Assembly (NCBI GenBank): GCA_903903975.1
Contig: CAIVAS010000222.1
Coordinates: 1-64,000, forward strand
DNA length: 64,000 bases
Direction of reading: 5' to 3'
Source: an uncultured Burkholderiales bacterium
GTDB taxonomy: Bacteria; Pseudomonadota; Gammaproteobacteria; Burkholderiales; Burkholderiaceae_E
How positions within the stretch are numbered: position 1 is the first letter of the stretch; every line of letters begins with the position of its first letter. The notes beneath the pieces were generated by a model. The model ran no database searches. It had not been told where the DNA came from and worked only from the letters and a program-made list of their open reading frames with translations. Positions 1 to 64,000 of the stretch are shown one piece after another. The position numbers and the translations under genes were made by a program.

Positions 1-1116
1 CGCCTGGCCCGGCGGATTGCCGATCTGCGCGGTGGTCTCGGTCTGGCCATAGCCGTCGCGGATGGTCAGCCCCCAGGCATTGCGCACCTGGTCGATCACC
101 TCGGGGTTGAGCGGCTCGCCGGCCGAGATCACTTCGCGCAGGCCGGTCTTGAATCGCGGCAGATCTTCGAGGATCAGCATGCGCCAGACGGTGGGCGGCG
201 CGCACAGCGTCTTGACGCCGTATTTGTTCAGCACGTTGAGGATGGTCGGCCCGTTGAAGCGGCTGTAGTTGTAGATGAAGACGCAGGCCTGCGCATTGAA
301 GGGCGCAAAAAAGCAGCTCCAGGCATGCTTGGCCCAGCCCGGCGAGCTGATCGTCCAGTGCACATCGCCCGGCTGCAGTCCGAGCCAGTACATCGTCGAC
401 AGATGGCCCACCGGATAGCTCTGGCGTGAATGCCGGACCAGCTTCGGCTTGGAGGTGGTGCCCGAGGTGAAGTACTCGAGCAGCGGCGCGGTCACTACAC
501 CCGCGTCAGCCGGCACGAAAACCTCGGGGCTTGCGGCCGACTCGCGATAGTCGGTCCAGCCGGCGGGCGGGCGGCCGTCGTTGCCGCGCCCGGCGTCGCC
601 GGCCAGGATGCAGCCGATGCCCGCCAGCGCCGCGGCCGGCAGCTCGCTCACCCGCGCCTGCCCGGTGCCGTTGGTCAGGATCCAGCGCACCTGGCCACGC
701 TCGATGCGATCGGCCAGATCGGCGCCCGACAGCAGGGTGGTCGCCGGGATGACAACAGCGCCGATCTTGATCGCCGCCAGCATGGTCTCCCAGAGCGGGA
801 CTTCGTTGCCCAGCATCAGCAGGATGCGATCACCGGCACGCGTGCCGCGCCCGACCAGGAAGTTGGCGACCTGCGAGGAGCGGCGCGACAGCTCGGCATA
901 GCTCAGTTTGGCTTCGCTGCCCGACTCCTCGACGATGTGCAGCGCCGGCGCTGCGTTGTTGCGCGCGATCGCATCGAAGTAGTCGATCGCCCAGTTGAAG
1001 CGGTCGAGCTTGGGCCAGGCAAAGGCGGCATTGGCCGCCGGATGATCGGTGCGCAGCGCGAACAGCTGGTCGCGGGCGGCCAGAAAGCGGCTCAGTTCGG
1101 AGTTGGGTTCGGTCAT
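1..1116 (-). CDS. AMP-dependent acyl-CoA synthetase (partial, 3' end outside window)
   Basis: Reading the minus strand from an ATG at 1114-1116 gives 372 codons without a stop up to the window edge. The protein belongs to the ANL adenylating superfamily, which activates a carboxylic acid with ATP and ligates it to CoA. The Ser/Thr/Gly-rich P-loop motif YFTSGTTSKPK lies near residue 212 and the aromatic motif GYGQTE near residue 355. The N-terminal half resembles medium-chain (ACSM-like) synthetases rather than long-chain FadD. The C-terminal swivel domain with its catalytic lysine is outside the window, and substrate choice cannot be read. It is followed after 15 bp by a DUF169 gene transcribed in the same direction upstream. 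It could supply CoA thioesters to the catabolic genes nearby; that is inference. Confidence 0.88.
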   Translation of the reverse strand, partial: MTEPNSELSRFLAARDQLFALRTDHPAANAAFAWPKLDRFNWAIDYFDAIARNNAAPALHIVEESGSEAKLSYAELSRRSSQVANFLVGRGTRAGDRILLMLGNEVPLWETMLAAIKIGAVVIPATTLLSGADLADRIERGQVRWILTNGTGQARVSELPAAALAGIGCILAGDAGRGNDGRPPAGWTDYRESAASPEVFVPADAGVVTAPLLEYFTSGTTSKPKLVRHSRQSYPVGHLSTMYWLGLQPGDVHWTISSPGWAKHAWSCFFAPFNAQACVFIYNYSRFNGPTILNVLNKYGVKTLCAPPTVWRMLILEDLPRFKTGLREVISAGEPLNPEVIDQVRNAWGLTIRDGYGQTETTAQIGNPPGQA

Positions 1117-1131
1117 GGCGTGGGGCTCTGT

Positions 1132-1983
1132 CTATTTCGTTGCCGGGGGGACTTTCGATTGTGCCCGCTCGGGATAGCTCACCGCCATCCCGTCGCGCAC
1201 GTCCTGCTGGATGCCGTATTGCGCAAAGGGATAGCGAAAGCCGTTTTTCGCCAGCGCATGCATGCCGTCGATGGCCTTGACCAGCAGGGCCGGTGGCAGC
1301 GCCATCAGCATCTCGTCATCGAGCACACCGCCATAGCGGCGCTCGGCAAAGCACGGAATCGACAGGCTGGGTTCGCCGGTCGCCAGCGCCCGCCCCCAGG
1401 AGTCGGCGCAGGCCGATTCGCCGACCACGCTCCAGTCGAAGCGCTTGTAGCCAGTCCATTGCAGGCCGTTGATGAAGTAGATCATCGCGCCCGGCGTGGC
1501 ATAAAAAAGTGCGATGTCGGGGTTGCCCAGCCGACCCGACGACAGCGGTGAAACCGCGAGCGCCGCCGCGCGCGGCGGGATGTGCATCGCGCGCTGATGG
1601 GCATGCGCATCGTCCGGAGTGGCATACCAGACACCGACCATCGATTTGCCCGAGCGCCACTCGGCGTCGGGCGCACCCAGCCCGACCACGGTGCGACATT
1701 GCGCGCCGACCAGATCGTCACCGGTGATGCCGACCGTCCAGCCCAGGCGGGCGGCTTGCGCCACGATCTGGTCGGTGGTGTGAATCGACTTGGGCCGGCG
1801 GATTCGCGGAATCGCCGCCATCTCGTCGACGCTGTCGAAGCGCTTCATGCAAAAGGGCATGGCGCGCAGCTTGAGCAGTCGCTCGAGCTCGGCCGAGATC
1901 GCGGCCCAATCAGTGGCGCTGGTGGCGGCGGTGGCCGAGGTGTCGGTCGACGCAGGCGTGTTGCTGGTGGTGGGCTGATTCAT
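1132..1983 (-). CDS. DUF169 domain-containing protein
   Basis: This 283-residue protein has a low-complexity Thr/Ser/Ala-rich start (residues 1-25), then the DUF169 layout: an N-terminal segment LKLRAMPFCMKRF, a region with a conserved Cys (GAQCRTVVGLG, near residue 97) and a C-terminal part with AVSPLSSGRL. DUF169 proteins have no settled function; several sit beside metabolic or redox genes. Here it lies 15 bp upstream of the acyl-CoA synthetase start and downstream of a Bug receptor on the same strand, so the three may be co-transcribed. The assignment rests on recognised sequence pattern only. The N-terminal 25 residues may be a misjudged start, but no better in-frame start with a clear ribosome binding site is visible. 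Confidence 0.7.
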   Translation of the reverse strand: MNQPTTSNTPASTDTSATAATSATDWAAISAELERLLKLRAMPFCMKRFDSVDEMAAIPRIRRPKSIHTTDQIVAQAARLGWTVGITGDDLVGAQCRTVVGLGAPDAEWRSGKSMVGVWYATPDDAHAHQRAMHIPPRAAALAVSPLSSGRLGNPDIALFYATPGAMIYFINGLQWTGYKRFDWSVVGESACADSWGRALATGEPSLSIPCFAERRYGGVLDDEMLMALPPALLVKAIDGMHALAKNGFRYPFAQYGIQQDVRDGMAVSYPERAQSKVPPATK

Positions 1984-1997
1984 GGTGGGCTGTCCTG

Positions 1998-2999
1998 TTA
2001 TTCGATACGGATATTCATCGCGCGCACGATCGGTACCCAGCGGGCACGCTGCGCGGCACCGAAAGCGTCGGCTGATTCGGGAGTGCTGCCGGCGAGGTTT
2101 TCTGCGCCATAGCCTTCCAGCCGCTGGCGGATGTCGGATTCGTTGAGGGCCTTGTTCAGGGCGCGGTTGAGCCGATCGATGATTGGCTTCGGCGTGGCCT
2201 TGGGAGCGATCAGGCAGTTCCAGGTGTAGGCCTCGTAGTCGGCGACGCCGGCCTCTGAAAAGGTCGGCACCTCGGGATAGCCGGCATTTCGCCGCTCGCC
2301 GCTGACTGCCAGGACGCGGATCTGCCCGGCCTTCATCATCGGCCCGGAAGTCGAAAATCCGTCGAACACCAGGTCGATCTGCCCGCCTGCCAGATCCTGC
2401 ATTGCCGCGCCATTGCCCTTGTAGGGCACATGCAGCAGTTCGATGCCGGCCGACCGCGCAAAGGTTTCACCGACGATATGACTGATCGAGCCGTTGCCGG
2501 CCGACCCGTAACTGACCTTGCCCGGCGCCGCTTTGGCGCGGGCAATCAGGGCGCGCAGGTCGGGTGCGCCGTCGCGTCGGCCGGCGAGCACCATCTGCGT
2601 TCGCGAGATCAGGCCGATGGTGGTGAGGTCGCGGTCGATGTCGAAAGGCAGCTTGGGCAGCAGCGCCGGATTCATGACGAGTTGCGAGCTGGTTCCCAGG
2701 CCGATGGTGTAGCCGTCGGGCGCGGCCTTGGCCACCGCATCGGTGCCGATCATGCCGCCGGCGCCAGCGCGGTTTTCGACCACTACCGGCTGGCCGATCG
2801 ACTCGGCGAGTTTGGGGGCGAGTTGGCGGGCGATCAGGTCGTTGCCGCTGCCGGTGGCGAAGGCGACGATGATTTTCAGCGGCCGCGCAGGCCAGCTTTC
2901 CTGCGCCAGCGCCAGGGGTGCGGTGCCCGCGGCAAGCGACGGCAGTGCGCCAGCGGCCGCAGCCTGCGCAAGCAGGCGGTGAAAACGGCGTCGATCCAT
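1998..2999 (-). CDS. Bug/TctC-family tripartite tricarboxylate transporter substrate receptor
   Basis: Periplasmic solute-binding protein of 333 residues. The start chosen is ATG at 2999 (MDRRRFHRLLAQAAAA), because it gives a twin-arginine-like signal peptide (RRRF, hydrophobic Ala-rich core, cleavage near ALAQ) that a longer in-frame start at 3047 would bury. The mature part shows Bug hallmarks: WPARPLKIIVAF, the ligand-binding Asp in GNDLIARQLA, VVVENRAGAGG, and LLHVPYKGNGAAMQDLAGGQIDL near residue 195. Bug proteins bind small carboxylates or related acids. No TctA/TctB membrane genes are adjacent, which is usual for orphan Bug receptors in Burkholderiales. It is divergent from the SDR gene at 3204. 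The ligand is unknown. Confidence 0.93.
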   Translation of the reverse strand: MDRRRFHRLLAQAAAAGALPSLAAGTAPLALAQESWPARPLKIIVAFATGSGNDLIARQLAPKLAESIGQPVVVENRAGAGGMIGTDAVAKAAPDGYTIGLGTSSQLVMNPALLPKLPFDIDRDLTTIGLISRTQMVLAGRRDGAPDLRALIARAKAAPGKVSYGSAGNGSISHIVGETFARSAGIELLHVPYKGNGAAMQDLAGGQIDLVFDGFSTSGPMMKAGQIRVLAVSGERRNAGYPEVPTFSEAGVADYEAYTWNCLIAPKATPKPIIDRLNRALNKALNESDIRQRLEGYGAENLAGSTPESADAFGAAQRARWVPIVRAMNIRIE

Positions 3000-3134
3000 G
3001 GTCCCCTCGGTCTCGTTGCGGACGATTGTGCCACGCGTGCCACGCATGGCTCGTGGTCGGGCAATGGCAAACTGCGGTCGCGGCCCGCCGAGTCGCGCAC
3101 ACTGAACAAAACCGCGCAGACTTTCGCCAAGCCC

Positions 3135-3182
3135 GCCGCGAACCTCGCCGCCAAACCTGCCGCCAACCGTGCGGCCAACCCT
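3135..3182. repeat. Four tandem 12-bp repeats upstream of the SDR gene
   Basis: Four contiguous 12-bp units with consensus GCCGCCAACCCT run from 3135 to 3182, each with one to three changes. The array lies in the 204-bp spacer between the divergent Bug receptor and SDR genes and ends 21 bp before the SDR ATG. It is in frame with the SDR gene, where it would encode AANL-AAKP-AANR-AANP if translation began upstream. A purine-rich ribosome binding site follows the array, so it is more likely leader DNA. Confidence 0.75.
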
Positions 3183-3203
3183 TCCCTATCCGGAGAACCT
3201 GCC

Positions 3204-3989
3204 ATGAAGATCAGCCTCGACAATCGCCTTGCCGTCGTCACCGGTGCCAGCCGCGGTATCGGGCTGGCCTGTGCCCGCGAGTTCGCGGCCGCGGGCGCCC
3301 GGGTGGTCCTGGTCGCCCGCGATGCCACCCGACTGACCGCCGCCTGTGACAAGCTGGTCGCCGAAGGCTTGTCGGTCATCCCGATGGCGGCCGACCTGTC
3401 CGATGCGCAGGCAGCGGCGGCGCTGGTCGATCGAATCGAATCCGAGGTCGGCGCAATCGACCTGCTGGTCAACTCGGCCGGTGCAGCCCGGCGCTTTGCG
3501 CCCGACGACCTCAATGCGGCGGCTTTTCATCAGGGCATGGACGCAAAGTATTTCAGCACGATGCATGTGCTGGCGCCGGTGGTGCAGGCCATGGTCCGGC
3601 GCGGTCGCGGCTCGGTGGTCAACATCATCGGTCAGGGCGGCCGCGTGGCCTCGCCGATGCATATCTCGGGCGGTGCGGCCAATGCGGCTTTGATGCTGGC
3701 AACCGTCGGCTATGCCCGGGCCCATGCCGGGCAGGGTGTGCGGGTCAACGCCATCAACCCCGGTCTGACCTTCACCAGCCGCGTTGAAGAGGGACTCGAG
3801 GTGTCGGCGCGTGCCAGCGGCAAGTCGCGCGAGCAGGTGCTTGCCGACGAACTCGCCAGGATTCCGATGGGACGCATGGCCCAGCCCGAGGAAGTTGCCC
3901 GGGTGGCGCTCTTTCTGGCCTCGGACGCCGCGAGCTATGTGTCGGGGGCGATCGTGCCGATGGATGGCTGCACCGGATCGGTCATCTGA
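3204..3989 (+). CDS. SDR-family protein lacking the catalytic Ser-Tyr-Lys residues
   Basis: Short-chain dehydrogenase/reductase fold of 261 residues. The start is ATG at 3204, preceded by CGGAGA about 8 bp upstream; the frame stays open far upstream but that part is not SDR sequence. The nucleotide-binding motif TGASRGIG (residues 13-20) and the NSAG motif (about residue 90) are intact, and VRVNAINPG follows the active site as usual. The catalytic stretch is abnormal: YxxxK is replaced by GGAAN (156-160), and the usual Ser position lies in NIIGQGG. It may bind NAD(P) but should not work by classical SDR chemistry. It is divergent from a Bug receptor. Annotation as a 3-oxoacyl-ACP reductase would be unsafe. 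Confidence 0.9.
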   Translation: MKISLDNRLAVVTGASRGIGLACAREFAAAGARVVLVARDATRLTAACDKLVAEGLSVIPMAADLSDAQAAAALVDRIESEVGAIDLLVNSAGAARRFAPDDLNAAAFHQGMDAKYFSTMHVLAPVVQAMVRRGRGSVVNIIGQGGRVASPMHISGGAANAALMLATVGYARAHAGQGVRVNAINPGLTFTSRVEEGLEVSARASGKSREQVLADELARIPMGRMAQPEEVARVALFLASDAASYVSGAIVPMDGCTGSVI

Positions 3990-4043
3990 TGCTGATTGAC
4001 TCGTTCCGGGACGTCCGCCGCACTTTGGGTTAATTATCAAGGG

Positions 4044-4068
4044 CGGGCACTCGGACGAATACTGCCCG
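4044..4068. other. Small inverted repeat downstream of the SDR gene
   Basis: CGGGCA at 4044-4049 pairs with TGCCCG at 4063-4068 around a 13-nt loop. It lies 55 bp after the SDR stop. No T-tract follows, so it is at best a weak transcription end or an operator-like palindrome. Confidence 0.3.
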
Positions 4069-4120
4069 GTATTCCCTATTTGTCTTGTCGGAAGGATGGC
4101 TGTGAGTTAGCTTGACCCTA

Positions 4121-4191
4121 GTTACCGGATGCAACAGAAAAGATTTTTTTTGTTGCGACGCCCTGAGTCGGTCGGCTCAGGTGCCGGTAAC
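4121..4191 (+). ncRNA. Candidate structured RNA leader (three-way junction)
   Basis: Three nested stems close on each other in 71 nt. P1 is GTTACCGG (4121-4128) with CCGGTAAC (4184-4191), a perfect 8-bp closing stem. P2 is GCAACA (4131-4136) with TGTTGC (4151-4156), extendable through a G-U and four A-U pairs to an 11-bp arm with a GAUU loop at 4142-4145. P3 is CCTGAG (4162-4167) with CTCAGG (4176-4181). Linkers are 2, 5 and 2 nt. The element ends 42 bp before the ATG of the response regulator. No riboswitch family is recognised. It could be a leader, an attenuator or an sRNA. The pairing is seen directly; the function is inference. Confidence 0.5.
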
Positions 4192-4233
4192 GAAAGAAAA
4201 AATAAACCAGTCAGGCACGAGACTCGCACGGCA

Positions 4234-4956
4234 ATGACACAAGGAAACGTTGAAGCTCAGGATGTGGCGACGCTCATCCCCGCTGTGCTCGATACGCCGA
4301 GCCTGGCGAGCGAGCCACAGCAGGTATTTGTTCTGGTGATCGACGATCACCCGATCATCCCTGAAGCGCTGCAAGACCTCATCGGTGCGCATTTCGACGG
4401 AGTGCAGGCCATTCAGGCCCCCAACCTGCGTCAGGCCCGCACGCTCTACCAGGTCGAAAAAAACATTGCGGTGACGGTGCTCGATCTTCGCCTGCCTGAT
4501 GCCGACGGCATGGCCAGCATCACTGATCTGCGAGCCTTGCGACCCGAGATTCCGCTGATCGTCTTTACCGGTCTCGACAGCGATCAGGTCCGCCGCAATG
4601 CCACCGAATACGGCGCGACGGCGGTTGTGTGCAAGACCGAAAGTACGGCGCGGCTGCTTGGCGAACTCTCTGCGCTGTTGCCGGGCCGTGTGGCCACGGC
4701 GAAGGGCACCGCCGGCAACGGCCCGGTCGCCACCATGACCAGACCGGCGAGTCGCTCCGAGCTGTCGCCGCGCCAGCAGCAGATCTGGCAGGGCATTGCC
4801 GAGGGGATGCCCAATATCGAGATTGCCCAGCGGCTGCAGATCAGCCTCAACACCACCAAGGCGCATGTTCGCGAGCTGCTGCAGCGCCTGGGTGTGCGCA
4901 ACCGCACCGAGGCCGCCACACTCTATTTGCGCAGGCGGGGCGAGCGTCAGCCTTGA
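4234..4956 (+). CDS. LuxR/NarL-type response regulator
   Basis: Two-domain transcription factor of 240 residues from ATG 4234. The receiver domain (about residues 30-150) has the acidic pair DD (37-38), the phospho-acceptor Asp84 in VLDLRLPD, Thr112 and Lys134 in VCKTES. The C-terminal LuxR helix-turn-helix (about 175-238) carries LSPRQQQIWQGIAEGMPNIEIA and NTTKAHVRELLQRLGVRNRTEA. An in-frame ATG at 4129 would add 35 Arg/Lys-rich residues translated through a predicted RNA structure, so the shorter start is preferred. No histidine kinase gene is nearby, so the partner is elsewhere. It lies 47 bp upstream of an ABC transporter gene on the same strand and may regulate it; that is inference from position. 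Confidence 0.92.
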   Translation: MTQGNVEAQDVATLIPAVLDTPSLASEPQQVFVLVIDDHPIIPEALQDLIGAHFDGVQAIQAPNLRQARTLYQVEKNIAVTVLDLRLPDADGMASITDLRALRPEIPLIVFTGLDSDQVRRNATEYGATAVVCKTESTARLLGELSALLPGRVATAKGTAGNGPVATMTRPASRSELSPRQQQIWQGIAEGMPNIEIAQRLQISLNTTKAHVRELLQRLGVRNRTEAATLYLRRRGERQP

Positions 4957-5003
4957 TCGGCCTTGAGTGAAGGGCCGACATTGGGCTGAGCTACTATCGC
5001 CCG

Positions 5004-5759
5004 ATGCCGAACCTCCCCGATCCGTCCGTGGCCCTGTCAATGCAGGGTATCGGGGTGCGCTTCCCCACCGGGGTCCAGGCGCTCGACCAGCTACACCTTG
5101 AGCTTCGCCGCGGCGAATTCCTGAGCCTGCTTGGGCCGTCCGGATGCGGCAAGAGCACCGCTTTGCGCCTTGCCGCAGGATTGGCCCAGCCCACGACCGG
5201 CACGATGCAGCGGGCGCCCGATATGCGCCTGGGCTTCGTCTTTCAGGAACCGACCCTGATGCCCTGGGCGACGGTCTTCGACAACGTTCGCCTGCCGCTG
5301 CGACTGCAGGGCCGCTCGGTGGTCTCGGTACGCGACGAGGTCATGCAGGTCCTCGATCTGGTCGGGCTGACCGAATTCGTCAACGCCTATCCGCGCGAGC
5401 TGTCGGGCGGCATGCGCATGCGGGTGTCGATTGCCCGGGCACTTGCCACCCGCCCCAATCTGCTGCTGCTCGACGAGCCTTTCGCCGCGCTCGACGAGAT
5501 CACCCGCGGGCGTCTCGACGATGACCTGCTGCGGATCTGGCGGGAGCAGTCGCTCACCGTGGTCTTTGTCACCCACAGTGTCTATGAGGCGGTCTATCTG
5601 TCGAGCCGGATTGCGGTGTTCAGCGGCCGACCCGGACGCATTGTCGAATCGATCGATATCGATGCCGCCCTGACTCGCGATGAGGCTTTCCGGGCGAGCG
5701 AGCGCTATGCCCGATGGTGTGTTCAGGCCTCGGCTCAGCTGAGCAGGGCCTACGCATGA
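5004..5759 (+). CDS. NitT/TauT-type ABC transporter ATP-binding protein
   Basis: ATPase of 251 residues with all core motifs: Walker A GPSGCGKST (about 46-54), Q-loop FQEPTLMPW (about 82), signature LSGGMRMRVSIARAL (about 133), Walker B LLLLDEPFAALDE (about 153) and the H-loop His in VFVTHSVYEA. The FQEPxLMPW and LDE features are typical of the taurine/nitrate/sulfonate/thiamine-precursor importers. Translation probably starts at ATG 5004; ATG 5043 (MQGIGVRF) is an alternative. Its stop overlaps the permease start as ATGA, indicating translational coupling. It energises uptake of the ligand bound by the receptor encoded at 6615. Confidence 0.95.
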   Translation: MPNLPDPSVALSMQGIGVRFPTGVQALDQLHLELRRGEFLSLLGPSGCGKSTALRLAAGLAQPTTGTMQRAPDMRLGFVFQEPTLMPWATVFDNVRLPLRLQGRSVVSVRDEVMQVLDLVGLTEFVNAYPRELSGGMRMRVSIARALATRPNLLLLDEPFAALDEITRGRLDDDLLRIWREQSLTVVFVTHSVYEAVYLSSRIAVFSGRPGRIVESIDIDAALTRDEAFRASERYARWCVQASAQLSRAYA

Positions 5760-6547
5760 GCGCCACGCAGCGACAGTCGGTGGTCGCGCCGGTGCTGGTG
5801 TGCGTGCTGGCGCTGGGCCTGTGGGAGGCGGTGGTGCGAATCAATCACATCCCGCATTACATCCTGCCGGCACCGTCGCTGGTCGCCCAGACGCTCTGGA
5901 CCGATCTGCCTTCGCTGCTGCCCTCGATGTGGTTCACCATCAAGATCACCGCTGGCGCGCTGCTGCTCGCGGTGGTGGGCGGTGTGCTGCTGGCGGCGGT
6001 CTTTGCGAGCTCGCGGCGGATCGAGAATGCCTTTTTTCCGCTGGCGATCGTGCTCCAGGTCACGCCAATTGTGGCGATCGCGCCCCTGATCCTGATCTAT
6101 ATCGAGTCGACCACGGTGGCGCTGCTGATCTGCGCCTTCATCGTCGCCTTCTTTCCGATCCTGGCCAATACCGTGGTCGGTTTGCGCAGCGCCGATGCCA
6201 ATCTTCGCGACCTCTTTACGCTCTACGGTGCAAGCCGCTGGCAGCGCCTGCATCTGCTGCTGGTGCCAAGCGCCTTGCCGTATTTTCTGGCCGGTCTGCG
6301 CATCGCCGGCGGGTTGGCGCTGATCGGCGCGGTGGTGGCCGAGTTTGCCGCGGGCGCTGCAGGCCGCGAGACCGGTCTGGCCTCGCGTATTCTTGAGGCC
6401 AGCTTTCGGACCGAGATTCCGCGGATGTTCGCGGCGCTGGTGCTGGTGTCGATGGTGGGCATCGGCATCTTCCTGGTCTTCGACTGGCTGGCCCGTCGGC
6501 TGCTCGGTCGCTGGCATGACACCGAGATGCATCAGTCCTCGAACTGA
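5756..6547 (+). CDS. ABC transporter permease (NitT/TauT type)
   Basis: Inner-membrane permease of 263 residues starting at ATG 5756, four bases inside the end of the ATPase gene. Hydrophobic segments occur near residues 12-28, 62-85, 98-125, 180-205 and 225-245. The cytoplasmic EAA-loop equivalent lies around FTLYGASRWQRLHLLLVPSA (about 160-180) and should dock on the ATPase. A longer frame from 5714 would read through the ATPase end and is not supported. It forms the channel of the importer encoded by the three consecutive plus-strand genes. Length and layout match the BPD_transp_1 family. Confidence 0.94.
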   Translation: MSATQRQSVVAPVLVCVLALGLWEAVVRINHIPHYILPAPSLVAQTLWTDLPSLLPSMWFTIKITAGALLLAVVGGVLLAAVFASSRRIENAFFPLAIVLQVTPIVAIAPLILIYIESTTVALLICAFIVAFFPILANTVVGLRSADANLRDLFTLYGASRWQRLHLLLVPSALPYFLAGLRIAGGLALIGAVVAEFAAGAAGRETGLASRILEASFRTEIPRMFAALVLVSMVGIGIFLVFDWLARRLLGRWHDTEMHQSSN

Positions 6548-6614
6548 TCGGGCTGCTGAGGTTTTTCCCTTTCTCGCGAGGCACGCTCTCGCACAACGCA
6601 TAGGCGCAATCGCG

Positions 6615-7745
6615 ATGTCTGCTTTGATCCATCACCGTGTCGGCGAACGGGCCAGCGACTTGTTTCGTTCGATCCTCAAGGCCCTGAGCAATGTGCGCAA
6701 CCTGAGCAACCTGGGCGCGATCGGTTTTCGCGCCGCAACGCTGGCCATGCTCCTGGCCGCAGCCCCGTTTTTTGCGACCGCGCCCGCCGCCGCCCAGGAA
6801 AAGGTGGTCTTTGCGATCAACTGGAAAGCCGAAACCTCACAGGGCGGTTTTTATCAGGCGCTGATCGACGGCACCTACAAGCGCTATGGTCTCGATGTCG
6901 AGATCCGTCAGGGCGGCCCGCAGGTCAACAACCGCCCGCTGCTGTCGGCCGGGCGCATCGACTTCCTGCTCACCGGCAATCTGCTGCACAGCTTCGACAA
7001 TGTGCGCAACAAGGTGCCCACCATCGTGGTGGCCTCGATGTTCCAGAAGGACCCGCAGGCGCTGATCACCCATCCCGGCCAGTTCGCCACCTGGGACGAT
7101 CTGAAAAAAGCGCCGGTCATGTTCATCGCCAAGGATGCGCAGTACACCTGGTGGCAGTGGATGAAGACGCTCGGCTTCAACGACAGCCAGCTCAAGCCCT
7201 ATGCCTATAACAGCTCGGCCTTCCTGGCCAACAAGCGGTCGGTGCAGCAGGGCTACATCACTGCCGAGCCGATCGCGATCGAAAAGGCCGCGGGTTTCGT
7301 GCCTAAAACCTTCCTGCTGTCGGACAACGGCTGGTCAACCTATGCCAACACCATCGAGGCCCGCACCGAGACGGTCAAGAACAAGCCCGAGATGGTCCGA
7401 AAATTCGTCGAGGCTTCGATCATCGGCTGGGTCAACTATCTCCACGGTGACCGGACGGCGGTCGACGCGATGATCCGCAAGGAAAACCCCGATATCACCC
7501 AGGACGAGCTCGATCGCGGCGTGGTGCTGCTCAAGCAGCTTGGCATTGTCGATTCCGGCGACTCCCTGTTGCGCGGCATCGGCGCCATCGATCCGGCGCG
7601 CATCAAAGATTTCTACGACAAGATGGTCAAGGCCGGCCTCTACAAGGCGGGCGAGGTGGATTTGTCGCAGGTGGCGACCACCGAGTTCGTCAACAAGGGC
7701 GCAGGCGTCGAGCTGCGCACCAAGCTGACGGCGCCGGCGAAGTAA
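6615..7745 (+). CDS. ABC transporter substrate-binding protein (NMT1/THI5-like)
   Basis: Periplasmic receptor of 376 residues. From ATG 6615 there is a 43-residue leader before a Sec signal peptide (LAMLLAAAPFFATAPAAAQ, cleavage near residue 61), so ATG 6747 just before the hydrophobic core is an alternative start. The mature protein begins EKVVFAINWKAETSQGGFYQALIDGTYKRYGLDVEI in pieces matching the NMT1/THI5 family, which includes receptors for thiamine pyrimidine precursors and related nitrogen compounds. It follows the permease by 67 bp and completes the importer. No TPP riboswitch is visible upstream, so a thiamine role is not supported by regulation. The ligand is undetermined. Confidence 0.92.
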   Translation: MSALIHHRVGERASDLFRSILKALSNVRNLSNLGAIGFRAATLAMLLAAAPFFATAPAAAQEKVVFAINWKAETSQGGFYQALIDGTYKRYGLDVEIRQGGPQVNNRPLLSAGRIDFLLTGNLLHSFDNVRNKVPTIVVASMFQKDPQALITHPGQFATWDDLKKAPVMFIAKDAQYTWWQWMKTLGFNDSQLKPYAYNSSAFLANKRSVQQGYITAEPIAIEKAAGFVPKTFLLSDNGWSTYANTIEARTETVKNKPEMVRKFVEASIIGWVNYLHGDRTAVDAMIRKENPDITQDELDRGVVLLKQLGIVDSGDSLLRGIGAIDPARIKDFYDKMVKAGLYKAGEVDLSQVATTEFVNKGAGVELRTKLTAPAK

Positions 7746-7760
7746 GGAAGTTTGACCGCC

Positions 7761-8321
7761 TCAGGGCATCAGGCCCCGTGCGGTCGGGGCGTCGAGTTGC
7801 GGCGCTTGCCGGTCGGCCTCGCCGAGTTCGCGCTGCATGATCACGGTGTCGAGCCAGCCATCAAACTTCCAGCCGGTCGCGCGCATCGTGCCGGCAAATC
7901 GAAAGCCGCACCGTGCATGCAAGCCGATCGATCCGGTATTGCCGCTGTCGCCGATGATCGCGAGCAGCTGCCGGCAGCCGGCGGCTTCGCAGCGCGCGAT
8001 CAGGGCGGTCAGCAGCAGCCGTCCGACGCCGCGCCCGCGTGCAGACTCGTCGATGTAGATCGAGTCTTCGACGGTGAAGCGGTAGGCCGGCCGCAATCTG
8101 AACCAGTTGACATAGGCGTAGCCCAGCACCCGATCGCCCTCATGGGCGACCAGATACGGAAAGCCGCTTTTCAAAACGTCGGCCCGCCGGCGGGTCATCT
8201 CTGCCAGATCGGGCGGCGTGATTTCGAAGGTGCCGGTGCCATGCAGGACATGGTGCGCATAGATCGCCTGGATGGCGGTCAGATCGGTGTCGCGGCTATC
8301 GCGGATCAGCGGAGTCGTCAT
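7761..8321 (-). CDS. GNAT-family N-acetyltransferase (Pat/YncA-like)
   Basis: Acetyl-CoA-dependent acetyltransferase of 186 residues. The sequence follows phosphinothricin/methionine-sulfone acetyltransferase relatives: IRDSRDTDLTAIQAIYAHHV at the start, GYAYVNWFRLRPAYRFTVEDSIYI in the middle, the acetyl-CoA loop RGRGVGRLLL (about residue 95-104) and GFRFAGTMRATGWKFDGWLDTVIMQ near residue 155. Family members acetylate small amines such as phosphinothricin, methionine sulfone or related toxic metabolites. The gene converges with the ABC receptor gene, 15 bp from its stop, and lies downstream of a metallo-hydrolase gene. The substrate cannot be inferred from this sequence. Confidence 0.92.
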   Translation of the reverse strand: MTTPLIRDSRDTDLTAIQAIYAHHVLHGTGTFEITPPDLAEMTRRRADVLKSGFPYLVAHEGDRVLGYAYVNWFRLRPAYRFTVEDSIYIDESARGRGVGRLLLTALIARCEAAGCRQLLAIIGDSGNTGSIGLHARCGFRFAGTMRATGWKFDGWLDTVIMQRELGEADRQAPQLDAPTARGLMP

Positions 8322-8354
8322 GACATTGAGGATAGCCGATGCGCCCGCACAGAC

Positions 8355-9293
8355 TCAGGCGTTGATCAGCCTGTCGCCGTCGCGGCGCGCAGCACCGGCG
8401 CGCACCAGTTCGCTGCTCGCCCAGTCGGCCAGCGCGCTCGCGTCCAGACCGAGGAAGCGCTGGTTGGTCTGCGCAATCAGGGGCACGGTGTCCATCAGCG
8501 TGATCACGTCGGCGAACGCAATCTGCTCATGCTCGAGCAGCAGGAACTTGAGCAGCACCTTGATGCCCTGGCGGCCGTTTCGCGCGGCATCGGCGCTGAG
8601 GTAGTCGAGGCGCTGGCTGGCGCGCTCGAGTGCGCCGCGCACATCACTGAACATCGGCCCATGGCCGGGGATCACCAGGTCGATCTCGAGCTGGGCGATG
8701 CGAGCGAGGATGGCTCGCTGCTCGGCAAACCCTGACTCGCCCTCGAGCTCCGGAAAGATCACACCGAAGCCGTTTTCCCAGAGGGCATCGGCCGAGATCA
8801 GCACGCGGGCCGGCTCGCAATACAGCACCATCGACGCCGGGTCGTGTCCGGGTGCAGCGATCGCCTGCCAGGGCAGTCCGCCGAGTTCGATGATCTGACC
8901 ATCCACCAGCACATCATCGAAGCCGAAGCGCTCGCAGCGCTGACCGGTCGGCCCGAAGCTCAGGGCCTGCGCATCCCAATCGCGCACCGCCTGCGCACTG
9001 GCCACCGGAATCATCGTGCGACAGCCATAGGTCCTTTGCAGGAGGGCATTGCCGCCGCAGTGGTCGGAATGCAGATGCGTGTTGATCAGCAGTTCGAGCG
9101 GGCGCTCGCCGAGCGCATGCCGCATGACCGACAGCGTCATGTCGGCATGCTTGATGTAACCGGTATCGACCAGAGCGGTGTGATGGCCGTCGTCAAAGAG
9201 CACGCCGTTGGCCGAGAGCCAGTCGCGCTCGATGAAGCGCATTGAGGGCGGCAGCGCGGGCTGCCTGGGGGCTTGAGCGTCGGGCTGGTTCAT
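8355..9293 (-). CDS. MBL-fold metallo-hydrolase
   Basis: Metallo-beta-lactamase-fold hydrolase of 312 residues. The metal motif HLHSDHCGG (about residues 88-96) gives HxHxDH; further ligands are the His in APGHDPASM (about 147), the Asp in LISADALWENG (about 167) and the His in VIPGHGPMF (about 212). The layout is like glyoxalase-II/SoxH-type hydrolases with an alpha-helical C-terminal cap (residues 220-312). It lies 33 bp upstream of the acetyltransferase gene and 57 bp downstream of the isomerase gene on the same strand, so it probably belongs to that minus-strand run. Substrate unknown; thioester hydrolysis is one possibility. Confidence 0.9.
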   Translation of the reverse strand: MNQPDAQAPRQPALPPSMRFIERDWLSANGVLFDDGHHTALVDTGYIKHADMTLSVMRHALGERPLELLINTHLHSDHCGGNALLQRTYGCRTMIPVASAQAVRDWDAQALSFGPTGQRCERFGFDDVLVDGQIIELGGLPWQAIAAPGHDPASMVLYCEPARVLISADALWENGFGVIFPELEGESGFAEQRAILARIAQLEIDLVIPGHGPMFSDVRGALERASQRLDYLSADAARNGRQGIKVLLKFLLLEHEQIAFADVITLMDTVPLIAQTNQRFLGLDASALADWASSELVRAGAARRDGDRLINA

Positions 9294-9350
9294 GGGCTGA
9301 GTTGTCAGATGATTTTGCGATCGTTCGCGCTGCGCACCGGCCAGGGCGAT

Positions 9351-9986
9351 TCAGCGCGTGCGGCGTTGAACACCGTCGGGCAGGGTGGCGGCACGCTGCA
9401 TGATTGGCGAATCAAACAACGCGTCGCCGCGCAGGCAGGCCAGCGCGGCATCGGTCATGTCGAAGCCCCAGAAGCGCTGATCGTCGAAGGCCAGCGTCGG
9501 GACACCGAAGATCCCTTCATCGATCGCCCGCGCGGTGTTGCGGCGCAGGGCGTCCTTGACCGCGGTGCGGCCGATCGCTGCCTCGGGGTCGTTCACGCCG
9601 AGACGCTCGCACAGTGCTTGCCAGGCCGGCTCATCGTCGGGCAGGCAGCCCTGTACCCAGACGAAGCGAAAGATCGCGTCGATCGCAGCCGGCTGGCACT
9701 CGAGCGCGATGGCAAGCCGCAGCAGCCGCAGCGGATTGAAGGGATGAGCCGGCGGCAGCGTGAAGGCGATGCCCTCCTGATGCGCACGCCACGTCACTTC
9801 GCGAAAGGTGTGGATCTTCTTAGCCGGGATCTCGGCCGGGCCCTTCTGGCCATGATGCTCGAGCAGACCGGCAAAGAGGATCGGCACCGGCTCGATCTGC
9901 ACCAGTCCGTCGAAGCGCGCCAGCACCGCGTGCTGAAGGTAGCTGTAGGGTGAGATGAAGTCGAAGTACCAGCGCGCGGTTCTCAA
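9351..9986 (-). CDS. 2-hydroxychromene-2-carboxylate isomerase-like DsbA-fold protein
   Basis: Thioredoxin-fold protein of 211 residues resembling kappa-class GSTs and HCCA isomerase (NahD). The active-site region WYFDFISPYSYLQ (residues 6-18) carries Ser where DsbA has a CxxC pair, as in GSH-dependent isomerases. FGVPTLAFDDQRFWGFD near residue 175 is the conserved cis-proline loop. In naphthalene degraders the enzyme isomerises hydroxychromene carboxylate; many Burkholderiales carry homologues outside such pathways. The ATG overlaps the stop of the DUF1289 gene as ATGA, a coupling common for this pair. No ring-cleavage genes are in the window, so an aromatic role is not supported. Confidence 0.9.
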   Translation of the reverse strand: MRTARWYFDFISPYSYLQHAVLARFDGLVQIEPVPILFAGLLEHHGQKGPAEIPAKKIHTFREVTWRAHQEGIAFTLPPAHPFNPLRLLRLAIALECQPAAIDAIFRFVWVQGCLPDDEPAWQALCERLGVNDPEAAIGRTAVKDALRRNTARAIDEGIFGVPTLAFDDQRFWGFDMTDAALACLRGDALFDSPIMQRAATLPDGVQRRTR

Positions 9987-10210
9987 GACGCCCCGCTTTG
10001 CCGGCGACGGATCTCTCCCCAGACGGCCAGTCGCGCATCGTTGTTCATACTGCCCCAGGTGGCGATCTCATCGATCGTGCGCAGGCAGCCGGTGCACAGC
10101 TTGGTGGGCGGGTCGATCCGGCAGACCGAGATGCACGGCGAGGGCACCGGACGGCCGGCGGCGGCCGCTTCGCGCAGCGCATCGTCGTCGGGTGCAAAGG
10201 GAGACTTCAT
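9983..10210 (-). CDS. DUF1289 domain small Cys-rich protein
   Basis: Protein of 75 residues from ATG 10210. The DUF1289 signature PCISVCRIDPPTKLCTGCLRT (shown here in part: PCISVCRI, then LCTGCLRT) has four cysteines that look like a small metal or Fe-S site. The domain is followed by the usual TIDEIATWGSM motif. The function of the family is not established. The open frame extends upstream to 10390 through Cys/Asp/Pro-rich repeats, but the longer form departs from the family length of about 60-80 residues and is rejected. It overlaps the downstream isomerase gene by four bases. Confidence 0.88.
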   Translation of the reverse strand: MKSPFAPDDDALREAAAAGRPVPSPCISVCRIDPPTKLCTGCLRTIDEIATWGSMNNDARLAVWGEIRRRQSGAS

Positions 10211-10238
10211 CGCAGGGTCCGGTGGCTTTGCAGGGCAG

Positions 10239-10301
10239 GGGTCACAGGGATGGAAGTCATCGAAAGGGTCACAGCGAGGATCACAGCAAGGGTTGCAGCA
10301 A
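10239..10301. repeat. Degenerate 12-bp repeats upstream of the DUF1289 gene
   Basis: Plus-strand units of 12 bp with consensus GGGTCACAGCRA occur at 10239-10250 and, in tandem, at 10266-10277, 10278-10289 and 10290-10301. They fill the spacer between the HMG-CoA lyase stop (10315) and the DUF1289 start (10210). On the minus strand they lie in frame with DUF1289 and would read CCNP-CCDP-RCDP if translated. Confidence 0.7.
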
Positions 10302-10314
10302 GGACGTCGAGCGC

Positions 10315-11229
10315 TCAGGCCGCGAGCTTGGCGCTCAGGGCATTGCCCGCGCGGGCAGCCGCCTTGCGGCCGATGTGCGAGGAGATCCACTGGCCGATGG
10401 CGACCACCTTGGCCAGATCGACCCCGGTCTCGATGCCCAGGCCATCGAGCAGGTAGAGGAGGTCTTCGGTGGCGACATTGCCGGTCGCACCCTTGGCAAA
10501 GGGGCAGCCGCCAAGGCCTGCTACCGAGGCATGAAAGGTCGAGACACCGAGCCCGAGGCTAGCATAGACATTGGCCAGCGCCATGCCGTACGTATCGTGA
10601 AAGTGGCCTGACAGGCGCCCGACCGGCACCACGCTGAGCGCGGCCTCGAAGGCGGCCTTCGTCTGACGCGGCGTGCCCACCCCGATGGTGTCGGCAATGT
10701 CGATCATGTCGCAGCCCAGATCGGCAAAGCGGGCCACGACATCGGCTACGGCCGCGGGCGGCACCTCGCCCTGATAGGGGCAGCCCATGGCACACGACAC
10801 GCTTGCCCTCAGCCGCATGCCGTGCTCCTTGGCCGCTCGCGCCACCGGCTCGAAGCGCGCGACCGACTCGGCGATCGAGCAGTTGATGTTCCGGTGCGAG
10901 AAGGCCTCGGAGGCCGCACCGAAGATCACCACTTCATCGGCCCGCGCGGCCAGCGCGCCCTCGAAGCCCTTGAGGTTGGGCGTCAGCACCGAATAGATCA
11001 CGCCCGGGCGTCGCACGATGCGACTCATCAGCTCGGCGGTATCAGCCATCTGCGGCACCCATTTCGGCGACACGAAGGAGCCCGCCTCGACATTCGGAAA
11101 TCCGGCATCGCTCAGCCGGTTGCAAAGGTCGATGCGAATGTCGGTGGTGATCGGCGTCTGCTCGTTTTGCAGACCGTCTCGTGCGCCCACCTCGACCAGG
11201 GTCACGCGTTGCGGCAGTGTCGTTGTCAT
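10315..11229 (-). CDS. liuE: Hydroxymethylglutaryl-CoA lyase
   Basis: HMG-CoA lyase of 304 residues, the last step of leucine degradation (HMG-CoA to acetyl-CoA and acetoacetate). The catalytic and metal residues are all present: Arg17-Asp18 in ARDGLQNE, His209 and His211 in GHFHDTYG, the reactive Cys242 in GLGGCPFAKGATG, Asn251 and Glu255 in NVATED. The start ATG at 11229 gives the standard length; the open frame runs 100 residues further upstream into non-family sequence. It follows the GhrA-like gene by 82 bp on the same strand. With MccA (14105), the hydratase (16740), MccB (39040) and isovaleryl-CoA dehydrogenase (46757) it completes the leucine/isovalerate pathway. Confidence 0.96.
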   Translation of the reverse strand: MTTTLPQRVTLVEVGARDGLQNEQTPITTDIRIDLCNRLSDAGFPNVEAGSFVSPKWVPQMADTAELMSRIVRRPGVIYSVLTPNLKGFEGALAARADEVVIFGAASEAFSHRNINCSIAESVARFEPVARAAKEHGMRLRASVSCAMGCPYQGEVPPAAVADVVARFADLGCDMIDIADTIGVGTPRQTKAAFEAALSVVPVGRLSGHFHDTYGMALANVYASLGLGVSTFHASVAGLGGCPFAKGATGNVATEDLLYLLDGLGIETGVDLAKVVAIGQWISSHIGRKAAARAGNALSAKLAA

Positions 11230-11311
11230 GCTGTCTCGCTTTCTGGCTGGGAGGGGCAATGCCCGGGTGTCTCGCAAAACTCGTGGTGCCGGGCGGACGC
11301 TGCCGCAGGTT

Positions 11312-12292
11312 TCAGTAGCCGCGCTGGCGGTCGATCTGCCCGCTGGGTCGCTCGCCCCTTGCCAGCGCACCGATCTTGCCGGCGACCTGCTCGGCCGACG
11401 GTCCGACCTGGGTCGGGGCCGACACATGCGGCGTGATCCGGATGGCCCGATGGTGCCACAAGGGATCATCGGCCGGCAGCGGCTCGCGCCGGAAGACATC
11501 GAGGGTGGCACCCGCAAGCTGCCCGGCATCAAGCGCCGCGATCAGATCGGCCTCGACCACCAGTGCGCCGCGCGCGACATTGATCAGCCAGCCCTGCGGC
11601 TGCAGCAGGCGGAGGGCGGCGGCATCGATCAAGTTGTCGGTCTGCGGCGTGTGCGGCGCAAGCAGGATGAGCACGCGGCTTGCCGCAAGGAAGGCCGGCC
11701 ACGCGCCCTCGCCGTGCATCACCTCGACGCCGTCGATCGACTTGGCCGATCGCGCAAAGCCCCGCACGGTAAAGCCGGCACGTGCCAGGTGCGCGCCGAC
11801 CTGCGCGCCGAGCACGCCGACGCCGACAATGCCGATCGGTAATTCTTCGCGGGTAAATGCCGGTAATTCCTGCCATTGCCCGCTGCGCTGCTGCGCCGCA
11901 TACGCATCATGACGGCCGGCGATGCGCAGCAGTTCGTGCAGACAGTAATCGGCCATCAGCGGCCCCATGCCGGCGTCTTCCAGGCGGATCACCGCCAGCG
12001 CGGCCGGCAGACCGGGATGGCGCAGGAGATGGTCGACGCCGGCGCCGGTCGAGAAAAACGCCTGCAGACGGGGGTGGCGCGAGAAGAAGTCTGCCGGCGG
12101 CTTCCAGCCGACCGCGATATCGGCCGGTGGCAGCCCGGCGCTTGCCGGATGCGCACGCGCGCCAGACAGGCTGTCGGCGCCGTCGGGGCAGCCCGGATCG
12201 ATCGAGACCGTCAGTTCGGGCAGACGTCGCGACAGCTCGCGCTGCCAGGCCAGGCCGGCGCCGGGTTCGTTGTGGGCGATGACAATGTGCAT
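11312..12292 (-). CDS. ghrA: Glyoxylate/hydroxypyruvate reductase A-like D-2-hydroxyacid dehydrogenase
   Basis: NAD(P)H-dependent 2-hydroxyacid dehydrogenase of 326 residues. The Rossmann motif GIVGVGVLGAQVG lies near residues 149-161. The catalytic Arg is in LINVARGALV (about 236), the Glu in LDVFRREPLP (about 263) and the His in RITPHVSAPT (about 281). The N-terminal part lacks long-chain features of PGDH, and the length fits GhrA, which reduces glyoxylate and hydroxypyruvate. Start ATG 12292 (MHIVIAH) is preferred over GTG-type starts further upstream. It is divergent from the nitronate monooxygenase-like gene and 82 bp upstream of the HMG-CoA lyase gene. GhrA versus another D-2-hydroxyacid dehydrogenase cannot be fully settled from sequence. 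Confidence 0.88.
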   Translation of the reverse strand: MHIVIAHNEPGAGLAWQRELSRRLPELTVSIDPGCPDGADSLSGARAHPASAGLPPADIAVGWKPPADFFSRHPRLQAFFSTGAGVDHLLRHPGLPAALAVIRLEDAGMGPLMADYCLHELLRIAGRHDAYAAQQRSGQWQELPAFTREELPIGIVGVGVLGAQVGAHLARAGFTVRGFARSAKSIDGVEVMHGEGAWPAFLAASRVLILLAPHTPQTDNLIDAAALRLLQPQGWLINVARGALVVEADLIAALDAGQLAGATLDVFRREPLPADDPLWHHRAIRITPHVSAPTQVGPSAEQVAGKIGALARGERPSGQIDRQRGY

Positions 12293-12366
12293 CGCCGGAT
12301 CATAGGCGATCACCCTCGCCGCGCACGCTACCATCGCGATCTGACCGACACAGGAGACCCCTTGCC

Positions 12367-13323
12367 ATGACGACCACCGTGCCCCCGATCGACAACCGCG
12401 TCACCCGCCTGATGGGCGTGAAATACCCCATCGTCCAGGCACCGATGGGCTGGATCGCCCGTGCGCAGCTGGCCTCGGCCGTCTCCAATGCCGGCGGCAT
12501 GGGCATCATCGAAACCGCCTCCGGCGAGCTCGATGCCATCCGTCTCGAGATCAAGAAAATGCGCGATCTCACCGACAAGCCCTTCGGCGTGAACATCGCG
12601 CTGATGTATGTCAAGGATCCCGACATCGTGAAATTCGTGGTCGATGAAGGCGTGCGCTTCGTGACCACCTCGGCCGGTGATCCGAGCCGCTATTGCGCCG
12701 AGCTCAAGGAGGCGGGCCTGACGGTCTTCCATGTGGTGCCCACGCTCAAGGCAGCGCTCAAAGCGATTGAAGCCGGGGTCGACGGCCTGATCGTCGAAGG
12801 CGCCGAGGGCGGCGGATTCAAGAATCAGCGCGATGTTGCCTCGATGGTGCTGCTGCCCCTGGTCTGCTCCAAGGTGACCGTGCCGGTGATCGCCGCGGGC
12901 GGCTTCACCGATGGCCGCTCGATGGCTGCCGCGTTTGCCATGGGTGCCGAGGGCATCCAGATGGGCACCCGGATGCTGTCGTCGGCCGAGTCACCGGCGC
13001 ACATGAACTGGAAGCAGGCGATCGTGGGCGCCAGCGAAACCGACACGGTTTTTCTGAATCGCGGCGGCAACGGCCCGGCGCTGCGGGCACTGCGCACCGA
13101 GCGCACCACGCGCCTTGAGGCCAAGAACCCCGAGAACATGCGCGCCGAATTTGCCGGCGTGTTGCAGCTCTACTTTGGCGGCGACATGGAAGCCGCCGTG
13201 CCCTTGACCGGCCAGGTGTGCGGCCGCATCGAGAGCGTCGAATCAGTCGTCGACATCATCAACGGCACGGTCACCGGGTTTCGTGCGGCGGTAAGCGAAC
13301 TGGCCGGGCGCTATATCGGCTGA
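12367..13323 (+). CDS. NAD(P)H-dependent flavin oxidoreductase / nitronate monooxygenase family
   Basis: FMN-binding TIM-barrel protein of 318 residues of the 2-nitropropane dioxygenase group. Typical segments are YPIVQAPMGWIARAQLASAVSNAGG (in two overlapping blocks near residue 20-43), GVDGLIVEGAEGGGF (about 138, the FMN phosphate region), VPVIAAGGFTDGRSMAAAFAMGAEGIQMGTRML near 176-205. The family includes nitronate monooxygenases and FabK-like enoyl reductases; the EGAEGGG form and lack of an obvious catalytic His in the H-GG position make the exact chemistry uncertain. The gene is transcribed away from ghrA and ends 91 bp before the convergent phasin-like gene. Confidence 0.9.
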   Translation: MTTTVPPIDNRVTRLMGVKYPIVQAPMGWIARAQLASAVSNAGGMGIIETASGELDAIRLEIKKMRDLTDKPFGVNIALMYVKDPDIVKFVVDEGVRFVTTSAGDPSRYCAELKEAGLTVFHVVPTLKAALKAIEAGVDGLIVEGAEGGGFKNQRDVASMVLLPLVCSKVTVPVIAAGGFTDGRSMAAAFAMGAEGIQMGTRMLSSAESPAHMNWKQAIVGASETDTVFLNRGGNGPALRALRTERTTRLEAKNPENMRAEFAGVLQLYFGGDMEAAVPLTGQVCGRIESVESVVDIINGTVTGFRAAVSELAGRYIG

Positions 13324-13383
13324 TCGAATCATGCGTCCGCTGGTGACGCCAGGCTCGGTTCTATCAGCCGGCCGGCGTTTATT

Positions 13384-13409
13384 GACGACACTCAGCGACG
13401 ACACTCAGC
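13384..13409. repeat. Two tandem 13-bp repeats at a convergent gene boundary
   Basis: GACGACACTCAGC occurs perfectly twice in tandem (13384-13396 and 13397-13409), followed by a degraded third copy overlapping the stop of the phasin-like gene. It sits 60 bp after the stop of the flavin oxidoreductase gene. Confidence 0.8.
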
Positions 13410-13414
13410 GACGA

Positions 13415-14008
13415 CTAGTGAGCGCCGCCGCGTGCCGAGGCGCGTCCCGAATGAGCGGCTCCCCGACGGGCGGCGCCGCCATTGGCAGCCTCGTGTCCGG
13501 CTGCCGACGCTGTAGCAGCCGCAGACGATACGTTGTGGGCGGCAATCTCGCCGAGCTTGCCGACCGCATTCATGCAGCACGACATGGCCGAGCCGGTGGC
13601 GGTGGCGGCATCGACCGCTGCCCGCTCGGCATCGTCATGGGCCACCTGCGACAGCGCATGCATCTCCTCCTGCGAGCCACGCATCTGCGCGGTCACCAGC
13701 GAGGTCATCGTGGTGCTGGCGTTACGGCTGAGCGACATCATCCCGATCATGTAGCGCCACACCGGCTCGACGACGCAGGTGCGCATCGCATCGGCCGACA
13801 TCCACTGCCTCATGGCGCCCAGTCCCGGTTGCGACTCGCTGGCTTCGCCCGACTGTCGAGTGTGATCAAGCGAGCGGCTGACCAGCTGGTCGAGCAGCTC
13901 GGCATGCAATGCCAGGCTGCGCTGGCAGGCCGCCACCATGATGTCGCTGGCCGCAGTCGTGCTCAGCGGTGACGGGCCCTTGAAGGGCAACTCAAAGGCG
14001 TTTTTCAT
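13415..14008 (-). CDS. Phasin-like hypothetical protein
   Basis: Protein of 197 residues without a signal peptide. Residues 10-130 are mostly helical and amphipathic with a conserved-looking VEPVWRYMIGMMSLSRNASTTM stretch near 80-100. The tail from about residue 135 is very Ala/Gly/His-rich (SAAATASAAGHEAANGG and similar), resembling the low-complexity tails of phasins, which coat polyhydroxyalkanoate granules. It lacks an unmistakable phasin signature, so the name is tentative. It lies 96 bp upstream of the MCC alpha stop on the same strand in opposite order and converges with the flavin oxidoreductase gene. The Ala-rich tail could also indicate a DNA- or surface-associated protein. Confidence 0.55.
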   Translation of the reverse strand: MKNAFELPFKGPSPLSTTAASDIMVAACQRSLALHAELLDQLVSRSLDHTRQSGEASESQPGLGAMRQWMSADAMRTCVVEPVWRYMIGMMSLSRNASTTMTSLVTAQMRGSQEEMHALSQVAHDDAERAAVDAATATGSAMSCCMNAVGKLGEIAAHNVSSAAATASAAGHEAANGGAARRGAAHSGRASARGGAH

Positions 14009-14104
14009 GGCGTGGCATCCTGCATCAAGGTGACTGATCGCCCGGCACGATTGCAGGGGTCGATGCCTTTCGGAGGCAAGATCGGTGCCTGCGGCTGGGC
14101 CGAA

Positions 14105-16111
<2,007 letters not shown>

Positions 16112-16240
16112 GGCCTAAAGCTCGGTAGCGGTCGTCGCGTCAGGATAAACCAGTCGACTTCAGCATCAACCTGAGCCTCGGCCCGGTAAGCTCTGCGCAT
16201 CTTAGCCATTCCGGTAGCGGCTTTGCCCGCCCCTTCGCCC

Positions 16241-16651
16241 ATGACTGCCGCCGACACGTCCGTCGCTAATCCGCGTATCACCCGGGTCGTACTTTTCACT
16301 GACCACGATGGCCTCGCCCGCTTTCGCGATGAGTCGGTCGAGCTTGACCAGGGCACGCCCGCCTCACGGCTGTCGGCGCTGATGGCCTCGGGGGGCTTTC
16401 AGCTGCGTCACAGCCCGGTAGGGTTTCGCAGCGATTTTCACTGCACCACCTCGCCGCAGTGGGTGTTCATCCTGCGGGGCCTGATGGAGATTGGCCTGCG
16501 CGATGGCAGTTTTCGCCGATTCGGTCCGGGCGAGCATTTCTACTCGAACGATCTGGTGCCGGCGGGCGCAAGCTTTGACGCGGCGCTGCATGGCCATTGC
16601 AGCCGGCAGGCCGGCCCCGAGCCGCTCGAGACGCTCTTCGTTCGCGGCTGA
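16241..16651 (+). CDS. Small cupin-domain protein
   Basis: Protein of 136 residues from ATG 16241 (a TTG at 16223 would add six residues). One cupin-like beta barrel is visible: FRSDFHCTTSPQWVFILRGLMEIGLRDG followed by FGPGEHFYSNDLVPAG, in segments around residues 55-110. Metal-ligand His positions are partly present (FHCTTSPQW, GEHFY), so metal binding is uncertain. Function unknown. It lies on the plus strand between two minus-strand leucine-degradation genes, divergent from MccA and convergent with the hydratase gene; its 3' side carries 7-bp tandem repeats. Confidence 0.75.
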   Translation: MTAADTSVANPRITRVVLFTDHDGLARFRDESVELDQGTPASRLSALMASGGFQLRHSPVGFRSDFHCTTSPQWVFILRGLMEIGLRDGSFRRFGPGEHFYSNDLVPAGASFDAALHGHCSRQAGPEPLETLFVRG

Positions 16652-16668
16652 AGGCCTCAGCTTTCAAG

Positions 16669-16734
16669 CCCTCAGCCCTCAGCCCTCAGCTCGCACGCCG
16701 CACGCCGCACGCCGCACGCCGCACGCCGCACGCC
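16669..16734. repeat. Two adjacent 7-bp tandem arrays between convergent genes
   Basis: CCCTCAG is repeated three times at 16669-16689, and after three bases GCACGCC is repeated six times perfectly at 16693-16734. An extra CCTCAGC copy occurs at 16655-16661. The arrays fill nearly the whole 88-bp gap between the cupin stop (16651) and the hydratase stop (16740). A 7-bp unit in a non-coding spacer is expected to vary by slippage. Confidence 0.9.
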
Positions 16735-16739
16735 CAGGA

Positions 16740-17531
16740 TCAGCGCTGCGTGATCCAGCCGGCCGGACGCTTTTCGAGAAATGACGCGATGCCCTCGCGG
16801 CCTTCGTCGCTGGCCCGGGCATCGGCAATGCGCTGCGAGGTATCGAGGCGCTGCGCGGCATCGATCGGCCGCCCGGTCACATCGCGGATCAGCCGCTTGG
16901 TTTCGGCCATCGCGCGCGGCCCGGCCATCAGGAGCTTGCCGAGCAGGGCATTGACCGCGGCATCGAGTTCATCCGGCGGCACCAGTTCCTGGACCATGCC
17001 CAGCCGGTAGGCTTCGGCGGCATAGAAGACCTCGGCGGTCAGGAAATAGCGGCTTGCTGCGCGCTCGCCCATTGCCCGGATCACATACGGGCTGATCATC
17101 GCCGGCAGCAGTCCGATGCGCACTTCGGTCAGACAAAAACGCGCCTCGAAGGAGGCCACCGCAATATCGCAGGCAGTCATCAGCCCCATGCCGCCGGCAT
17201 AGGCCGGGCCATGCACCCGCGCCACGGTGGGCTTGGGCGCCTCGGCAATCGTGCGCAGCAATTCGGCGAGCTTGAGGGCGTCGGCCTGGTTTTCGGCCGG
17301 CCCGTAGGTTGAAGCGGCCTTCATCCAGTTCAGGTCGGCACCGGCGCAAAACGCGCTGCCGCGTCCGGCCAGCACAATCGCCCTGACATCGGGGTCGTCG
17401 GCGGCGCTGCTCACCGCATCGGTGAGCTCACTGATCAGCGCGACGCTCATTGCGTTGCGGATCTCGGGTCGATTGAGCCAGATCACGGCAACGCCTTGCG
17501 ACAGCGTGGTCTCGAGGGTGGAATAGGTCAT
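16740..17531 (-). CDS. liuC: Enoyl-CoA hydratase family, probable methylglutaconyl-CoA hydratase
   Basis: Crotonase-fold hydratase of 263 residues from ATG 17531; the frame is open to 17732 but the extra residues are not family sequence. It has VAVIWLNRPEIRNAMS near residue 15-30, the oxyanion-hole motif GRGSAFCAGADLNWM near 65-79, and HGPAYAGGMGLMTACDIAVAS near 108-128. The catalytic Glu position falls in FCLTEVRIGLLPAMISPYV near 133-150. The sequence and its position between MccB and MccA in liu gene order support hydration of 3-methylglutaconyl-CoA to HMG-CoA. Not every crotonase with these motifs is LiuC, so the symbol depends on synteny. Confidence 0.9.
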   Translation of the reverse strand: MTYSTLETTLSQGVAVIWLNRPEIRNAMSVALISELTDAVSSAADDPDVRAIVLAGRGSAFCAGADLNWMKAASTYGPAENQADALKLAELLRTIAEAPKPTVARVHGPAYAGGMGLMTACDIAVASFEARFCLTEVRIGLLPAMISPYVIRAMGERAASRYFLTAEVFYAAEAYRLGMVQELVPPDELDAAVNALLGKLLMAGPRAMAETKRLIRDVTGRPIDAAQRLDTSQRIADARASDEGREGIASFLEKRPAGWITQR

Positions 17532-17712
17532 GGCAGGGTCGGGGCGACAAGCGCACAGGGGGTCGTGAAACGCCGAGCATACCGGGCCGACCGGGGCCGG
17601 GTATCGAATTCGCCCGCCTGCGGATGCCAAGGCATGGCGGCCGGTGTACTCTGGCAAAGCGGCATTCGCGCCAGCCCACAGGGCGGGTTCAGCGACCCCA
17701 ACAATGATCAAA

Positions 17713-17718
17713 GAGGAG
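17713..17718 (+). promoter_or_regulatory. Ribosome binding site of the first gene of the 14-kb operon
   Basis: GAGGAG at 17713-17718 lies 7 bp before the ATG at 17726. It is the clearest Shine-Dalgarno sequence in the region and fixes the first start of the plus-strand operon. The promoter must lie in the 194-bp spacer shared with the divergent hydratase gene; no strong -35/-10 pair is evident there. Confidence 0.75.
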
Positions 17719-17725
17719 ACTTCCG

Positions 17726-19429
17726 ATGGCACATGACATCGTGATTCGTGGTGGCCAGATTGTTGACGGCAGCGGCCGCGAGGCCTTTGCAGGCGACGTG
17801 GCCATCGATGGGGGCCTGATCACCGAAGTCGGTAAGGTCAGCGGCAGCGCCCGGCGTGAAATCAATGCCGACGGCCTGCATGTCACGCCCGGCTTCGTCG
17901 ACATTCATACCCACCTCGATGCCCAGATCGGCTGGGATCCGAGCTGCACGCCGGTCAGCTGGCATGGCGTGACCACCGCGCTTTTGGGCAATTGCGGCGT
18001 GACCTTCGCGCCTTGCCGGCCCGGCGACAAGGAGCTGCTCGCCGGCATGATGGAAGCGGTCGAGGACATCCCCCGCCAGGCCATCCTCGGCGGTCTGCCC
18101 TGGGACTGGGAAGGCTACGGCGGCTACCTCGATTCAATCGAGCGCATCGGCCCCGGCATCAATGTGGCGGGCCTGGTCGGCCACAGCGCGGTGCGCTTTT
18201 ACGTTATGGGTGAGCGGGCGGTCGAGGAACAGGCCACCGACGCCGAGCGTCGCCAGATGGCCGCGATCGTGGCCGAATCGATCGACCGGGGTGCGGTCGG
18301 CTTTTCGACCAACCGCTTCGCACCCCACACCCTGCCTGATGGCCGGCCGATCCCGGGCACCTTCGCCGAACATGGCGAGCTGATCGAGATTGCCCGGGCG
18401 GTGGCGCCGCGCGGCGCCCTCATGCAGGCCGTGGGCGCCGACTTCGAGGTCCTCAAGGCGATTGCCGATCAGGGCGGCAGCCGCGTGCTTTTCAGCTATG
18501 GCGTGGGCCCGGACGGCTCGCTTGCCGGTCAGCGCCGCGACGCGCTCGAGGCGCTGTGCGCAGGCCCCGGGCGCAACATGACCGCGATCTCGCAGGTGCG
18601 CAGCTCCGGTCTGGTGTTCGGTCTGCCGACCAGCCTGCCGGTGGCCACCCGCAGCGATGCCTGGCGGGCGCTGCGCGCGATGCCCTTCGAACAGCGGCTC
18701 GCCGCCATCGATGATCCGGTGCAATCGGCCCACCTGATCGAGGAAGCCATCAAATTCGGTTTCCCGACGATCCTGGGCGCCAGCGTCGAGAAGGTCTTCA
18801 CCATGGGCGAGGGTCAGTCGCCCGACTATGCTGCCGGCGAATCCTGCCAATTGATCGCGATGGCCGCGGCCCGCGGCGAGCACTGGGCTCACACCCTGGT
18901 GAGGATGATGCGCGAGTCGCGCGGCAAGGTGCTCTTTACCCTGCGCATGTTCAATGCCGATATGAAAGGCCTGTCGCATCTCATCAGCAGCCCCAACTGT
19001 CTGCCCGGGCTGGGCGATGCCGGTGCTCATGTCTCTCAGGTCATGGATTCGGGATGGTCGAGCTTCATCCTGTCGCACTGGGTTCGCAAGACCGGTCTTT
19101 ACACCATGGGCGAGGCAATCCGGCGCATGAGCTCGGCACCGGCCCATGTCATCGGTCTGAGCGATCGCGGCCTGCTCGCACCGGGCATGCGCGCCGACGT
19201 CAATGTCTTTGACGCCGCCGCCGTCGCCGAGTGTCACCCCGAAGTGGCCTACGATTTTCCGGGTGGCGCGATGCGCTATATCCAGCGCGCGCGGGGCTAC
19301 ACGGCCACGCTGGTCAATGGCCAGGTCAATGTTCTTGATGGCGAGCTGACCGGTGTGCGCGCCGGCGAAGTGCTGCGCCACAAACAGCGCAACAATCAAC
19401 ACACCAAGGCGGTGCAGCATGTCGGCTGA
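17726..19429 (+). CDS. N-acyl-D-amino-acid deacylase-like amidohydrolase
   Basis: Amidohydrolase-superfamily enzyme of 567 residues. The D-aminoacylase pattern is clear: an N-terminal beta-sandwich start (DIVIRGGQIVDGSG), metal motif FVDIHTHLDAQIGWDP (His-x-His near residues 59-61), the Cys ligand in LLGNCGVTFAPC (about 90), LVGHSAVRF (about 152), and the C-terminal GLGDAGAHVSQVMD Asp near 432. These enzymes hydrolyse N-acyl-D-amino acids or related amides in a zinc site. It is the first gene of an 11-gene plus-strand run and overlaps the following amidase gene by 11 bp. The paired amide hydrolases suggest that the pathway substrate is an amide or N-acyl compound; that is inference. Confidence 0.92.
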   Translation: MAHDIVIRGGQIVDGSGREAFAGDVAIDGGLITEVGKVSGSARREINADGLHVTPGFVDIHTHLDAQIGWDPSCTPVSWHGVTTALLGNCGVTFAPCRPGDKELLAGMMEAVEDIPRQAILGGLPWDWEGYGGYLDSIERIGPGINVAGLVGHSAVRFYVMGERAVEEQATDAERRQMAAIVAESIDRGAVGFSTNRFAPHTLPDGRPIPGTFAEHGELIEIARAVAPRGALMQAVGADFEVLKAIADQGGSRVLFSYGVGPDGSLAGQRRDALEALCAGPGRNMTAISQVRSSGLVFGLPTSLPVATRSDAWRALRAMPFEQRLAAIDDPVQSAHLIEEAIKFGFPTILGASVEKVFTMGEGQSPDYAAGESCQLIAMAAARGEHWAHTLVRMMRESRGKVLFTLRMFNADMKGLSHLISSPNCLPGLGDAGAHVSQVMDSGWSSFILSHWVRKTGLYTMGEAIRRMSSAPAHVIGLSDRGLLAPGMRADVNVFDAAAVAECHPEVAYDFPGGAMRYIQRARGYTATLVNGQVNVLDGELTGVRAGEVLRHKQRNNQHTKAVQHVG

Positions 19430-20819
19430 TCTCACCCGCGCCAGCGCGGCAGAACTCGCGAAGCTCTATGGTGCCGGCAAGGCCTCGCCCCGCGAGGCGA
19501 TGGCGGCCATTCTGGCGCGTGCCGAGCGGCTCAATCCGGTCCTCAATGTCTTTACCCGCATTGACCACGAGGCGGCCATGAGCGCGGCACGCGCCTCCGA
19601 GCGGCGCTGGAAGCGCGGCAAGCCGCTGTCGCCAATCGATGGTGTACCGGTCTCGATCAAGGAACTGGTCAAGACCCGCGACTGGCCGCTCACAATGGGC
19701 AGCAAGCTCACCGACAAGACACCGGCCAATGAGGATGCGCCTGCAGTGGCCCGACTGCGCGAGGCCGGTGCGATCATCTTCGCCCAAAGCACCAGCCCGG
19801 AGTTCGGCCATAAGGGCGTCACCGATTCGCCGCTCAACGGCATCACCCGCAACCCCTGGAAGCTCGATCGCACGCCCGGTGGCTCCTCGGGCGGCGCGGG
19901 TGCCGCGGTGGCAGCCGGCCTGGGGCCACTGGCCATCGGCACCGACGGTGGCGGCTCGGTGCGCATCCCGGCGAGTTTCAACGGGCTGGTGGGCCTGAAG
20001 GCGACCTTCGGACGCATACCGGCCTGGCCGCCCTCGATGGTCGGCGATCTGGCCAATACCGGCCCGATGACCCGCACCGCGATTGACTGCGCGCTGATGA
20101 TGAATGCGATCGCCCGCCCCGATTCGCGCGACCCCTATCAGCTGCCACCCGATGACACCGACTACACGCAGCGACTCACGCTGCGCCCGAAGTCGCTCAA
20201 GGTCGCGCTGGTCATGAAGATGGGCAGCCATCCTCTCGATCGCGAGGTTGCGACCCTGGTGCGCAATGCCGCCAAAACCTTCGAAGCCATGGGCTGCATG
20301 GTCGAGGAGGTCAAGGCGCCCTTCGATTTCGAGCTGGCCTCCAGGACCTTCCTGGTTCACTGGTTCTCTGCGATGCAGCGGCTGATGCGTCTTTTTCCCG
20401 AGTCGCGTCATGCCGAATTCGACCCGAGCCTGATGATGCAGGCCAAGGCCGCCAAGGCCTACACCGCACTCGATGTGGCTGATGCGCAGGCCGCGCGCCG
20501 TGAGATCGCCTATGCCTGGACGCAGCTCACCAACCGCTATGACCTGCTGCTGACGCCCACCGTCGCCGTGGCACCTTTCGAGGTCGGTCGCAATTTCCCT
20601 GATGGCGCTGATGGCAAGCCGAACATGATGTGGTCGCCCTATACCGCCACCTTCAATCTCAGCCGTCAGCCTGCGGCGACCGTGCCCTGCGGCCTGAGTC
20701 GCGCCGGCCTGCCGATCGGCCTGCAGATCGTCTCGGGTCATTACCGCGATGCCCTTGTGCTCGCGGCGGCGGCCCGTTTTTCCCGTGAACAACCCCTGGG
20801 CCTTGCCCCGATCGAGTGA
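19419..20819 (+). CDS. Amidase signature family hydrolase
   Basis: Amidase of 466 residues from ATG 19419, inside the last 11 bp of the amidohydrolase gene. The Ser-cisSer-Lys triad is visible: Lys in VSIKELVKT (about residue 83), the cis-Ser in PGGSSGGAGAAVAAG (about 158-172) and the nucleophile in GTDGGGSVRIPASF (about 177-190). The family cleaves amides, nitrile-derived amides or carbamates. The fold spans the full length with no extra domain. It is distinct from GatA at 60912, which has the [10 protein letters not shown] variant and glutamyl-tRNA context. The overlap implies coupled expression with the D-aminoacylase-like enzyme. Confidence 0.94.
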   Translation: MSADLTRASAAELAKLYGAGKASPREAMAAILARAERLNPVLNVFTRIDHEAAMSAARASERRWKRGKPLSPIDGVPVSIKELVKTRDWPLTMGSKLTDKTPANEDAPAVARLREAGAIIFAQSTSPEFGHKGVTDSPLNGITRNPWKLDRTPGGSSGGAGAAVAAGLGPLAIGTDGGGSVRIPASFNGLVGLKATFGRIPAWPPSMVGDLANTGPMTRTAIDCALMMNAIARPDSRDPYQLPPDDTDYTQRLTLRPKSLKVALVMKMGSHPLDREVATLVRNAAKTFEAMGCMVEEVKAPFDFELASRTFLVHWFSAMQRLMRLFPESRHAEFDPSLMMQAKAAKAYTALDVADAQAARREIAYAWTQLTNRYDLLLTPTVAVAPFEVGRNFPDGADGKPNMMWSPYTATFNLSRQPAATVPCGLSRAGLPIGLQIVSGHYRDALVLAAAARFSREQPLGLAPIE

Positions 20820-20826
20820 GTCCACC

Positions 20827-21918
20827 ATGAGCCAACTGCCCGAATCCGTCACGATTACCGACGACACCATGCGCGAGGGTCTGCAGATCGAAAGCGCTGC
20901 GATCCCGGTTGAAGCCAAGCTGCGTCTGCTCGATGCGCTCGGCGAGACCGGCGCAAAGGTGATCTCGATCGGCTCGTTTGCGCATCCCAAGTGGACGCCG
21001 CAGATGGCCTGCATCGACGAGATCGCCGAGCGCTTCGTGCCCAAGGCCGGCATCCGCTACACCGCGGCGGTCTTCAACAAGGCCGGCTACGACCGCGCCG
21101 ACAAATATTTCCCCAAGCTCGATGTGCGCAAGCGCACCAATTTGCCCGGCACCGCGGTCGAGATGTGCGATGCCTTTGCGCGGCGCAACTACAACCGCAC
21201 GCAGGCGCAGCAAATTGAAGCCCTCGATGCCACGGTCGCCGCAGCGAAAACCGCCGGCGCCACCCAGGCGTCGGTCGGCATCGGCAATCCTTTCGGTTCC
21301 AACTTCAGTGGCGCCTATACGCTTGCGCAGCGAATGGACATGCTTGCGATGATGATCGGCAAGTGGCAGGACGCCGGCATCACCGTCACCCGCGTCTCGT
21401 TCCTCGAGGCGATGGGCTGGAATCTGCCGCATCAGGTGCGCGAGACCCTGCTCGCCATCCGCGAGCGCTGGCCGCAGATCACCAACTTCCACATGCATCT
21501 GCACAACCAGCGCGGCGCCACGATTGCCAGCTACTACGAGGCGCTGCTGCTCGGTGCCCGTGAGTTCGACACCTGCCTGGGCGGCATGGGTGGCTGCCCC
21601 TATTCGGGCAACGGCCGCTCGGCCGGTCATGTGCCCACCGAAGACTTCGTCGACCTGTGCCATGAAATGGGCATCCAGACCGGCTACGACCTCGGCAAGC
21701 TGATCGAGGCGGTGGCGGTTGCCGAGGACGTGGTCGGCCATCGGCTGTGGGGCCATGTCTCGAAGTCGGGCCCGCGCCCGCGCGGCGACCAGCTCTATCC
21801 GGTCGACATGCCCTTCATCGAAACCCTCGAAGAAGCCGCGCATTTTCGCAACGGCTCCGAGGTCTATGCGAATCAGATCTCGCCCTGGCGCAGCGATTCG
21901 GCACTGAACCGCGCCTGA
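20827..21918 (+). CDS. HMGL-like lyase/synthase with altered metal-site residues
   Basis: TIM-barrel protein of 363 residues of the HMG-CoA lyase-like (pyruvate carboxyltransferase) superfamily; start ATG 20827, 7 bp after the amidase stop. It shares MREGLQIES (Arg16), His224 and His226 in MHLHNQRG and Cys257 in GGMGGCPYSG with HMG-CoA lyases. Two positions differ: the Asp after the Arg is Glu17, and the Asn of NVATED aligns with His268 in GHVPTED. It is about 60 residues longer than the canonical lyase at 10315. In this operon it is the likely C-C bond cleaving step after carboxylation and hydration of a branched acyl-CoA. A synthase role is also possible. Confidence 0.87.
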   Translation: MSQLPESVTITDDTMREGLQIESAAIPVEAKLRLLDALGETGAKVISIGSFAHPKWTPQMACIDEIAERFVPKAGIRYTAAVFNKAGYDRADKYFPKLDVRKRTNLPGTAVEMCDAFARRNYNRTQAQQIEALDATVAAAKTAGATQASVGIGNPFGSNFSGAYTLAQRMDMLAMMIGKWQDAGITVTRVSFLEAMGWNLPHQVRETLLAIRERWPQITNFHMHLHNQRGATIASYYEALLLGAREFDTCLGGMGGCPYSGNGRSAGHVPTEDFVDLCHEMGIQTGYDLGKLIEAVAVAEDVVGHRLWGHVSKSGPRPRGDQLYPVDMPFIETLEEAAHFRNGSEVYANQISPWRSDSALNRA

Positions 21919-21936
21919 CACTCACTGCTGTCATCA

Positions 21937-22000
21937 CTGCCGCCTCGTCCACCTGCCGCCTCGTCTACCTACCGCCTCATCTAACTACCGCCTCACTCAG
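21937..22000. repeat. Four tandem 16-bp repeats between the HMGL-like and GST genes
   Basis: Four contiguous 16-bp units, consensus CTRCCGCCTCRTCTAC, occupy 21937-21952, 21953-21968, 21969-21984 and 21985-22000. They start 18 bp after the HMGL-like stop and end 14 bp before the GST ATG, so they form most of this intra-operon spacer. No hairpin or T-tract is associated. Confidence 0.88.
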
Positions 22001-22014
22001 ACCCGATATCGACC

Positions 22015-22626
22015 ATGAGCCTCACCCTCTACCACTGCACGCGCGCCCGCTCGATGCGCCCACTCTGGACCCTGCTCGAAATGGGCCTTGACCACACGCT
22101 GGTCACGCTGCCCTTTCCGCCGCGCGTCCTGCACAAGGAATACCTCAAGATCAATCCGCTGGGCACGGTGCCGTGCATGGTTGATGGCGATGTGGTCATG
22201 ACCGAATCGGCCGGCATCTGCCAGTACCTGGTCGATCGCTATGGCCCCACGCCCCTGGCAGTGCGCACCGATGAGCCCGACTACGGCGCCTACCTCAACT
22301 GGCTGCATCGCAGCGATGCCACCTTCACCTTTCCGCAGACGCTGGTGCTGCGCTACACGCGCCTTGAGCCGGAAGAGCGGCGCAATCCGCAGGTGGTGGC
22401 CGACTATCGCAAGTGGTTCCTCGCACGCATGCGGGCGGTCGAGGAAGCCACTGCCACGCGCACCTGGCTGTGCTCCGACCGGTTCACCATCGCCGATATC
22501 TGCGTCGGCTATGCGCTGGTGCTGGCGACCTCGCTCGATATCGACGAGGTCTTCACCCCGAACATCAAGCGCTACTGGGATCGCATCAACGAGCGGCCCG
22601 CGTTCAGGAAAGCCTACGACCTCTGA
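22015..22626 (+). CDS. Glutathione S-transferase family protein
   Basis: GST of 203 residues. The thioredoxin-like N-terminal domain shows LTLYHCTRARSMRPLWTLLEMGL (in two segments from residue 3), the cis-proline region NPLGTVPCMVDGDVVMTESAGICQYL (about 42-68, with the glutathione gamma-Glu site ES), then an all-helical C-terminal domain ending with FTIADICVGYALVLA near 155-170. It may conjugate, isomerise or dehalogenate a pathway intermediate with GSH, or detoxify a reactive acyl product. It is the fourth gene of the plus-strand operon, between the lyase and the carboxylase. The reaction is not deducible. Confidence 0.92.
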   Translation: MSLTLYHCTRARSMRPLWTLLEMGLDHTLVTLPFPPRVLHKEYLKINPLGTVPCMVDGDVVMTESAGICQYLVDRYGPTPLAVRTDEPDYGAYLNWLHRSDATFTFPQTLVLRYTRLEPEERRNPQVVADYRKWFLARMRAVEEATATRTWLCSDRFTIADICVGYALVLATSLDIDEVFTPNIKRYWDRINERPAFRKAYDL

Positions 22627-22627
22627 G

Positions 22628-22665
22628 GCCTGTCACCCCCCGCCTGTCACCCCGCCTTTCACCTT
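22628..22665. repeat. Three degenerate 12-14-bp repeats after the GST gene
   Basis: Units GCCTGTCACCCCCC (22628-22641), GCCTGTCACCCC (22642-22653) and GCCTTTCACCTT (22654-22665) are contiguous. They start one base after the GST stop and lie within the 63-bp spacer before the carboxylase gene. Confidence 0.7.
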
Positions 22666-22689
22666 TAACCGCCCTGCGGAGTCCCTTTC

Positions 22690-24321
22690 ATGTCTGTCCT
22701 CGAGTCGACACTCGATCTGAAAAGCGAGCGTTTTGCGCAAAACCGCGCCGAAATGCTCGAAACCCTGGGGCAGCTCGACGCCCTGCACGATGAAGTCGCC
22801 GCCGGTGGCGGCGAAGACGCGATGAAGCGCCTGCGGGCCCGCGGCAAGCTGCCGCTGCGCGAGCGCATTGCGATGGTCCTCGACCCCGATTCGCCGTTTC
22901 TGGAGATCAGCCCGCTGGCGGCCTGGCGCTCCGAGTTCAATGTCGGCTCGGGCTTCGTGGTCGGCATCGGCGTAATCGAAGGCGTCGAATGCGTGATCCT
23001 CGGCCACGACCCGTCGGTGCGAGCCGGTGCCTTCAATGCCTTCAATGCCAAGAAGCTGATGCGCGGCCTCGAGATCTCGCGCATCAACCGCATGCCCTAT
23101 GTGCAGTTCGTCGAGTCGGCCGGCGCCGACCTGCGCGGCGATGCCGGTGGTGACCCCGAGGCCGCGATCCGGCGCGAGACCAACCATTTCGCCGAGTCAG
23201 GGCGCCTCTTTTACGAGATCACCGAACTGTCCAAGCTGCGCATCCCGACCATCTCGGTGGTCTTCGGTGCGTCGACCGCCGGTGGCGCCTATCAGCCCGG
23301 CATGAGCGACTACAACATCTTCATCCGCGGCCAGTCAAAGGTCTTTCTGGGCGGCCCGCCGCTGGTCAAGATGGCCACCGGCGAAGACGCCGACGAAGAA
23401 AGTCTGGGCGGCGCGCAGATGCACTGCACGATCTCCGGCCTGGGCGACTATCTCGCTGAAGACGAGATGGATGCGATCCGCATGTGCCGCGAGGTGGTCA
23501 CCCACCTTAACTGGCGCAAGGAAGGGCCTGGCCCGACCCTGCCGGCCGATGAGCCGGTGCACGACGCACAAGACCTGCTGGGCATCGTCTCGCGTGACCT
23601 GCGTCAGACCTTCGACATGCGCGAGGTGATCGCCCGCATCGTCGATGGCTCGCGATTCGAAGAATTCAAGCCGCTCTATGGCCCGACTCTGGTCACCGGC
23701 TGGGCGTCGGTGCATGGCTTTCCGGTCGGCATCCTGGGCAACAACGGCGCGCTCTTTCCCGAGTCGGCCGAAAAGGCCGCGCAGTTCATTCAGCTGTGCA
23801 ACCAGATCAATGTGCCGCTGATCTTTCTGCACAACATCACCGGCTTTCTGGTGGGCACTGACTTCGAGCAGAACGGCATCACCAAGAACGGCTCGAAGAT
23901 GATCAACGCGGTCTCCAATTCCACCGTGCCGCATATCTCGATCATCGTCGGCGCCTCCTATGGCGCGGGCAACTACGGCATGAGCGGGCGGGCCTTCGGG
24001 CCGCGTTTCACCTTCATCTGGCCAACCGCCAAGATCGCGGTCATGGGCCCCAAGCAGATGGCCGGTGTCATGACCATCGTGCAGCGCTCGGCCACCGAGC
24101 GGCGCGGCGAGGTCTTTGATGAGGCGGCCAACGACAAGCGCGTCGAGGCGGTCGAGCACTGGGCCGAGGAGCGCTCCAAGGGGCTCTATGCCACATCGCG
24201 CATTTCCGACGACGGCATGATCGATCCGCGCGATACGCGCACGGTCATCGGCATCGCATTGTCCGCCTGTCACAACCGGGCGGTCGCAGGCACCAAGGAG
24301 TACGGCACATGGCGGATGTAA
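22690..24321 (+). CDS. Acyl-CoA carboxylase carboxyltransferase (beta) subunit
   Basis: Carboxyltransferase of 543 residues with two crotonase-like halves. N-half motifs: ARGKLPLRERIAMVLDPDSP (in pieces near 48-68), VFGASTAGGAYQPGMSDYN near 195-213 and [14 protein letters not shown] near 218-231. C-half: LGNNGALFPESAEKAAQFIQ near 348, HNITGFLVGTDFEQNGI near 379, GASYGAGNYGMSGRAFGPRF near 420. It transfers CO2 from biotin to an acyl-CoA. Overall it follows MCC/geranyl-CoA carboxylase beta rather than propionyl-CoA carboxylase. It is a paralogue of MccB at 39040. The stop overlaps the alpha subunit start by 13 bp, so the two subunits are coupled. Substrate unknown. Confidence 0.93.
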   Translation: MSVLESTLDLKSERFAQNRAEMLETLGQLDALHDEVAAGGGEDAMKRLRARGKLPLRERIAMVLDPDSPFLEISPLAAWRSEFNVGSGFVVGIGVIEGVECVILGHDPSVRAGAFNAFNAKKLMRGLEISRINRMPYVQFVESAGADLRGDAGGDPEAAIRRETNHFAESGRLFYEITELSKLRIPTISVVFGASTAGGAYQPGMSDYNIFIRGQSKVFLGGPPLVKMATGEDADEESLGGAQMHCTISGLGDYLAEDEMDAIRMCREVVTHLNWRKEGPGPTLPADEPVHDAQDLLGIVSRDLRQTFDMREVIARIVDGSRFEEFKPLYGPTLVTGWASVHGFPVGILGNNGALFPESAEKAAQFIQLCNQINVPLIFLHNITGFLVGTDFEQNGITKNGSKMINAVSNSTVPHISIIVGASYGAGNYGMSGRAFGPRFTFIWPTAKIAVMGPKQMAGVMTIVQRSATERRGEVFDEAANDKRVEAVEHWAEERSKGLYATSRISDDGMIDPRDTRTVIGIALSACHNRAVAGTKEYGTWRM

Positions 24322-26336
24322 AGGTTCAACCGGGCAGCAATCAACCGGGCATTACGCCGATCCGCCGTCTGCTGGTCGCCAACCGCGGCGAGATCGCCCG
24401 GCGCGTGATGCGCACCGCGCACCGCATGGGCATCGGCACGGTCGCGATTTATGCCGATGGCGATGCCGCCAGCCCCTTCGTGCGCGAGGCCGATACCGCG
24501 ATCGCACTCAATGGCCGCACCTCGGCGCAGACCTATCTCGATATCGGCAAGGTGATCGACGCCTGCCGGCGCAGCGGCGCCGATGCGGTGCATCCCGGCT
24601 ATGGTTTTCTGTCCGAGAACGCCGGCTTTGCGCAGGCGGTCATCGATGCCGGTCTGATCTGGGTCGGCCCGTCTCCCGCCGCGATTCGCGGCATCGGCGA
24701 CAAGCTGGCGGCCAAGCGCCTGATGCAGACCGTGGGCGTGCCCACGCTCGACGCCCACGAACTCACCGAAGCGGCCGATGCGGCAGCCGCTGCGCAGCGC
24801 ATCGGCTATCCGGTGCTGATCAAGGCGGCGGCCGGCGGCGGCGGGCGCGGCATGCGCATCGTCGAGTCACCGGCAGGGCTTGAGCAGGCGATTGCCGGTG
24901 CGCGGCGCGAAGCCACCGCGTCGTTTGGCAATGGCACGGTCTTTCTCGAGCGCTGGCTCACCGGCTCACGCCATGTCGAGATCCAGGTGCTGGGCGATCG
25001 TCACGGCAATCTGGTGCATCTGTTCGAGCGCGAATGCTCGATTCAGCGCCGTCACCAGAAGATCATCGAGGAGGCGCCCTCGCCCGCGGTCGATGCAGCG
25101 TTGCGCGAGCGCATGGGGCAGGCGGCGCTGGCCGCCGTCAGGTCCATCGATTACGACTCGACAGGCACGGTCGAGTTCCTGCTGAGCGGAAAAGAATTCT
25201 TTTTCCTGGAGGTCAACACCCGCCTGCAGGTCGAGCATCCGGTTACCGAGATGATCACTGGCATCGATCTGGTGCGCGAGCAGATCCGCGTTGCCGAAGG
25301 CGAGCCGCTGGGCTACACCCAGGCCGATCTGAAGATCGACGGCCATGCGATCGAGGCGCGGCTGTGCGCCGAAAATCCGGCCAACGGCTTTTTGCCCACG
25401 CCCGGCACGATCGATGTCTGGCAGCCGTCGTCCGATGAGGGCGCACGCTTTGATTCGGGCATCGAGTCGGGCAGCGAGATTGCGATTGAGTTCGATCCGA
25501 TGATCGCCAAGGTGATCGTCAAGGCACCGACCCGCCGCGAGGCGGCCGCCCGCCTGGCGCGCGTGCTCGAGACCACCCGCATCCAGGGCATTACCCACAA
25601 CCGCGATTTTCTGGTGGCCACGCTGCGCACGCCCGAATTCCTGCGCGGTGACACCACCACCGACTTCATCGAGCGGGTGGCGCCTGCGCCGGTGCGCGAA
25701 CCCGATATCCGTGAGCGTGAAGCCGCGGCCATCGGTGCCGCCCTGCATGCCAGCCATCGGCGTCGTGCATCGGCCCGGGTGCTGGGCACGATGCCGTCGG
25801 GTTTTCGCACCTCGCGCATGCCCTGGCAACGCGTGAGTTTTCGCCCGCGCGGTGCAGCCGATGCCGCCACCGATCTGAAGGTCGAATACGACCGTCAGCG
25901 CGATGGCAGCTTTGCGGTGAAGGTCAATGGGCAGGCGCACCAGGCGGTGGTGTTTCGTGCCGGCGAGCACGACATCGATCTGGCGATCGACGGCCAGCGC
26001 AGCGCAATCGCAATCACCCGCATCGGCGATCGATGCCTGGCGCATGGCGCCTTCGGCGATGTCGAGCTGCTCGAGCTGCCGCGCTTTGCGGCCACCGGTC
26101 GCGCTGATTTCCGCGGAGGCCTGAAGGCGCCGATGCCCGGACGGGTGCTCTCGATTGCGGTGGCGCCCGAGCAGACCGTTGAGCGCGGCCAGCTGCTGCT
26201 GGTGCTCGAAGCGATGAAGATGGAGCACCGCATCACCGCGCCGGCTGCCGGGGTGGTCAAGGCGGTGAAGGTGAGCGAGGGCGAGCAGGTCGCCAATGGC
26301 GCCGTGCTCGTAATGCTCGAAGACAGCAAGGACTGA
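24309..26336 (+). CDS. Acyl-CoA carboxylase biotin-containing (alpha) subunit
   Basis: Alpha subunit of 675 residues: biotin carboxylase (about 18-465; RRLLVANRGEIARRV, GGGGRGMRIVE near 180, EVNTRLQVEHPVTE near 300), a linker domain, and a biotinyl domain with the biotinylated Lys in VLEAMKMEHRITAP near residue 637. An 18-residue N-terminal extension precedes the first strand. It is the second such subunit in the window (the other is MccA at 14105) and pairs with the overlapping carboxyltransferase gene. Together they should carboxylate an alpha,beta-unsaturated or saturated acyl-CoA supplied by the dehydrogenases downstream. Confidence 0.94.
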   Translation: MADVKVQPGSNQPGITPIRRLLVANRGEIARRVMRTAHRMGIGTVAIYADGDAASPFVREADTAIALNGRTSAQTYLDIGKVIDACRRSGADAVHPGYGFLSENAGFAQAVIDAGLIWVGPSPAAIRGIGDKLAAKRLMQTVGVPTLDAHELTEAADAAAAAQRIGYPVLIKAAAGGGGRGMRIVESPAGLEQAIAGARREATASFGNGTVFLERWLTGSRHVEIQVLGDRHGNLVHLFERECSIQRRHQKIIEEAPSPAVDAALRERMGQAALAAVRSIDYDSTGTVEFLLSGKEFFFLEVNTRLQVEHPVTEMITGIDLVREQIRVAEGEPLGYTQADLKIDGHAIEARLCAENPANGFLPTPGTIDVWQPSSDEGARFDSGIESGSEIAIEFDPMIAKVIVKAPTRREAAARLARVLETTRIQGITHNRDFLVATLRTPEFLRGDTTTDFIERVAPAPVREPDIREREAAAIGAALHASHRRRASARVLGTMPSGFRTSRMPWQRVSFRPRGAADAATDLKVEYDRQRDGSFAVKVNGQAHQAVVFRAGEHDIDLAIDGQRSAIAITRIGDRCLAHGAFGDVELLELPRFAATGRADFRGGLKAPMPGRVLSIAVAPEQTVERGQLLLVLEAMKMEHRITAPAAGVVKAVKVSEGEQVANGAVLVMLEDSKD

Positions 26337-26340
26337 TCGC

Positions 26341-27153
26341 ATGACAAGCACTGACACTTCACGCGGCGCTGCCTCCGAGGCGACACCTGCGGCCACGCTC
26401 TATGCGGTTGAGAAGGGCGCTGCCTGGATCACCCTCAATCGCCCGGCCAACCGCAATGCGCTGTCGACCTCGCTGGTCAACGAGCTCTACGATCATCTGG
26501 CCACCGCCATCGACGATCCGGCGGTGCGCGCTATCGTGCTGACCGGCAACGGCCCGGCCTTTTGCGCCGGCGCCGATCTCAAGAATCCGCCGGGTCATGC
26601 GGCGGACGGCGGACGCGCGGTGGCGCTGCCCGAGGTGCTCAAACGCATGATGGACAGCCCCAAGCCGGTGATCGTGGCGGTCAATGGCGCAGCCTTTGCC
26701 GGTGGGCTGGGGCTGGTCGGCGCAGCCGACATCGTGATCACTTCTGATGACGCGCCCTACAGTTTTTCGGAGGTTCGCATCGGCGTGATCCCGGCAATCA
26801 TCGCGGTGGTCTGCGTGCCCAAGCTCGGCACCCATCACGCCATGAAACTCTTCATCAGCGGCGAGCGTTTTTCGGGCGCTCGCGCGGTCGAGATCGGCTT
26901 TGCGCATCGGGCCGTGCCGCTGGCCGATCTGCGGGCCGCGGTGCAGGAGGAGGTCGATACCATCCGGATGGGCGGCCCGATTGCGGTCACCGAGTGCAAG
27001 AAGCTGGTGAGGCGCGTGCAACAGCTCTCGATGGACGAGGGCTTTGCCGAGATGGCGACCTGGAGCCGGCGCATGTTCACCAGCCCCGAAGCCGCCGAAG
27101 GCATGGCGGCCTTTCGCGAAAAGCGCAAACCGTCCTGGATCAAGGAGGACTGA
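26341..27153 (+). CDS. Enoyl-CoA hydratase/isomerase family protein
   Basis: Crotonase-fold protein of 270 residues, 4 bp after the carboxylase alpha stop. Motifs: AAWITLNRPANRNALST (about 30), GNGPAFCAGADLKNPPG (oxyanion hole, about 68-84), VNGAAFAGGLGLVGAADIVI (about 118-137) and FSEVRIGVIPAIIAVV with the usual catalytic Glu region near 142-156. It resembles LiuC-like hydratases and could hydrate a glutaconyl-type CoA ester made by the preceding carboxylase. A second hydratase of the canonical pathway is at 16740. Product specificity is inferred from operon logic only. Confidence 0.92.
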   Translation: MTSTDTSRGAASEATPAATLYAVEKGAAWITLNRPANRNALSTSLVNELYDHLATAIDDPAVRAIVLTGNGPAFCAGADLKNPPGHAADGGRAVALPEVLKRMMDSPKPVIVAVNGAAFAGGLGLVGAADIVITSDDAPYSFSEVRIGVIPAIIAVVCVPKLGTHHAMKLFISGERFSGARAVEIGFAHRAVPLADLRAAVQEEVDTIRMGGPIAVTECKKLVRRVQQLSMDEGFAEMATWSRRMFTSPEAAEGMAAFREKRKPSWIKED

Positions 27154-27154
27154 C

Positions 27155-28390
27155 ATGTCCGCAAGTGCATTGGCATCCAACCCCGAGCAGGGGGTGTCTG
27201 ACGAGGCGCTCGAGGCCTTCCGCGAAGAGGTCGCGCAGTGGTTTGCCGTCAACCGCCCGCCCGAGCCCGAATTCCTGTTGCCCGAGTCTTTCATGGAGGT
27301 TGGCAGCGAGGAGCAGTTCGTCTATCTGCGCGACTGGCAGCGAAAGCTCTATGACGCAGGCTACCTCGGCATGGCCTGGCCCAAGGCCTATGGCGGCGGC
27401 GGGCGGCCTCAGGTCTATCAGGACATCGTCAACGCCGAGATGGCGCGCCAGAAACTGCCTTTTGTGCCCAATACCATCGGCCTGAACTGGGCCGGTCCGC
27501 TGATTCTCGCGATCGGCAGCGAAGCCGAAAAGCAGCGCTATATCCGCGGCATCCTGAATGCCGACGACATCTGGTGTCAGGGATTCTCCGAGCCCGACCA
27601 GGGCTCCGATCTGGCCAGCAGCCAGCTGCGCGCAGTGCGCGACGGCGACCACTATGTGCTCAACGGCTCGAAGATATGGACCAGCCTTGGCAGCCATGCC
27701 AAATACATGATCCTGCTGGCCCGCACCAATCCCGACAAGCCCCGCTACGACGGCCTGTCCTTCTTTCTGGTGCCGATGCACACGCCCGGCATCGAGGCGC
27801 GTCCGATCCGCAAGCTGACCGGCGAATACGGCTTTAACCAGACCTTCTTCAACGATGCCCGCATCCCGGCCGACTGCCTGATGGGCCGCGAAGGCGAGGG
27901 CTGGAAGATCGCGATGCTCACGCTCACCTTCGAGCGTGGCGCCACCGGTGGTCAGGCCGGCGGCATCGCCCGCATGGCATTAGGGGTGGGCGATGTGCTC
28001 GAACTCGCACGCCGTTCGCGCCGCGATGGCCGCCCGGCGCTCGAAGACCCCTTCGTGCGCGATCAGATGGTGCGCTTCATGATCGAGGATCAGGGCGACA
28101 AGCTGTGCGGCGCGCGCGGCGCCATCCCGGCGCTGTGCAGCGAGCGGCCGCAGGCCATCCCGCTGTCGAACAAGCTGCGTCGCTCCGAGCACATGCGCCG
28201 CTTGCTGCAGTTCTCGCTCTCCTTGCAGGGAGCCAATGCGGTGCGCTGGATGGGTGACGCGAATGCGGTCGATGCCGGCAAGTGGCAGCGTTCCTACTTC
28301 AATTCATTTGCCTCGACAATCGGCGGCGGCACCAGCCAGATCCAGGCCAACATCGTGGGCGAGCGGGTGCTCGGCCTTCCAAAAGATTGA
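27155..28390 (+). CDS. Acyl-CoA dehydrogenase, large subunit of a probable heteromeric pair (pair 1)
   Basis: FAD-dependent acyl-CoA dehydrogenase of 411 residues from ATG 27155, overlapping no gene but only 1 bp after the hydratase stop. The substrate/FAD segment WCQGFSEPDQGSDLAS lies near 140-155 and KIWTSLGSHAKYM near 173. The usual C-terminal YEGT Glu is absent (STIGGGTSQIQ near 388), but a Glu is kept in the helix-G position, LTFERGATGG (Glu260), as in isovaleryl-CoA dehydrogenase. It resembles the PimC/FadE large subunits that work with a smaller partner. The next gene (28408) fits as the partner. Confidence 0.9.
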   Translation: MSASALASNPEQGVSDEALEAFREEVAQWFAVNRPPEPEFLLPESFMEVGSEEQFVYLRDWQRKLYDAGYLGMAWPKAYGGGGRPQVYQDIVNAEMARQKLPFVPNTIGLNWAGPLILAIGSEAEKQRYIRGILNADDIWCQGFSEPDQGSDLASSQLRAVRDGDHYVLNGSKIWTSLGSHAKYMILLARTNPDKPRYDGLSFFLVPMHTPGIEARPIRKLTGEYGFNQTFFNDARIPADCLMGREGEGWKIAMLTLTFERGATGGQAGGIARMALGVGDVLELARRSRRDGRPALEDPFVRDQMVRFMIEDQGDKLCGARGAIPALCSERPQAIPLSNKLRRSEHMRRLLQFSLSLQGANAVRWMGDANAVDAGKWQRSYFNSFASTIGGGTSQIQANIVGERVLGLPKD

Positions 28391-28407
28391 GCAAGGACTG
28401 ATCGATC

Positions 28408-29598
28408 ATGGGACACGCCGACTCCGCCATCAAAGCGACCCTGCCGCTGTCGCAGGCGATGAGCTTTTCCGACGAGCAGTCGATGCTGCTCGAAACCGCC
28501 ACCGCCTTTTGCCGCGACAAGTCGCCGATGGCCACCGTGCGCCAGCGCATGACGACCGATGCCGGTTTCGATCGCGCGGTCTGGGACGAGATGGTGGCAC
28601 TCGGCTGGTCGGGCATGGCCATCCCTGAAAGCTTCGGTGGCAGCGGCCTGACGCTGGCCGAGGTCGCGACCGTCACCGAACCGATTGGCCGGCATCTGCT
28701 GGCCACGCCGCTTTTCAGCACGCAGCTTTTCGGACAGGCGGTGCTGGCCGGCGCAAACCCCACGCAGCAGGCGCTGTGGCTGCCGAAGATCGTGAGTGGC
28801 GCGATCGGCACGGTGGCGCTTTTCGAGCAGGACGGTGACTGGGCGCTCGATGCAATGGCGGCCAGCGCTCGCACCGAGGGCAATGCGGTGGTGCTCGCCG
28901 GCGACAAGATCCTGGTGGGCGACGCCCTGCAGGCCGATTGCTTTGCGGTGTCGGTGATGCACGATGGCGCGCCAGCCCTGGTCATCGTGGCGGCGGCCGA
29001 TATCGGCGCGGCGCGCATCCGGCGCGAGACCATCATCGATGAGACCCGTCGCAGTGCGGCGCTCAGCCTCGATGGCGTGCGGGTGCCAGCGAGTGCGCTG
29101 ATCACCGGCGAGGCGGCCGGCAAGGCGCTCGAGGCGGTGCGTCATGCCGGACTGCTGCTGGCCAGCGCCGAGGCAGCGGGCGGGATTGCCGGTGTGCTCG
29201 GCGTGGTGCTCGAGTACCTGAATTTGCGCAAGACCTTCGGTCGCAAGATCGGCAGCTATCAGTCGCTCAAGCACACCTGCGCCGAGATCCTGATCGGCCT
29301 CGAGCGTTCGCGCTCGCATGTCTGTCACGCGGCGAGCCTGATCACCGAGGCGACTGCAGGTGCCGATATCAACTCAAGTGACATCGATATCGCCCTGCGC
29401 ATGGCCAAGGTGGAGTCCGGCGACAGCTTCGTGTTCGCCGGTGACCGGGCAGTGCAGTTTCACGGCGGCTTTGGTTTCACCTGGGAGTGTGATGCGCAGC
29501 TTTATCTGCGCCGCGCGCTGTGGCTGCAATACGCCTTCGGCGACGCCGGCCATCATCGGCGGCGGCTGGCCGATGCGCTGCTGTCGCCGGTCGGCTGA
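28408..29598 (+). CDS. Acyl-CoA dehydrogenase, small partner subunit (pair 1)
   Basis: Acyl-CoA dehydrogenase-fold protein of 396 residues, 17 bp after the large subunit. An 18-residue leader precedes MSFSDEQSMLLETATAFCRD, so ATG 28459 is an alternative start. The fold ends with VQFHGGFGFTWECDAQLYLRRA near 350. It lacks both usual catalytic Glu positions: no YEGT motif near the C terminus, and the helix-G segment reads VRHAGLLLASAEAAGG. It also lacks the standard TEPxxGSD FAD loop (FEQDGDWALDAMA instead). This matches the non-catalytic subunit of alpha2-beta2 dehydrogenases such as PimD or ChsE-type pairs. Confidence 0.88.
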   Translation: MGHADSAIKATLPLSQAMSFSDEQSMLLETATAFCRDKSPMATVRQRMTTDAGFDRAVWDEMVALGWSGMAIPESFGGSGLTLAEVATVTEPIGRHLLATPLFSTQLFGQAVLAGANPTQQALWLPKIVSGAIGTVALFEQDGDWALDAMAASARTEGNAVVLAGDKILVGDALQADCFAVSVMHDGAPALVIVAAADIGAARIRRETIIDETRRSAALSLDGVRVPASALITGEAAGKALEAVRHAGLLLASAEAAGGIAGVLGVVLEYLNLRKTFGRKIGSYQSLKHTCAEILIGLERSRSHVCHAASLITEATAGADINSSDIDIALRMAKVESGDSFVFAGDRAVQFHGGFGFTWECDAQLYLRRALWLQYAFGDAGHHRRRLADALLSPVG

Positions 29599-29727
29599 GT
29601 CTGACTGACCCCCGCCATATCTGGCTGCGCCCCGAGCCCGTCCGCGATTTTTCGCTGAGCCCTTGCAATCCATCAGTCATCCTCTTTCGATTTTTCGACC
29701 TGCTGCCCTCCACCGGAGACACGCACC

Positions 29728-30921
29728 ATGGACCTGAGCTACGGCCCCGAGTACGAGGCCTTTCGCGACGAGCTTCGCGCCTTCATGTCGGCCAACCGCC
29801 ATCTCGCGCCGGCGGCCGGCGGCCCGCGCGACGAGAAGGCACGTGCCTGGCAGCGTCTGCTGATCGCCCACGGCTATACCGCGCGCACCATCCCGACCGA
29901 GTACGGCGGCGCCGGCCAGCCCCCCGACCTGCTGAAGTCACGCATCATTGCCGAAGAATTCGCATCGGCCCGTCTCAGCCCCGGCCTGGGCGGTCAGGGC
30001 ATCTCGATGCTGGTGCCCACGCTGCTCGAGATGGGCACCGAGCAACAGAAGCGCGACTTCATCCCGTCGACGCTCAGCGGTGAAACCGTCTGGTGTCAGG
30101 GCTATTCCGAGCCGGGCGCCGGCAGCGATCTCGCCGCACTGCGCACCTCGGCGGTCCTCAAGGGCGACGAGTGGATCATCAACGGCCAGAAGATCTGGAC
30201 CAGCACCGCGCATCTGGCCGACTGGATCTTCTGCCTGGTGCGCACCGAGCCGGAGGCACCCAAGCATCTGGGCATCAGCTTTCTGCTCTTTCGCATGGAC
30301 ACGCCGGGCATCGAGATCCGCCCGCTGGTCGACATGACCATGAACGCGAATTTCAACGAGGTTTTCTTCACCGATGTGCGGGTGCCGGCGCACCAGATCG
30401 TCGGGCGCCGCGGCGATGGCTGGAAGGTGGCCAACGTCATTCTCGGCAACGAACGCGACAGCCTTGCCGACCCGAATATCGCGCAGGCGCGCCTGAACGC
30501 GCTGGTCGAGCTGATGAAGACCGAGACCCTCGATGGCCGCCGCCTGATCGATCAGCCGGTCTATCGGGATCGGCTGATGCGCATCCAGGGCCGGGTGATG
30601 GCGATGAAATACAACGAGCTGCGGGTGCTCTCGAGCAAGCTCAATCGCGGCCAGGACACAGCGCTTGCCCGCATGATCGTCAAGCTTCAGGGCACCGAAC
30701 TGCGCCACGAACTCGAGGGCCTGGGCATCGATGTCATGGGCGAGCGCGGGCTGGCCTATGGCGCCAATCCTCATCTGCAGGACAAGGGTGCCTGGCAGGT
30801 GCACTACATGTACTACCTCGGTCTGATCATCGGTGGTGGCACCAGCCAGATCCAGAAGAACATCATCGCCGAGCGGGGCCTGGGCCTGCCGCGCGAACCC
30901 AAAACCGCAGGAGCTGCCTGA
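29728..30921 (+). CDS. Acyl-CoA dehydrogenase, large subunit of a probable heteromeric pair (pair 2)
   Basis: Dehydrogenase of 397 residues starting at ATG 29728 after a 129-bp spacer that shows no gene. It has [19 protein letters not shown] near 122-140, KIWTSTAHLADWIF near 155, and a Glu in the helix-G position (LGNERDSL, Glu242). The C terminus ends LIIGGGTSQIQKNIIAERGLGLPREP, again without YEGT. It resembles the protein at 27155 in layout but diverges throughout, so it is an old duplication or separate acquisition. It joins the next gene by a TGATG overlap. It probably dehydrogenates a different chain length or stereoisomer in the same pathway. Confidence 0.9.
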   Translation: MDLSYGPEYEAFRDELRAFMSANRHLAPAAGGPRDEKARAWQRLLIAHGYTARTIPTEYGGAGQPPDLLKSRIIAEEFASARLSPGLGGQGISMLVPTLLEMGTEQQKRDFIPSTLSGETVWCQGYSEPGAGSDLAALRTSAVLKGDEWIINGQKIWTSTAHLADWIFCLVRTEPEAPKHLGISFLLFRMDTPGIEIRPLVDMTMNANFNEVFFTDVRVPAHQIVGRRGDGWKVANVILGNERDSLADPNIAQARLNALVELMKTETLDGRRLIDQPVYRDRLMRIQGRVMAMKYNELRVLSSKLNRGQDTALARMIVKLQGTELRHELEGLGIDVMGERGLAYGANPHLQDKGAWQVHYMYYLGLIIGGGTSQIQKNIIAERGLGLPREPKTAGAA

Positions 30922-32027
30922 TGGAATTCGGACTGTCGTCGGAACAGGTCTTGCTCAAGGACAGCCTGGATGCCTATCTGCGCGAGCGGGTGGCCCTTGA
31001 ACGGGTTCGTCGCTTCGCAGAAAAAGACGAAGGTCGTGCTGCGGAGGTGATCGCCGGGCTCAACGAGATCGGCCTGTCAGGCCTGATCATCCCGACCGAA
31101 CATGGTGGCGTGGGTCTTGGGGCGCTCGATGCCTGTGTGGCCGCCGAGACGCTTGGCTACCGCATCGCGCCGGTGCCCTTCGTGGCCAACGCGATCATGG
31201 TGCCGACCGCGCTGATGCTCGCCGGCAGTCCCGCGCAGCAGGCCAACTGGCTGCCGCAAATTGCGGCCGGCAAGACGGTGGTGGGTGCGGCGCTGGCCGA
31301 ACGCAGCGGTGCACGCGCAGTGGCCGGTGCGCAAGCCGGCGTGACCGCAAGCGCTGGTCGACTCAGTGGTCGCGCGCTGTATGTGCTCGATTTCGAGGCC
31401 GATGCCTATCTGGTGGGCGATGTGGCTGGCGGCCTGCATCTGGTTGCGACTGACGCCACAGGACTCACGCGCCAGCGGCTCGAGACCGTCGATCGCACCA
31501 GACCAATCGGCGAGCTGGTGTTCGATCGGGTCGCAGCCGAGCCCCTTGTGGGTGCCGATGCCGCGGTGATGCAGCGGGTGCTCGACATCGGACGCACCAT
31601 GCTTGCCGCCGACTCATTGGGTGCTGCGCAGAACATGATCGATCAGGCGGTTGCCTATGCCGGTCAGCGGGTGCAGTTCGGGCGCGTGATCGGATCCTTC
31701 CAGGCGGTCAAGCATATGTGCGCGCAGATGGCGGCCGACCTCGAGCCCACGCGGGCCTTCGTCTGGTATGCCGGGCATGCGCTCGACGAGATTCCGGATG
31801 AAGCCAGTCTGGTGGCCTGTCAGCTCAAGGCGCATCTGAGCGAGGTGGCCACTTCGGTCGCCAAGACCGCAACCGAAGTCCATGGTGGTATGGGTTTCAC
31901 CGATCTGGTCGGTCTGCACTACTGGTTCAAGCGGATCGGCTTCAATCGGCAGATGCTTGGGTCGCCTGAGTTTTTGCGGAGCGAGGCGGCCAGATTGCAG
32001 GGTCTGGCGGAGGTCGGGGCGGGCTGA
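30921..32027 (+). CDS. Acyl-CoA dehydrogenase, small partner subunit (pair 2)
   Basis: Protein of 368 residues beginning at ATG 30921, which shares one base with the preceding stop. It starts MEFGLSSEQVLLKDSLDAYL and has IIPTEHGGVGLG near 54, VQFGRVIGSFQAVKHMCAQ near 250-268 and EVHGGMGFTDLVGLHYWFKR near 315-335. Both catalytic Glu positions are missing (IGRTMLAADSLG in helix G; no YEGT), as in the partner at 28408. It should form a heteromer with the protein encoded at 29728. It is the last gene of the plus-strand operon; a strong hairpin terminator follows 26 bp later. Confidence 0.9.
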   Translation: MEFGLSSEQVLLKDSLDAYLRERVALERVRRFAEKDEGRAAEVIAGLNEIGLSGLIIPTEHGGVGLGALDACVAAETLGYRIAPVPFVANAIMVPTALMLAGSPAQQANWLPQIAAGKTVVGAALAERSGARAVAGAQAGVTASAGRLSGRALYVLDFEADAYLVGDVAGGLHLVATDATGLTRQRLETVDRTRPIGELVFDRVAAEPLVGADAAVMQRVLDIGRTMLAADSLGAAQNMIDQAVAYAGQRVQFGRVIGSFQAVKHMCAQMAADLEPTRAFVWYAGHALDEIPDEASLVACQLKAHLSEVATSVAKTATEVHGGMGFTDLVGLHYWFKRIGFNRQMLGSPEFLRSEAARLQGLAEVGAG

Positions 32028-32052
32028 TCGGCGGCCCGGGCGATGCCCCATA

Positions 32053-32083
32053 AAAAAGGGCCGATCTCAGATCGGCCCTTTTT
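32053..32083 (+). terminator. Strong palindromic terminator ending the 14-kb operon
   Basis: AAAGGGCCGAT (32055-32065) pairs with ATCGGCCCTTT (32071-32081) around CTCAG, flanked by an A-run upstream and a T-run downstream. The symmetry gives U-tracts on both strands, so it can also terminate the convergent DUF6351 transcript, whose stop is at 32101. Confidence 0.92.
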
Positions 32084-32100
32084 CTTGATACTCACGCGGA

Positions 32101-34563
32101 TCAGCTGTTACCTGAGACTGGCGGCGCTGAAAGCGGCACGCCACCCGGGCCAGCCTTGAAGGTCATCGGGGCGGTCGGGCTCACCTGGCCAACGCCCGGC
32201 TTGCTGAAGTCGCACACCCCGCCGGCGAAGACGGTCTGCAGCCTCGCCAACTGCGCTGCGGTCAACACCGCGGGCGAATAATCGCTTTGCGCGATGGGTT
32301 TGAGCTGGCACTTCAGGATGTTCTCTGCCAGCGGGCCGCCCGCGACCTGACGGGGTGAGGCCTTGGGCACCAGACGCGGATCGGCATCGCAGACCTTGGG
32401 ATCAGTGATCTTGTTGGAGAAGGTCAGATCGGACGAAAGGTAGCAAAGATCGACTGCCGCTGCCGGCTTGGCGGCGACCACTTGAGCCTGTGTGTGCGGA
32501 CTGTTGATCCCGGTTTTGGGCGCAGCAGTCATCAGGTTGGTCAGCCAGGTGTCCATGGTCTGGAACGACGCCGTGGTGATGGCTGCGGTTTGCTGCGGTC
32601 CCACCGGCGAGAGCGCATAACCCGTACGCCAGATCACCTGGTTGGCGTGACTGCCGGCCTCATTGTCCAGTCGGGCACGTTCGGAGTAGCTGCGCCAGTA
32701 CTGGTGGATACCGTACTGCCCCGCGGCAAGGTCTCCGTAGACCTCGTCATAGCCCCGCGCATCGATGATCGCGACCTGACCCAGATTGATGCCGCTGGCC
32801 ACGATTCCTGCGGTGTAGGCAATCGTCAAGGCACCGCCATCGGCCACGGAACGAGCGGCAGTCGGCGCGTTGTCGGTATTCACGCCGCCAATCTTTTCAT
32901 TCAGCGTGACGAAATCTTCTGCGCTGATCTTTCCTGCCTGCAGTGCCTTCAGTCCGTATTGCACACCGACGTTGTCGTTAGTTGTCAGTGCACGCTTACC
33001 TGACGGTGCCAGCGCATTGACCGTTGTGCCCCAGACCGCTGCGGCCAGGTCAGGGTCGCCGCACCGAGGGCCTGTGGGGTTGGTGATCGGGTCATACACT
33101 TGCGATGCCGGCAGCAGGCAATTGTTTTTCGGCAAGCCGATCGGCCCGATCGTGCCAACGGTGTCGACAACACCCAAGGGTGTGTAGTTGCCCGGGTAAT
33201 TGTTGGAGCCGAACAGGTTGTACCAGCCATAGCAGGCGGTCTGGTCGACATGCCCATTGATGGCGGTCTTTTTCGCATTGATCTGCGCTTGGGTCAAACC
33301 CGTCTGAAGGCCCGACCACGCTGGTGTTGCATAGAAGTTGGACAGCAGAACGCAATCCGACACTTCGATGCCGGTGGTCACCGAGTCCGGATAGTCGCAG
33401 CTGGGTTGAATGCCATCGAGCACACCCGGATAAATGGACGAGACGGTGTTCTGACCAATCGAGCCACCCGAGCAGCCGTTACCCATCACGTAAAGGATTT
33501 CGCCGTAATGGTCGCCGATGTACTCCTTCATCATGATCGTGGTTTCGGCGGCGAGCACTCGATGCGAGCTGTACAGCGAGTCGGTAATGCTGTTGTCGAC
33601 AACCATGAAACCCTTGGAGAGCGCGGTGTCATCAGCCCAGTTCTGTTCGGTGCGGAACTGAAGTCGGGGTTGGCCAGTTGAGGCGCCGTAGGAATAGACG
33701 ACTTTGCGGTTCCACTGTTTTTGCGGGGTGGTCGCGGTCCAGTTCGGAGCAGTCGGGTCAAACAGGACGGCAATGTCGTAGATGCCCCGATTCAGCGTGC
33801 CGCGCTCAACACGAACGATGTAAGACATGGTCACGCCGCCTGCGGTCGTCGTTGATGCAACGCTCGCACTCGGAGTGGTTCCCGCGACGTAAGGCTGGAA
33901 GCACGAATTCGCAGGCGTGCCGGGGTTGGCGTTGGTCGTTGTCGGGCTCGGATCAGGCAAGACAAACAGGCACCCGCCATCAACGCCGTTATTGATGCTG
34001 ACGGCCTTGGTGGTCCGATAAAAAAGTTTGTATTCGGTGGCGATATTGCATTGGGCATCGACCGCGTTGGTCGACAGACCACTGGCATTCGTCGACGGTG
34101 TGTTGCCAGTGCCCACAGTTGGTTTCGGCGTCGCGCAGACCCAGGGGCCAGCTTGCGCGGAAAGAAGCACCGGGCCGCCTCGCGGAGCATTGACGATCGT
34201 CAGCTGTCCGCTGCTCGCCGCGGAGGCATTGGCATTGATGGTGTTGGTGCCAACCGTCATTCCAGTCACCAGGCCCACGATCCGGCCGTCAGCCTGGACC
34301 GAAAAAGCGCTGGTGATGTCGGCACCGTTGAGCGTCACTTTCAAGCCGCGCGCACTGCCGTCAGGGGTGACCAGTTGCACCAGCGCGTCACCGTCACTGA
34401 CCAGGTCAGCGCGGTTGGTCACCGTCTTGATCTGTACCGCGGCCAATGAACCGTCGTTGCTCGATCCCGAGCAAGCTGCCAGCAAAGCCGACAGAATCAC
34501 TGCAAGGGAAATCCCTGATAAAGCCACAGGGCGCGCTCTGAACCGTTTTGCGAAAGCAAACAC
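32101..34563 (-). CDS. DUF6351 family secreted lipoprotein, predicted alpha/beta hydrolase
   Basis: Large protein of 820 residues. The N terminus has a lipoprotein signal (ILSALLAACSGSS, lipobox Cys31), so it should be an outer-membrane or periplasmic lipoprotein. Residues 40-125 form a Thr/Val-rich Ig-like or beta-sandwich domain (KTVTNRADLVSDGDALVQL). The hydrolase part has MGNGCSGGSIGQ near 360-371 with a GxSxG-type nucleophile Ser365. Many Cys residues suggest disulfides and export. DUF6351 proteins are common in Burkholderiales and lack a proven substrate; some are annotated as hydroxybutyrate-oligomer hydrolase-like. It converges with the operon at a shared terminator. Its Thr/Asn-rich sequence contrasts with the Ala/Arg-rich neighbours, as expected for an exported protein. 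Confidence 0.82.
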   Translation of the reverse strand: MFAFAKRFRARPVALSGISLAVILSALLAACSGSSNDGSLAAVQIKTVTNRADLVSDGDALVQLVTPDGSARGLKVTLNGADITSAFSVQADGRIVGLVTGMTVGTNTINANASAASSGQLTIVNAPRGGPVLLSAQAGPWVCATPKPTVGTGNTPSTNASGLSTNAVDAQCNIATEYKLFYRTTKAVSINNGVDGGCLFVLPDPSPTTTNANPGTPANSCFQPYVAGTTPSASVASTTTAGGVTMSYIVRVERGTLNRGIYDIAVLFDPTAPNWTATTPQKQWNRKVVYSYGASTGQPRLQFRTEQNWADDTALSKGFMVVDNSITDSLYSSHRVLAAETTIMMKEYIGDHYGEILYVMGNGCSGGSIGQNTVSSIYPGVLDGIQPSCDYPDSVTTGIEVSDCVLLSNFYATPAWSGLQTGLTQAQINAKKTAINGHVDQTACYGWYNLFGSNNYPGNYTPLGVVDTVGTIGPIGLPKNNCLLPASQVYDPITNPTGPRCGDPDLAAAVWGTTVNALAPSGKRALTTNDNVGVQYGLKALQAGKISAEDFVTLNEKIGGVNTDNAPTAARSVADGGALTIAYTAGIVASGINLGQVAIIDARGYDEVYGDLAAGQYGIHQYWRSYSERARLDNEAGSHANQVIWRTGYALSPVGPQQTAAITTASFQTMDTWLTNLMTAAPKTGINSPHTQAQVVAAKPAAAVDLCYLSSDLTFSNKITDPKVCDADPRLVPKASPRQVAGGPLAENILKCQLKPIAQSDYSPAVLTAAQLARLQTVFAGGVCDFSKPGVGQVSPTAPMTFKAGPGGVPLSAPPVSGNS

Positions 34564-34702
34564 TGATCGTCTCCTCGTTGTTGTTCTTCATGAACCGCCT
34601 CCACGAGGCAGGCGGCCCGGTAATCTGTTTGTCATCGAGTGTGACCGCCACGCTTCCAAAACGCAAGTCGCCGCATTCAGTCCATTCACGGTTGGCGCAA
34701 AA
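34564..34702. other. Upstream region of the DUF6351 gene
   Basis: This spacer lies between the DUF6351 start and a small plus-strand frame. It holds overlapping inverted repeats: CCGCCT (34595-34600) with AGGCGG (34610-34615), and alternatively GCCTC with GAGGC inside them. No convincing -35/-10 pair is seen. The palindromes may be an operator for the DUF6351 promoter. Confidence 0.35.
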
Positions 34703-34882
34703 ATGACCGCAATGCTCAGCACCCTTCGCGCAGTCGCCTTCTTTGAGGCATTCAAAGGCATCGTGGTCCTGATTGCCGCAACCGGCCTGCCGTCCTTGGT
34801 GCACAAGGACGTCTTCGCCATTTCGGCGGCGCTGATCGAGACCCAGGAAGAGATGGTCCGCCGCTACCAGGCCGAGCGCTGA
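34703..34882 (+). pseudogene. Truncated DUF2127-like fragment
   Basis: A 59-codon frame from ATG 34703 begins MTAMLSTLRAVAFFEAFKGIVVLIAATG and continues LPSLVHKDVFAISAALIE, which matches the first transmembrane half of DUF2127 membrane proteins. It then turns abruptly into TQEEMVRRYQAER and stops. Family members are usually over 120 residues with further membrane helices. It is therefore either a remnant truncated by deletion or a fusion of two fragments. It lies in the 362-bp interval between the DUF6351 and MFS genes. A real one-helix microprotein cannot be excluded. Confidence 0.5.
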
Positions 34883-34925
34883 CCGTTTCTTGAACTGCAG
34901 ATGATCGCCAGTCCGCCGCCTCGAA

Positions 34926-36137
34926 TCAGGCAGCGGCCGGTCTGATCACCTTCGCTTCTTTTATCGGGAGATTGATGAGTGCGGCTGCAACCGCCAGCAA
35001 GGCGTCGGCCCACCACATCCATGTATAGCTGCCAGTATTAGTCACCGCAAGGCCGCCCAGCCAGGCGCCAAAAAAGCCGCCCACCTGATGGCTGAGCAGC
35101 GTCAATCCGAAGAGCGTTGCCAGGTACCTGACACCAAACAGTTTGGCGGTGAGGCCCGCGGTCGGTGGCACGGTTGCCAGCCAGGTCAGGCCCAGCACCG
35201 CGGCAAACACATAGAAAGTCCAGGGATCTTTCGGGGCGGCCATATAGACCACCACCGCAACCGCACGACTGGCATACATCCAGAAAAGAATCATTTTCAT
35301 GCGAACCCGGTTGCCGAGTGACCCGACCACCAGGCTGCCCACCACATTGGCAAGACCGATGATCGCCAGTGAGGTGGATGCGACGCCAGCACTCAGGCCG
35401 CAGAGGTTGACCTCGCCCGGCAGGTGCGTGATGAGAAAGGCGATGTGAAAGCCGCAGGTGAAAAACCCGGCGTGAAGGCACCAGTAGCTGGGGTTGCGCA
35501 ATGCGGCGGCGATCTGACGACCCATGCCCGATTCTTCGCCAGACGCAGCACTGCCTGCACTCGCAGTGCTGCGCGGCTCGCTTCTCAAGAACCATCCCAG
35601 GGGCGCGGTCGTCAAGGCGATCACCGCCATCGTCCACAGCGCGGCCATCCAGCCATACGCCGACATCAACGCCTGGTTCAGCGGAGCGAAGATGAACTGC
35701 CCCATGCTGCCACCGGCATTGATGACGCCGCTTGCAAACGCGCGCTTTTCTGCCGGTAGGCGCTGGGAGGTTGCGCCGATCAGAATCGAGAAACTTCCGG
35801 CGCCCGCGCCGGCCGCACTCAGTACGCCGGCTGCCAGAATCAGGCCCCATTCAGTGGTCACCTGCGTGGTCAGATAGCTTCCGGCGGCCAGCAGGACCGC
35901 CCCCAGCGCAATGATGCGCCCGGCTCCCCAGCGGTCGGCCACAGCGCCGAATACCGGTTGCACCACGCCCCAAACCAGCTGGCCGATGGCGAAGGCGAAA
36001 CTGATCTTCGCAATGCCAAGGCCGGTGTGGGTATTCAACGGGGAGACAAACAGACCCATGGACTGTCGTGCGCCCATGGTGACCATGAGGATTGCGGCCG
36101 CAATCGAAATATAGAACCAGGACGAACGGGTTGGCAT
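34926..36137 (-). CDS. MFS transporter (OFA/YbfB-like)
   Basis: Major facilitator permease of 403 residues from ATG 36137. The frame is open for 49 more residues upstream, but those are polar and lack homology to transporters. Twelve hydrophobic segments can be followed; the A-motif-like loop FGAVADRWGAGRIIALG lies near residue 62-78, and SGVINAGGSMGQFIFAPL near 131-148. The layout fits oxalate/formate-antiporter-like and monocarboxylate carriers. It is divergent from a Bug receptor gene. Substrate unknown; an organic acid import or export role would fit the surrounding catabolic genes. Confidence 0.92.
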   Translation of the reverse strand: MPTRSSWFYISIAAAILMVTMGARQSMGLFVSPLNTHTGLGIAKISFAFAIGQLVWGVVQPVFGAVADRWGAGRIIALGAVLLAAGSYLTTQVTTEWGLILAAGVLSAAGAGAGSFSILIGATSQRLPAEKRAFASGVINAGGSMGQFIFAPLNQALMSAYGWMAALWTMAVIALTTAPLGWFLRSEPRSTASAGSAASGEESGMGRQIAAALRNPSYWCLHAGFFTCGFHIAFLITHLPGEVNLCGLSAGVASTSLAIIGLANVVGSLVVGSLGNRVRMKMILFWMYASRAVAVVVYMAAPKDPWTFYVFAAVLGLTWLATVPPTAGLTAKLFGVRYLATLFGLTLLSHQVGGFFGAWLGGLAVTNTGSYTWMWWADALLAVAAALINLPIKEAKVIRPAAA

Positions 36138-36467
36138 GAAATGGCCTTTGCTTGCTGCATCCGCGCAGGCCTGAGGCTGGACGCGTCGACTCAGTGAACT
36201 TTCCGGTGCAGATGTTACGCCAGCCGCCGTCCTTGATGATCGGGGACATCGGCAGCAGGACCTGTTGCGCCTGAGTACTCGCAAAGGGCGTCAGGCCAAG
36301 GAATAGCGCTGGCAACCGCTTTACGGAAACCGAGACGCTGGTCGCCCTCGCGAGTCAGCGCATGCATTGACGCAGGCAAGCCTCGGCATGAACATGGCCG
36401 GATGAGCCGAAATCGGCCAGGGTGGGTTGCCCTTGACTGGCGCCCCGATCGTGAGGAGCGAGACAGC
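36138..36467. other. Divergent intergenic region between MFS and Bug receptor genes
   Basis: This 330-bp stretch contains no gene that I can support. A minus-strand frame here (from a TTG at 36315) starts with a hydrophobic segment but reads on through the MFS start in another frame and looks accidental. A weak promoter candidate faces the Bug gene: TTGACG at 36367-36372 and GAACAT at 36390-36395, 17 bp apart. Confidence 0.4.
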
Positions 36468-37499
36468 ATGAAACGCATCATCGTGAATGAAGAGATCAAC
36501 GTCCCTGCGCAGCGACGTGTCCTTGCCCCCCGCCGGGTGCTGCTGAAAGCATTGACTGCCGGCGCGATGCTGACTGCGCTGCCGATGTCTGCCCTGGCTC
36601 AGACCTATCCGAGTCGTCCGATCACGATCATCGTTCCGGCTGCGCCGGGCGGCATCCTCGATCAGGCGGCACGACTGGTGGCGGTCGAACTGGCCAAGGT
36701 CGTCAGTCAGCCGGTGGTGGTCGAGAACAAGGCCGGTGCCAGCCAGATCATCGGTGCGCAGGCGGTCGCTCGGGCTGAACCCGATGGCTACACGCTGCTG
36801 ATGGGCAGTATCGGGCCGAATGCGGCCCACTATGGCCTCTATCCGAAACTGCCTTACACACCGGCTGATTTTGCGCCGGTCGTGCATGTGATCTCGATGC
36901 CGAATGTGCTGCTGGTCAATCCCGAGGTGCCTGCGCGCACCGTGGCCGAACTGGTGAGTCTTGCCAAAGCCAAGCCGGGCGCGCTGGTGCTGGGCTCTTC
37001 AGGCACCGCCACCTCGGGACATCTGGGCGCCGAACTCCTGATGGCGCGTGCCGGCATCTCGCTGACCCATGTTCCCTACAAGGGCTCAACGCCCGCGCTG
37101 ACCGATCTGGTCGGCGGGCAGGTGCAGGTCATGGTCGACAACCTGGTCACCGCGGCGCCGCAGATCAAGGCAGGGCGGGTGCGCGCACTCGCCGTCACCG
37201 GTTTGCAGCGCGTGCCGGGTTTTCCGGAGATTCCAACGATTGCGGAGTCCGGCTATCCGGGCTTTGATGTGACGGTGTGGGTCGGTCTAATGGCCCCGGG
37301 CAAGACACCGCCCGCGATCATCGACACCCTGAACCGCGAAGTCGGCAAGATCCTCGCCCAACCGCAGATCAAGCAGAAAGTGGCCGATATGGGCGGCGCC
37401 ACGATTCCGATGAGCCCGGCTGAGTTCAGTGCCTTTGTGCGCGCAGAAATCGACAAATGGGGCGCGGTAACCAAAGCGGCGAATATCAAGGCTGAGTGA
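36468..37499 (+). CDS. Bug/TctC-family tripartite tricarboxylate transporter substrate receptor
   Basis: Periplasmic receptor of 343 residues. ATG 36468 is preceded by GAGGAG at 36453-36458. The N-terminal 25 residues are polar (MKRIIVNEEINVPAQRRVLAP) before the signal core (LKALTAGAMLTALPMSALAQ, cleavage near 44). Mature motifs: YPSRPITIIVPAAPGG, the ligand Asp in LDQAARLVA, VVVENKAGASQIIGA, LTHVPYKGSTPALTDLVGGQVQV near 205. It is the second orphan Bug receptor in the window and has no adjacent TctA/TctB. It may deliver an organic acid in conjunction with a permease encoded elsewhere, or act in sensing as BugE does. Confidence 0.94.
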   Translation: MKRIIVNEEINVPAQRRVLAPRRVLLKALTAGAMLTALPMSALAQTYPSRPITIIVPAAPGGILDQAARLVAVELAKVVSQPVVVENKAGASQIIGAQAVARAEPDGYTLLMGSIGPNAAHYGLYPKLPYTPADFAPVVHVISMPNVLLVNPEVPARTVAELVSLAKAKPGALVLGSSGTATSGHLGAELLMARAGISLTHVPYKGSTPALTDLVGGQVQVMVDNLVTAAPQIKAGRVRALAVTGLQRVPGFPEIPTIAESGYPGFDVTVWVGLMAPGKTPPAIIDTLNREVGKILAQPQIKQKVADMGGATIPMSPAEFSAFVRAEIDKWGAVTKAANIKAE

Positions 37500-37506
37500 G
37501 TCACGG

Positions 37507-37536
37507 CCGACTAAGTCAAAGCGCACTAAGTCGAAG
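37507..37536. repeat. Two tandem 15-bp repeats after the Bug receptor gene
   Basis: CCGACTAAGTCAAAG (37507-37521) is followed directly by CGCACTAAGTCGAAG (37522-37536). The pair starts 7 bp after the Bug stop in a 61-bp convergent spacer. Confidence 0.65.
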
Positions 37537-37560
37537 CTGATCGGGCGGTCTTCGTGAGCA

Positions 37561-38148
37561 TCAGACGGGATCCTGCATGAACAGCCGTTGCCATCCGGTG
37601 TGCCCGAGGCGCCGCAGCGTCTCGATGTTGCGCTCGTAGATCTCGCCGGCATCAGCAAAGGCGGCGACTGCACGCTCGATGCTGTCCTCGCGCAGCAGGT
37701 GCAGCATCGGAAAGGGTGATCGGTTGCTGCAGTTTTCAATGTCGTCCGGATCGCTGCCGGCAAACTCATACGCCGGGTGAAAACTCGCGATCTGCAGGAC
37801 GCCCTCAAGGCCTTCCTTGCGCAGCAGTCGGTCGGCCTGGCGCAAAAAGGTGGTGTAGTCGATGAAGTCGGTCAGCGCCTGCGGATGGATCAGCAGTGTC
37901 GTGTCGATCTCGTTCGCGTCGGTCTTCGCCAGCAAAAACATTTCGTCGCGCAGCACTGCGAGCAGTTCGCTGGTGCTGCTTGCCTGCGTAACAACATAGC
38001 GGATTTGCCGCTTCACATGAACCGCCTTGGCAAACGGGCACAGGTTCAGGCCGATCACCGCCACCTCGAGCCAGTGCCGGGTGGCGGCGATCACATCGCA
38101 CTGTTCGCCGGTGTCAGAGCCATCGTTTCGATCAAGGGATTCCCTCAT
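37561..38148 (-). CDS. DUF1415 domain-containing protein
   Basis: Cytoplasmic protein of 195 residues. DUF1415 features: TRHWLEVAVIGLNLCPFAKAV near residues 24-44 with the conserved Cys-Pro-Phe, TLLIHPQALTDFIDYTTFL near 83-101, LQIASFHPAYEFAG near 117-130 and SPFPMLHLLREDSIERAV near 144-161. The function is not known. Its ATG overlaps the stop of the upstream hydrolase gene as ATGA, so the two are probably translated together. It converges with the Bug receptor gene. Confidence 0.9.
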   Translation of the reverse strand: MRESLDRNDGSDTGEQCDVIAATRHWLEVAVIGLNLCPFAKAVHVKRQIRYVVTQASSTSELLAVLRDEMFLLAKTDANEIDTTLLIHPQALTDFIDYTTFLRQADRLLRKEGLEGVLQIASFHPAYEFAGSDPDDIENCSNRSPFPMLHLLREDSIERAVAAFADAGEIYERNIETLRRLGHTGWQRLFMQDPV

Positions 38149-39014
38149 TGCGAGCCGAGCTTCCTGGCCGGCAGGACGCCTATCTCGAGCGCGAATCGAT
38201 CGAACTCAGGCAGCCAGATGTCCTGTCCGCTGCGACTGCCGAACATGCCGTGGGCATCGCCGGCGGGAAAGGTACCGAAGGCAATCATGCGGGCGTTGCC
38301 GCCGGCGTCTGAGTACGCGGCGTACATCGCTTCCCAGGTGTCACGGCGCCAATAGCTGTCGTTATCGCCATAGAACCAGAGCGACGGAATGCGGGTGTCG
38401 CGGCCGTAGGCACCGAAGGCTCGTGCCAGCCCCGCCTCCCAGGCAACGCAATTGTCATTTCGAAGTCCACCAGCGAAGTTCACCAGACCCTTGACGCCAG
38501 GGCGACCCAGCGTGCCCAGCGCCAGCGTGCTCATACCGCCGTGGGACTGGCCCATCACGATGATGCGGGTGGCATCGGCCTGCGGCAGCGTGGCGAGGTG
38601 ATCGAGCACTGCAACGATGTCATCAGCCTGCTCCAGACCATTGCTCTCGGTATTGCAGCCGACCGAGTTATAGCTGCCGGTTGATTTCGAGAAGCCGCGA
38701 CGCATCGGCAACACCACCAGAAATCCGCGTTCGACCAGCGAGCGCGACGGCAGTGTGTAGCGGGCACGCGCTTGAAAGCGCGGGTCGCCGGAAGCCTTGC
38801 CGTGGTTGATCACCGCAAGCGGGAAAGGCCCATCGCCCGGCGGCGAAAAGATCGTGACTTCGAGGGTTGAGCCAAAGAGCCCCGGCTTGGTGACGCTGAT
38901 GATCTGCTCTCGCAGCCTGGCATCCAGTGGCGGCGACTGAGCCATTGCATCCGGCGCAAGCAGCGCCACGGTGAGTGAGGCAATCACCGCGAGGCTTGAA
39001 AAACGCCGGCTCAT
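38145..39014 (-). CDS. Secreted alpha/beta hydrolase (dienelactone hydrolase-like)
   Basis: Hydrolase of 289 residues with an N-terminal signal peptide (LAVIASLTVALLAPDAMAQ, cleavage near 26). The nucleophile Ser lies in VMGQSHGGMS (near residue 153), a likely Asp in LWFYGDNDSYW (about 215) and the His in AGDAHGMFG (about 253). ATG 39014 is chosen because it places the signal peptide at the start. It is 25 bp downstream of the MccB stop on the same strand and overlaps the DUF1415 gene. It may cleave an ester or lactone in the periplasm. Substrate unknown. Confidence 0.85.
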   Translation of the reverse strand: MSRRFSSLAVIASLTVALLAPDAMAQSPPLDARLREQIISVTKPGLFGSTLEVTIFSPPGDGPFPLAVINHGKASGDPRFQARARYTLPSRSLVERGFLVVLPMRRGFSKSTGSYNSVGCNTESNGLEQADDIVAVLDHLATLPQADATRIIVMGQSHGGMSTLALGTLGRPGVKGLVNFAGGLRNDNCVAWEAGLARAFGAYGRDTRIPSLWFYGDNDSYWRRDTWEAMYAAYSDAGGNARMIAFGTFPAGDAHGMFGSRSGQDIWLPEFDRFALEIGVLPARKLGSQ

Positions 39015-39039
39015 CACTCGTGCTCCGCGTGGCTGTTGC

Positions 39040-40647
39040 TCACATCCGGAACACGCCAAAGCGCGTCTCGGCAATCGGCGCGTTCAGGCTGGCTGACATG
39101 GCGAGCGCCAGCACCCGGCGCGTGTCGGCCGGATCGATGATGCCGTCGTCCCACAGACGCGCGGTGGCGTAATAGGGATGGCCTTCGCGCTCGTATTGCG
39201 CGCGCAGAGGTTCCTTGAAAGCGGCCTCTTCTTCGGCACTCCAGGCGCCGCCGCGCCCCTCGATGCCGTCGCGCTTGACGGTGGCCAGCACCGAGGCGGC
39301 CTGCTCGCCGCCCATCACGCTGATGCGCGCATTCGGCCACATCCACAGAAAACGCGGCGAGTAGGCGCGTCCGCACATGCCGTAGTTGCCGGCGCCGAAG
39401 CTGCCGCCGATGATGATCGTGAACTTGGGTACCTGCGCACAGGCCACGGCAGTAACCATCTTTGCGCCGTTGCGTGCAATGCCTTCATTTTCGTATTTGC
39501 GACCCACCATGAAGCCGCTGATGTTCTGCAAAAAGAGCAGCGGAATCTTGCGCTGGCAGCACAGTTCGATGAAATGCGCGGCCTTGAGCGCCGACTCCGA
39601 AAAGAGGATGCCGTTGTTGGCGATGATGCCGATCGGCATGCCGTGGATGCGCGCAAAGCCGGTGACAAGCGTCGTGCCGTAGCGGGCCTTCCATTCGTCG
39701 AAGGCCGAGTCGTCGACGATGCGCGCGATCACCTCGCGCACGTCATAGGGCTTGCGCGTGTCGGTGGGCAGCACGCCATAGAGCTCGCGCGGATCGTAGC
39801 GCGGCTCGACCGGGGCGGTACGCACCAGCTGCTCCGGCTTTTGCCAGTTGAGATTGGCCACGATGCCCCGTGCAATCGACAGTGCATGCGCATCGTCATT
39901 GGCCAGCCAGTCGACCACGCCCGACAGGCGCGAGTGCACATCGCCGCCGCCGAGGTCTTCGGGTGTGACCACTTCGCCGGTGGCGGCTTTTACCAGCGGC
40001 GGGCCGCCCAGAAAGATGGTGCCCTGGTTGCGGACGATGATCGACTCGTCGCTCATCGCCGGCACATAGGCGCCGCCTGCGGTGCACGAGCCCATGACCA
40101 CCGCGATCTGCGGAATGCCGCGGGCCGACAGATTGGCCTGATTGAAGAAGATGCGACCGAAGTGATCGCGGTCGGGAAACACCTCATCCTGGTTGGGCAG
40201 GTTGGCGCCGCCCGAATCGACCAGGTAGACGCAGGGCAGGCGGTTTTCGGCGGCGATTTCCTGCGCGCGCAGATGCTTCTTCACAGTCACCGGGTAATAG
40301 GTGCCGCCCTTGACGGTTGCGTCATTGCACACGATCAGGCATTCGACGCCGGACACCCGGCCGATGCCGGTGATGATGCCGGCGCAGGGTGCCTCGTTGT
40401 CGTACATCTCGTGCGCGGCCATCGGCGAGAGCTCGAGAAACGCCGTGCCGGGGTCGAGCAGCTGATCGATGCGATCGCGCGGCAGCAGCTTGCCGCGCGA
40501 GGTATGTCGGTCGCGGGCGGTCTTGCCGCCGCCGTCGGCCGCTGTGGCGCAGTGCGCGCGCAGCTCATCAACCAGCGCGGCCATGGCCTGCGAGTTGGTC
40601 TTGAAGTCGGCAGATCGGGTGTCCAGGCGGGATTCGATGGCGGGCAT
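39040..40647 (-). CDS. liuB: 3-methylcrotonyl-CoA carboxylase beta (carboxyltransferase) subunit
   Basis: Carboxyltransferase of 535 residues, the usual MccB size. Motifs: [18 protein letters not shown] near 50-67, [20 protein letters not shown] near 138-157, [20 protein letters not shown] near 180-199 and [16 protein letters not shown] near 206-221. The C-half has [17 protein letters not shown] near 368 and [20 protein letters not shown] near 408. [11 protein letters not shown] is typical of MCC beta. Start ATG 40647 is 7 bp after the HAD gene stop. Its alpha partner LiuD is 23 kb away on the same strand. With LiuD it forms methylglutaconyl-CoA in leucine degradation. Confidence 0.95.
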
Positions 40648-40654
40648 GGTGATA

Positions 40655-41323
40655 TCAGTGAGAAAGAAGATCGGGCAGGCGGTGCATGTCGGCAAACACC
40701 GCGCTTGCGCCATGGGCCAGCAGCTTGCGCGGATCGTTGCGCTCGCAATAGCCGAAAACGATGGCGCCGGCAGCAGTGCCGGCCTGCACGCCGACCGGTG
40801 TGTCTTCGATCACCAGGCAGCGTGACGGATCGGCGCCCAGCGCGCGGGCGGCCATCAGATAGACATCGGGCGCGGGCTTGGCATGCTCGACCATGTCGGC
40901 ACCGAAGAGCCAGGACGGTTGCCGGTCGGGCGCCTCGAAACGATTCAGCAGTCCGGTTGTGCCCAGCGTCAGACGCATCTTGGCGCGATCGCCGCCCGAG
41001 GCCACCGCAACCGCGATACCGCGGGCGGCCAGCACATCGAGCACATGGACAATGCCGGTGACGGCCACCACCTGTGCCGACAGCGCCGCATTGCGGCGCG
41101 CCAGATAGGCGTCGGTCCAGCCTGCCGGCAAGGGTTTACCGAGTTGCGATTCGATGATCCGGATGTCTTCGCGCAGCGACTTGCCCATGAAGAGTTCGGC
41201 GGCATCGTGCTCGGTGAGCGACAGACCGGCATCGTTAACCATGGCGGTCAGCACCGCCATGGTGATCGGCTCGCTGTCGACCAGCACGCCGTCGCAATCG
41301 AAGATCACCGCCTCGACGCGCAT
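40655..41323 (-). CDS. HAD-family hydrolase (beta-phosphoglucomutase/phosphatase-like)
   Basis: HAD phosphatase of 222 residues: motif [13 protein letters not shown] (residues 8-19) with the nucleophile Asp, a four-helix cap (20-90), motif [13 protein letters not shown] near 107, the Lys of motif III in [12 protein letters not shown] near 148-159 and motif [14 protein letters not shown] near 172-183. It probably dephosphorylates a small sugar or metabolite phosphate. It lies between the dienelactone hydrolase and MccB genes and seems to be carried in the liu transcript. A direct role in leucine degradation is not evident. Confidence 0.92.
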
Positions 41324-41374
41324 CCCTGATCAGCCGTGCAGTTGCAAATGACGCGTCATGGCGCAGATCCGGCG

Positions 41375-42043
41375 TCAGGCATGGCTCAGGTTCTGCTCGA
41401 AGAAGGCGAGGGAGCGCGCAAGCGCGGTGGTCGCGCTGTCGTCGTACCAGTCGGGATGGCCATGGCGATTGAAGCCGTGCCCGGCCGGATAGACATGGCA
41501 GGCCGCCTGCGGATGGGCTTGGCTGATGCGCTTGACCATGTCCATCGTGATCATGGCGTCTTTCTCGCCGAAGTGAAACATCATCGGCGCCTGCAGCCGC
41601 TCGTGCAGATAAGGCACGGTGCGACCGCCGTAATAGCCCACCGAGGGCAGGCCCAGACGGGTGGCCGACAGATAGGCCACGCTGCCGCCCCAGCAGTAGC
41701 CGACCACGCCGGTCGGCAGCCCATTGGCGAGTTGCTGTTGTGCCGCGCGAATGTCGCGCAGCGGCGCATCCAGACCCAGCGCATCGACCAGCGTGCGCCC
41801 ACGGGCCGTGCCCTCAGGCGTGTAGCCGAGTTCGACACCCGATTCGATGCGGTCGAAAAAGGCCGGTGCGACCGCGAGATAGCCGGCCGCCGCGTACTGC
41901 TGCGCCGCGACCCAGCGGATGTGGTCGTTGACGCCGAAGATTTCCTGCACGACCACGATGCAGGCTTTGGGCGCACCCTGCGGACGTGCCACGAAGGCCC
42001 GTACTGACTTGCCGTCGATGGCGTTGATCTGAACTGTCTCCAT
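41375..42043 (-). CDS. Dienelactone hydrolase family protein
   Basis: Alpha/beta hydrolase of 222 residues with the Cys-Asp-His triad of dienelactone hydrolases: Cys in VGYCWGGS (about 117), Asp in FGEKDAMITMDM (about 162) and His in YPAGHGFNRHG (about 193). The N-terminal segment ACIVVVQEIFGVNDHIRWVA (about 28-47) contains the usual Glu. The family hydrolyses dienelactone or related esters. It lies 51 bp upstream of the HAD gene. No chlorocatechol genes are near, so it may act on a different ester or thioester. Confidence 0.92.
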   Translation of the reverse strand: METVQINAIDGKSVRAFVARPQGAPKACIVVVQEIFGVNDHIRWVAAQQYAAAGYLAVAPAFFDRIESGVELGYTPEGTARGRTLVDALGLDAPLRDIRAAQQQLANGLPTGVVGYCWGGSVAYLSATRLGLPSVGYYGGRTVPYLHERLQAPMMFHFGEKDAMITMDMVKRISQAHPQAACHVYPAGHGFNRHGHPDWYDDSATTALARSLAFFEQNLSHA

Positions 42044-42096
42044 CCCTGTCTCCGGTATGTTTGGTCGTTGAAAGTGAGTTCGTTGAGTCGCCGGAT

Positions 42097-43257
42097 TCAG
42101 GCACTGTCGGCATTGGCCAGCGCCCGCCCGATCAGGATCTTCTGAATATCGCTGGTGCCCTCATAGATCTGGCAGACGCGCACGTCGCGCCAGATCCGCT
42201 CGACCGGGAAGTCAGACACATAACCGTATCCGCCATGAATCTGGATGGCGTCCGAGCACACCCGCTCAGCCATCTCCGAGGCAAAGAGCTTGGCCATCGC
42301 GGCTTCTTTCAGACAGGGTTGGCCGGCATCCTTGAGCGCGGCCGCATGAAGGATGAGCTGGCGCGCTGCTTCAAGACTGGTGGCCATGTCGGCAAGACGA
42401 AACTGCACCGCCTGATGCTCGAAGATCGGCACCCCGAAGGCCTCGCGCTCCCTGGCATAGCGCAGTGCGGCTTCGAAGGCCGCGCGCGCCATGCCGAGCG
42501 ACTGCGACGCAATGCCGATGCGCCCGCCCTCGAGCCCGGACAGCGCAATCTTGTAGCCCTGGCCTTCTTCGCCCAGCAGATTCTCGGCCGGCACCCGGCA
42601 GTCCTCGAAGGCGATCTGGGCGGTGTCCGAGGCATGCTGGCCGACTTTTTCCTCGAGCCTTGCCACGCGATAGCCTGGCGTGGCGGTGGGCACCATGAAG
42701 GCCGAGATGCCGCGCTTGCCGGCGGCTTTGTCGGTGACCGCCATGACGATCGCGACATCGGCATGCTTGCCCGAGGTGATGAACTGCTTGACCCCGTCGA
42801 TCACATACGACACGCGTCCGTCTGACGCGGTTTCTCGCCTGGCGGTGGTGCGCAGCGCCGAGGCATCTGACCCGACATGCGGCTCGGTGAGGCAAAAGGC
42901 GCCGAGCATCTCGCCACTGGCCAGTGGCGCGAGCCACCGCGCTTTTTGCGCCTCGTTGGCGTAGGTCATCAGGATCGAGGCCACCGGGCAGTTGTTGACC
43001 GAAATGATGGTCGAGGTGGCGCCGCAGCCGGCAGCGATTTCTTCGATGATGACCGCAAGTGCGGTGTAGTCGAGGCCCGCGCCGCCCCAGCGCTCGGGCA
43101 CCGCCACGCCATAGCAGCCGAGCGCCGCCAGCCCATTCAGGGCCTGCGCCGGAAAGGTCGACTCGCGGTCCCAGCGGGCAGCGTGAGGTGTGATCTCGGC
43201 GGTGACAAAGGCGCGCACCGCATCGCGCACCTGGGCATGTTCGGCGGACAGGATCAT
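42097..43257 (-). CDS. Acyl-CoA dehydrogenase (short/branched-chain type)
   Basis: Acyl-CoA dehydrogenase of 386 residues, compact and full length. FAD/substrate loop FCLTEPHVGSDASALRTTA near 122-140, YVIDGVKQFITSGKHADVAIV near 150, VGQHASDTAQIAFEDCRVP near 203 and the catalytic Glu in VCQIYEGTSDIQKILIGRAL near 363-382. The classic YEGT motif separates it from the four operon dehydrogenases and from isovaleryl-CoA dehydrogenase at 46757. It likely oxidises short or branched acyl-CoA such as butyryl- or methylbutyryl-CoA. It is in the minus-strand liu run, 49 bp downstream of the RidA gene. Confidence 0.94.
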   Translation of the reverse strand: MILSAEHAQVRDAVRAFVTAEITPHAARWDRESTFPAQALNGLAALGCYGVAVPERWGGAGLDYTALAVIIEEIAAGCGATSTIISVNNCPVASILMTYANEAQKARWLAPLASGEMLGAFCLTEPHVGSDASALRTTARRETASDGRVSYVIDGVKQFITSGKHADVAIVMAVTDKAAGKRGISAFMVPTATPGYRVARLEEKVGQHASDTAQIAFEDCRVPAENLLGEEGQGYKIALSGLEGGRIGIASQSLGMARAAFEAALRYAREREAFGVPIFEHQAVQFRLADMATSLEAARQLILHAAALKDAGQPCLKEAAMAKLFASEMAERVCSDAIQIHGGYGYVSDFPVERIWRDVRVCQIYEGTSDIQKILIGRALANADSA

Positions 43258-43306
43258 CGAAAACTCGGCTTCAGTTCGTCTTCAGTTTGGATGCGGCAAT
43301 GCCTGC

Positions 43307-43738
43307 TCAGGCGATATACGGACTCGGCATCGCGGGCGGCGCAATCCGGGCGTCGACTTCGATCTCGATCTTCATGCGCGGATCGACCAGCCCGACCACC
43401 ATCGCGGTGGCGGCCGGCCGGGCGCGCGCGAAATACTGACCGAAGACCGGCGCCAGCAGCGTGAAGAGTTCCGGCTCGGTAAAGAGATAGCGCACCCGCA
43501 CCACATCCTCGAGCGAGCAGCCCGCCTGAGCGAGCGCGGCACTGATATTGGCAAAGCACTGATGGGTCTGGGCGACCGGATCGGCATCGATGCTCATGTC
43601 GGCATAGTTGAAGCCGGTGGTGCCCGAGACCAGCACACTGTCGCCGTCGACGATCGCCCGCGAATAGCCGGCAGTTGCTTCGAAGGCGGACCCCGACGAA
43701 ATCCGCCGCAGCCCGCCGTCTGTTTTGAGCGTTGCCAT
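43307..43738 (-). CDS. RidA/YjgF family protein
   Basis: RidA-like protein of 143 residues from ATG 43738. It has FEATAGYSRAIVDGDSVLVSG near 16-36, QTHQCFANISAALAQAGCSLEDVVRVRYL near 60-88, and ARPAATAMVVGLVDPRMKIEIEVDA near 109-133. The Arg/Glu pair of the imine-deaminase site is only partly as in RidA proper. Family members remove reactive enamine/imine intermediates from amino acid metabolism. It lies 5 bp after the thiolase stop, in the liu run, which fits branched-chain amino acid turnover. Confidence 0.88.
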   Translation of the reverse strand: MATLKTDGGLRRISSGSAFEATAGYSRAIVDGDSVLVSGTTGFNYADMSIDADPVAQTHQCFANISAALAQAGCSLEDVVRVRYLFTEPELFTLLAPVFGQYFARARPAATAMVVGLVDPRMKIEIEVDARIAPPAMPSPYIA

Positions 43739-43743
43739 GCCGG

Positions 43744-44940
43744 TCAGACCAGTTCGATGCCGACCGCAGTGGCTTCGCCGCCTCCGATGCACAGCGAGGC
43801 GATGCCGCGCTTGCCACCGGTTTTCTTCAGCGCGCCGATCAGGGTCACGATCAGGCGTGCACCCGATGCGCCGATCGGATGGCCCAGCGCACAGGCGCCG
43901 CCGTGGATATTGACCTTGGCATGCGGCAGATCGTGCTCTTTCATCGCCGCCATCGCGACCACCGCAAAGGCTTCGTTGATCTCATACAGATCGACCGTCG
44001 CGCTCGACCAGCCGGTCTTGTCATAGAGCTTCTTGATGGCACCCACCGGTGCGGTGGTGAACCACTGCGGCTCCTGCGAGTGGGTGGTGTGCGCCACCAG
44101 CCTGGCAATCGGTGTGACGCCGAGTTTGGCGGCGGTGGAGGCCCGCATCATGACCAGGGCGGCTGCGCCGTCGGAGATCGATGACGAGGTGGCGGCAGTC
44201 ACGGTGCCGTCCTTGCGGAAGGCGGCTTTCAGACCGGGGATCTTGGAGGTGTCGCTCTTGAAGGGGCTCTCATCCTTGCCGATCACGACATCGCCCTTGC
44301 GACCGGCAACCGTGACCGGTGCGATCTCGAAGGCAAACGAGCCGTCTTCATAGGCCTTGCGGGCGCGCTCGGTCGAGGCAATGGCATAGGCATCCTGCTC
44401 GGCGCGGGTGAAGCTGTATTTGCCGGCGCAGTCTTCGGCAAACTGGCCCATCGACTTGCCGCCGCCATTGGGCGTCTTCTCGTAGGCGTCTTCCAGGCCG
44501 TCGAGGGCCATGTGATCGAAGAGCGTGCCGTGGCCGTAGCGATAGCCGTTGCGACCCTTGAGCATCATGTAGGGCGCATTCGACATGCTCTCCATGCCGC
44601 CGGCCACGATGATGTCCTGACTGCCGACCGCGAGCAGGTCATGGGCCAGCATGGCCGCTTTCATGCCCGAGCCGCAGACCTTGTTGATGGTGGTGGCACC
44701 CGCCGAGACCGGCAGGCCTGCGCCAAGCGCAGCCTGGCGAGCCGGCGCCTGGCCCTGACCCGCGGGCAGCACGCAGCCCATGATGACTTCCTGGATCTGC
44801 TCGGGCTTGAGGCCGGCGCGCTCGAGCGCTGCCTTGATGGCAAAAGCGCCGAGCTCTTGGCCGGCGAACGACGACATCTCGCCGTTCATGCTGCCGATCG
44901 GGGTGCGGGCGACCGAGACGATGACGATGGGATCGGACAT
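43744..44940 (-). CDS. Acetyl-CoA C-acetyltransferase (thiolase)
   Basis: Thiolase of 398 residues. The acyl-accepting Cys lies in NKVCGSGMKAAML (about residue 89), the catalytic His/Cys pair in NIHGGACALGHPIGASGAR (about 343-361) and IASLCIGGGEATAV (about 380-393), and NEAFAV near 316. It interconverts two acetyl-CoA with acetoacetyl-CoA and would finish leucine degradation by splitting acetoacetyl-CoA, provided a CoA transferase makes it; none is in the window. It can equally feed polyhydroxybutyrate synthesis. It is 18 bp after the AceK stop on the same strand. Confidence 0.95.
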   Translation of the reverse strand: MSDPIVIVSVARTPIGSMNGEMSSFAGQELGAFAIKAALERAGLKPEQIQEVIMGCVLPAGQGQAPARQAALGAGLPVSAGATTINKVCGSGMKAAMLAHDLLAVGSQDIIVAGGMESMSNAPYMMLKGRNGYRYGHGTLFDHMALDGLEDAYEKTPNGGGKSMGQFAEDCAGKYSFTRAEQDAYAIASTERARKAYEDGSFAFEIAPVTVAGRKGDVVIGKDESPFKSDTSKIPGLKAAFRKDGTVTAATSSSISDGAAALVMMRASTAAKLGVTPIARLVAHTTHSQEPQWFTTAPVGAIKKLYDKTGWSSATVDLYEINEAFAVVAMAAMKEHDLPHAKVNIHGGACALGHPIGASGARLIVTLIGALKKTGGKRGIASLCIGGGEATAVGIELV

Positions 44941-44958
44941 GGTGGACTCCTTGACGGT

Positions 44959-46752
44959 TCAGGCTGAAGTGGACTGGTGATGAAAGCGCATCGATTCAGG
45001 ATAGGGAAAGACATCCTCGAGCAGGCCGGCGCGAATGCCGGTCTGCTTTTTCTGCCAGAAGGCGGCATCGAGCAGTTCGGCATGATGCTTCATGAAGAGT
45101 GACCGGATGCGCGGGTCGCCCAGCAGGAAGGTGCCGAACTCTTCCGGAAAGACATCGGTGGGACCCACGGTGTACCACGGCTCCGAGGCCATTTCGTCTT
45201 CCGGCGTGCGGGGTGGCGGAATCCTGCGGAAATTGCAGTCGGTCATGTAGGCCACCTCGTCGTAGTCGTAAAAGACCACACGGCCCTGGCGGGTCATGCC
45301 GAAATTCTTGTAGAGCATGTCGCCCGGAAAAATGTTGGCGGCGACCATCTGCCGGATCGCATCGCCATATTCGATGATCGCGTGCTCACGCTGCGCGTCG
45401 TCGGACTGCTCGAGAAAAATGTTGAGCGGGATCATCCGGCGCTCGATGTAGAGGTGCCGGATCACGATGTTGGTCTCGTCTTCCTCGATCAGCGACGGCG
45501 CGGTCTCGCGCAGCTCCTTGAGCAGCGCCGGATCGAGCCTGTCCTTGGGAAAGGGCACGTCGGAATATTCCCAGGTGTCGGCCATGCGTCCGACCCGGTC
45601 GTGCACCTTCACCAGCTGATACTGCTTCTTGACGAACTCGCGGCTGACATCCTTGCGCCGGGTGTCCTTGATGATCTTGAATACATACGGAAACGAGGGC
45701 AGCGTGAACACGCCCATCACCAGACCCTTGATGCCGGGGGCGATCACGAAGCGATCGTCTGAATGGTTCAGGTGCGCGAGCAAGTCGCGGTAAAAGGCGG
45801 TCTTGCCCTGCTTATGCAGTCCGAGCATGGTGTAGATCTCGGATTCCGGCTTGGTCGGCATCAGACTTTTGAGGAACCTGACATAGGCAGAGGGCACCTC
45901 CATGTCGACCATGAAATAAGCGCGCGAGAAATTGAAGAGCGTCTCCAGGCGCTCGGTGCCGAAGAGCACGGTGTCGAGATACAGGCGCCGGCGCGCATCC
46001 TGCAGGATCGGGATCGCAAACGGCAGCAGCTCGCCGTCGTTGAGGTAGCGGCCGATCAGATAGGCGCCCTTGTTGCGAAAAAAGAGCGTCCGCAGGACAT
46101 GGACCTGACAATCGATGGCAGCGTCGAGAGCCTCGGGCGCATGCGCCTGTAATGCCGCCAGCACCCGTGCGAGATCCCGTTCGATATCGACGAAGGGGCA
46201 GGCCATGCCGAGGTCGATGAACATATTGCGCAGCGACCGTTCGAAGCCCGCCTGCGCGGGGTAGTAGGCCCGGTAGCTCGGCGGCTTGCCGTCGAGGTAG
46301 TCGGTGGCCACGCCCGGCCGAACGAAGATGAAGTCGTTGTGAAAATAGGTGCGATGCAGCACCTTGGCGCACACCGAATTGAAGAAGGTCTCGGCCAGCT
46401 CGGGCTGGCGGTGTTCGGCCAGCAGGCTCACATACTGGCGCTTGACCTGTTGCCAGTTGCCGGTTTCGAGTCGGGCGGCACCGAATTCGCGGCCGATGCG
46501 CTCGACCGCCTCGCTCACGCGGGCGTCATAGAACTCGATGCGCTCGCTGGCGAGGGTGCGGATCGCATGCCAGTCGGCCGCCTCGTAGCGGGCCTTGGCC
46601 TGCTGGGAGTTATAGCGAAACAGCGCGTAGTGACGATCGAAGCCGACCAGGATTGACTGAGCGACCGCCGCCGCTTCGCTGCCTTCGGCACTGTTGGGGT
46701 CGTCGATCAGGCGGTCGGCGGCGCGTCTGGCGGGGGTCGAGGCATCAGTCAT
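44959..46752 (-). CDS. aceK: Isocitrate dehydrogenase kinase/phosphatase
   Basis: AceK of 597 residues from ATG 46752 (ATG 46782 would add 10 residues that overlap the upstream gene more). The N-terminal regulatory domain runs to about residue 310 (ILVGFDRHYALFRYNS, AKVLHRTYFHNDFIFVRP). The kinase domain has the ATP loop GIKGLVMGVFTLPSFPYVFK in part near 318-338, and DMLYKNFGMTRQGRVVFYDYDEVAYMTDC in the catalytic region near 465-495. It phosphorylates and dephosphorylates isocitrate dehydrogenase and so controls flux into the glyoxylate shunt. Its start overlaps or abuts the isovaleryl-CoA dehydrogenase stop, linking the shunt switch to acetyl-CoA-producing leucine catabolism. Confidence 0.96.
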   Translation of the reverse strand: MTDASTPARRAADRLIDDPNSAEGSEAAAVAQSILVGFDRHYALFRYNSQQAKARYEAADWHAIRTLASERIEFYDARVSEAVERIGREFGAARLETGNWQQVKRQYVSLLAEHRQPELAETFFNSVCAKVLHRTYFHNDFIFVRPGVATDYLDGKPPSYRAYYPAQAGFERSLRNMFIDLGMACPFVDIERDLARVLAALQAHAPEALDAAIDCQVHVLRTLFFRNKGAYLIGRYLNDGELLPFAIPILQDARRRLYLDTVLFGTERLETLFNFSRAYFMVDMEVPSAYVRFLKSLMPTKPESEIYTMLGLHKQGKTAFYRDLLAHLNHSDDRFVIAPGIKGLVMGVFTLPSFPYVFKIIKDTRRKDVSREFVKKQYQLVKVHDRVGRMADTWEYSDVPFPKDRLDPALLKELRETAPSLIEEDETNIVIRHLYIERRMIPLNIFLEQSDDAQREHAIIEYGDAIRQMVAANIFPGDMLYKNFGMTRQGRVVFYDYDEVAYMTDCNFRRIPPPRTPEDEMASEPWYTVGPTDVFPEEFGTFLLGDPRIRSLFMKHHAELLDAAFWQKKQTGIRAGLLEDVFPYPESMRFHHQSTSA

Positions 46753-46756
46753 CGTG

Positions 46757-47968
46757 TCAGCGGGTCTCATCGAAAAGTTCACGTCCGATCAGCATGCGGC
46801 GGATCTCGGAAGTGCCGGCGCCGATTTCATAGAGCTTGGCATCACGCCACAGGCGGCCGGTCGGATAGTCGTTGATATAGCCGTTGCCGCCCAGGCACTG
46901 CAGCGCTTCGCCGGCCATCCAGGTGGCCTTCTCGGCCGAATACAGGATCGCGGCAGCTGCGTCCTTGCGCAGGCTGCGCACATTGATGTCGCCCTTGTGG
47001 GCACGATCGCACTGGCGACCGACCTCATACACATAAGCACGGCAGGCCATCATGGTGCTGTACATGTCGGCGAGCTTGCCCTGCATGAGCTGGAATTCGC
47101 CGATCGGCTGGCCGAACTGCTTGCGCTCGTGCAGATAGGGCACGACCACATCCATGCAGGCGCTCATGATGCCCAGTGGCCCGCCCGAGAGCACCGCGCG
47201 TTCGAAGTCCAGGCCGCTCATCAGGACATTGACGCCACGGCCCACACCGTCGAGCTCGCGGCCCTGAATGCCGCCCAGCACGTTCTCGGCCGGGACTTCG
47301 CAGTCCTGGAACACCAGCTCGCCGGTATGACTGCCGCGCATGCCGAGCTTGTCGAGCTTTTGTGCTACCGAAAAACCCTTGAAGGTTTTTTCGACCAGGA
47401 AGGCGGTGATGCCGCGCGCGCCGGCTTCGAGGTCGTTCTTGGCATAGATCACCATCAGGTCGGCATCCGGGCCGTTGGTGATCCAGAACTTCGAGCCGTT
47501 GAGCACCCAGTGGTCGCCCTTGAAATCGGCGCGCAGGCGCATCGAGACCACGTCCGAGCCGGCGCCGGGTTCGCTCATCGCGAGTGCGCCAATCCATTCA
47601 CCGGAGATCAGTTTGGGCAGGAATTTTTCTTTCTGCCAGGCGGTGCCGTTGCGGTTGATCTGATTCACGCACAGATTCGAATGCGCACCATACGACAGGC
47701 CGACCGAGGCCGAGCCGCGCGAAATCTCTTCCATCGCGATCACATGCGCGAGATAGCCCATGTCGGTGCCGCCGTATTCTTCGGGCACGGTCATGCCGAG
47801 CACACCGAGCTCGCCGAACTTGCGCCACAGATCCATCGGGAACTGGTCGTTGCGGTCGATCTCGGCCGCGCGCGGGGTGATCTCGGCGGCAGTGAACTGC
47901 TGCAGCGAGTCGCGCAGCATGGCGATGTCGTCGCCGAGGTCGAACTGAAGGCCTGGCAGGTTGAGCAT
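46757..47968 (-). CDS. liuA: Isovaleryl-CoA dehydrogenase
   Basis: Acyl-CoA dehydrogenase of 403 residues from ATG 47968 ([20 protein letters not shown]). It has [18 protein letters not shown] near 145-162 and [16 protein letters not shown] near 178. The catalytic Glu is at the helix-G position characteristic of isovaleryl-CoA dehydrogenase, in [15 protein letters not shown] near 255-269, while the C-terminal position reads [16 protein letters not shown] (no YEGT). It oxidises isovaleryl-CoA to 3-methylcrotonyl-CoA, the first committed step before the MCC carboxylase. No MerR-type liuR regulator is seen upstream; instead a metallo-hydrolase gene diverges at 48113. Confidence 0.96.
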
Positions 47969-48112
47969 GTCGGCGTCCCGGGGTTGGGTCCGGCTCGCAG
48001 GCCGGCCTGAGGTGAACCGTCGAGGGTATGTTTCTGTCGGTCGATCGTCAATCCGGGCCGCGAAAGGCGCTCGGGTAGACTCGAACCCAGAAAATCGAGG
48101 AGACCGGTTGCG

Positions 48113-49171
48113 ATGAATGCGCTTGAACACGAGCTGACCTACCCGTTTGGCGACACGCTGCCCAAGCCTGCCCAGCGCTTCGAAGTGGCGCCCGGCGTCT
48201 GGTGGCTGCGCATGCCGCTGCCGTTTGCACTCGACCATATCAATCTGTGGCTGCTGCGCGACCGCTTTCGCGGCCAGGACGGCTGGACGATCATCGACTG
48301 CGGTGTTGCGACCGACGCCACCCGTGAGCACTGGGACACGCTGATCGCCAATGAGCTCGACGGCCTGCCGGTCGTGCGCGTGCTGTGCACGCACAATCAT
48401 CCCGACCATGTCGGGTTGGCCGGCATGCTGACCGAGCGCTTCGATGCGCCGCTCTGGATGACGGTCGGCGAATACGCGATCGGTCGCATCCTGTCGGCCA
48501 CCATGCCGGGCCAGGACCCTGATGCCGCCTACCGCCACTACCTTCGCCATGGCCTGGTCGACGGCCCGCAGCTCGATACCCTTCGCCAGCGCAGCCGCTC
48601 GCACTTTCCCGGGCTGGTGCCAAACATGCCGCACAACTTCCGTCGCATTGGCGATCACGAGCGCATCACGATCGGCGATCGCCAGTGGCGGGTCATCATC
48701 GGCACTGGCCACTCGCCCGAGCATGCAGCGCTGATGTGCGACGCCGACCACCTGCTGATTTCGGGCGACATGGTTTTGCCGCGCATCTCGACCAATGTCT
48801 CGGTCTTCGATCTCGAGCCCGAGGCCGATCCGCTCACCTGGTATCTCGATTCACTGCGTCGCTTCGAGGATTGCCCCGAGGACACGCTGGTGCTGCCCTC
48901 GCATGGGCGGCCGTTTCGCGGCCTGCACCGACGTCTTGCCCAGCTTCATGAGCATCATGCCGAGCGGCTCGGCGCGGTGGCCGCAGCCTGCAACGAACGA
49001 CCGCGCCATGCGGCCGAGACCGTGCCGATCATGTTCGGCCGCGAATTCGACGCCCATCAGATGATGTTCGCGCTGGGCGAGTCGCTCGCCCACCTGCATG
49101 CCCTGTGGTATCGCGGCGAGCTGACCCGGACAAAAGGCGAGGACGGGGTCTTTCGCTTTGCTGCCGCCTGA
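48113..49171 (+). CDS. MBL-fold metallo-hydrolase
   Basis: Metallo-beta-lactamase-fold hydrolase of 352 residues. Metal ligands: [11 protein letters not shown] (about residues 93-103), the His in [13 protein letters not shown] (about 206), the Asp in [13 protein letters not shown] (about 226) and the His in [11 protein letters not shown] (about 264). The C-terminal helical region (280-352) resembles LACTB2-like or hydroxyacylglutathione-hydrolase relatives. It is divergent from isovaleryl-CoA dehydrogenase (144-bp spacer) and almost touches the convergent purT gene. It may hydrolyse thioesters; the substrate is unknown. It is unrelated in detail to the shorter MBL protein at 8355. Confidence 0.9.
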
Positions 49172-49172
49172 G

Positions 49173-50378
49173 TCAGGCCTGGCGCGGCTTGACCCGTGAG
49201 GCGGCGTCCTTGGCATTGCGCCGGGCGGTGTCGACATCGGCGGCATGCGCCAGGGCAACACCCATGCGGCGTTTGACGAATGACTCGGGCTTGCCGAAGA
49301 GCCGCACGTCGCTGCCGGGCACCGACAGTGCATCGGCCAGACCGTCGAAGACCACACCGCGAGCGGCCACACCGCCGTAGATGACCGCGCTGGCGCCCGG
49401 CGAGCGCAGCCGGGTGTCGACCGGCAGACCCAGGATGGCGCGGGCATGCAGCTCGAATTCCGACTGATGCTGCGTGGTCATGGTGACCATGCCGGTGTCG
49501 TGCGGGCGCGGGCTGACTTCCGAGAACCAGACCATGTCACCCTTGACGAAGAGCTCCACGCCGAAAAGGCCGCTGCCGCCGAGCGCCTCGGTGACCTTGC
49601 GCGCGATGTCCTGCGAGCGCTCGAGCGCCACCGGGCTCATGGCCTGCGGCTGCCAGCTCTCGACATAATCGCCGGCCACCTGCACATGACCGATCGGATC
49701 GCAAAAGTGCGTCGTGGTGGCGGCACTTTCTCTCGAACCCACCCGCACGGTGAGCAGGGTGATCTCGTAGTCGAAATCGATGAAGCCCTCGACGATCACG
49801 CGGCCGGCATCGACCCGCCCGCCGCTGGCGGCATAGGCCCAGGCGGCCTCGACCTCCTCGGGGCCATCGATCTTCGACTGCCCCTTGCCCGATGAGGACA
49901 TCACCGGCTTGACCAGGCACGGATAGCCGATGCCGTCGTCGATCGCTGATTGGAGTTCGGCCAGGCTGCTGGCAAAGCGATAGGGCGAGGTCGGCAGCCC
50001 GAGTTCTTCGGCGGCCAGTCGTCGGATGCCCTCGCGGTTCATGGTGAGCCAGGCCGCGCGGGCAGTGGGGATGACCCGCACGACGCCCTCGCGCTCGAGT
50101 TCGATCAGGGTCGGTGTGGCGATCGCCTCGATTTCGGGCACCACCATCTGCGGCCGTTCTTTCTCGATCAGGGCGCGCAGCTGGGCCGGGTCGGTCATGT
50201 CGATCACATGGGCACGGTGCGCCACCTGATGGCCCGGCGCATCGGCATAACGGTCGACCGCGATCACCTCGATGCCCAGCCGCTGCAGGGCGATGATCAC
50301 TTCCTTGCCGAGTTCGCCGGCGCCCAGCAGCATGATCCGGGTGGCAGACGGGGAAAGGGGCGTGCCGATGGTGTGCAT
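49173..50378 (-). CDS. purT: Formate-dependent phosphoribosylglycinamide formyltransferase
   Basis: ATP-grasp enzyme of 401 residues, the standard PurT size. It makes formyl-GAR from GAR, formate and ATP in purine synthesis. Typical blocks: [22 protein letters not shown] in two pieces (residues 13-34), [26 protein letters not shown] near 37-62, [16 protein letters not shown] near 153-168 (ATP phosphate loop), and [17 protein letters not shown] near 280-296 (metal site). The stop is 1 bp from the convergent metallo-hydrolase stop. It is preceded by the SMUG gene on the same strand (48 bp). Confidence 0.96.
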
Positions 50379-50426
50379 GACAAAGTCGTCCTGAAAAAGG
50401 GATGAGCCGGTGCCGGGACCGAGAGC

Positions 50427-51230
50427 TTAGCCTGCCCCACCGCCCGCCGGCTCGATGCCGAGTGCCTGCAACTGGGCATCGACCGCCTCGGCCCAGCCGC
50501 GGTTGGCCGCCGGGCTGGCCGGACTTGGGTGCAGGATCTGGCCGATCCGGATGCCGCGCGCCACGGCAGAATCGATGTCACTGCCCTCAAGCACATGGCG
50601 CAGCCGCTTTTCGGCAAAGCCGCCGATGCCGATCGCCCAGTCGGGCTGCAGCGCCGTCAGCGCCTGCGCGAGATGGCGGTCGCAGGCCTGATAGACCGGC
50701 GCCAGCTCTGAAGCCGGCAGCTGCACCGGCGTGCGGTTGCGCCCCGAGGCTTCGAGCCAGACCATCGGGCAGTAATTCAGCACGAAGGCGTCACTGAAAA
50801 ACTGCTCGGCGCTGCCCCAGCGGCGGTTGGCCCACTCCCACATGCGTCGTCCGCTCACCTCGGAGCGGCGACAGGCGAACCCTTCGATCGGGCGGCGCGG
50901 ATGCATCTCGGCTGGCGTTGCCACCGGTGCCGAGAGCCCCATCCAGTCGCGCACGGCAGTCACTTCGCCGAAAGGCACGCCGGTCTGCATCATGCCGAAG
51001 GGGCCGGGGTTCATGCCGAGCAGCACGATGCGTCGCGGCCCGACTGCAAAGCGCCGCACATAAGCCTCGTAGGGTGCCCAGGCATAGTCGAGCGGGTTGT
51101 AGACATGCGTGACCGGCGCCGAAAAGCGCAGCGGTGTCAGCTCGTCGGTCAGGCTTGCGGAGGCGGCGAGCAACTGATCCGGCGTGCTGCGGGGTGCGGC
51201 GTCGGGCGGCTTGAGCGTCTTGGGCATCAC
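50427..51230 (-). CDS. SMUG1-like uracil-DNA glycosylase
   Basis: Uracil-DNA glycosylase superfamily protein of 267 residues, close to SMUG1. Motif 1 is LLGMNPGPFGMMQTGVPFGE (about residues 71-90) with Asn at the active site; the second motif is HPSPASPAANRGW near 233-245, which inserts into DNA. In the middle are GRRMWEWANRRWG near 128 and VLNYCPMVWLE near 150. It removes uracil or oxidised pyrimidines from DNA. It is divergent from the cupin gene at 51384. A 40-residue N-terminal tail before the fold is poorly conserved. Confidence 0.92.
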   Translation of the reverse strand: MMPKTLKPPDAAPRSTPDQLLAASASLTDELTPLRFSAPVTHVYNPLDYAWAPYEAYVRRFAVGPRRIVLLGMNPGPFGMMQTGVPFGEVTAVRDWMGLSAPVATPAEMHPRRPIEGFACRRSEVSGRRMWEWANRRWGSAEQFFSDAFVLNYCPMVWLEASGRNRTPVQLPASELAPVYQACDRHLAQALTALQPDWAIGIGGFAEKRLRHVLEGSDIDSAVARGIRIGQILHPSPASPAANRGWAEAVDAQLQALGIEPAGGGAG

Positions 51231-51383
51231 CCGATGCTACCGGACACTGCCGCACCGCCATGCAGGACGGTGACGGTCCCGCAAGACCTCGCGGCACAGC
51301 TGGATGGGCGCTGATTTCGGGTTTGGTTGCCTGCGCGGCTTGGGGTACGCTCGAACGCTTCGATTGATCACCGAGACACCTGC

Positions 51384-51920
51384 ATGAACAAGCCACTCGA
51401 GCTTCCTGCCGGTCATGACGACCGCATTCCCTATCAGAAGCCGCAGCCCTGGGGCATGGTGCCCGACATGGTCGTGCCCGATGCGGTCAGTGACGACGAA
51501 CGCCTGTGGGCGCCGTTGGGTCCGGGCATGTGGTCGCGTCCGTTGCAGCTCAATGTCAGCGGCGGGTTTTATGTCCATCTGCTCAAGGTCAAGCGATCGG
51601 GCCTGCTGCAGCGTCATCGCCATTCGGGCGCGGTGCATGCTTATGTGATCCGAGGCCGCTGGCACTATCTCGAGCATGACTGGGTGGCCGAGCAGGGCAG
51701 CTATATCTTCGAGCCGCCGGGCGAGACCCACACCCTGGTCGTCCCCGAGGACTGCACCGACATGATCACGCTCTTCACCGTGAACGGTGCCTTGATCTAT
51801 GTCGATCCGCAGGGCAATGCCACCGGCTACGACGATGTGTTTGCGCGCATCGAACGCTATCGCGCGCATTTCGAATCGGTCGGCCTGGGCGCCGACTATG
51901 TCAAACGGTTCATGCGCTGA
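51384..51920 (+). CDS. 2,4'-dihydroxyacetophenone dioxygenase-like cupin
   Basis: Single-domain cupin of 178 residues from ATG 51384. The cupin motifs carry metal ligands: HRHSGAVHAYVIRGRWHYLE near 78-97 (His, His, then Glu region) and EPPGETHTLVVPED near 110-123 with a third His. The overall pattern resembles 2,4'-dihydroxyacetophenone dioxygenase (DAD), an iron enzyme that cleaves an aliphatic C-C bond. Many homologues are annotated so without proof. It is followed after 11 bp by the Gfo/Idh/MocA gene on the same strand. The true substrate is unknown. Confidence 0.85.
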   Translation: MNKPLELPAGHDDRIPYQKPQPWGMVPDMVVPDAVSDDERLWAPLGPGMWSRPLQLNVSGGFYVHLLKVKRSGLLQRHRHSGAVHAYVIRGRWHYLEHDWVAEQGSYIFEPPGETHTLVVPEDCTDMITLFTVNGALIYVDPQGNATGYDDVFARIERYRAHFESVGLGADYVKRFMR

Positions 51921-51931
51921 GCGGGCCGCCG

Positions 51932-52906
51932 ATGAAGCCTTTCGGCATGGCAGTGATTGGTCTTGGCGTGATCGGGCGCCGCATGCTTGAGCACGCACCG
52001 GCGATCCCGGGGCTGCAGGTGGTGGCCGCCTATGACAATTCGCCACAGGCCAGGTCGGCCGCCGCGGCGGCTTATCCCGGACTGCCGCTGTGCGTCAGTG
52101 CAGCCGAGGCGATCGAGCGTCTTGATGTGGATGTGGTCTATATCGGTGTGCCGCCGCTCGCGCACGAAGCCTATGTTCGCGCAGCCATTGCGGCAGGCAA
52201 GGCGGTTTTTTGTGAGAAGCCGCTGGGCGTCGATGTTGCGGCCAGCCAGGCGCTCACCGAGGCCATGGATCGCAGCGGTCTGGCGCAGGCAGTCAACTTT
52301 GTTTTTGCCTCGTCGGATGCGGTCGGCCTGATGGCGCAGACCATCGCCGAGCCGTCCTTCGGATTGCGCAGCATCGAGATCCGGCTGCGCTTTCACCAGT
52401 GGCCGCGAGCCTGGCAGGCGGACGCGACCTGGCTGCAGCGCGCCGACCAGGGCGGCTTTACGCGTGAGGTCGCCTCGCACTTTGTCTTTCTGCTGCACCG
52501 CCTGCTGGGTGATGTGGCGCTCAAGGGCGCACAGGTGCGCTGGCCGGACAGCCCTTCCGGTGCCTGCGAGCAGTCGATCACCGCGGCGCTGCGCTGCGCT
52601 GGGATTCCGGTATCGCTGTCGGCAAGCACCGGCGGTGCCGACCCCGATCTGGTCGAGGCCCGATTCATCGGTGCGCACAGCGAATTGCGGCTGTCCGACT
52701 GGTATCGCCTCGAACTCATCGACGCCGCGTCGCCGCAGGGCCGACCGGTGCCGGGCCTGCCTGCCGATCCGCGCACCGCGACCTACCATCGCCAGCTCGA
52801 GCAACTGTACGCGATGCTGTCTGGCGAGCCGCACACCCTGCCCGATTTCGATGATGCGCTGGCCGTTCAGCGAATCATCGAGGCGATGCTTCACGCCGAC
52901 CACTGA
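51932..52906 (+). CDS. Gfo/Idh/MocA family oxidoreductase
   Basis: NAD(P)-dependent oxidoreductase of 324 residues. The Rossmann motif is AVIGLGVIGRRML (about residues 6-18); the catalytic-region motif is FCEKPLGVDVAASQAL near 93-108 with the family EKP. The C-terminal dimer domain begins near 125. Enzymes of this family oxidise sugars, inositols, or reduce biliverdin; no substrate can be read from the sequence. It lies in a three-gene plus-strand set with a cupin and a quinone oxidoreductase, which may be one operon acting on one compound. Confidence 0.9.
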   Translation: MKPFGMAVIGLGVIGRRMLEHAPAIPGLQVVAAYDNSPQARSAAAAAYPGLPLCVSAAEAIERLDVDVVYIGVPPLAHEAYVRAAIAAGKAVFCEKPLGVDVAASQALTEAMDRSGLAQAVNFVFASSDAVGLMAQTIAEPSFGLRSIEIRLRFHQWPRAWQADATWLQRADQGGFTREVASHFVFLLHRLLGDVALKGAQVRWPDSPSGACEQSITAALRCAGIPVSLSASTGGADPDLVEARFIGAHSELRLSDWYRLELIDAASPQGRPVPGLPADPRTATYHRQLEQLYAMLSGEPHTLPDFDDALAVQRIIEAMLHADH

Positions 52907-52926
52907 CAGCCGTTACCCCAACAGAG

Positions 52927-53937
52927 ATGACCATGCCGATTCCTGCAACCATGCGCTATGTCGACCACGGAAACGGTGGCGGCCCGGAAGTGCTGAAAGT
53001 CGCCACCCGCGAGGTGCCGGAACTCGGCGCTGGTGAGGTGCTGATCGAAGTGGTTGCCGCCGGCGTCAATCGCCCCGACTGCATCCAGCGCAGCGGTCGC
53101 TATCCGCCGCCCGCCGATGCGTCGCCGCATCTGGGCCTCGAGGTGGCCGGACGCATCGTGGCGCTCGGCCAGGGCGTGACCGAATGGAAGATCGGCGAAG
53201 CGGTTTGTGCGTTGGCCAATGGCGGCGGTTATGCCGAGTATGCCGCGGCGCCATCCGGCCAGGTCCTGCCGGTGCCAGTGGGCCTGACCATGCTGCAGGC
53301 AGCCGCCCTGCCTGAGACCTATTTCACCGTCTGGGCCAATCTGGTCGAGCGCGGGCGTCTGGCCGCAGGCGATACCGTCCTGATCCATGGCGGCTCTTCG
53401 GGCATCGGCATCACTGCCATCCAGATTGCCAAGGCTTGGGGTGCCACCGTGATCTGCACCGTGGGCAATGCCCAGAAAGCCGCAGCCTGCCTGGCAATGG
53501 GGGCTGATGCCGCAATCGACTACCGCCAGCAGGATTTCGTTGCGCAGACGCTCAAGATCACCGGCAGTCGCGGCGTCAATCTCATCCTCGACATGGTGGG
53601 TGGCACCTATGTCGAGAAGAACCTCAAGCTGCTGGCGCTCGACGGTCGGCTGGTGCAGATCGCTTTCCTGCAGCCGTCAAAAGTCGAGATCGACCTGATG
53701 CCGATCATGACCAAGCGGCTGACCGTGACCGGCTCGACCATGCGTCCGCGTTCGGCCGCCAACAAGGCCGATCTGGCCGCTGCCTTGCGCTCGCATGTCT
53801 GGCCGCTGCTCGAGCAGGGCCGGCTGCTGCCATCGATCTTCAAGGTCTTTGCGCTCGAGCAGGCCGCCGAGGCGCATGCCCTGATGGAAAGCTCCGAGCA
53901 CATCGGCAAGATCATGTTCTCGGTGCAACCCGACTGA
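52927..53937 (+). CDS. NAD(P)H quinone oxidoreductase (PIG3/zeta-crystallin type)
   Basis: Zinc-free MDR oxidoreductase of 336 residues. Features: VVAAGVNRPDCIQRSGRYPPP near 41-61, LGLEVAGRIVALGQGV near 69-84, LPETYFTVWANLVERG near 128-143 and the NADPH motif GGSSGIGITAIQIAKAWGA near 155-173, then AIDYRQQDF near 196. There are no catalytic zinc ligands. It should reduce quinones or related electrophiles with NADPH. ATG 52933 is an alternative start two codons later. It converges with the glycosyltransferase gene, 12 bp apart. Confidence 0.93.
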   Translation: MTMPIPATMRYVDHGNGGGPEVLKVATREVPELGAGEVLIEVVAAGVNRPDCIQRSGRYPPPADASPHLGLEVAGRIVALGQGVTEWKIGEAVCALANGGGYAEYAAAPSGQVLPVPVGLTMLQAAALPETYFTVWANLVERGRLAAGDTVLIHGGSSGIGITAIQIAKAWGATVICTVGNAQKAAACLAMGADAAIDYRQQDFVAQTLKITGSRGVNLILDMVGGTYVEKNLKLLALDGRLVQIAFLQPSKVEIDLMPIMTKRLTVTGSTMRPRSAANKADLAAALRSHVWPLLEQGRLLPSIFKVFALEQAAEAHALMESSEHIGKIMFSVQPD

Positions 53938-53949
53938 GGGTTGAGCGGA

Positions 53950-54708
53950 TCAGCGCACCCGGTTTCGGGCGCGCAGATAGCGCTTGAGAAAGCGCCGAAA
54001 GTTGCGCAGTTGCGAATACTGGTAGTGCATGCCGAAACCGTGTTCGGTGAATTCCTTGCCCAGTCGGCGCTTGAGCGCGCTGTGCCTGCGATTGACATAG
54101 GCAAAGGACAGGTACTTGTAATGCAGCAGCTTGAGTGCCCCACCGTGCTCGACTGAACGAAAGATGCGCAAGGGTGCGTGGCCGACCGGGTCGGCGCTGT
54201 GGGCACCTGGCGCATAGTTCATCTCGACGACCTGCCGCGGTTTGAGAATCAGCATCTTCGAGTAGTTGGCGTCCGGCGCGCCGCGCTGAACCTGGTCGAT
54301 CAGCGATCGTCCGATGTCGGTCGGAAAGGTCCATGACACCATGTCGAAGCCGACCGCCTGAAAAATGTCGTAATCAGGGTTGGCACGCAGAAACGCCGGC
54401 AGATCGCCTGCGTACAGAAACTCGTCGATATCGCAGACCATGGCGTAATCGGCATCGTCGCCCTTCCAGCAGTTCGAGCGGATCTGAGTGAGCGTCATTT
54501 CCTGCAACTCGCCCTGAGTTTCGAAGGGAATGATCTCGGTATTGGGATAGGACGCGATGATCTCGCGCGACCGGTCGGTCGACATGTTGTCGTAGATGAC
54601 GATCCGCGATGCAAAGGCGCCGTAGTAATTGAGAAAATGCGGCAGCATTTTCTCTTCGTTGAAGCAGACGGCGTAGACGCTGATGTTCACGGGGTCTCCG
54701 GTTGCCAT
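53950..54708 (-). CDS. Glycosyltransferase family 2-like protein
   Basis: Protein of 252 residues with a GT-A fold start: NISVYAVCFNEEKMLPHFLNYYGAFASRIVIYDN in pieces (residues 8-42) and a DxD-type motif CDIDEFLY near 89-96. The C-terminal third is basic (RRHSALKRRLGKEF, RFLKRYLRARNRVR) and may contact the membrane. This resembles the Glyco_tranf_2_4 group, often acting in surface polysaccharide assembly. It lies 14 bp downstream of rodA on the same strand and may be co-transcribed with the cell-shape operon, although no peptidoglycan role is established. Confidence 0.85.
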   Translation of the reverse strand: MATGDPVNISVYAVCFNEEKMLPHFLNYYGAFASRIVIYDNMSTDRSREIIASYPNTEIIPFETQGELQEMTLTQIRSNCWKGDDADYAMVCDIDEFLYAGDLPAFLRANPDYDIFQAVGFDMVSWTFPTDIGRSLIDQVQRGAPDANYSKMLILKPRQVVEMNYAPGAHSADPVGHAPLRIFRSVEHGGALKLLHYKYLSFAYVNRRHSALKRRLGKEFTEHGFGMHYQYSQLRNFRRFLKRYLRARNRVR

Positions 54709-54722
54709 TGCGTCGAAAAAGT

Positions 54723-55853
54723 TCAGCGCGGCATCAGCGTGCCGCGATGCCGATTGATGCTCATCAGCATGCCCAGACTCAGGCCGAGCGTCATCATCGC
54801 GGTGCCGCCGTAGGACATCCAGGGCAGGGGCACGCCCACCACCGGCAGGATGCCGATCACCATGCCCATGTTCACGAAGCAGTAGGTGAAAAAGCTCAGG
54901 GTGATCGAGCCGGCCAGCAGGCGCCCGAAGCTGGTTCCGGCGGCGCCGGCGATCATCAGTCCGCGAAAAATGATGGCCAGATAGAGCAGCATCAGGATCA
55001 TCACGCCGTAGAGTCCGAACTCTTCCGAGTACACCGCCATGATGAAGTCGGTGGTGCGCTCGGGGATGAACTCGAGATGGGTTTGCGTGCCGAGGGTCCA
55101 GCCCTTGCCCGAAACGCCGCCCGAGCCGACCGCAATCGTCGATTGGATGATGTGAAAGCCCTTGCCAAGCGGATCAGAGGTCGGATCGAGCAGTGTCAGC
55201 ACCCGCTGGCGCTGGTAATCGTGCAGCTTCATCCAGACCAGCGGCATCGCGGCGAGTCCGGCGATCGCGATGCCGATGATCAGCCGCCAGCTCAGCCCGG
55301 CAAAAAAGATCACATAGGCACCGGCCGCCAGCACCATGATGGCGGTGCCCAGGTCGGGCTGCTTGGCGATCAGTCCGACGGGCACGATGAGCAGGGCGGC
55401 TGCGATCAGGAAGTCGAACCAGCGCAGTGCGCCTTCCCGCTTGTCGAAGTACCAGGCCAGCATCAGCGGCGTGGTGATCTTGAGCATTTCGGAGGGCTGG
55501 ATGCGGGTAAAGCCCAGGTCGAGCCAGCGGGTCGCGCCCTTGCTGGTCGAGCCAAAGAGCGCCACCGCCACCAGCAGGGCGATGCCAAGCACATAGAGCG
55601 GCAGTGCGGCTCGCATCAGGACGCTGGGGGGCAGCAGCGCGGCCACCCACAGCACTGCCAGGGCAACGCCGATATTGCGCAGGTGTCCGTTGAAGCGGCC
55701 CGGGAAGTCGAGCCCTGCCGAGTACATATTGGCAATGCTGATCATCAGGATCACGCCAAGCGCAATCAGCAGCGGCCTGTCGAAGACGAAAATGAATCGA
55801 CGCACCAGCTCCCATGGAGAGCTGCGGTTGAGGGACAAGGCGGTCGAGCCCAT
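54723..55853 (-). CDS. rodA: Peptidoglycan glycosyltransferase RodA (SEDS)
   Basis: Polytopic inner-membrane SEDS protein of 376 residues with about ten hydrophobic segments. Hallmarks: GATRWLDLGFTRIQPSEMLK near 110-129, LIAKQPDLGTAIMVLAAG near 158-175 and STIAVGSGGVSGKGWTLGTQTHLEFIPE in pieces near 240-268, GIIPVVGVPLPWMSYGG near the C terminus (as GILPVVGVPLPWMSYGG). It polymerises lipid II for sidewall growth with PBP2. The ATG shares one base with the mrdA stop. It is the last canonical gene of the mre operon. Confidence 0.97.
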   Translation of the reverse strand: MGSTALSLNRSSPWELVRRFIFVFDRPLLIALGVILMISIANMYSAGLDFPGRFNGHLRNIGVALAVLWVAALLPPSVLMRAALPLYVLGIALLVAVALFGSTSKGATRWLDLGFTRIQPSEMLKITTPLMLAWYFDKREGALRWFDFLIAAALLIVPVGLIAKQPDLGTAIMVLAAGAYVIFFAGLSWRLIIGIAIAGLAAMPLVWMKLHDYQRQRVLTLLDPTSDPLGKGFHIIQSTIAVGSGGVSGKGWTLGTQTHLEFIPERTTDFIMAVYSEEFGLYGVMILMLLYLAIIFRGLMIAGAAGTSFGRLLAGSITLSFFTYCFVNMGMVIGILPVVGVPLPWMSYGGTAMMTLGLSLGMLMSINRHRGTLMPR

Positions 55854-57931
55854 CAGTTGCGGGCTGCGCTGGCGGTCGGTGCCGCACCGGCCTTGACCGC
55901 GGCCGGCGGCGAATTTGCGGCGGCCTTCGGTACGCTTGCTTTCGGTGCCACCGACGGTGCAGCCGGTGGTGCGGCCGGTGGTGCGGCCACGCCCGGTGCA
56001 GGGCTCGCGGTGGGGTCGGGCTCGGGTTCGGGGACGTCGCGCATCTCGCTTTCGTCGAGTTCGGGCCGCATCGGGAAGGGCTCGACCGTATCTTTGGGCA
56101 GCTTGCCGAGCAACACGTAGTCGAACACCTTGCGGGCGATCGGCGCGGCGGCCTGCGCGCCGAAGCCGCCGTTCTCGACGATCAGCGCCAGCGCGACCTT
56201 GGGATTGTCGACCGGCGCAAAGGCCATGAAGAGCGAGTGATCGCGAAAGCGCTCGGCAATTCGCCTGGCGTCGTATTTTTCGTTCTGCTTCATGCCGATC
56301 ACCTGCGCCGTGCCGGTCTTGCCTGCGGCGACGTATTCGGCCCCGGCAAAGGCGGCCCGACCGGTACCCGTGCGGTTGACATCGACCATGCCCTGCTTGA
56401 CCAGCGCGACATAGTCGGGCCGCAGCGGGATGGTGACATCAGGCTCATTGACCGCCGGGGTACGACTGCCATCGATCGGATCGACGATCGATTTGACAAT
56501 ATGCGGCCTGAGAACCTTGCCGCCATTGGCCAGGATCGCGGTGGCGTTGGCGAGCTGAAGGATGGTGAACGCGTTGTAGCCCTGCCCGATGCCGATCGAC
56601 GGCGTCTCGCCCGGCAGCCATCGGGTCTTGTAGCGCTTCATCTTCCAGGCCGATGAGGGCAGGATGCCGGTGGTCTCGCTGGGCATGTCGATGCCGGTGA
56701 GTTGCCCGAATCCCCAGGGCTTCATGAAGTCGTGGATGCGATCGACGCCGAGTTCGTAGGCAGCGCCGTAATAGTAGGTGTCGGACGAGACCGCGATGGA
56801 TTTTCTGAGATCGACCGCGCCGTGGCCGTTGGGGTTCGAGTCGCGAAACCTGTGGCCGCCGAGCATGTAATAGCCCGGATCGTTGATCGTGGTGGTGGGG
56901 CTGCGCACGCCGTTTTGCAGCACCGCCAGCGCCATGAAGGGCTTGTAGGTCGAACCGGGCGGGTAGGTGCCGCGAAGCGCCCGGTTGAGCATCGGTTTGT
57001 CGGGGTCCTCGTTGAGCGACTGCCAGGTCTGCGGATCGATGCCGTCGATGAAATGGTTGGGATCGAAGGTGGGCATCGAGACGAAGGCCAGCACTTCGCC
57101 GGTGGCCGGGTCGATCGCGACCATCGCGCCTTTGCGTTTGCCGTACCACTCCTGCACCAGGCGCTGCAGCCGGACATCGATCGACAGGGTGAGGTTCTTG
57201 CCGGTCTGTGCCGCGTCGCGCGACAGTGATCGCACCGCCCGGCCACCGGCCGACACCTCGACTTCTTCAAAGCCGGTCTCGCCGCGCAGCGTGCTCTCGT
57301 AGCTGAGCTCGATCCCGACCTTGCCCATGTGGTTCAGGCCGGCGTAATCGGAGCTCTCACCGTCGTCTTCGAGCCTGCGCTTCTCATCGGGCGAGATTCG
57401 CCCGATGTAGCCGACCACATGCGCCCCGGTGTCGCCCAGCGGATAATTGCGAAACAGCCGGGCCCGCACTTCGACGCCGTCGAAGCGAAAGCGATTCGCG
57501 GCGATCCGCGCGATTTCTTCGTCGGTCAGCCGGGTTTTCAGGGGCAGCCACTCGGCATTGCGCGAGTCGTCGTAAAGCCGCTTGAAGCGGCGCCGTTCGC
57601 GCTGACCGATCTCGATGATCTGTGCCAGTTCATCAATGGTCTTGTCGAGATCGACAATCTGGCGCGGCGACAGCTCGAGGGTGAAGGCCGAGACGTTCTC
57701 GGCCAACATGACGCCGTTGCGGTCATAGATCAGCCCGCGTGCCGGCGCCACCGGCACAACCGTGATGCGGTTGTCTTCAGCCTGCGCGTGAAAGGCATCG
57801 TGGCGGACCACCTGAAGCCAGACGAAGCGTGACAGGACGATGCAGAACATGAGCACGACCATCACGCCGGCGAACAACAGCCGCCAGCGCAGGCGCCTCA
57901 GGTCGGTTTCAGTCTTGCTGACGTCGATCAT
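55853..57931 (-). CDS. mrdA: Penicillin-binding protein 2 with Pro/Ala-rich tail
   Basis: Class B PBP of 692 residues, the transpeptidase partner of RodA. One N-terminal membrane segment (about 17-37), a dimerisation domain (60-230), and a transpeptidase domain: SxxK in PPGSTYKPFMA (Ser327, Lys330), the second motif in AVSSDTYYYGA near 382, and KTG in AAGKTGTAQV near 536. The last 60 residues (from about 632) are Pro/Ala-rich without structure (PEPEPDPTASPAPGVA and on), an extension longer than in enteric PBP2. It starts 9 bp after the mreD stop and overlaps rodA by one base. Confidence 0.97.
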   Translation of the reverse strand: MIDVSKTETDLRRLRWRLLFAGVMVVLMFCIVLSRFVWLQVVRHDAFHAQAEDNRITVVPVAPARGLIYDRNGVMLAENVSAFTLELSPRQIVDLDKTIDELAQIIEIGQRERRRFKRLYDDSRNAEWLPLKTRLTDEEIARIAANRFRFDGVEVRARLFRNYPLGDTGAHVVGYIGRISPDEKRRLEDDGESSDYAGLNHMGKVGIELSYESTLRGETGFEEVEVSAGGRAVRSLSRDAAQTGKNLTLSIDVRLQRLVQEWYGKRKGAMVAIDPATGEVLAFVSMPTFDPNHFIDGIDPQTWQSLNEDPDKPMLNRALRGTYPPGSTYKPFMALAVLQNGVRSPTTTINDPGYYMLGGHRFRDSNPNGHGAVDLRKSIAVSSDTYYYGAAYELGVDRIHDFMKPWGFGQLTGIDMPSETTGILPSSAWKMKRYKTRWLPGETPSIGIGQGYNAFTILQLANATAILANGGKVLRPHIVKSIVDPIDGSRTPAVNEPDVTIPLRPDYVALVKQGMVDVNRTGTGRAAFAGAEYVAAGKTGTAQVIGMKQNEKYDARRIAERFRDHSLFMAFAPVDNPKVALALIVENGGFGAQAAAPIARKVFDYVLLGKLPKDTVEPFPMRPELDESEMRDVPEPEPDPTASPAPGVAAPPAAPPAAPSVAPKASVPKAAANSPPAAVKAGAAPTASAARN

Positions 57932-57940
57932 GCGGATGAC

Positions 57941-58456
57941 TCAGATCGGGCGGTTTTCGTCGCGGTTGACGGCGCGACGCTGCGGCAGAAGCAGCAGCAC
58001 GTCTGCCAGCGGCCACAACAGCGTCGATGAGAGGCTCTGCAGGAAGTAGCCCAGTCCGGGGAAGGGGCCGCCGACCGACATGCGCACCGCCACCACCACC
58101 AGCTGTGCGGCCAGGAACAGCGGCAGCACATGCAGCATCTGCCCGCCGAGCTTGAACCACGGCACCCGCCGGTGCATCGTGCTGGCGCCGTAGGACAGCA
58201 GGGTGTAGGCCAGTGCCCGCTCGCCCAGCAGCGCCGAGGCATGCACATCCATCATCAGGCCGACCAGAAAGGACACGCCAAAGCCCACCATGCGCGGCTG
58301 ATGAATGTTCCAGAACACCAGGACGACAGCGAGAAAATCGGGGACGCCAAAGCTGCGCCCCCACGGCATGATGTCGAGCACCAGCGCCACCAGGATCGAC
58401 AGGGCGATGAAGGCGCGGTTGGCGGGCAGCAGCAGGTATTCGGCGGGCATTGGCAT
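57941..58456 (-). CDS. mreD: Rod shape-determining protein MreD
   Basis: Small polytopic membrane protein of 171 residues with five to six hydrophobic segments (about 8-30, 36-52, 55-72, 83-98, 105-125 and 140-158). LVFWNIHQPRMVGFGVSFLVGLMMDV near 45-70 is the conserved MreD block, with the Asp after a Gly-rich segment. It works with MreC, PBP2 and RodA in the elongasome. Its position between mreC and mrdA is standard. A short tandem repeat lies just upstream, in the spacer after the mreC stop. Confidence 0.95.
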   Translation of the reverse strand: MPMPAEYLLLPANRAFIALSILVALVLDIMPWGRSFGVPDFLAVVLVFWNIHQPRMVGFGVSFLVGLMMDVHASALLGERALAYTLLSYGASTMHRRVPWFKLGGQMLHVLPLFLAAQLVVVAVRMSVGGPFPGLGYFLQSLSSTLLWPLADVLLLLPQRRAVNRDENRPI

Positions 58457-58473
58457 CGAATCGGGCTCGGTTC

Positions 58474-58500
58474 GCGTCAGTTGCGTCAGTTGCGTCAGTC
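58474..58500. repeat. Three tandem 9-bp repeats between mreC and mreD
   Basis: GCGTCAGTT occurs twice and GCGTCAGTC once in tandem (58474-58482, 58483-58491, 58492-58500), and GTTGCGTC follows over the mreC stop. The array occupies the spacer between the mreC stop (58499) and the mreD start (58456). Confidence 0.85.
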
Positions 58501-59410
58501 AGTTGCGTCGGGTGGCGGCCGCGCGTTTGCTGCGCGGCGTCTCGACCGCCTCGACCGGTGGCGGCGGCGGTAATCCGGAACGGTCGACCAGCAGCACCAG
58601 CAGCAGGCGGCTGCTCTCGATGCTGGCAATCGGCTCGACCACCACGCGGGCAAAGTTGCCGCTGCCGGCGCGATCGATCGTGACCACTCGGCCGACCGGC
58701 AGGCCCGGCGGGTAGAGGCTGTCGAGCCCTGAGGTCACGATGGTGTCGCCTTCGCGCAGATCGGCATTGACCAGCATATAGCGCAATTCGAGGCGACCCG
58801 CCGTCGTACTGCCGGTGGCGATCGCCCGCTGGCCGCTGCGCTGGACCTGAACCGGAATGGTCAGGTTGCGATCGGTCACCATCGTGAGTTCGGCGGTCAG
58901 CGGAAACACCCGAGTGATCTGGCCGACGACACCGGTGGCGTCGACCACCGGCTGCCCGGCCGTGATGCCCTGCTGCAGACCTTTGTCGAGCACCAGTTTT
59001 CGACTGAAGGGATCACGGGTGTCGTAGAGCACCTCGGCCACCACGCTCTTGACTGCGGTGCGCTCCCGCGTTTGCAGGACTTCTCTGAGCTGGTGATTTT
59101 CCTGGGCGAGCTGCTCGACCTGAAGCAGTTGCCGGGCGTTGGCCGCCTCGATGCGCCGCAGTTCGCTGTTTTCGGTGCGCAGTCTGGCGACTTCGCCGAC
59201 ATAGTCGAAGGTCATCGAGAGGGTATCGCGCGGCACCAGCAGTCCTCGCTGCAGCGGATAGAGCACGGTGCCCACGCCCTGACGCATGGCACCGAGCAGA
59301 CCGGTGCGGGCGTCGATCATCAGCAGTGCCAGGCCCAGGAGCGTGAAAAACGCGAGCCGTGCGTTGGCAGACGGCCCCTGCTTGAAGAACGGCGGCGGGC
59401 TTCGATCCAT
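58499..59410 (-). CDS. mreC: Cell shape-determining protein MreC
   Basis: Bitopic protein of 303 residues. A membrane segment lies near residues 16-34 (ARLAFFTLLGLALLMID), then a coiled coil (about 65-110: EVARLRTENSELRRIEAANA and on) and the beta-rich periplasmic MreC domain with VLYDTRDPFSRKLVLDKG near 124, AGQPVVDATGVVGQI near 148 and TSGLDSLYPPGLPVGRV near 218. The C terminus is Pro/Arg-rich (PPPPPVEAVETPRSKRAA). It scaffolds the elongasome outside MreB filaments. It starts 15 bp after the mreB stop. Confidence 0.96.
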   Translation of the reverse strand: MDRSPPPFFKQGPSANARLAFFTLLGLALLMIDARTGLLGAMRQGVGTVLYPLQRGLLVPRDTLSMTFDYVGEVARLRTENSELRRIEAANARQLLQVEQLAQENHQLREVLQTRERTAVKSVVAEVLYDTRDPFSRKLVLDKGLQQGITAGQPVVDATGVVGQITRVFPLTAELTMVTDRNLTIPVQVQRSGQRAIATGSTTAGRLELRYMLVNADLREGDTIVTSGLDSLYPPGLPVGRVVTIDRAGSGNFARVVVEPIASIESSRLLLVLLVDRSGLPPPPPVEAVETPRSKRAAATRRN

Positions 59411-59425
59411 TGCCCGGCTCTCAGC

Positions 59426-60586
<1,161 letters not shown>

Positions 60587-60587
60587 T

Positions 60588-60593
60588 TATAAT
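60588..60593 (+). promoter_or_regulatory. Candidate -10 element for the gatCAB operon
   Basis: A perfect TATAAT at 60588-60593 lies in the mreB-gatC divergent spacer, 35 bp before the proposed gatC start. No good -35 hexamer is found 16-18 bp upstream. A start near 60600 would give a leader of about 28 nt. The hexamer alone can occur by chance. Confidence 0.5.
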
Positions 60594-60615
60594 CCCTTCA
60601 GATCACGCGATAAAC

Positions 60616-60620
60616 AGGAG
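60616..60620 (+). promoter_or_regulatory. Ribosome binding site that points to a CTG start for gatC
   Basis: AGGAG at 60616-60620 is followed after 7 bp by CTG at 60628. No ATG, GTG or TTG lies at a usable distance in the gatC frame, so this site decides the start. Confidence 0.65.
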
Positions 60621-60627
60621 TTCCGCG

Positions 60628-60915
60628 CTGTCCCTCACCGCTACCGAAGTCGCCCGAATCGCCGAGCTTGCCCGCCTCGAACTGTCTCCCGATGAGGCCT
60701 CGCTGATGCTGGCGCAGCTCAACAGCGTGCTGGGGCTGATCGAATCGCTGCAGGCGGTCGACACCACCGGCGTCGAGCCGATGACGCATGCGGGCGAGCC
60801 TTCACTGCGTTTGCGCCCCGACCAGGTCACCGAACCCGACCGCCGTGCCGACTACCAGCAGGGTGCCCCGGCGACCGATCACGGACTGTATCTCGTGCCC
60901 AAGGTGATCGAATGA
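60628..60915 (+). CDS. gatC: Asp/Glu-tRNA amidotransferase subunit C, probable CTG start
   Basis: GatC of 95 residues if started at the CTG at 60628 (read as [17 protein letters not shown]). This matches the family N terminus and length of about 95-100. A TTG at 60550 in the same frame would add 26 residues across the promoter spacer and has no ribosome binding site. Family blocks: [18 protein letters not shown] near 8-25, [22 protein letters not shown] near 31-52 and PDQVTEPD near 65. GatC helps fold and hold GatA to GatB. The stop overlaps the gatA start as ATGA. Confidence 0.85.
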
Positions 60916-62426
60916 CGTCGTCGCTGACACCCGACTGGCACACCCTGCCGATGTCGGCGCTTCGCAAGGCGCTCGACGCTGCAGAGGTCAGCGCCGAGGC
61001 GCTCGCAGCGCATTTTCTGCAACGCATCGAGGCCAGCTCCCTCAACGCCTTCATCGATGTCCGACCCGAGGCAACGCTTGCGCAGGCCCGCCTGGCCGAT
61101 CAGCGGCTGGCCGCCGGCGAACGCGGGCCGCTGCTGGGCATGCCGATCGCGCACAAGGACATCTTCGTGACGCGCCAGTGGCGATCGACCGCCGGCTCGA
61201 AAATGCTGGCCGACTATGTCAGCCCCTTTGACGCCACCGTGGTCGAAAAACTGGCCGCAGCCGGGGCGGTCTGCCTGGGCAAGACCAACTGCGACGAGTT
61301 CGCCATGGGCTCGGCCAACGAAAACTCGTTTTTCGGTGCCGTCCGCAATCCCTGGGATACCGCTGCCGTGCCGGGTGGCTCGTCCGGCGGCTCGGCCGCT
61401 GCGGTCGCGGCAGGGCTGGCGCCGTTGGCCACCGGCACCGATACCGGCGGGTCGGTGCGTCAGCCCGCAGCGATGTGCGGCATCACCGGCATCAAGCCAA
61501 CCTACGGACGGGTGTCGCGTTTCGGCATGATCGCCTTTGCCTCGAGCCTTGATCAGGGCGGCGCAATGGCCGCATCGGCGGCCGACTGTGGAGCGCTTCT
61601 TAGTGCCATGTCCGGATTTGATCCGCGTGATGCCACCAGCCTTGAGCGGGAGGCCGAGGATTTTGTTGCCGGCATGCTGGCGCCGGTGCTGCCGGCCGCG
61701 CGTGCTGCCAGCATCACCGAGTCCCGGCCGCTGGCAGGCCTTCGCATCGGACTGCCGCGTGAATATTTCGCGCAGGGCTTGTCGGCTGATGTCGAGCAGG
61801 CGGTTCGCATTGCGCTCGATGGGCTGGTTGCGCTGGGCGCCGAGCTGCACGACATCTCCTTGCCGCGTACCCAGCTCACCATCCCGGCCTATTACGTGAT
61901 CGCCCCCGCTGAGGCCTCGAGCAATCTGTCCCGATTCGACGGCGTGCGCTACGGCCATCGCGCCGAGCACTACACCGATCTGCGCGATCTGTACCGTAAA
62001 AGCCGGGCCGAGGGTTTCGGTGCCGAGGTCCGCCGGCGGATCATGGTCGGCACCTATGTCCTCTCGCACGGCTATTACGACGCCTATTACCTGCAGGCCC
62101 AGAAGCTGCGCCGCCTGATCGCCGAGGATTTCGACGCTGCCTTCGCACTGGTCGACCTGATTGCCGGGCCGGTCTCGCCCACGGTCGCCTGGAATCTCGG
62201 CGAAAAGGGCGACGACCCGGTCAGCAGTTATCTTGCCGACATCTATACCCTGGGCGCCTCACTCGCCGGACTGCCCGGGCTGTCGATGCCGGTCGGCTTC
62301 GGTGCGGGCGGCCGTCCGGTCGGGCTTCAGCTCATCGGTCCGCGTCTTGCCGAGTCGCAACTGCTGGGTGTGGCCCATCGATTCCAGCTCTCAAGCGACT
62401 GGCACCTGCGCCGGCCGCCTGCCTGA
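60912..62426 (+). CDS. gatA: Asp/Glu-tRNA amidotransferase subunit A
   Basis: Amidase-family glutaminase subunit of 504 residues. The catalytic triad is Lys in [11 protein letters not shown] (about 79), the cis-Ser in [16 protein letters not shown] (about 154-169) and the nucleophile Ser in [16 protein letters not shown] (about 174-189). It releases ammonia from glutamine for GatB to amidate mischarged Glu-tRNA(Gln) or Asp-tRNA(Asn). The gene is between gatC and a small lipoprotein gene. It is the housekeeping paralogue of the amidase at 19419. Confidence 0.97.
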
Positions 62427-62429
62427 GCC

Positions 62430-62873
62430 ATGCTCCGCCGCTTGCGCTCCTGGGCGCTGGTTTGCGTCGCCCTGCTGGTGGCGGCTTGTGCCGGCCTTGG
62501 TCCCTCGACACCGATCCCCGATCGTCCGATCGACCTGTCGGCCAGCTGCGCGCAGACCGAAGAAGATGGCTTTCGCGAAAATGCCCAGCTGACGGTGCGT
62601 GCGAACCGGGTCGAGGCGCTGTCCTGGCAGCTGTGGGTCGGCAAGCGTGGCAGCTGCAAGTTTTCACTGACTGACTTCCGACAGGTCGCCACCCGCCCCT
62701 CCATTGAACTGACCGAGCGCAGCGGCGGCTCGTGCAAGCTGCTGATCTGGCAGGCGCCCGCCCGGGTGACGCTGGCCCATGCAGGATGCGAGAAATTCTG
62801 CAATGGCGGTATTTACGATGAGGCCTGGCCGGTGATGTTCGAGCCGTCCGGCGGCGGATGCGCCAAGCAATGA
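62430..62873 (+). CDS. Small Cys-rich predicted lipoprotein between gatA and gatB
   Basis: Protein of 147 residues, not a known domain to me. The N terminus has a lipoprotein signal ([15 protein letters not shown], lipobox Cys20). The mature part is beta-rich and contains Cys residues near 40, 76, 102, 119, 123 and 143, enough for two or three disulfides, consistent with an extracytoplasmic location ([46 protein letters not shown]). It starts 3 bp after gatA and ends 10 bp before gatB, so it is expressed with the amidotransferase although it should act in the envelope. Function unknown. Confidence 0.82.
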
Positions 62874-62883
62874 CGAGGCAAGG

Positions 62884-64000
62884 ATGAAAGGCTGGGAAGT
62901 CGTAATCGGGCTCGAGACACATGTCCAGCTCGCGACACGTTCGAAGATTTTTTCGGGCGCGTCCACCGCGTTCGGTGCGCCGCCCAATACCCAGGCCTCG
63001 CCGGTTGATCTGGCGCTGCCGGGTGTGCTGCCGGTCATGAATGCCGCAGCGCTCGAGTGTGCGGTCAGACTCGGGCTGGCGGTGGGTGCCCATATCGCGC
63101 CGCGCTCGGTGTTTGCCAGAAAAAATTATTTCTATCCTGATTCTCCCAAGGGCTATCAGATCAGCCAGTACGAGATTCCGGTCGTGCAGGGCGGCTCGCT
63201 GCCGATCGTCTGGCAGGGCGATCAGGGTCCGCGCGAAAAAACCATCAACCTGACGCGAGCCCACCTCGAAGAGGACGCCGGCAAATCGCTGCATGAAGAC
63301 GCGATGCGAACGCTTGGCGGCGCGGCGCTTGCCGGCATGTCGGGCATCGACCTCAATCGTGCCGGCACGCCGCTGCTCGAGATCGTCACCGAGCCCGAGA
63401 TGCGCTCGTCAGCCGAAGCGGTGGCCTATGCCAAGGCCCTGCACGGTCTGGTGACCTGGCTGGGCATCTGCGACGGCAACATGCAGGAAGGCTCGTTTCG
63501 GGTCGATGCCAATGTATCGGTGCGCCCGGTGGGCCAGGCCGAGTTCGGCACACGCTGCGAAATCAAGAACCTCAATTCCTTTCGCTTCATGGAGCGGGCG
63601 ATCGAATTCGAGGTGCGTCGCCAGATCGAGCTGATCGAAGACGGCGGGCGGGTCATCCAGGAAACCCGGCTCTACGATCCCGATCGCGACGAGACCCGCC
63701 CGATGCGCAGCAAGGAAGACGCGCACGACTATCGCTATTTCCCCGATCCCGACCTGCCGCCGCTGGTGGTCGATGCCGCACTGATCGAGCGGGTGCGGGC
63801 CTCGATGCCCGAGCTGCCTGGCGCCATGCGCGAGCGTCTCATCCGCGACCTCGGTCTGTCGCCCTATGACGCGGTCACCCTCACCGCCACCCGCTCGATG
63901 GCGCGCTTTTTTGAGGACACGGTGGCGGCGCTCCCCGATCGGGCCAGTCAGGCCAAAACCGCCGCCAACTGGGTGATGGGCGATCTGGCCGCCCAGCTCA
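62884..64000 (+). CDS. gatB: Asp/Glu-tRNA amidotransferase subunit B (partial, 3' end outside window)
   Basis: The first 372 codons of gatB are present, from ATG 62884 with AAGG upstream. The kinase-like domain has [22 protein letters not shown] (in two parts, residues 4-25), [19 protein letters not shown] near 80-98 and the metal/tRNA-site segment EDAGKSLHE near 130, [13 protein letters not shown] near 160, and [16 protein letters not shown] near 200-215. It phosphorylates and amidates Glu/Asp on tRNA, using ammonia from GatA. The C-terminal YqeY-like tail is outside the window. Confidence 0.97.

Follow-up and report, generated by a model that had tools for sequence, protein, structure and literature searches.

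A predicted three-way-junction fold upstream of an orphan response regulator gene in an uncultured Burkholderiales bacterium

Upstream of an orphan response regulator gene in an uncultured Burkholderiales bacterium, a segment of 71 nt (positions 4121–4191 of the window, as the whole analysed stretch of 64,000 nucleotides is called here) is predicted to fold into a compact three-way junction. The reading favoured here, tentatively and with a little less than even confidence, is that the regulator mRNA begins with this structured segment, which is specific to the lineage and would act without a ligand, via decay or via access to the start region. The sequence comparison does not support a conserved riboswitch, as in it the fold is not conserved with compensatory changes among five leaders, a sample of low power.

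Predicted fold and gene setting

The genes, the parts of the fold and the upstream elements are located as follows.

3204–3989, plus strand: upstream short-chain dehydrogenase gene (Pfam adh_short_C2, 1.7e-44)
4079–4116, plus strand: conserved upstream block, likely promoter or operator (82–89% identity to each of four relatives)
4085–4090, plus strand: candidate -35 hexamer TTGTCG, invariant in five of five leaders
4108–4113, plus strand: candidate -10 hexamer TAGCTT, invariant in five of five leaders, only three of six positions matching the consensus
4121–4128, plus strand: 5' arm of the closing stem P1, GTTACCGG, with eight perfect pairs to 4184–4191 in the predicted fold
4131–4156, plus strand: P2 hairpin, 11 pairs including one G-U (4131–4141 with 4146–4156) and a GAUU loop
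4159–4183, plus strand: P3 hairpin in its minimum-energy form, 10 pairs and one bulge (4159–4162 with 4180–4183, 4164–4169 with 4174–4179)
4167–4191, plus strand: P3alt, an alternative hairpin competing with P1 and P3 (4167–4176 with 4183–4191), taken from pairing in the alignment
4184–4191, plus strand: 3' arm of P1, CCGGTAAC, taken from the predicted fold and the count of its sites in 64 kb
4192–4233, plus strand: spacer separating the fold from the start of the regulator gene, rich in A at 4192–4206 and largely unpaired in the predicted fold
4234–4956, plus strand: orphan response regulator gene, receiver and LuxR-type helix-turn-helix (Pfam Response_reg 3.5e-16, GerE 8.9e-16)

The predicted energy of the segment is -35.1 kcal/mol, which none of 200 dinucleotide shuffles matched (z -6.33). 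This agrees with the earlier note, made by a reader of the letters alone, in which the fold was called unlikely by chance, with the reservation that the z-score overstates the surprise because the segment was chosen by a reader seeking structure. The fold pairs 58 of the 71 positions, and the probability of a three-way junction closed over 50–90 nt is 1.0, a value that 0 of 200 shuffles reached. The minus strand is also predicted to fold, though with less stability (-27.2, z -4.56). A scan in steps of 4 nt covered both strands of the window, and among the 31,966 segments of 71 nt the GC-adjusted score was reached by two, namely 4121–4191 itself and one at 32021, which makes the leader segment the second most structured of the window after GC adjustment. 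In raw energy, 938 of the 31,966 segments are as low or lower because the DNA is GC-rich. In the most structured segment, 32021–32091, a long inverted repeat of high GC content is flanked by an A run on one side and a T run on the other, which looks by eye like a bidirectional terminator.

The architecture drawn in the earlier note was recovered in the computed fold: a perfect 8-bp closing stem, an arm of up to 11 bp with a GAUU loop, and a third arm of 6 bp with an 8-nt loop (4162–4181; 4162–4167 with 4176–4181). The linkers of 2, 5 and 2 nt hold for this form of the fold; the minimum-energy fold extends P3 to 10 pairs, so that it directly adjoins P1. The distance of 42 nt between 4191 and the ATG at 4234 is also as described. 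The competing hairpin P3alt is 15.4 kcal/mol worse than the free fold in the window and has a mean pair probability of 0.0, and switching between P1/P3 and P3alt at equilibrium was rejected for this energy difference.

The regulator had been called an orphan, and none of the genome's 34 HATPase_c matches lies within the window (1–64000); a single one is found on the regulator's contig, at 85446. Its best NCBIfam models are ErdR and NarL, with scores far under their cut-offs. The regulator is followed by genes for an ABC transporter ATPase, a permease and an NMT1/THI5-like protein. In the 3.95-Mb assembly, whose completeness is 98.25, the element itself occurs once in full; the other four matches are 14–19 nt long (E 4.83), and a repeat element of the REP or MITE type was rejected on this count. 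The earlier statement that no known RNA family is recognisable was borne out, as the Rfam 15 covariance models gave no match at the gathering cut-off in the 64-kb window; nor did Rfam match any of four related loci. The best match over 4040–4300 at a lax threshold was tp2, which scored 20 bits where its cut-off is 50 (E 0.6). A literature search for a three-way-junction motif RNA of Burkholderiales with a response regulator returned nothing on the subject, judged by title, and absence from print is not claimed.

Leaders of related genomes

A DNA search of 74 genomes of the family, including the window's own, found the region kept in four others, referred to as G050, G053, G055 and G048 (E 4.9e-43 to 2.7e-9, the G048 match covering only 4056–4115), and the remaining matches were short (E at least 0.004). 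The regulators of these four are 79–91% identical to that of the window, G050's being cut at a contig end, and in each of them the alignment shows the dehydrogenase gene's 3' end ahead of the regulator. By coding identity over the first 198 coding bases, G050 is the nearest relative (0.874) and G048 the most distant of the four. In 399 genomes sampled from the order, the window's genome among them, no genome but that one matched at E 1e-40, and a further contig search gave 11 loci, three of them close (85–91%). One MAG record with a 90% match (CAMCXH010000046.1) is titled Bordetella parapertussis, which is probably a mislabel.

The leader comparison thus comprises five sequences, the window and the four relatives. 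Six further members of the genus have a relative at 57–61%, and in five of these (L040–L044) the regulator starts, by eye, within a few bases of other apparent coding sequence. The sixth, G052 (L072), whose leader aligns poorly in the folded part, was left out of all pair counts. It carries a regulator that is 57–59% identical and keeps the order of dehydrogenase, leader and regulator (L072:2229–2500); its leader is unlike the others and has a hairpin of its own (z -1.65 over 2290–2500).

Conservation is lower in the folded segment than in the upstream block. In the block 4079–4116, 29 of 38 positions are invariant in the five sequences, against 24 of 75 in 4117–4191, where identity to the window is 45–71%. 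In 4192–4233, identity is 45–74% and 16 of 42 positions are invariant; in 3993–4061, the values are 45–67% and 23 of 69 positions. The A-richness of 4192–4206 is shared by three of the four relatives in the alignment.

Of the 29 pairs of the window fold, 21 can form in G050, 20 in G055, 17 in G053 and 12 in G048. For P1 as aligned, the counts are eight of eight in G050, six in G055, four in G053 and two in G048. P2 can form eight of its 11 pairs in G055, G053 and G050 and five in G048, and the minimum-energy form of P3 five or six of 10 in the four relatives. P3alt is formable with eight or nine of nine pairs in four of the five sequences and with two of nine in G048.

Covariation in homologous leaders, the absence of which the earlier note had given as grounds against its proposal, was largely absent, at the low power that five sequences allow. 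Among the reader's 25 pairs there were two two-sided changes, a number reached by 160 of 500 shuffles; the share of paired cells was 69.9%, compared with an average of 67.8% in shuffles (63 of 500 as high), and the covariation score was reached by 76 of 500 shuffles. RNAalifold's own consensus of the alignment carries an unfavourable covariation term (+3.8). When the partners were slid by 1–3 columns, the paired cells fell from 69.9% to 39.7–53.7%, a drop that argues for the fold, but this control favours a structure derived from one of the compared sequences, here the window. By eye, no conserved junction core is apparent in the five-leader alignment.

The strength of the fold also differs among the species. 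Over 4114–4200, the folding z-score is -5.35 in the window, -3.36 in G055, -1.26 in G048, -0.49 in G053 and -0.11 in G050. For the aligned segment 4121–4191, the values are -5.97, -2.61, -0.13, -0.14 and -0.76 in the same order, and over 4114–4233 they are -3.26, -2.10, -2.29, 0.54 and 0.17. The probability of a three-way junction closed over 50–90 nt is 0.95 in G048 (three of 200 shuffles as high), 0.24 in G050 (34 of 200), 0.04 in G055 (85 of 200) and 0.00 in G053 (200 of 200). In G055 and G053, a two-hairpin form is preferred, made up of P2 (mean pair probability 0.88 and 0.60) and P3alt (0.84 and 0.71), the latter using the 3' arm of P1, and both hairpins have a probability of 0.0 in G050 and G048. 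G050 mainly keeps P1 (mean pair probability 0.87), without P2 or P3alt. The combination of P2 and P3alt was rejected as a conserved structure; it pairs 85.3% of cells, a share that 108 of 500 shuffles also reached, and has a covariation score reached by 189 of 500 shuffles, in a test on the same alignment from which it was derived.

The junction of G048 is closed by a 9-pair stem that lies at a similar place and is unrelated in sequence to P1. In 3000 shuffles of this leader, 89 gave a junction closed by at least seven pairs, 11 of them so placed; G048 is a single case among the four relatives tested, and the bounds on position were chosen once the fold had been seen. The G048 junction is the main result against the favoured reading, and it keeps alive, without showing it, the idea that topology is kept while sequence is not.

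Seven bases in 4121–4191 are private to the window, of which six lie in paired positions and make five pairs (4141–4146, 4134–4153, 4160–4182, 4166–4177 and 4165–4178). The first four of these pairs can form in no relative as aligned, and the last is formed in G048 as C-G. If the last split is the one marked by G050, the fold became perfect only afterwards. Such a pattern is expected from selection for structure, and equally from choosing the part of 64 kb that folds best.

Promoter candidate and start codons

The arrangement TTGTCG-N17-TAGCTT is invariant in all five leaders (the 17-nt spacer at 11 of 17 positions) and ends 7 nt ahead of P1. TTGTCG matches the -35 consensus at four of six positions. 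Were this arrangement the promoter, transcription would begin at about 4120, adjoining P1, as judged from the sequence. A consensus promoter scan called no promoter. A sigma-54 promoter (GG-N10-GC, about 4098–4111), noticed by eye, was rejected because GG is changed to GA in three of the five leaders. No intrinsic terminator was found in 3960–4300 on either strand, and the interpretation of the fold as the terminator of the upstream dehydrogenase gene was rejected accordingly.

A frame from the ATG at 4129, which would carry translation through the fold and which the earlier note had listed as contrary to its proposal, is open in the window, in G053 and in G048, and is interrupted by in-frame stops in G055 and G050. 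At its place the relatives have TTG or GTG, so the ATG is private to the window, and 4129 was rejected as a conserved start. A start upstream of 4234, for example at 4129, appears unlikely as a rule for the group but may still be used in this genome. Stops in two of four relatives and frame-changing indels make the leader region look non-coding. The regulator start codon at 4234 is itself uncertain from the alignment. The codon aligned with 4234–4236 is ATA in G055, so that another start is needed there, and an in-frame ATG lies eight codons upstream of the aligned start in G055 and also in G053. By eye, no clear Shine-Dalgarno sequence precedes 4234. The DNA just past the regulator start is highly conserved, with a mean pairwise identity of 0.90 over 4233–4252.

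Explanations for the fold and their implications

According to a review (PMC7509114), the recA and vacA mRNAs are stabilised by stem-loops in their 5' UTRs. For the regulator mRNA we infer a promoter in the conserved block (4085–4113), with a putative transcription start at about 4120. P1 would then close the first 71 nt of the RNA into the three-way junction, and the ribosome would be left with about 42 nt, largely unpaired and rich in A at their beginning. The 5'-terminal stem may then shield the 5' end from decay of the RppH/RNase E type, and the fold may keep the start region clear of other pairings. In this way, the level of the regulator would be tuned without ligand sensing. Stabilising 5'-terminal stem-loops of the ompA type are the comparison class. 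The likeness lies in a strong stem where the RNA is predicted to begin, a largely unpaired run from there to the coding start, and no need for a ligand. Unlike ompA-type leaders, the present one has a three-way junction, its start site and stabilising effect are putative, and no sequence relation is claimed. Emory et al. (1992), cited in that review, reportedly deals with 5'-terminal stem-loops, going by its title.

The favoured reading of a structured mRNA end draws on the z-score and second rank of the fold in the window, the invariant hexamers near P1, the lack of a terminator match, the non-coding look of the region in relatives, and leader structure elsewhere, as seen in the folding of G055, in P2 of G055 and G053, and in the junction of G048. 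Against it count the weak -10 match, the empty promoter scan, the open frame from 4129 and the uncertain regulator start, as well as the leaders of G053 and G050, which over 4114–4200 fold no better than shuffles. These two species, together with the missing P2 in G050 and G048, imply that such species would lack the 5' protection. A possible and serious rival, close behind this reading, is a neutral fold built by chance, in which the leader drifts between structures and the reader picked the species and the place with perfect pairs. It fits the low invariance of the folded segment relative to the upstream block, the private bases that make pairs mostly unformable in the relatives, covariation not clearly above shuffles, and three of four relatives mostly without the junction. 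It fits less well with the extreme z-score and second place of the fold in the window, with a G055 leader that is well structured too, and with the similarly placed junction of G048, whose P1 is another one.

The earlier note had seen the shape of a leader or riboswitch; the compact predicted fold and leader-like position stand, and a conserved riboswitch or leader motif does not. Three-way-junction riboswitches in general share a closing stem with two arms, a length of about 70 nt and the leader position with this element, which differs from them in having no Rfam match at the gathering cut-off, no conserved core seen and no terminator, and in a junction of low probability in three of the four relatives. 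The reading of the leader as a dedicated cis-regulatory RNA, like a riboswitch or binding a protein, which keeps its three-way topology through turnover of its sequence, is regarded as unlikely. Near-certain junctions in the window and G048, closed by unrelated P1 sequences at similar places, the predicted P1 of G050 and the loss of pairing on sliding the partners would agree with it, but the junction is improbable in G050, G055 and G053, no terminator offers an expression platform, and the fold ends 42 nt before the ATG. Moreover, G048 is a single case among four, and the sliding control is biased. Slightly less likely still is a rapidly re-wiring leader, in which a closing stem, an A/U-rich arm and a GC-rich arm recur in some species with turnover of sequence, and sister species adopt the two-hairpin form of P2 and P3alt.

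Least likely of all appears a DNA operator, in which the inverted TTACCGG/CCGGTAA arms and a third CCGGTA at 4066 would bind the regulator itself or another protein. The downstream gene does encode a LuxR-type DNA-binding regulator, and CCGGTA occurs at 4066, 4123 (minus strand) and 4184, three times within about 125 bp around the leader; however, the motif is common in the window, with 27 sites against 9.4 expected. CCGGTAAC has just two sites in 64 kb, namely the arms of P1 (0.37 sites expected; eight of 100 shuffles reach two), but these arms are 55 nt apart, and the 5' arm is changed in G055, G053 and G048 (62, 50 and 25% identity).

A fold of a single sequence with z below -6 can nearly vanish in orthologues about 90% identical in protein, and a fold score alone is therefore no proof of a conserved RNA. 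If the case of topology without sequence in the window and G048 held with more genomes, it would be a useful test of how fast leader structures turn over. If the reading as a structured mRNA end is true, the leader would be a further example of a structured 5' mRNA end, and its interest would be local, bearing on the dosage of an orphan regulator in a group of uncultured Burkholderiales represented, by their record titles, by MAGs from lakes and ponds.
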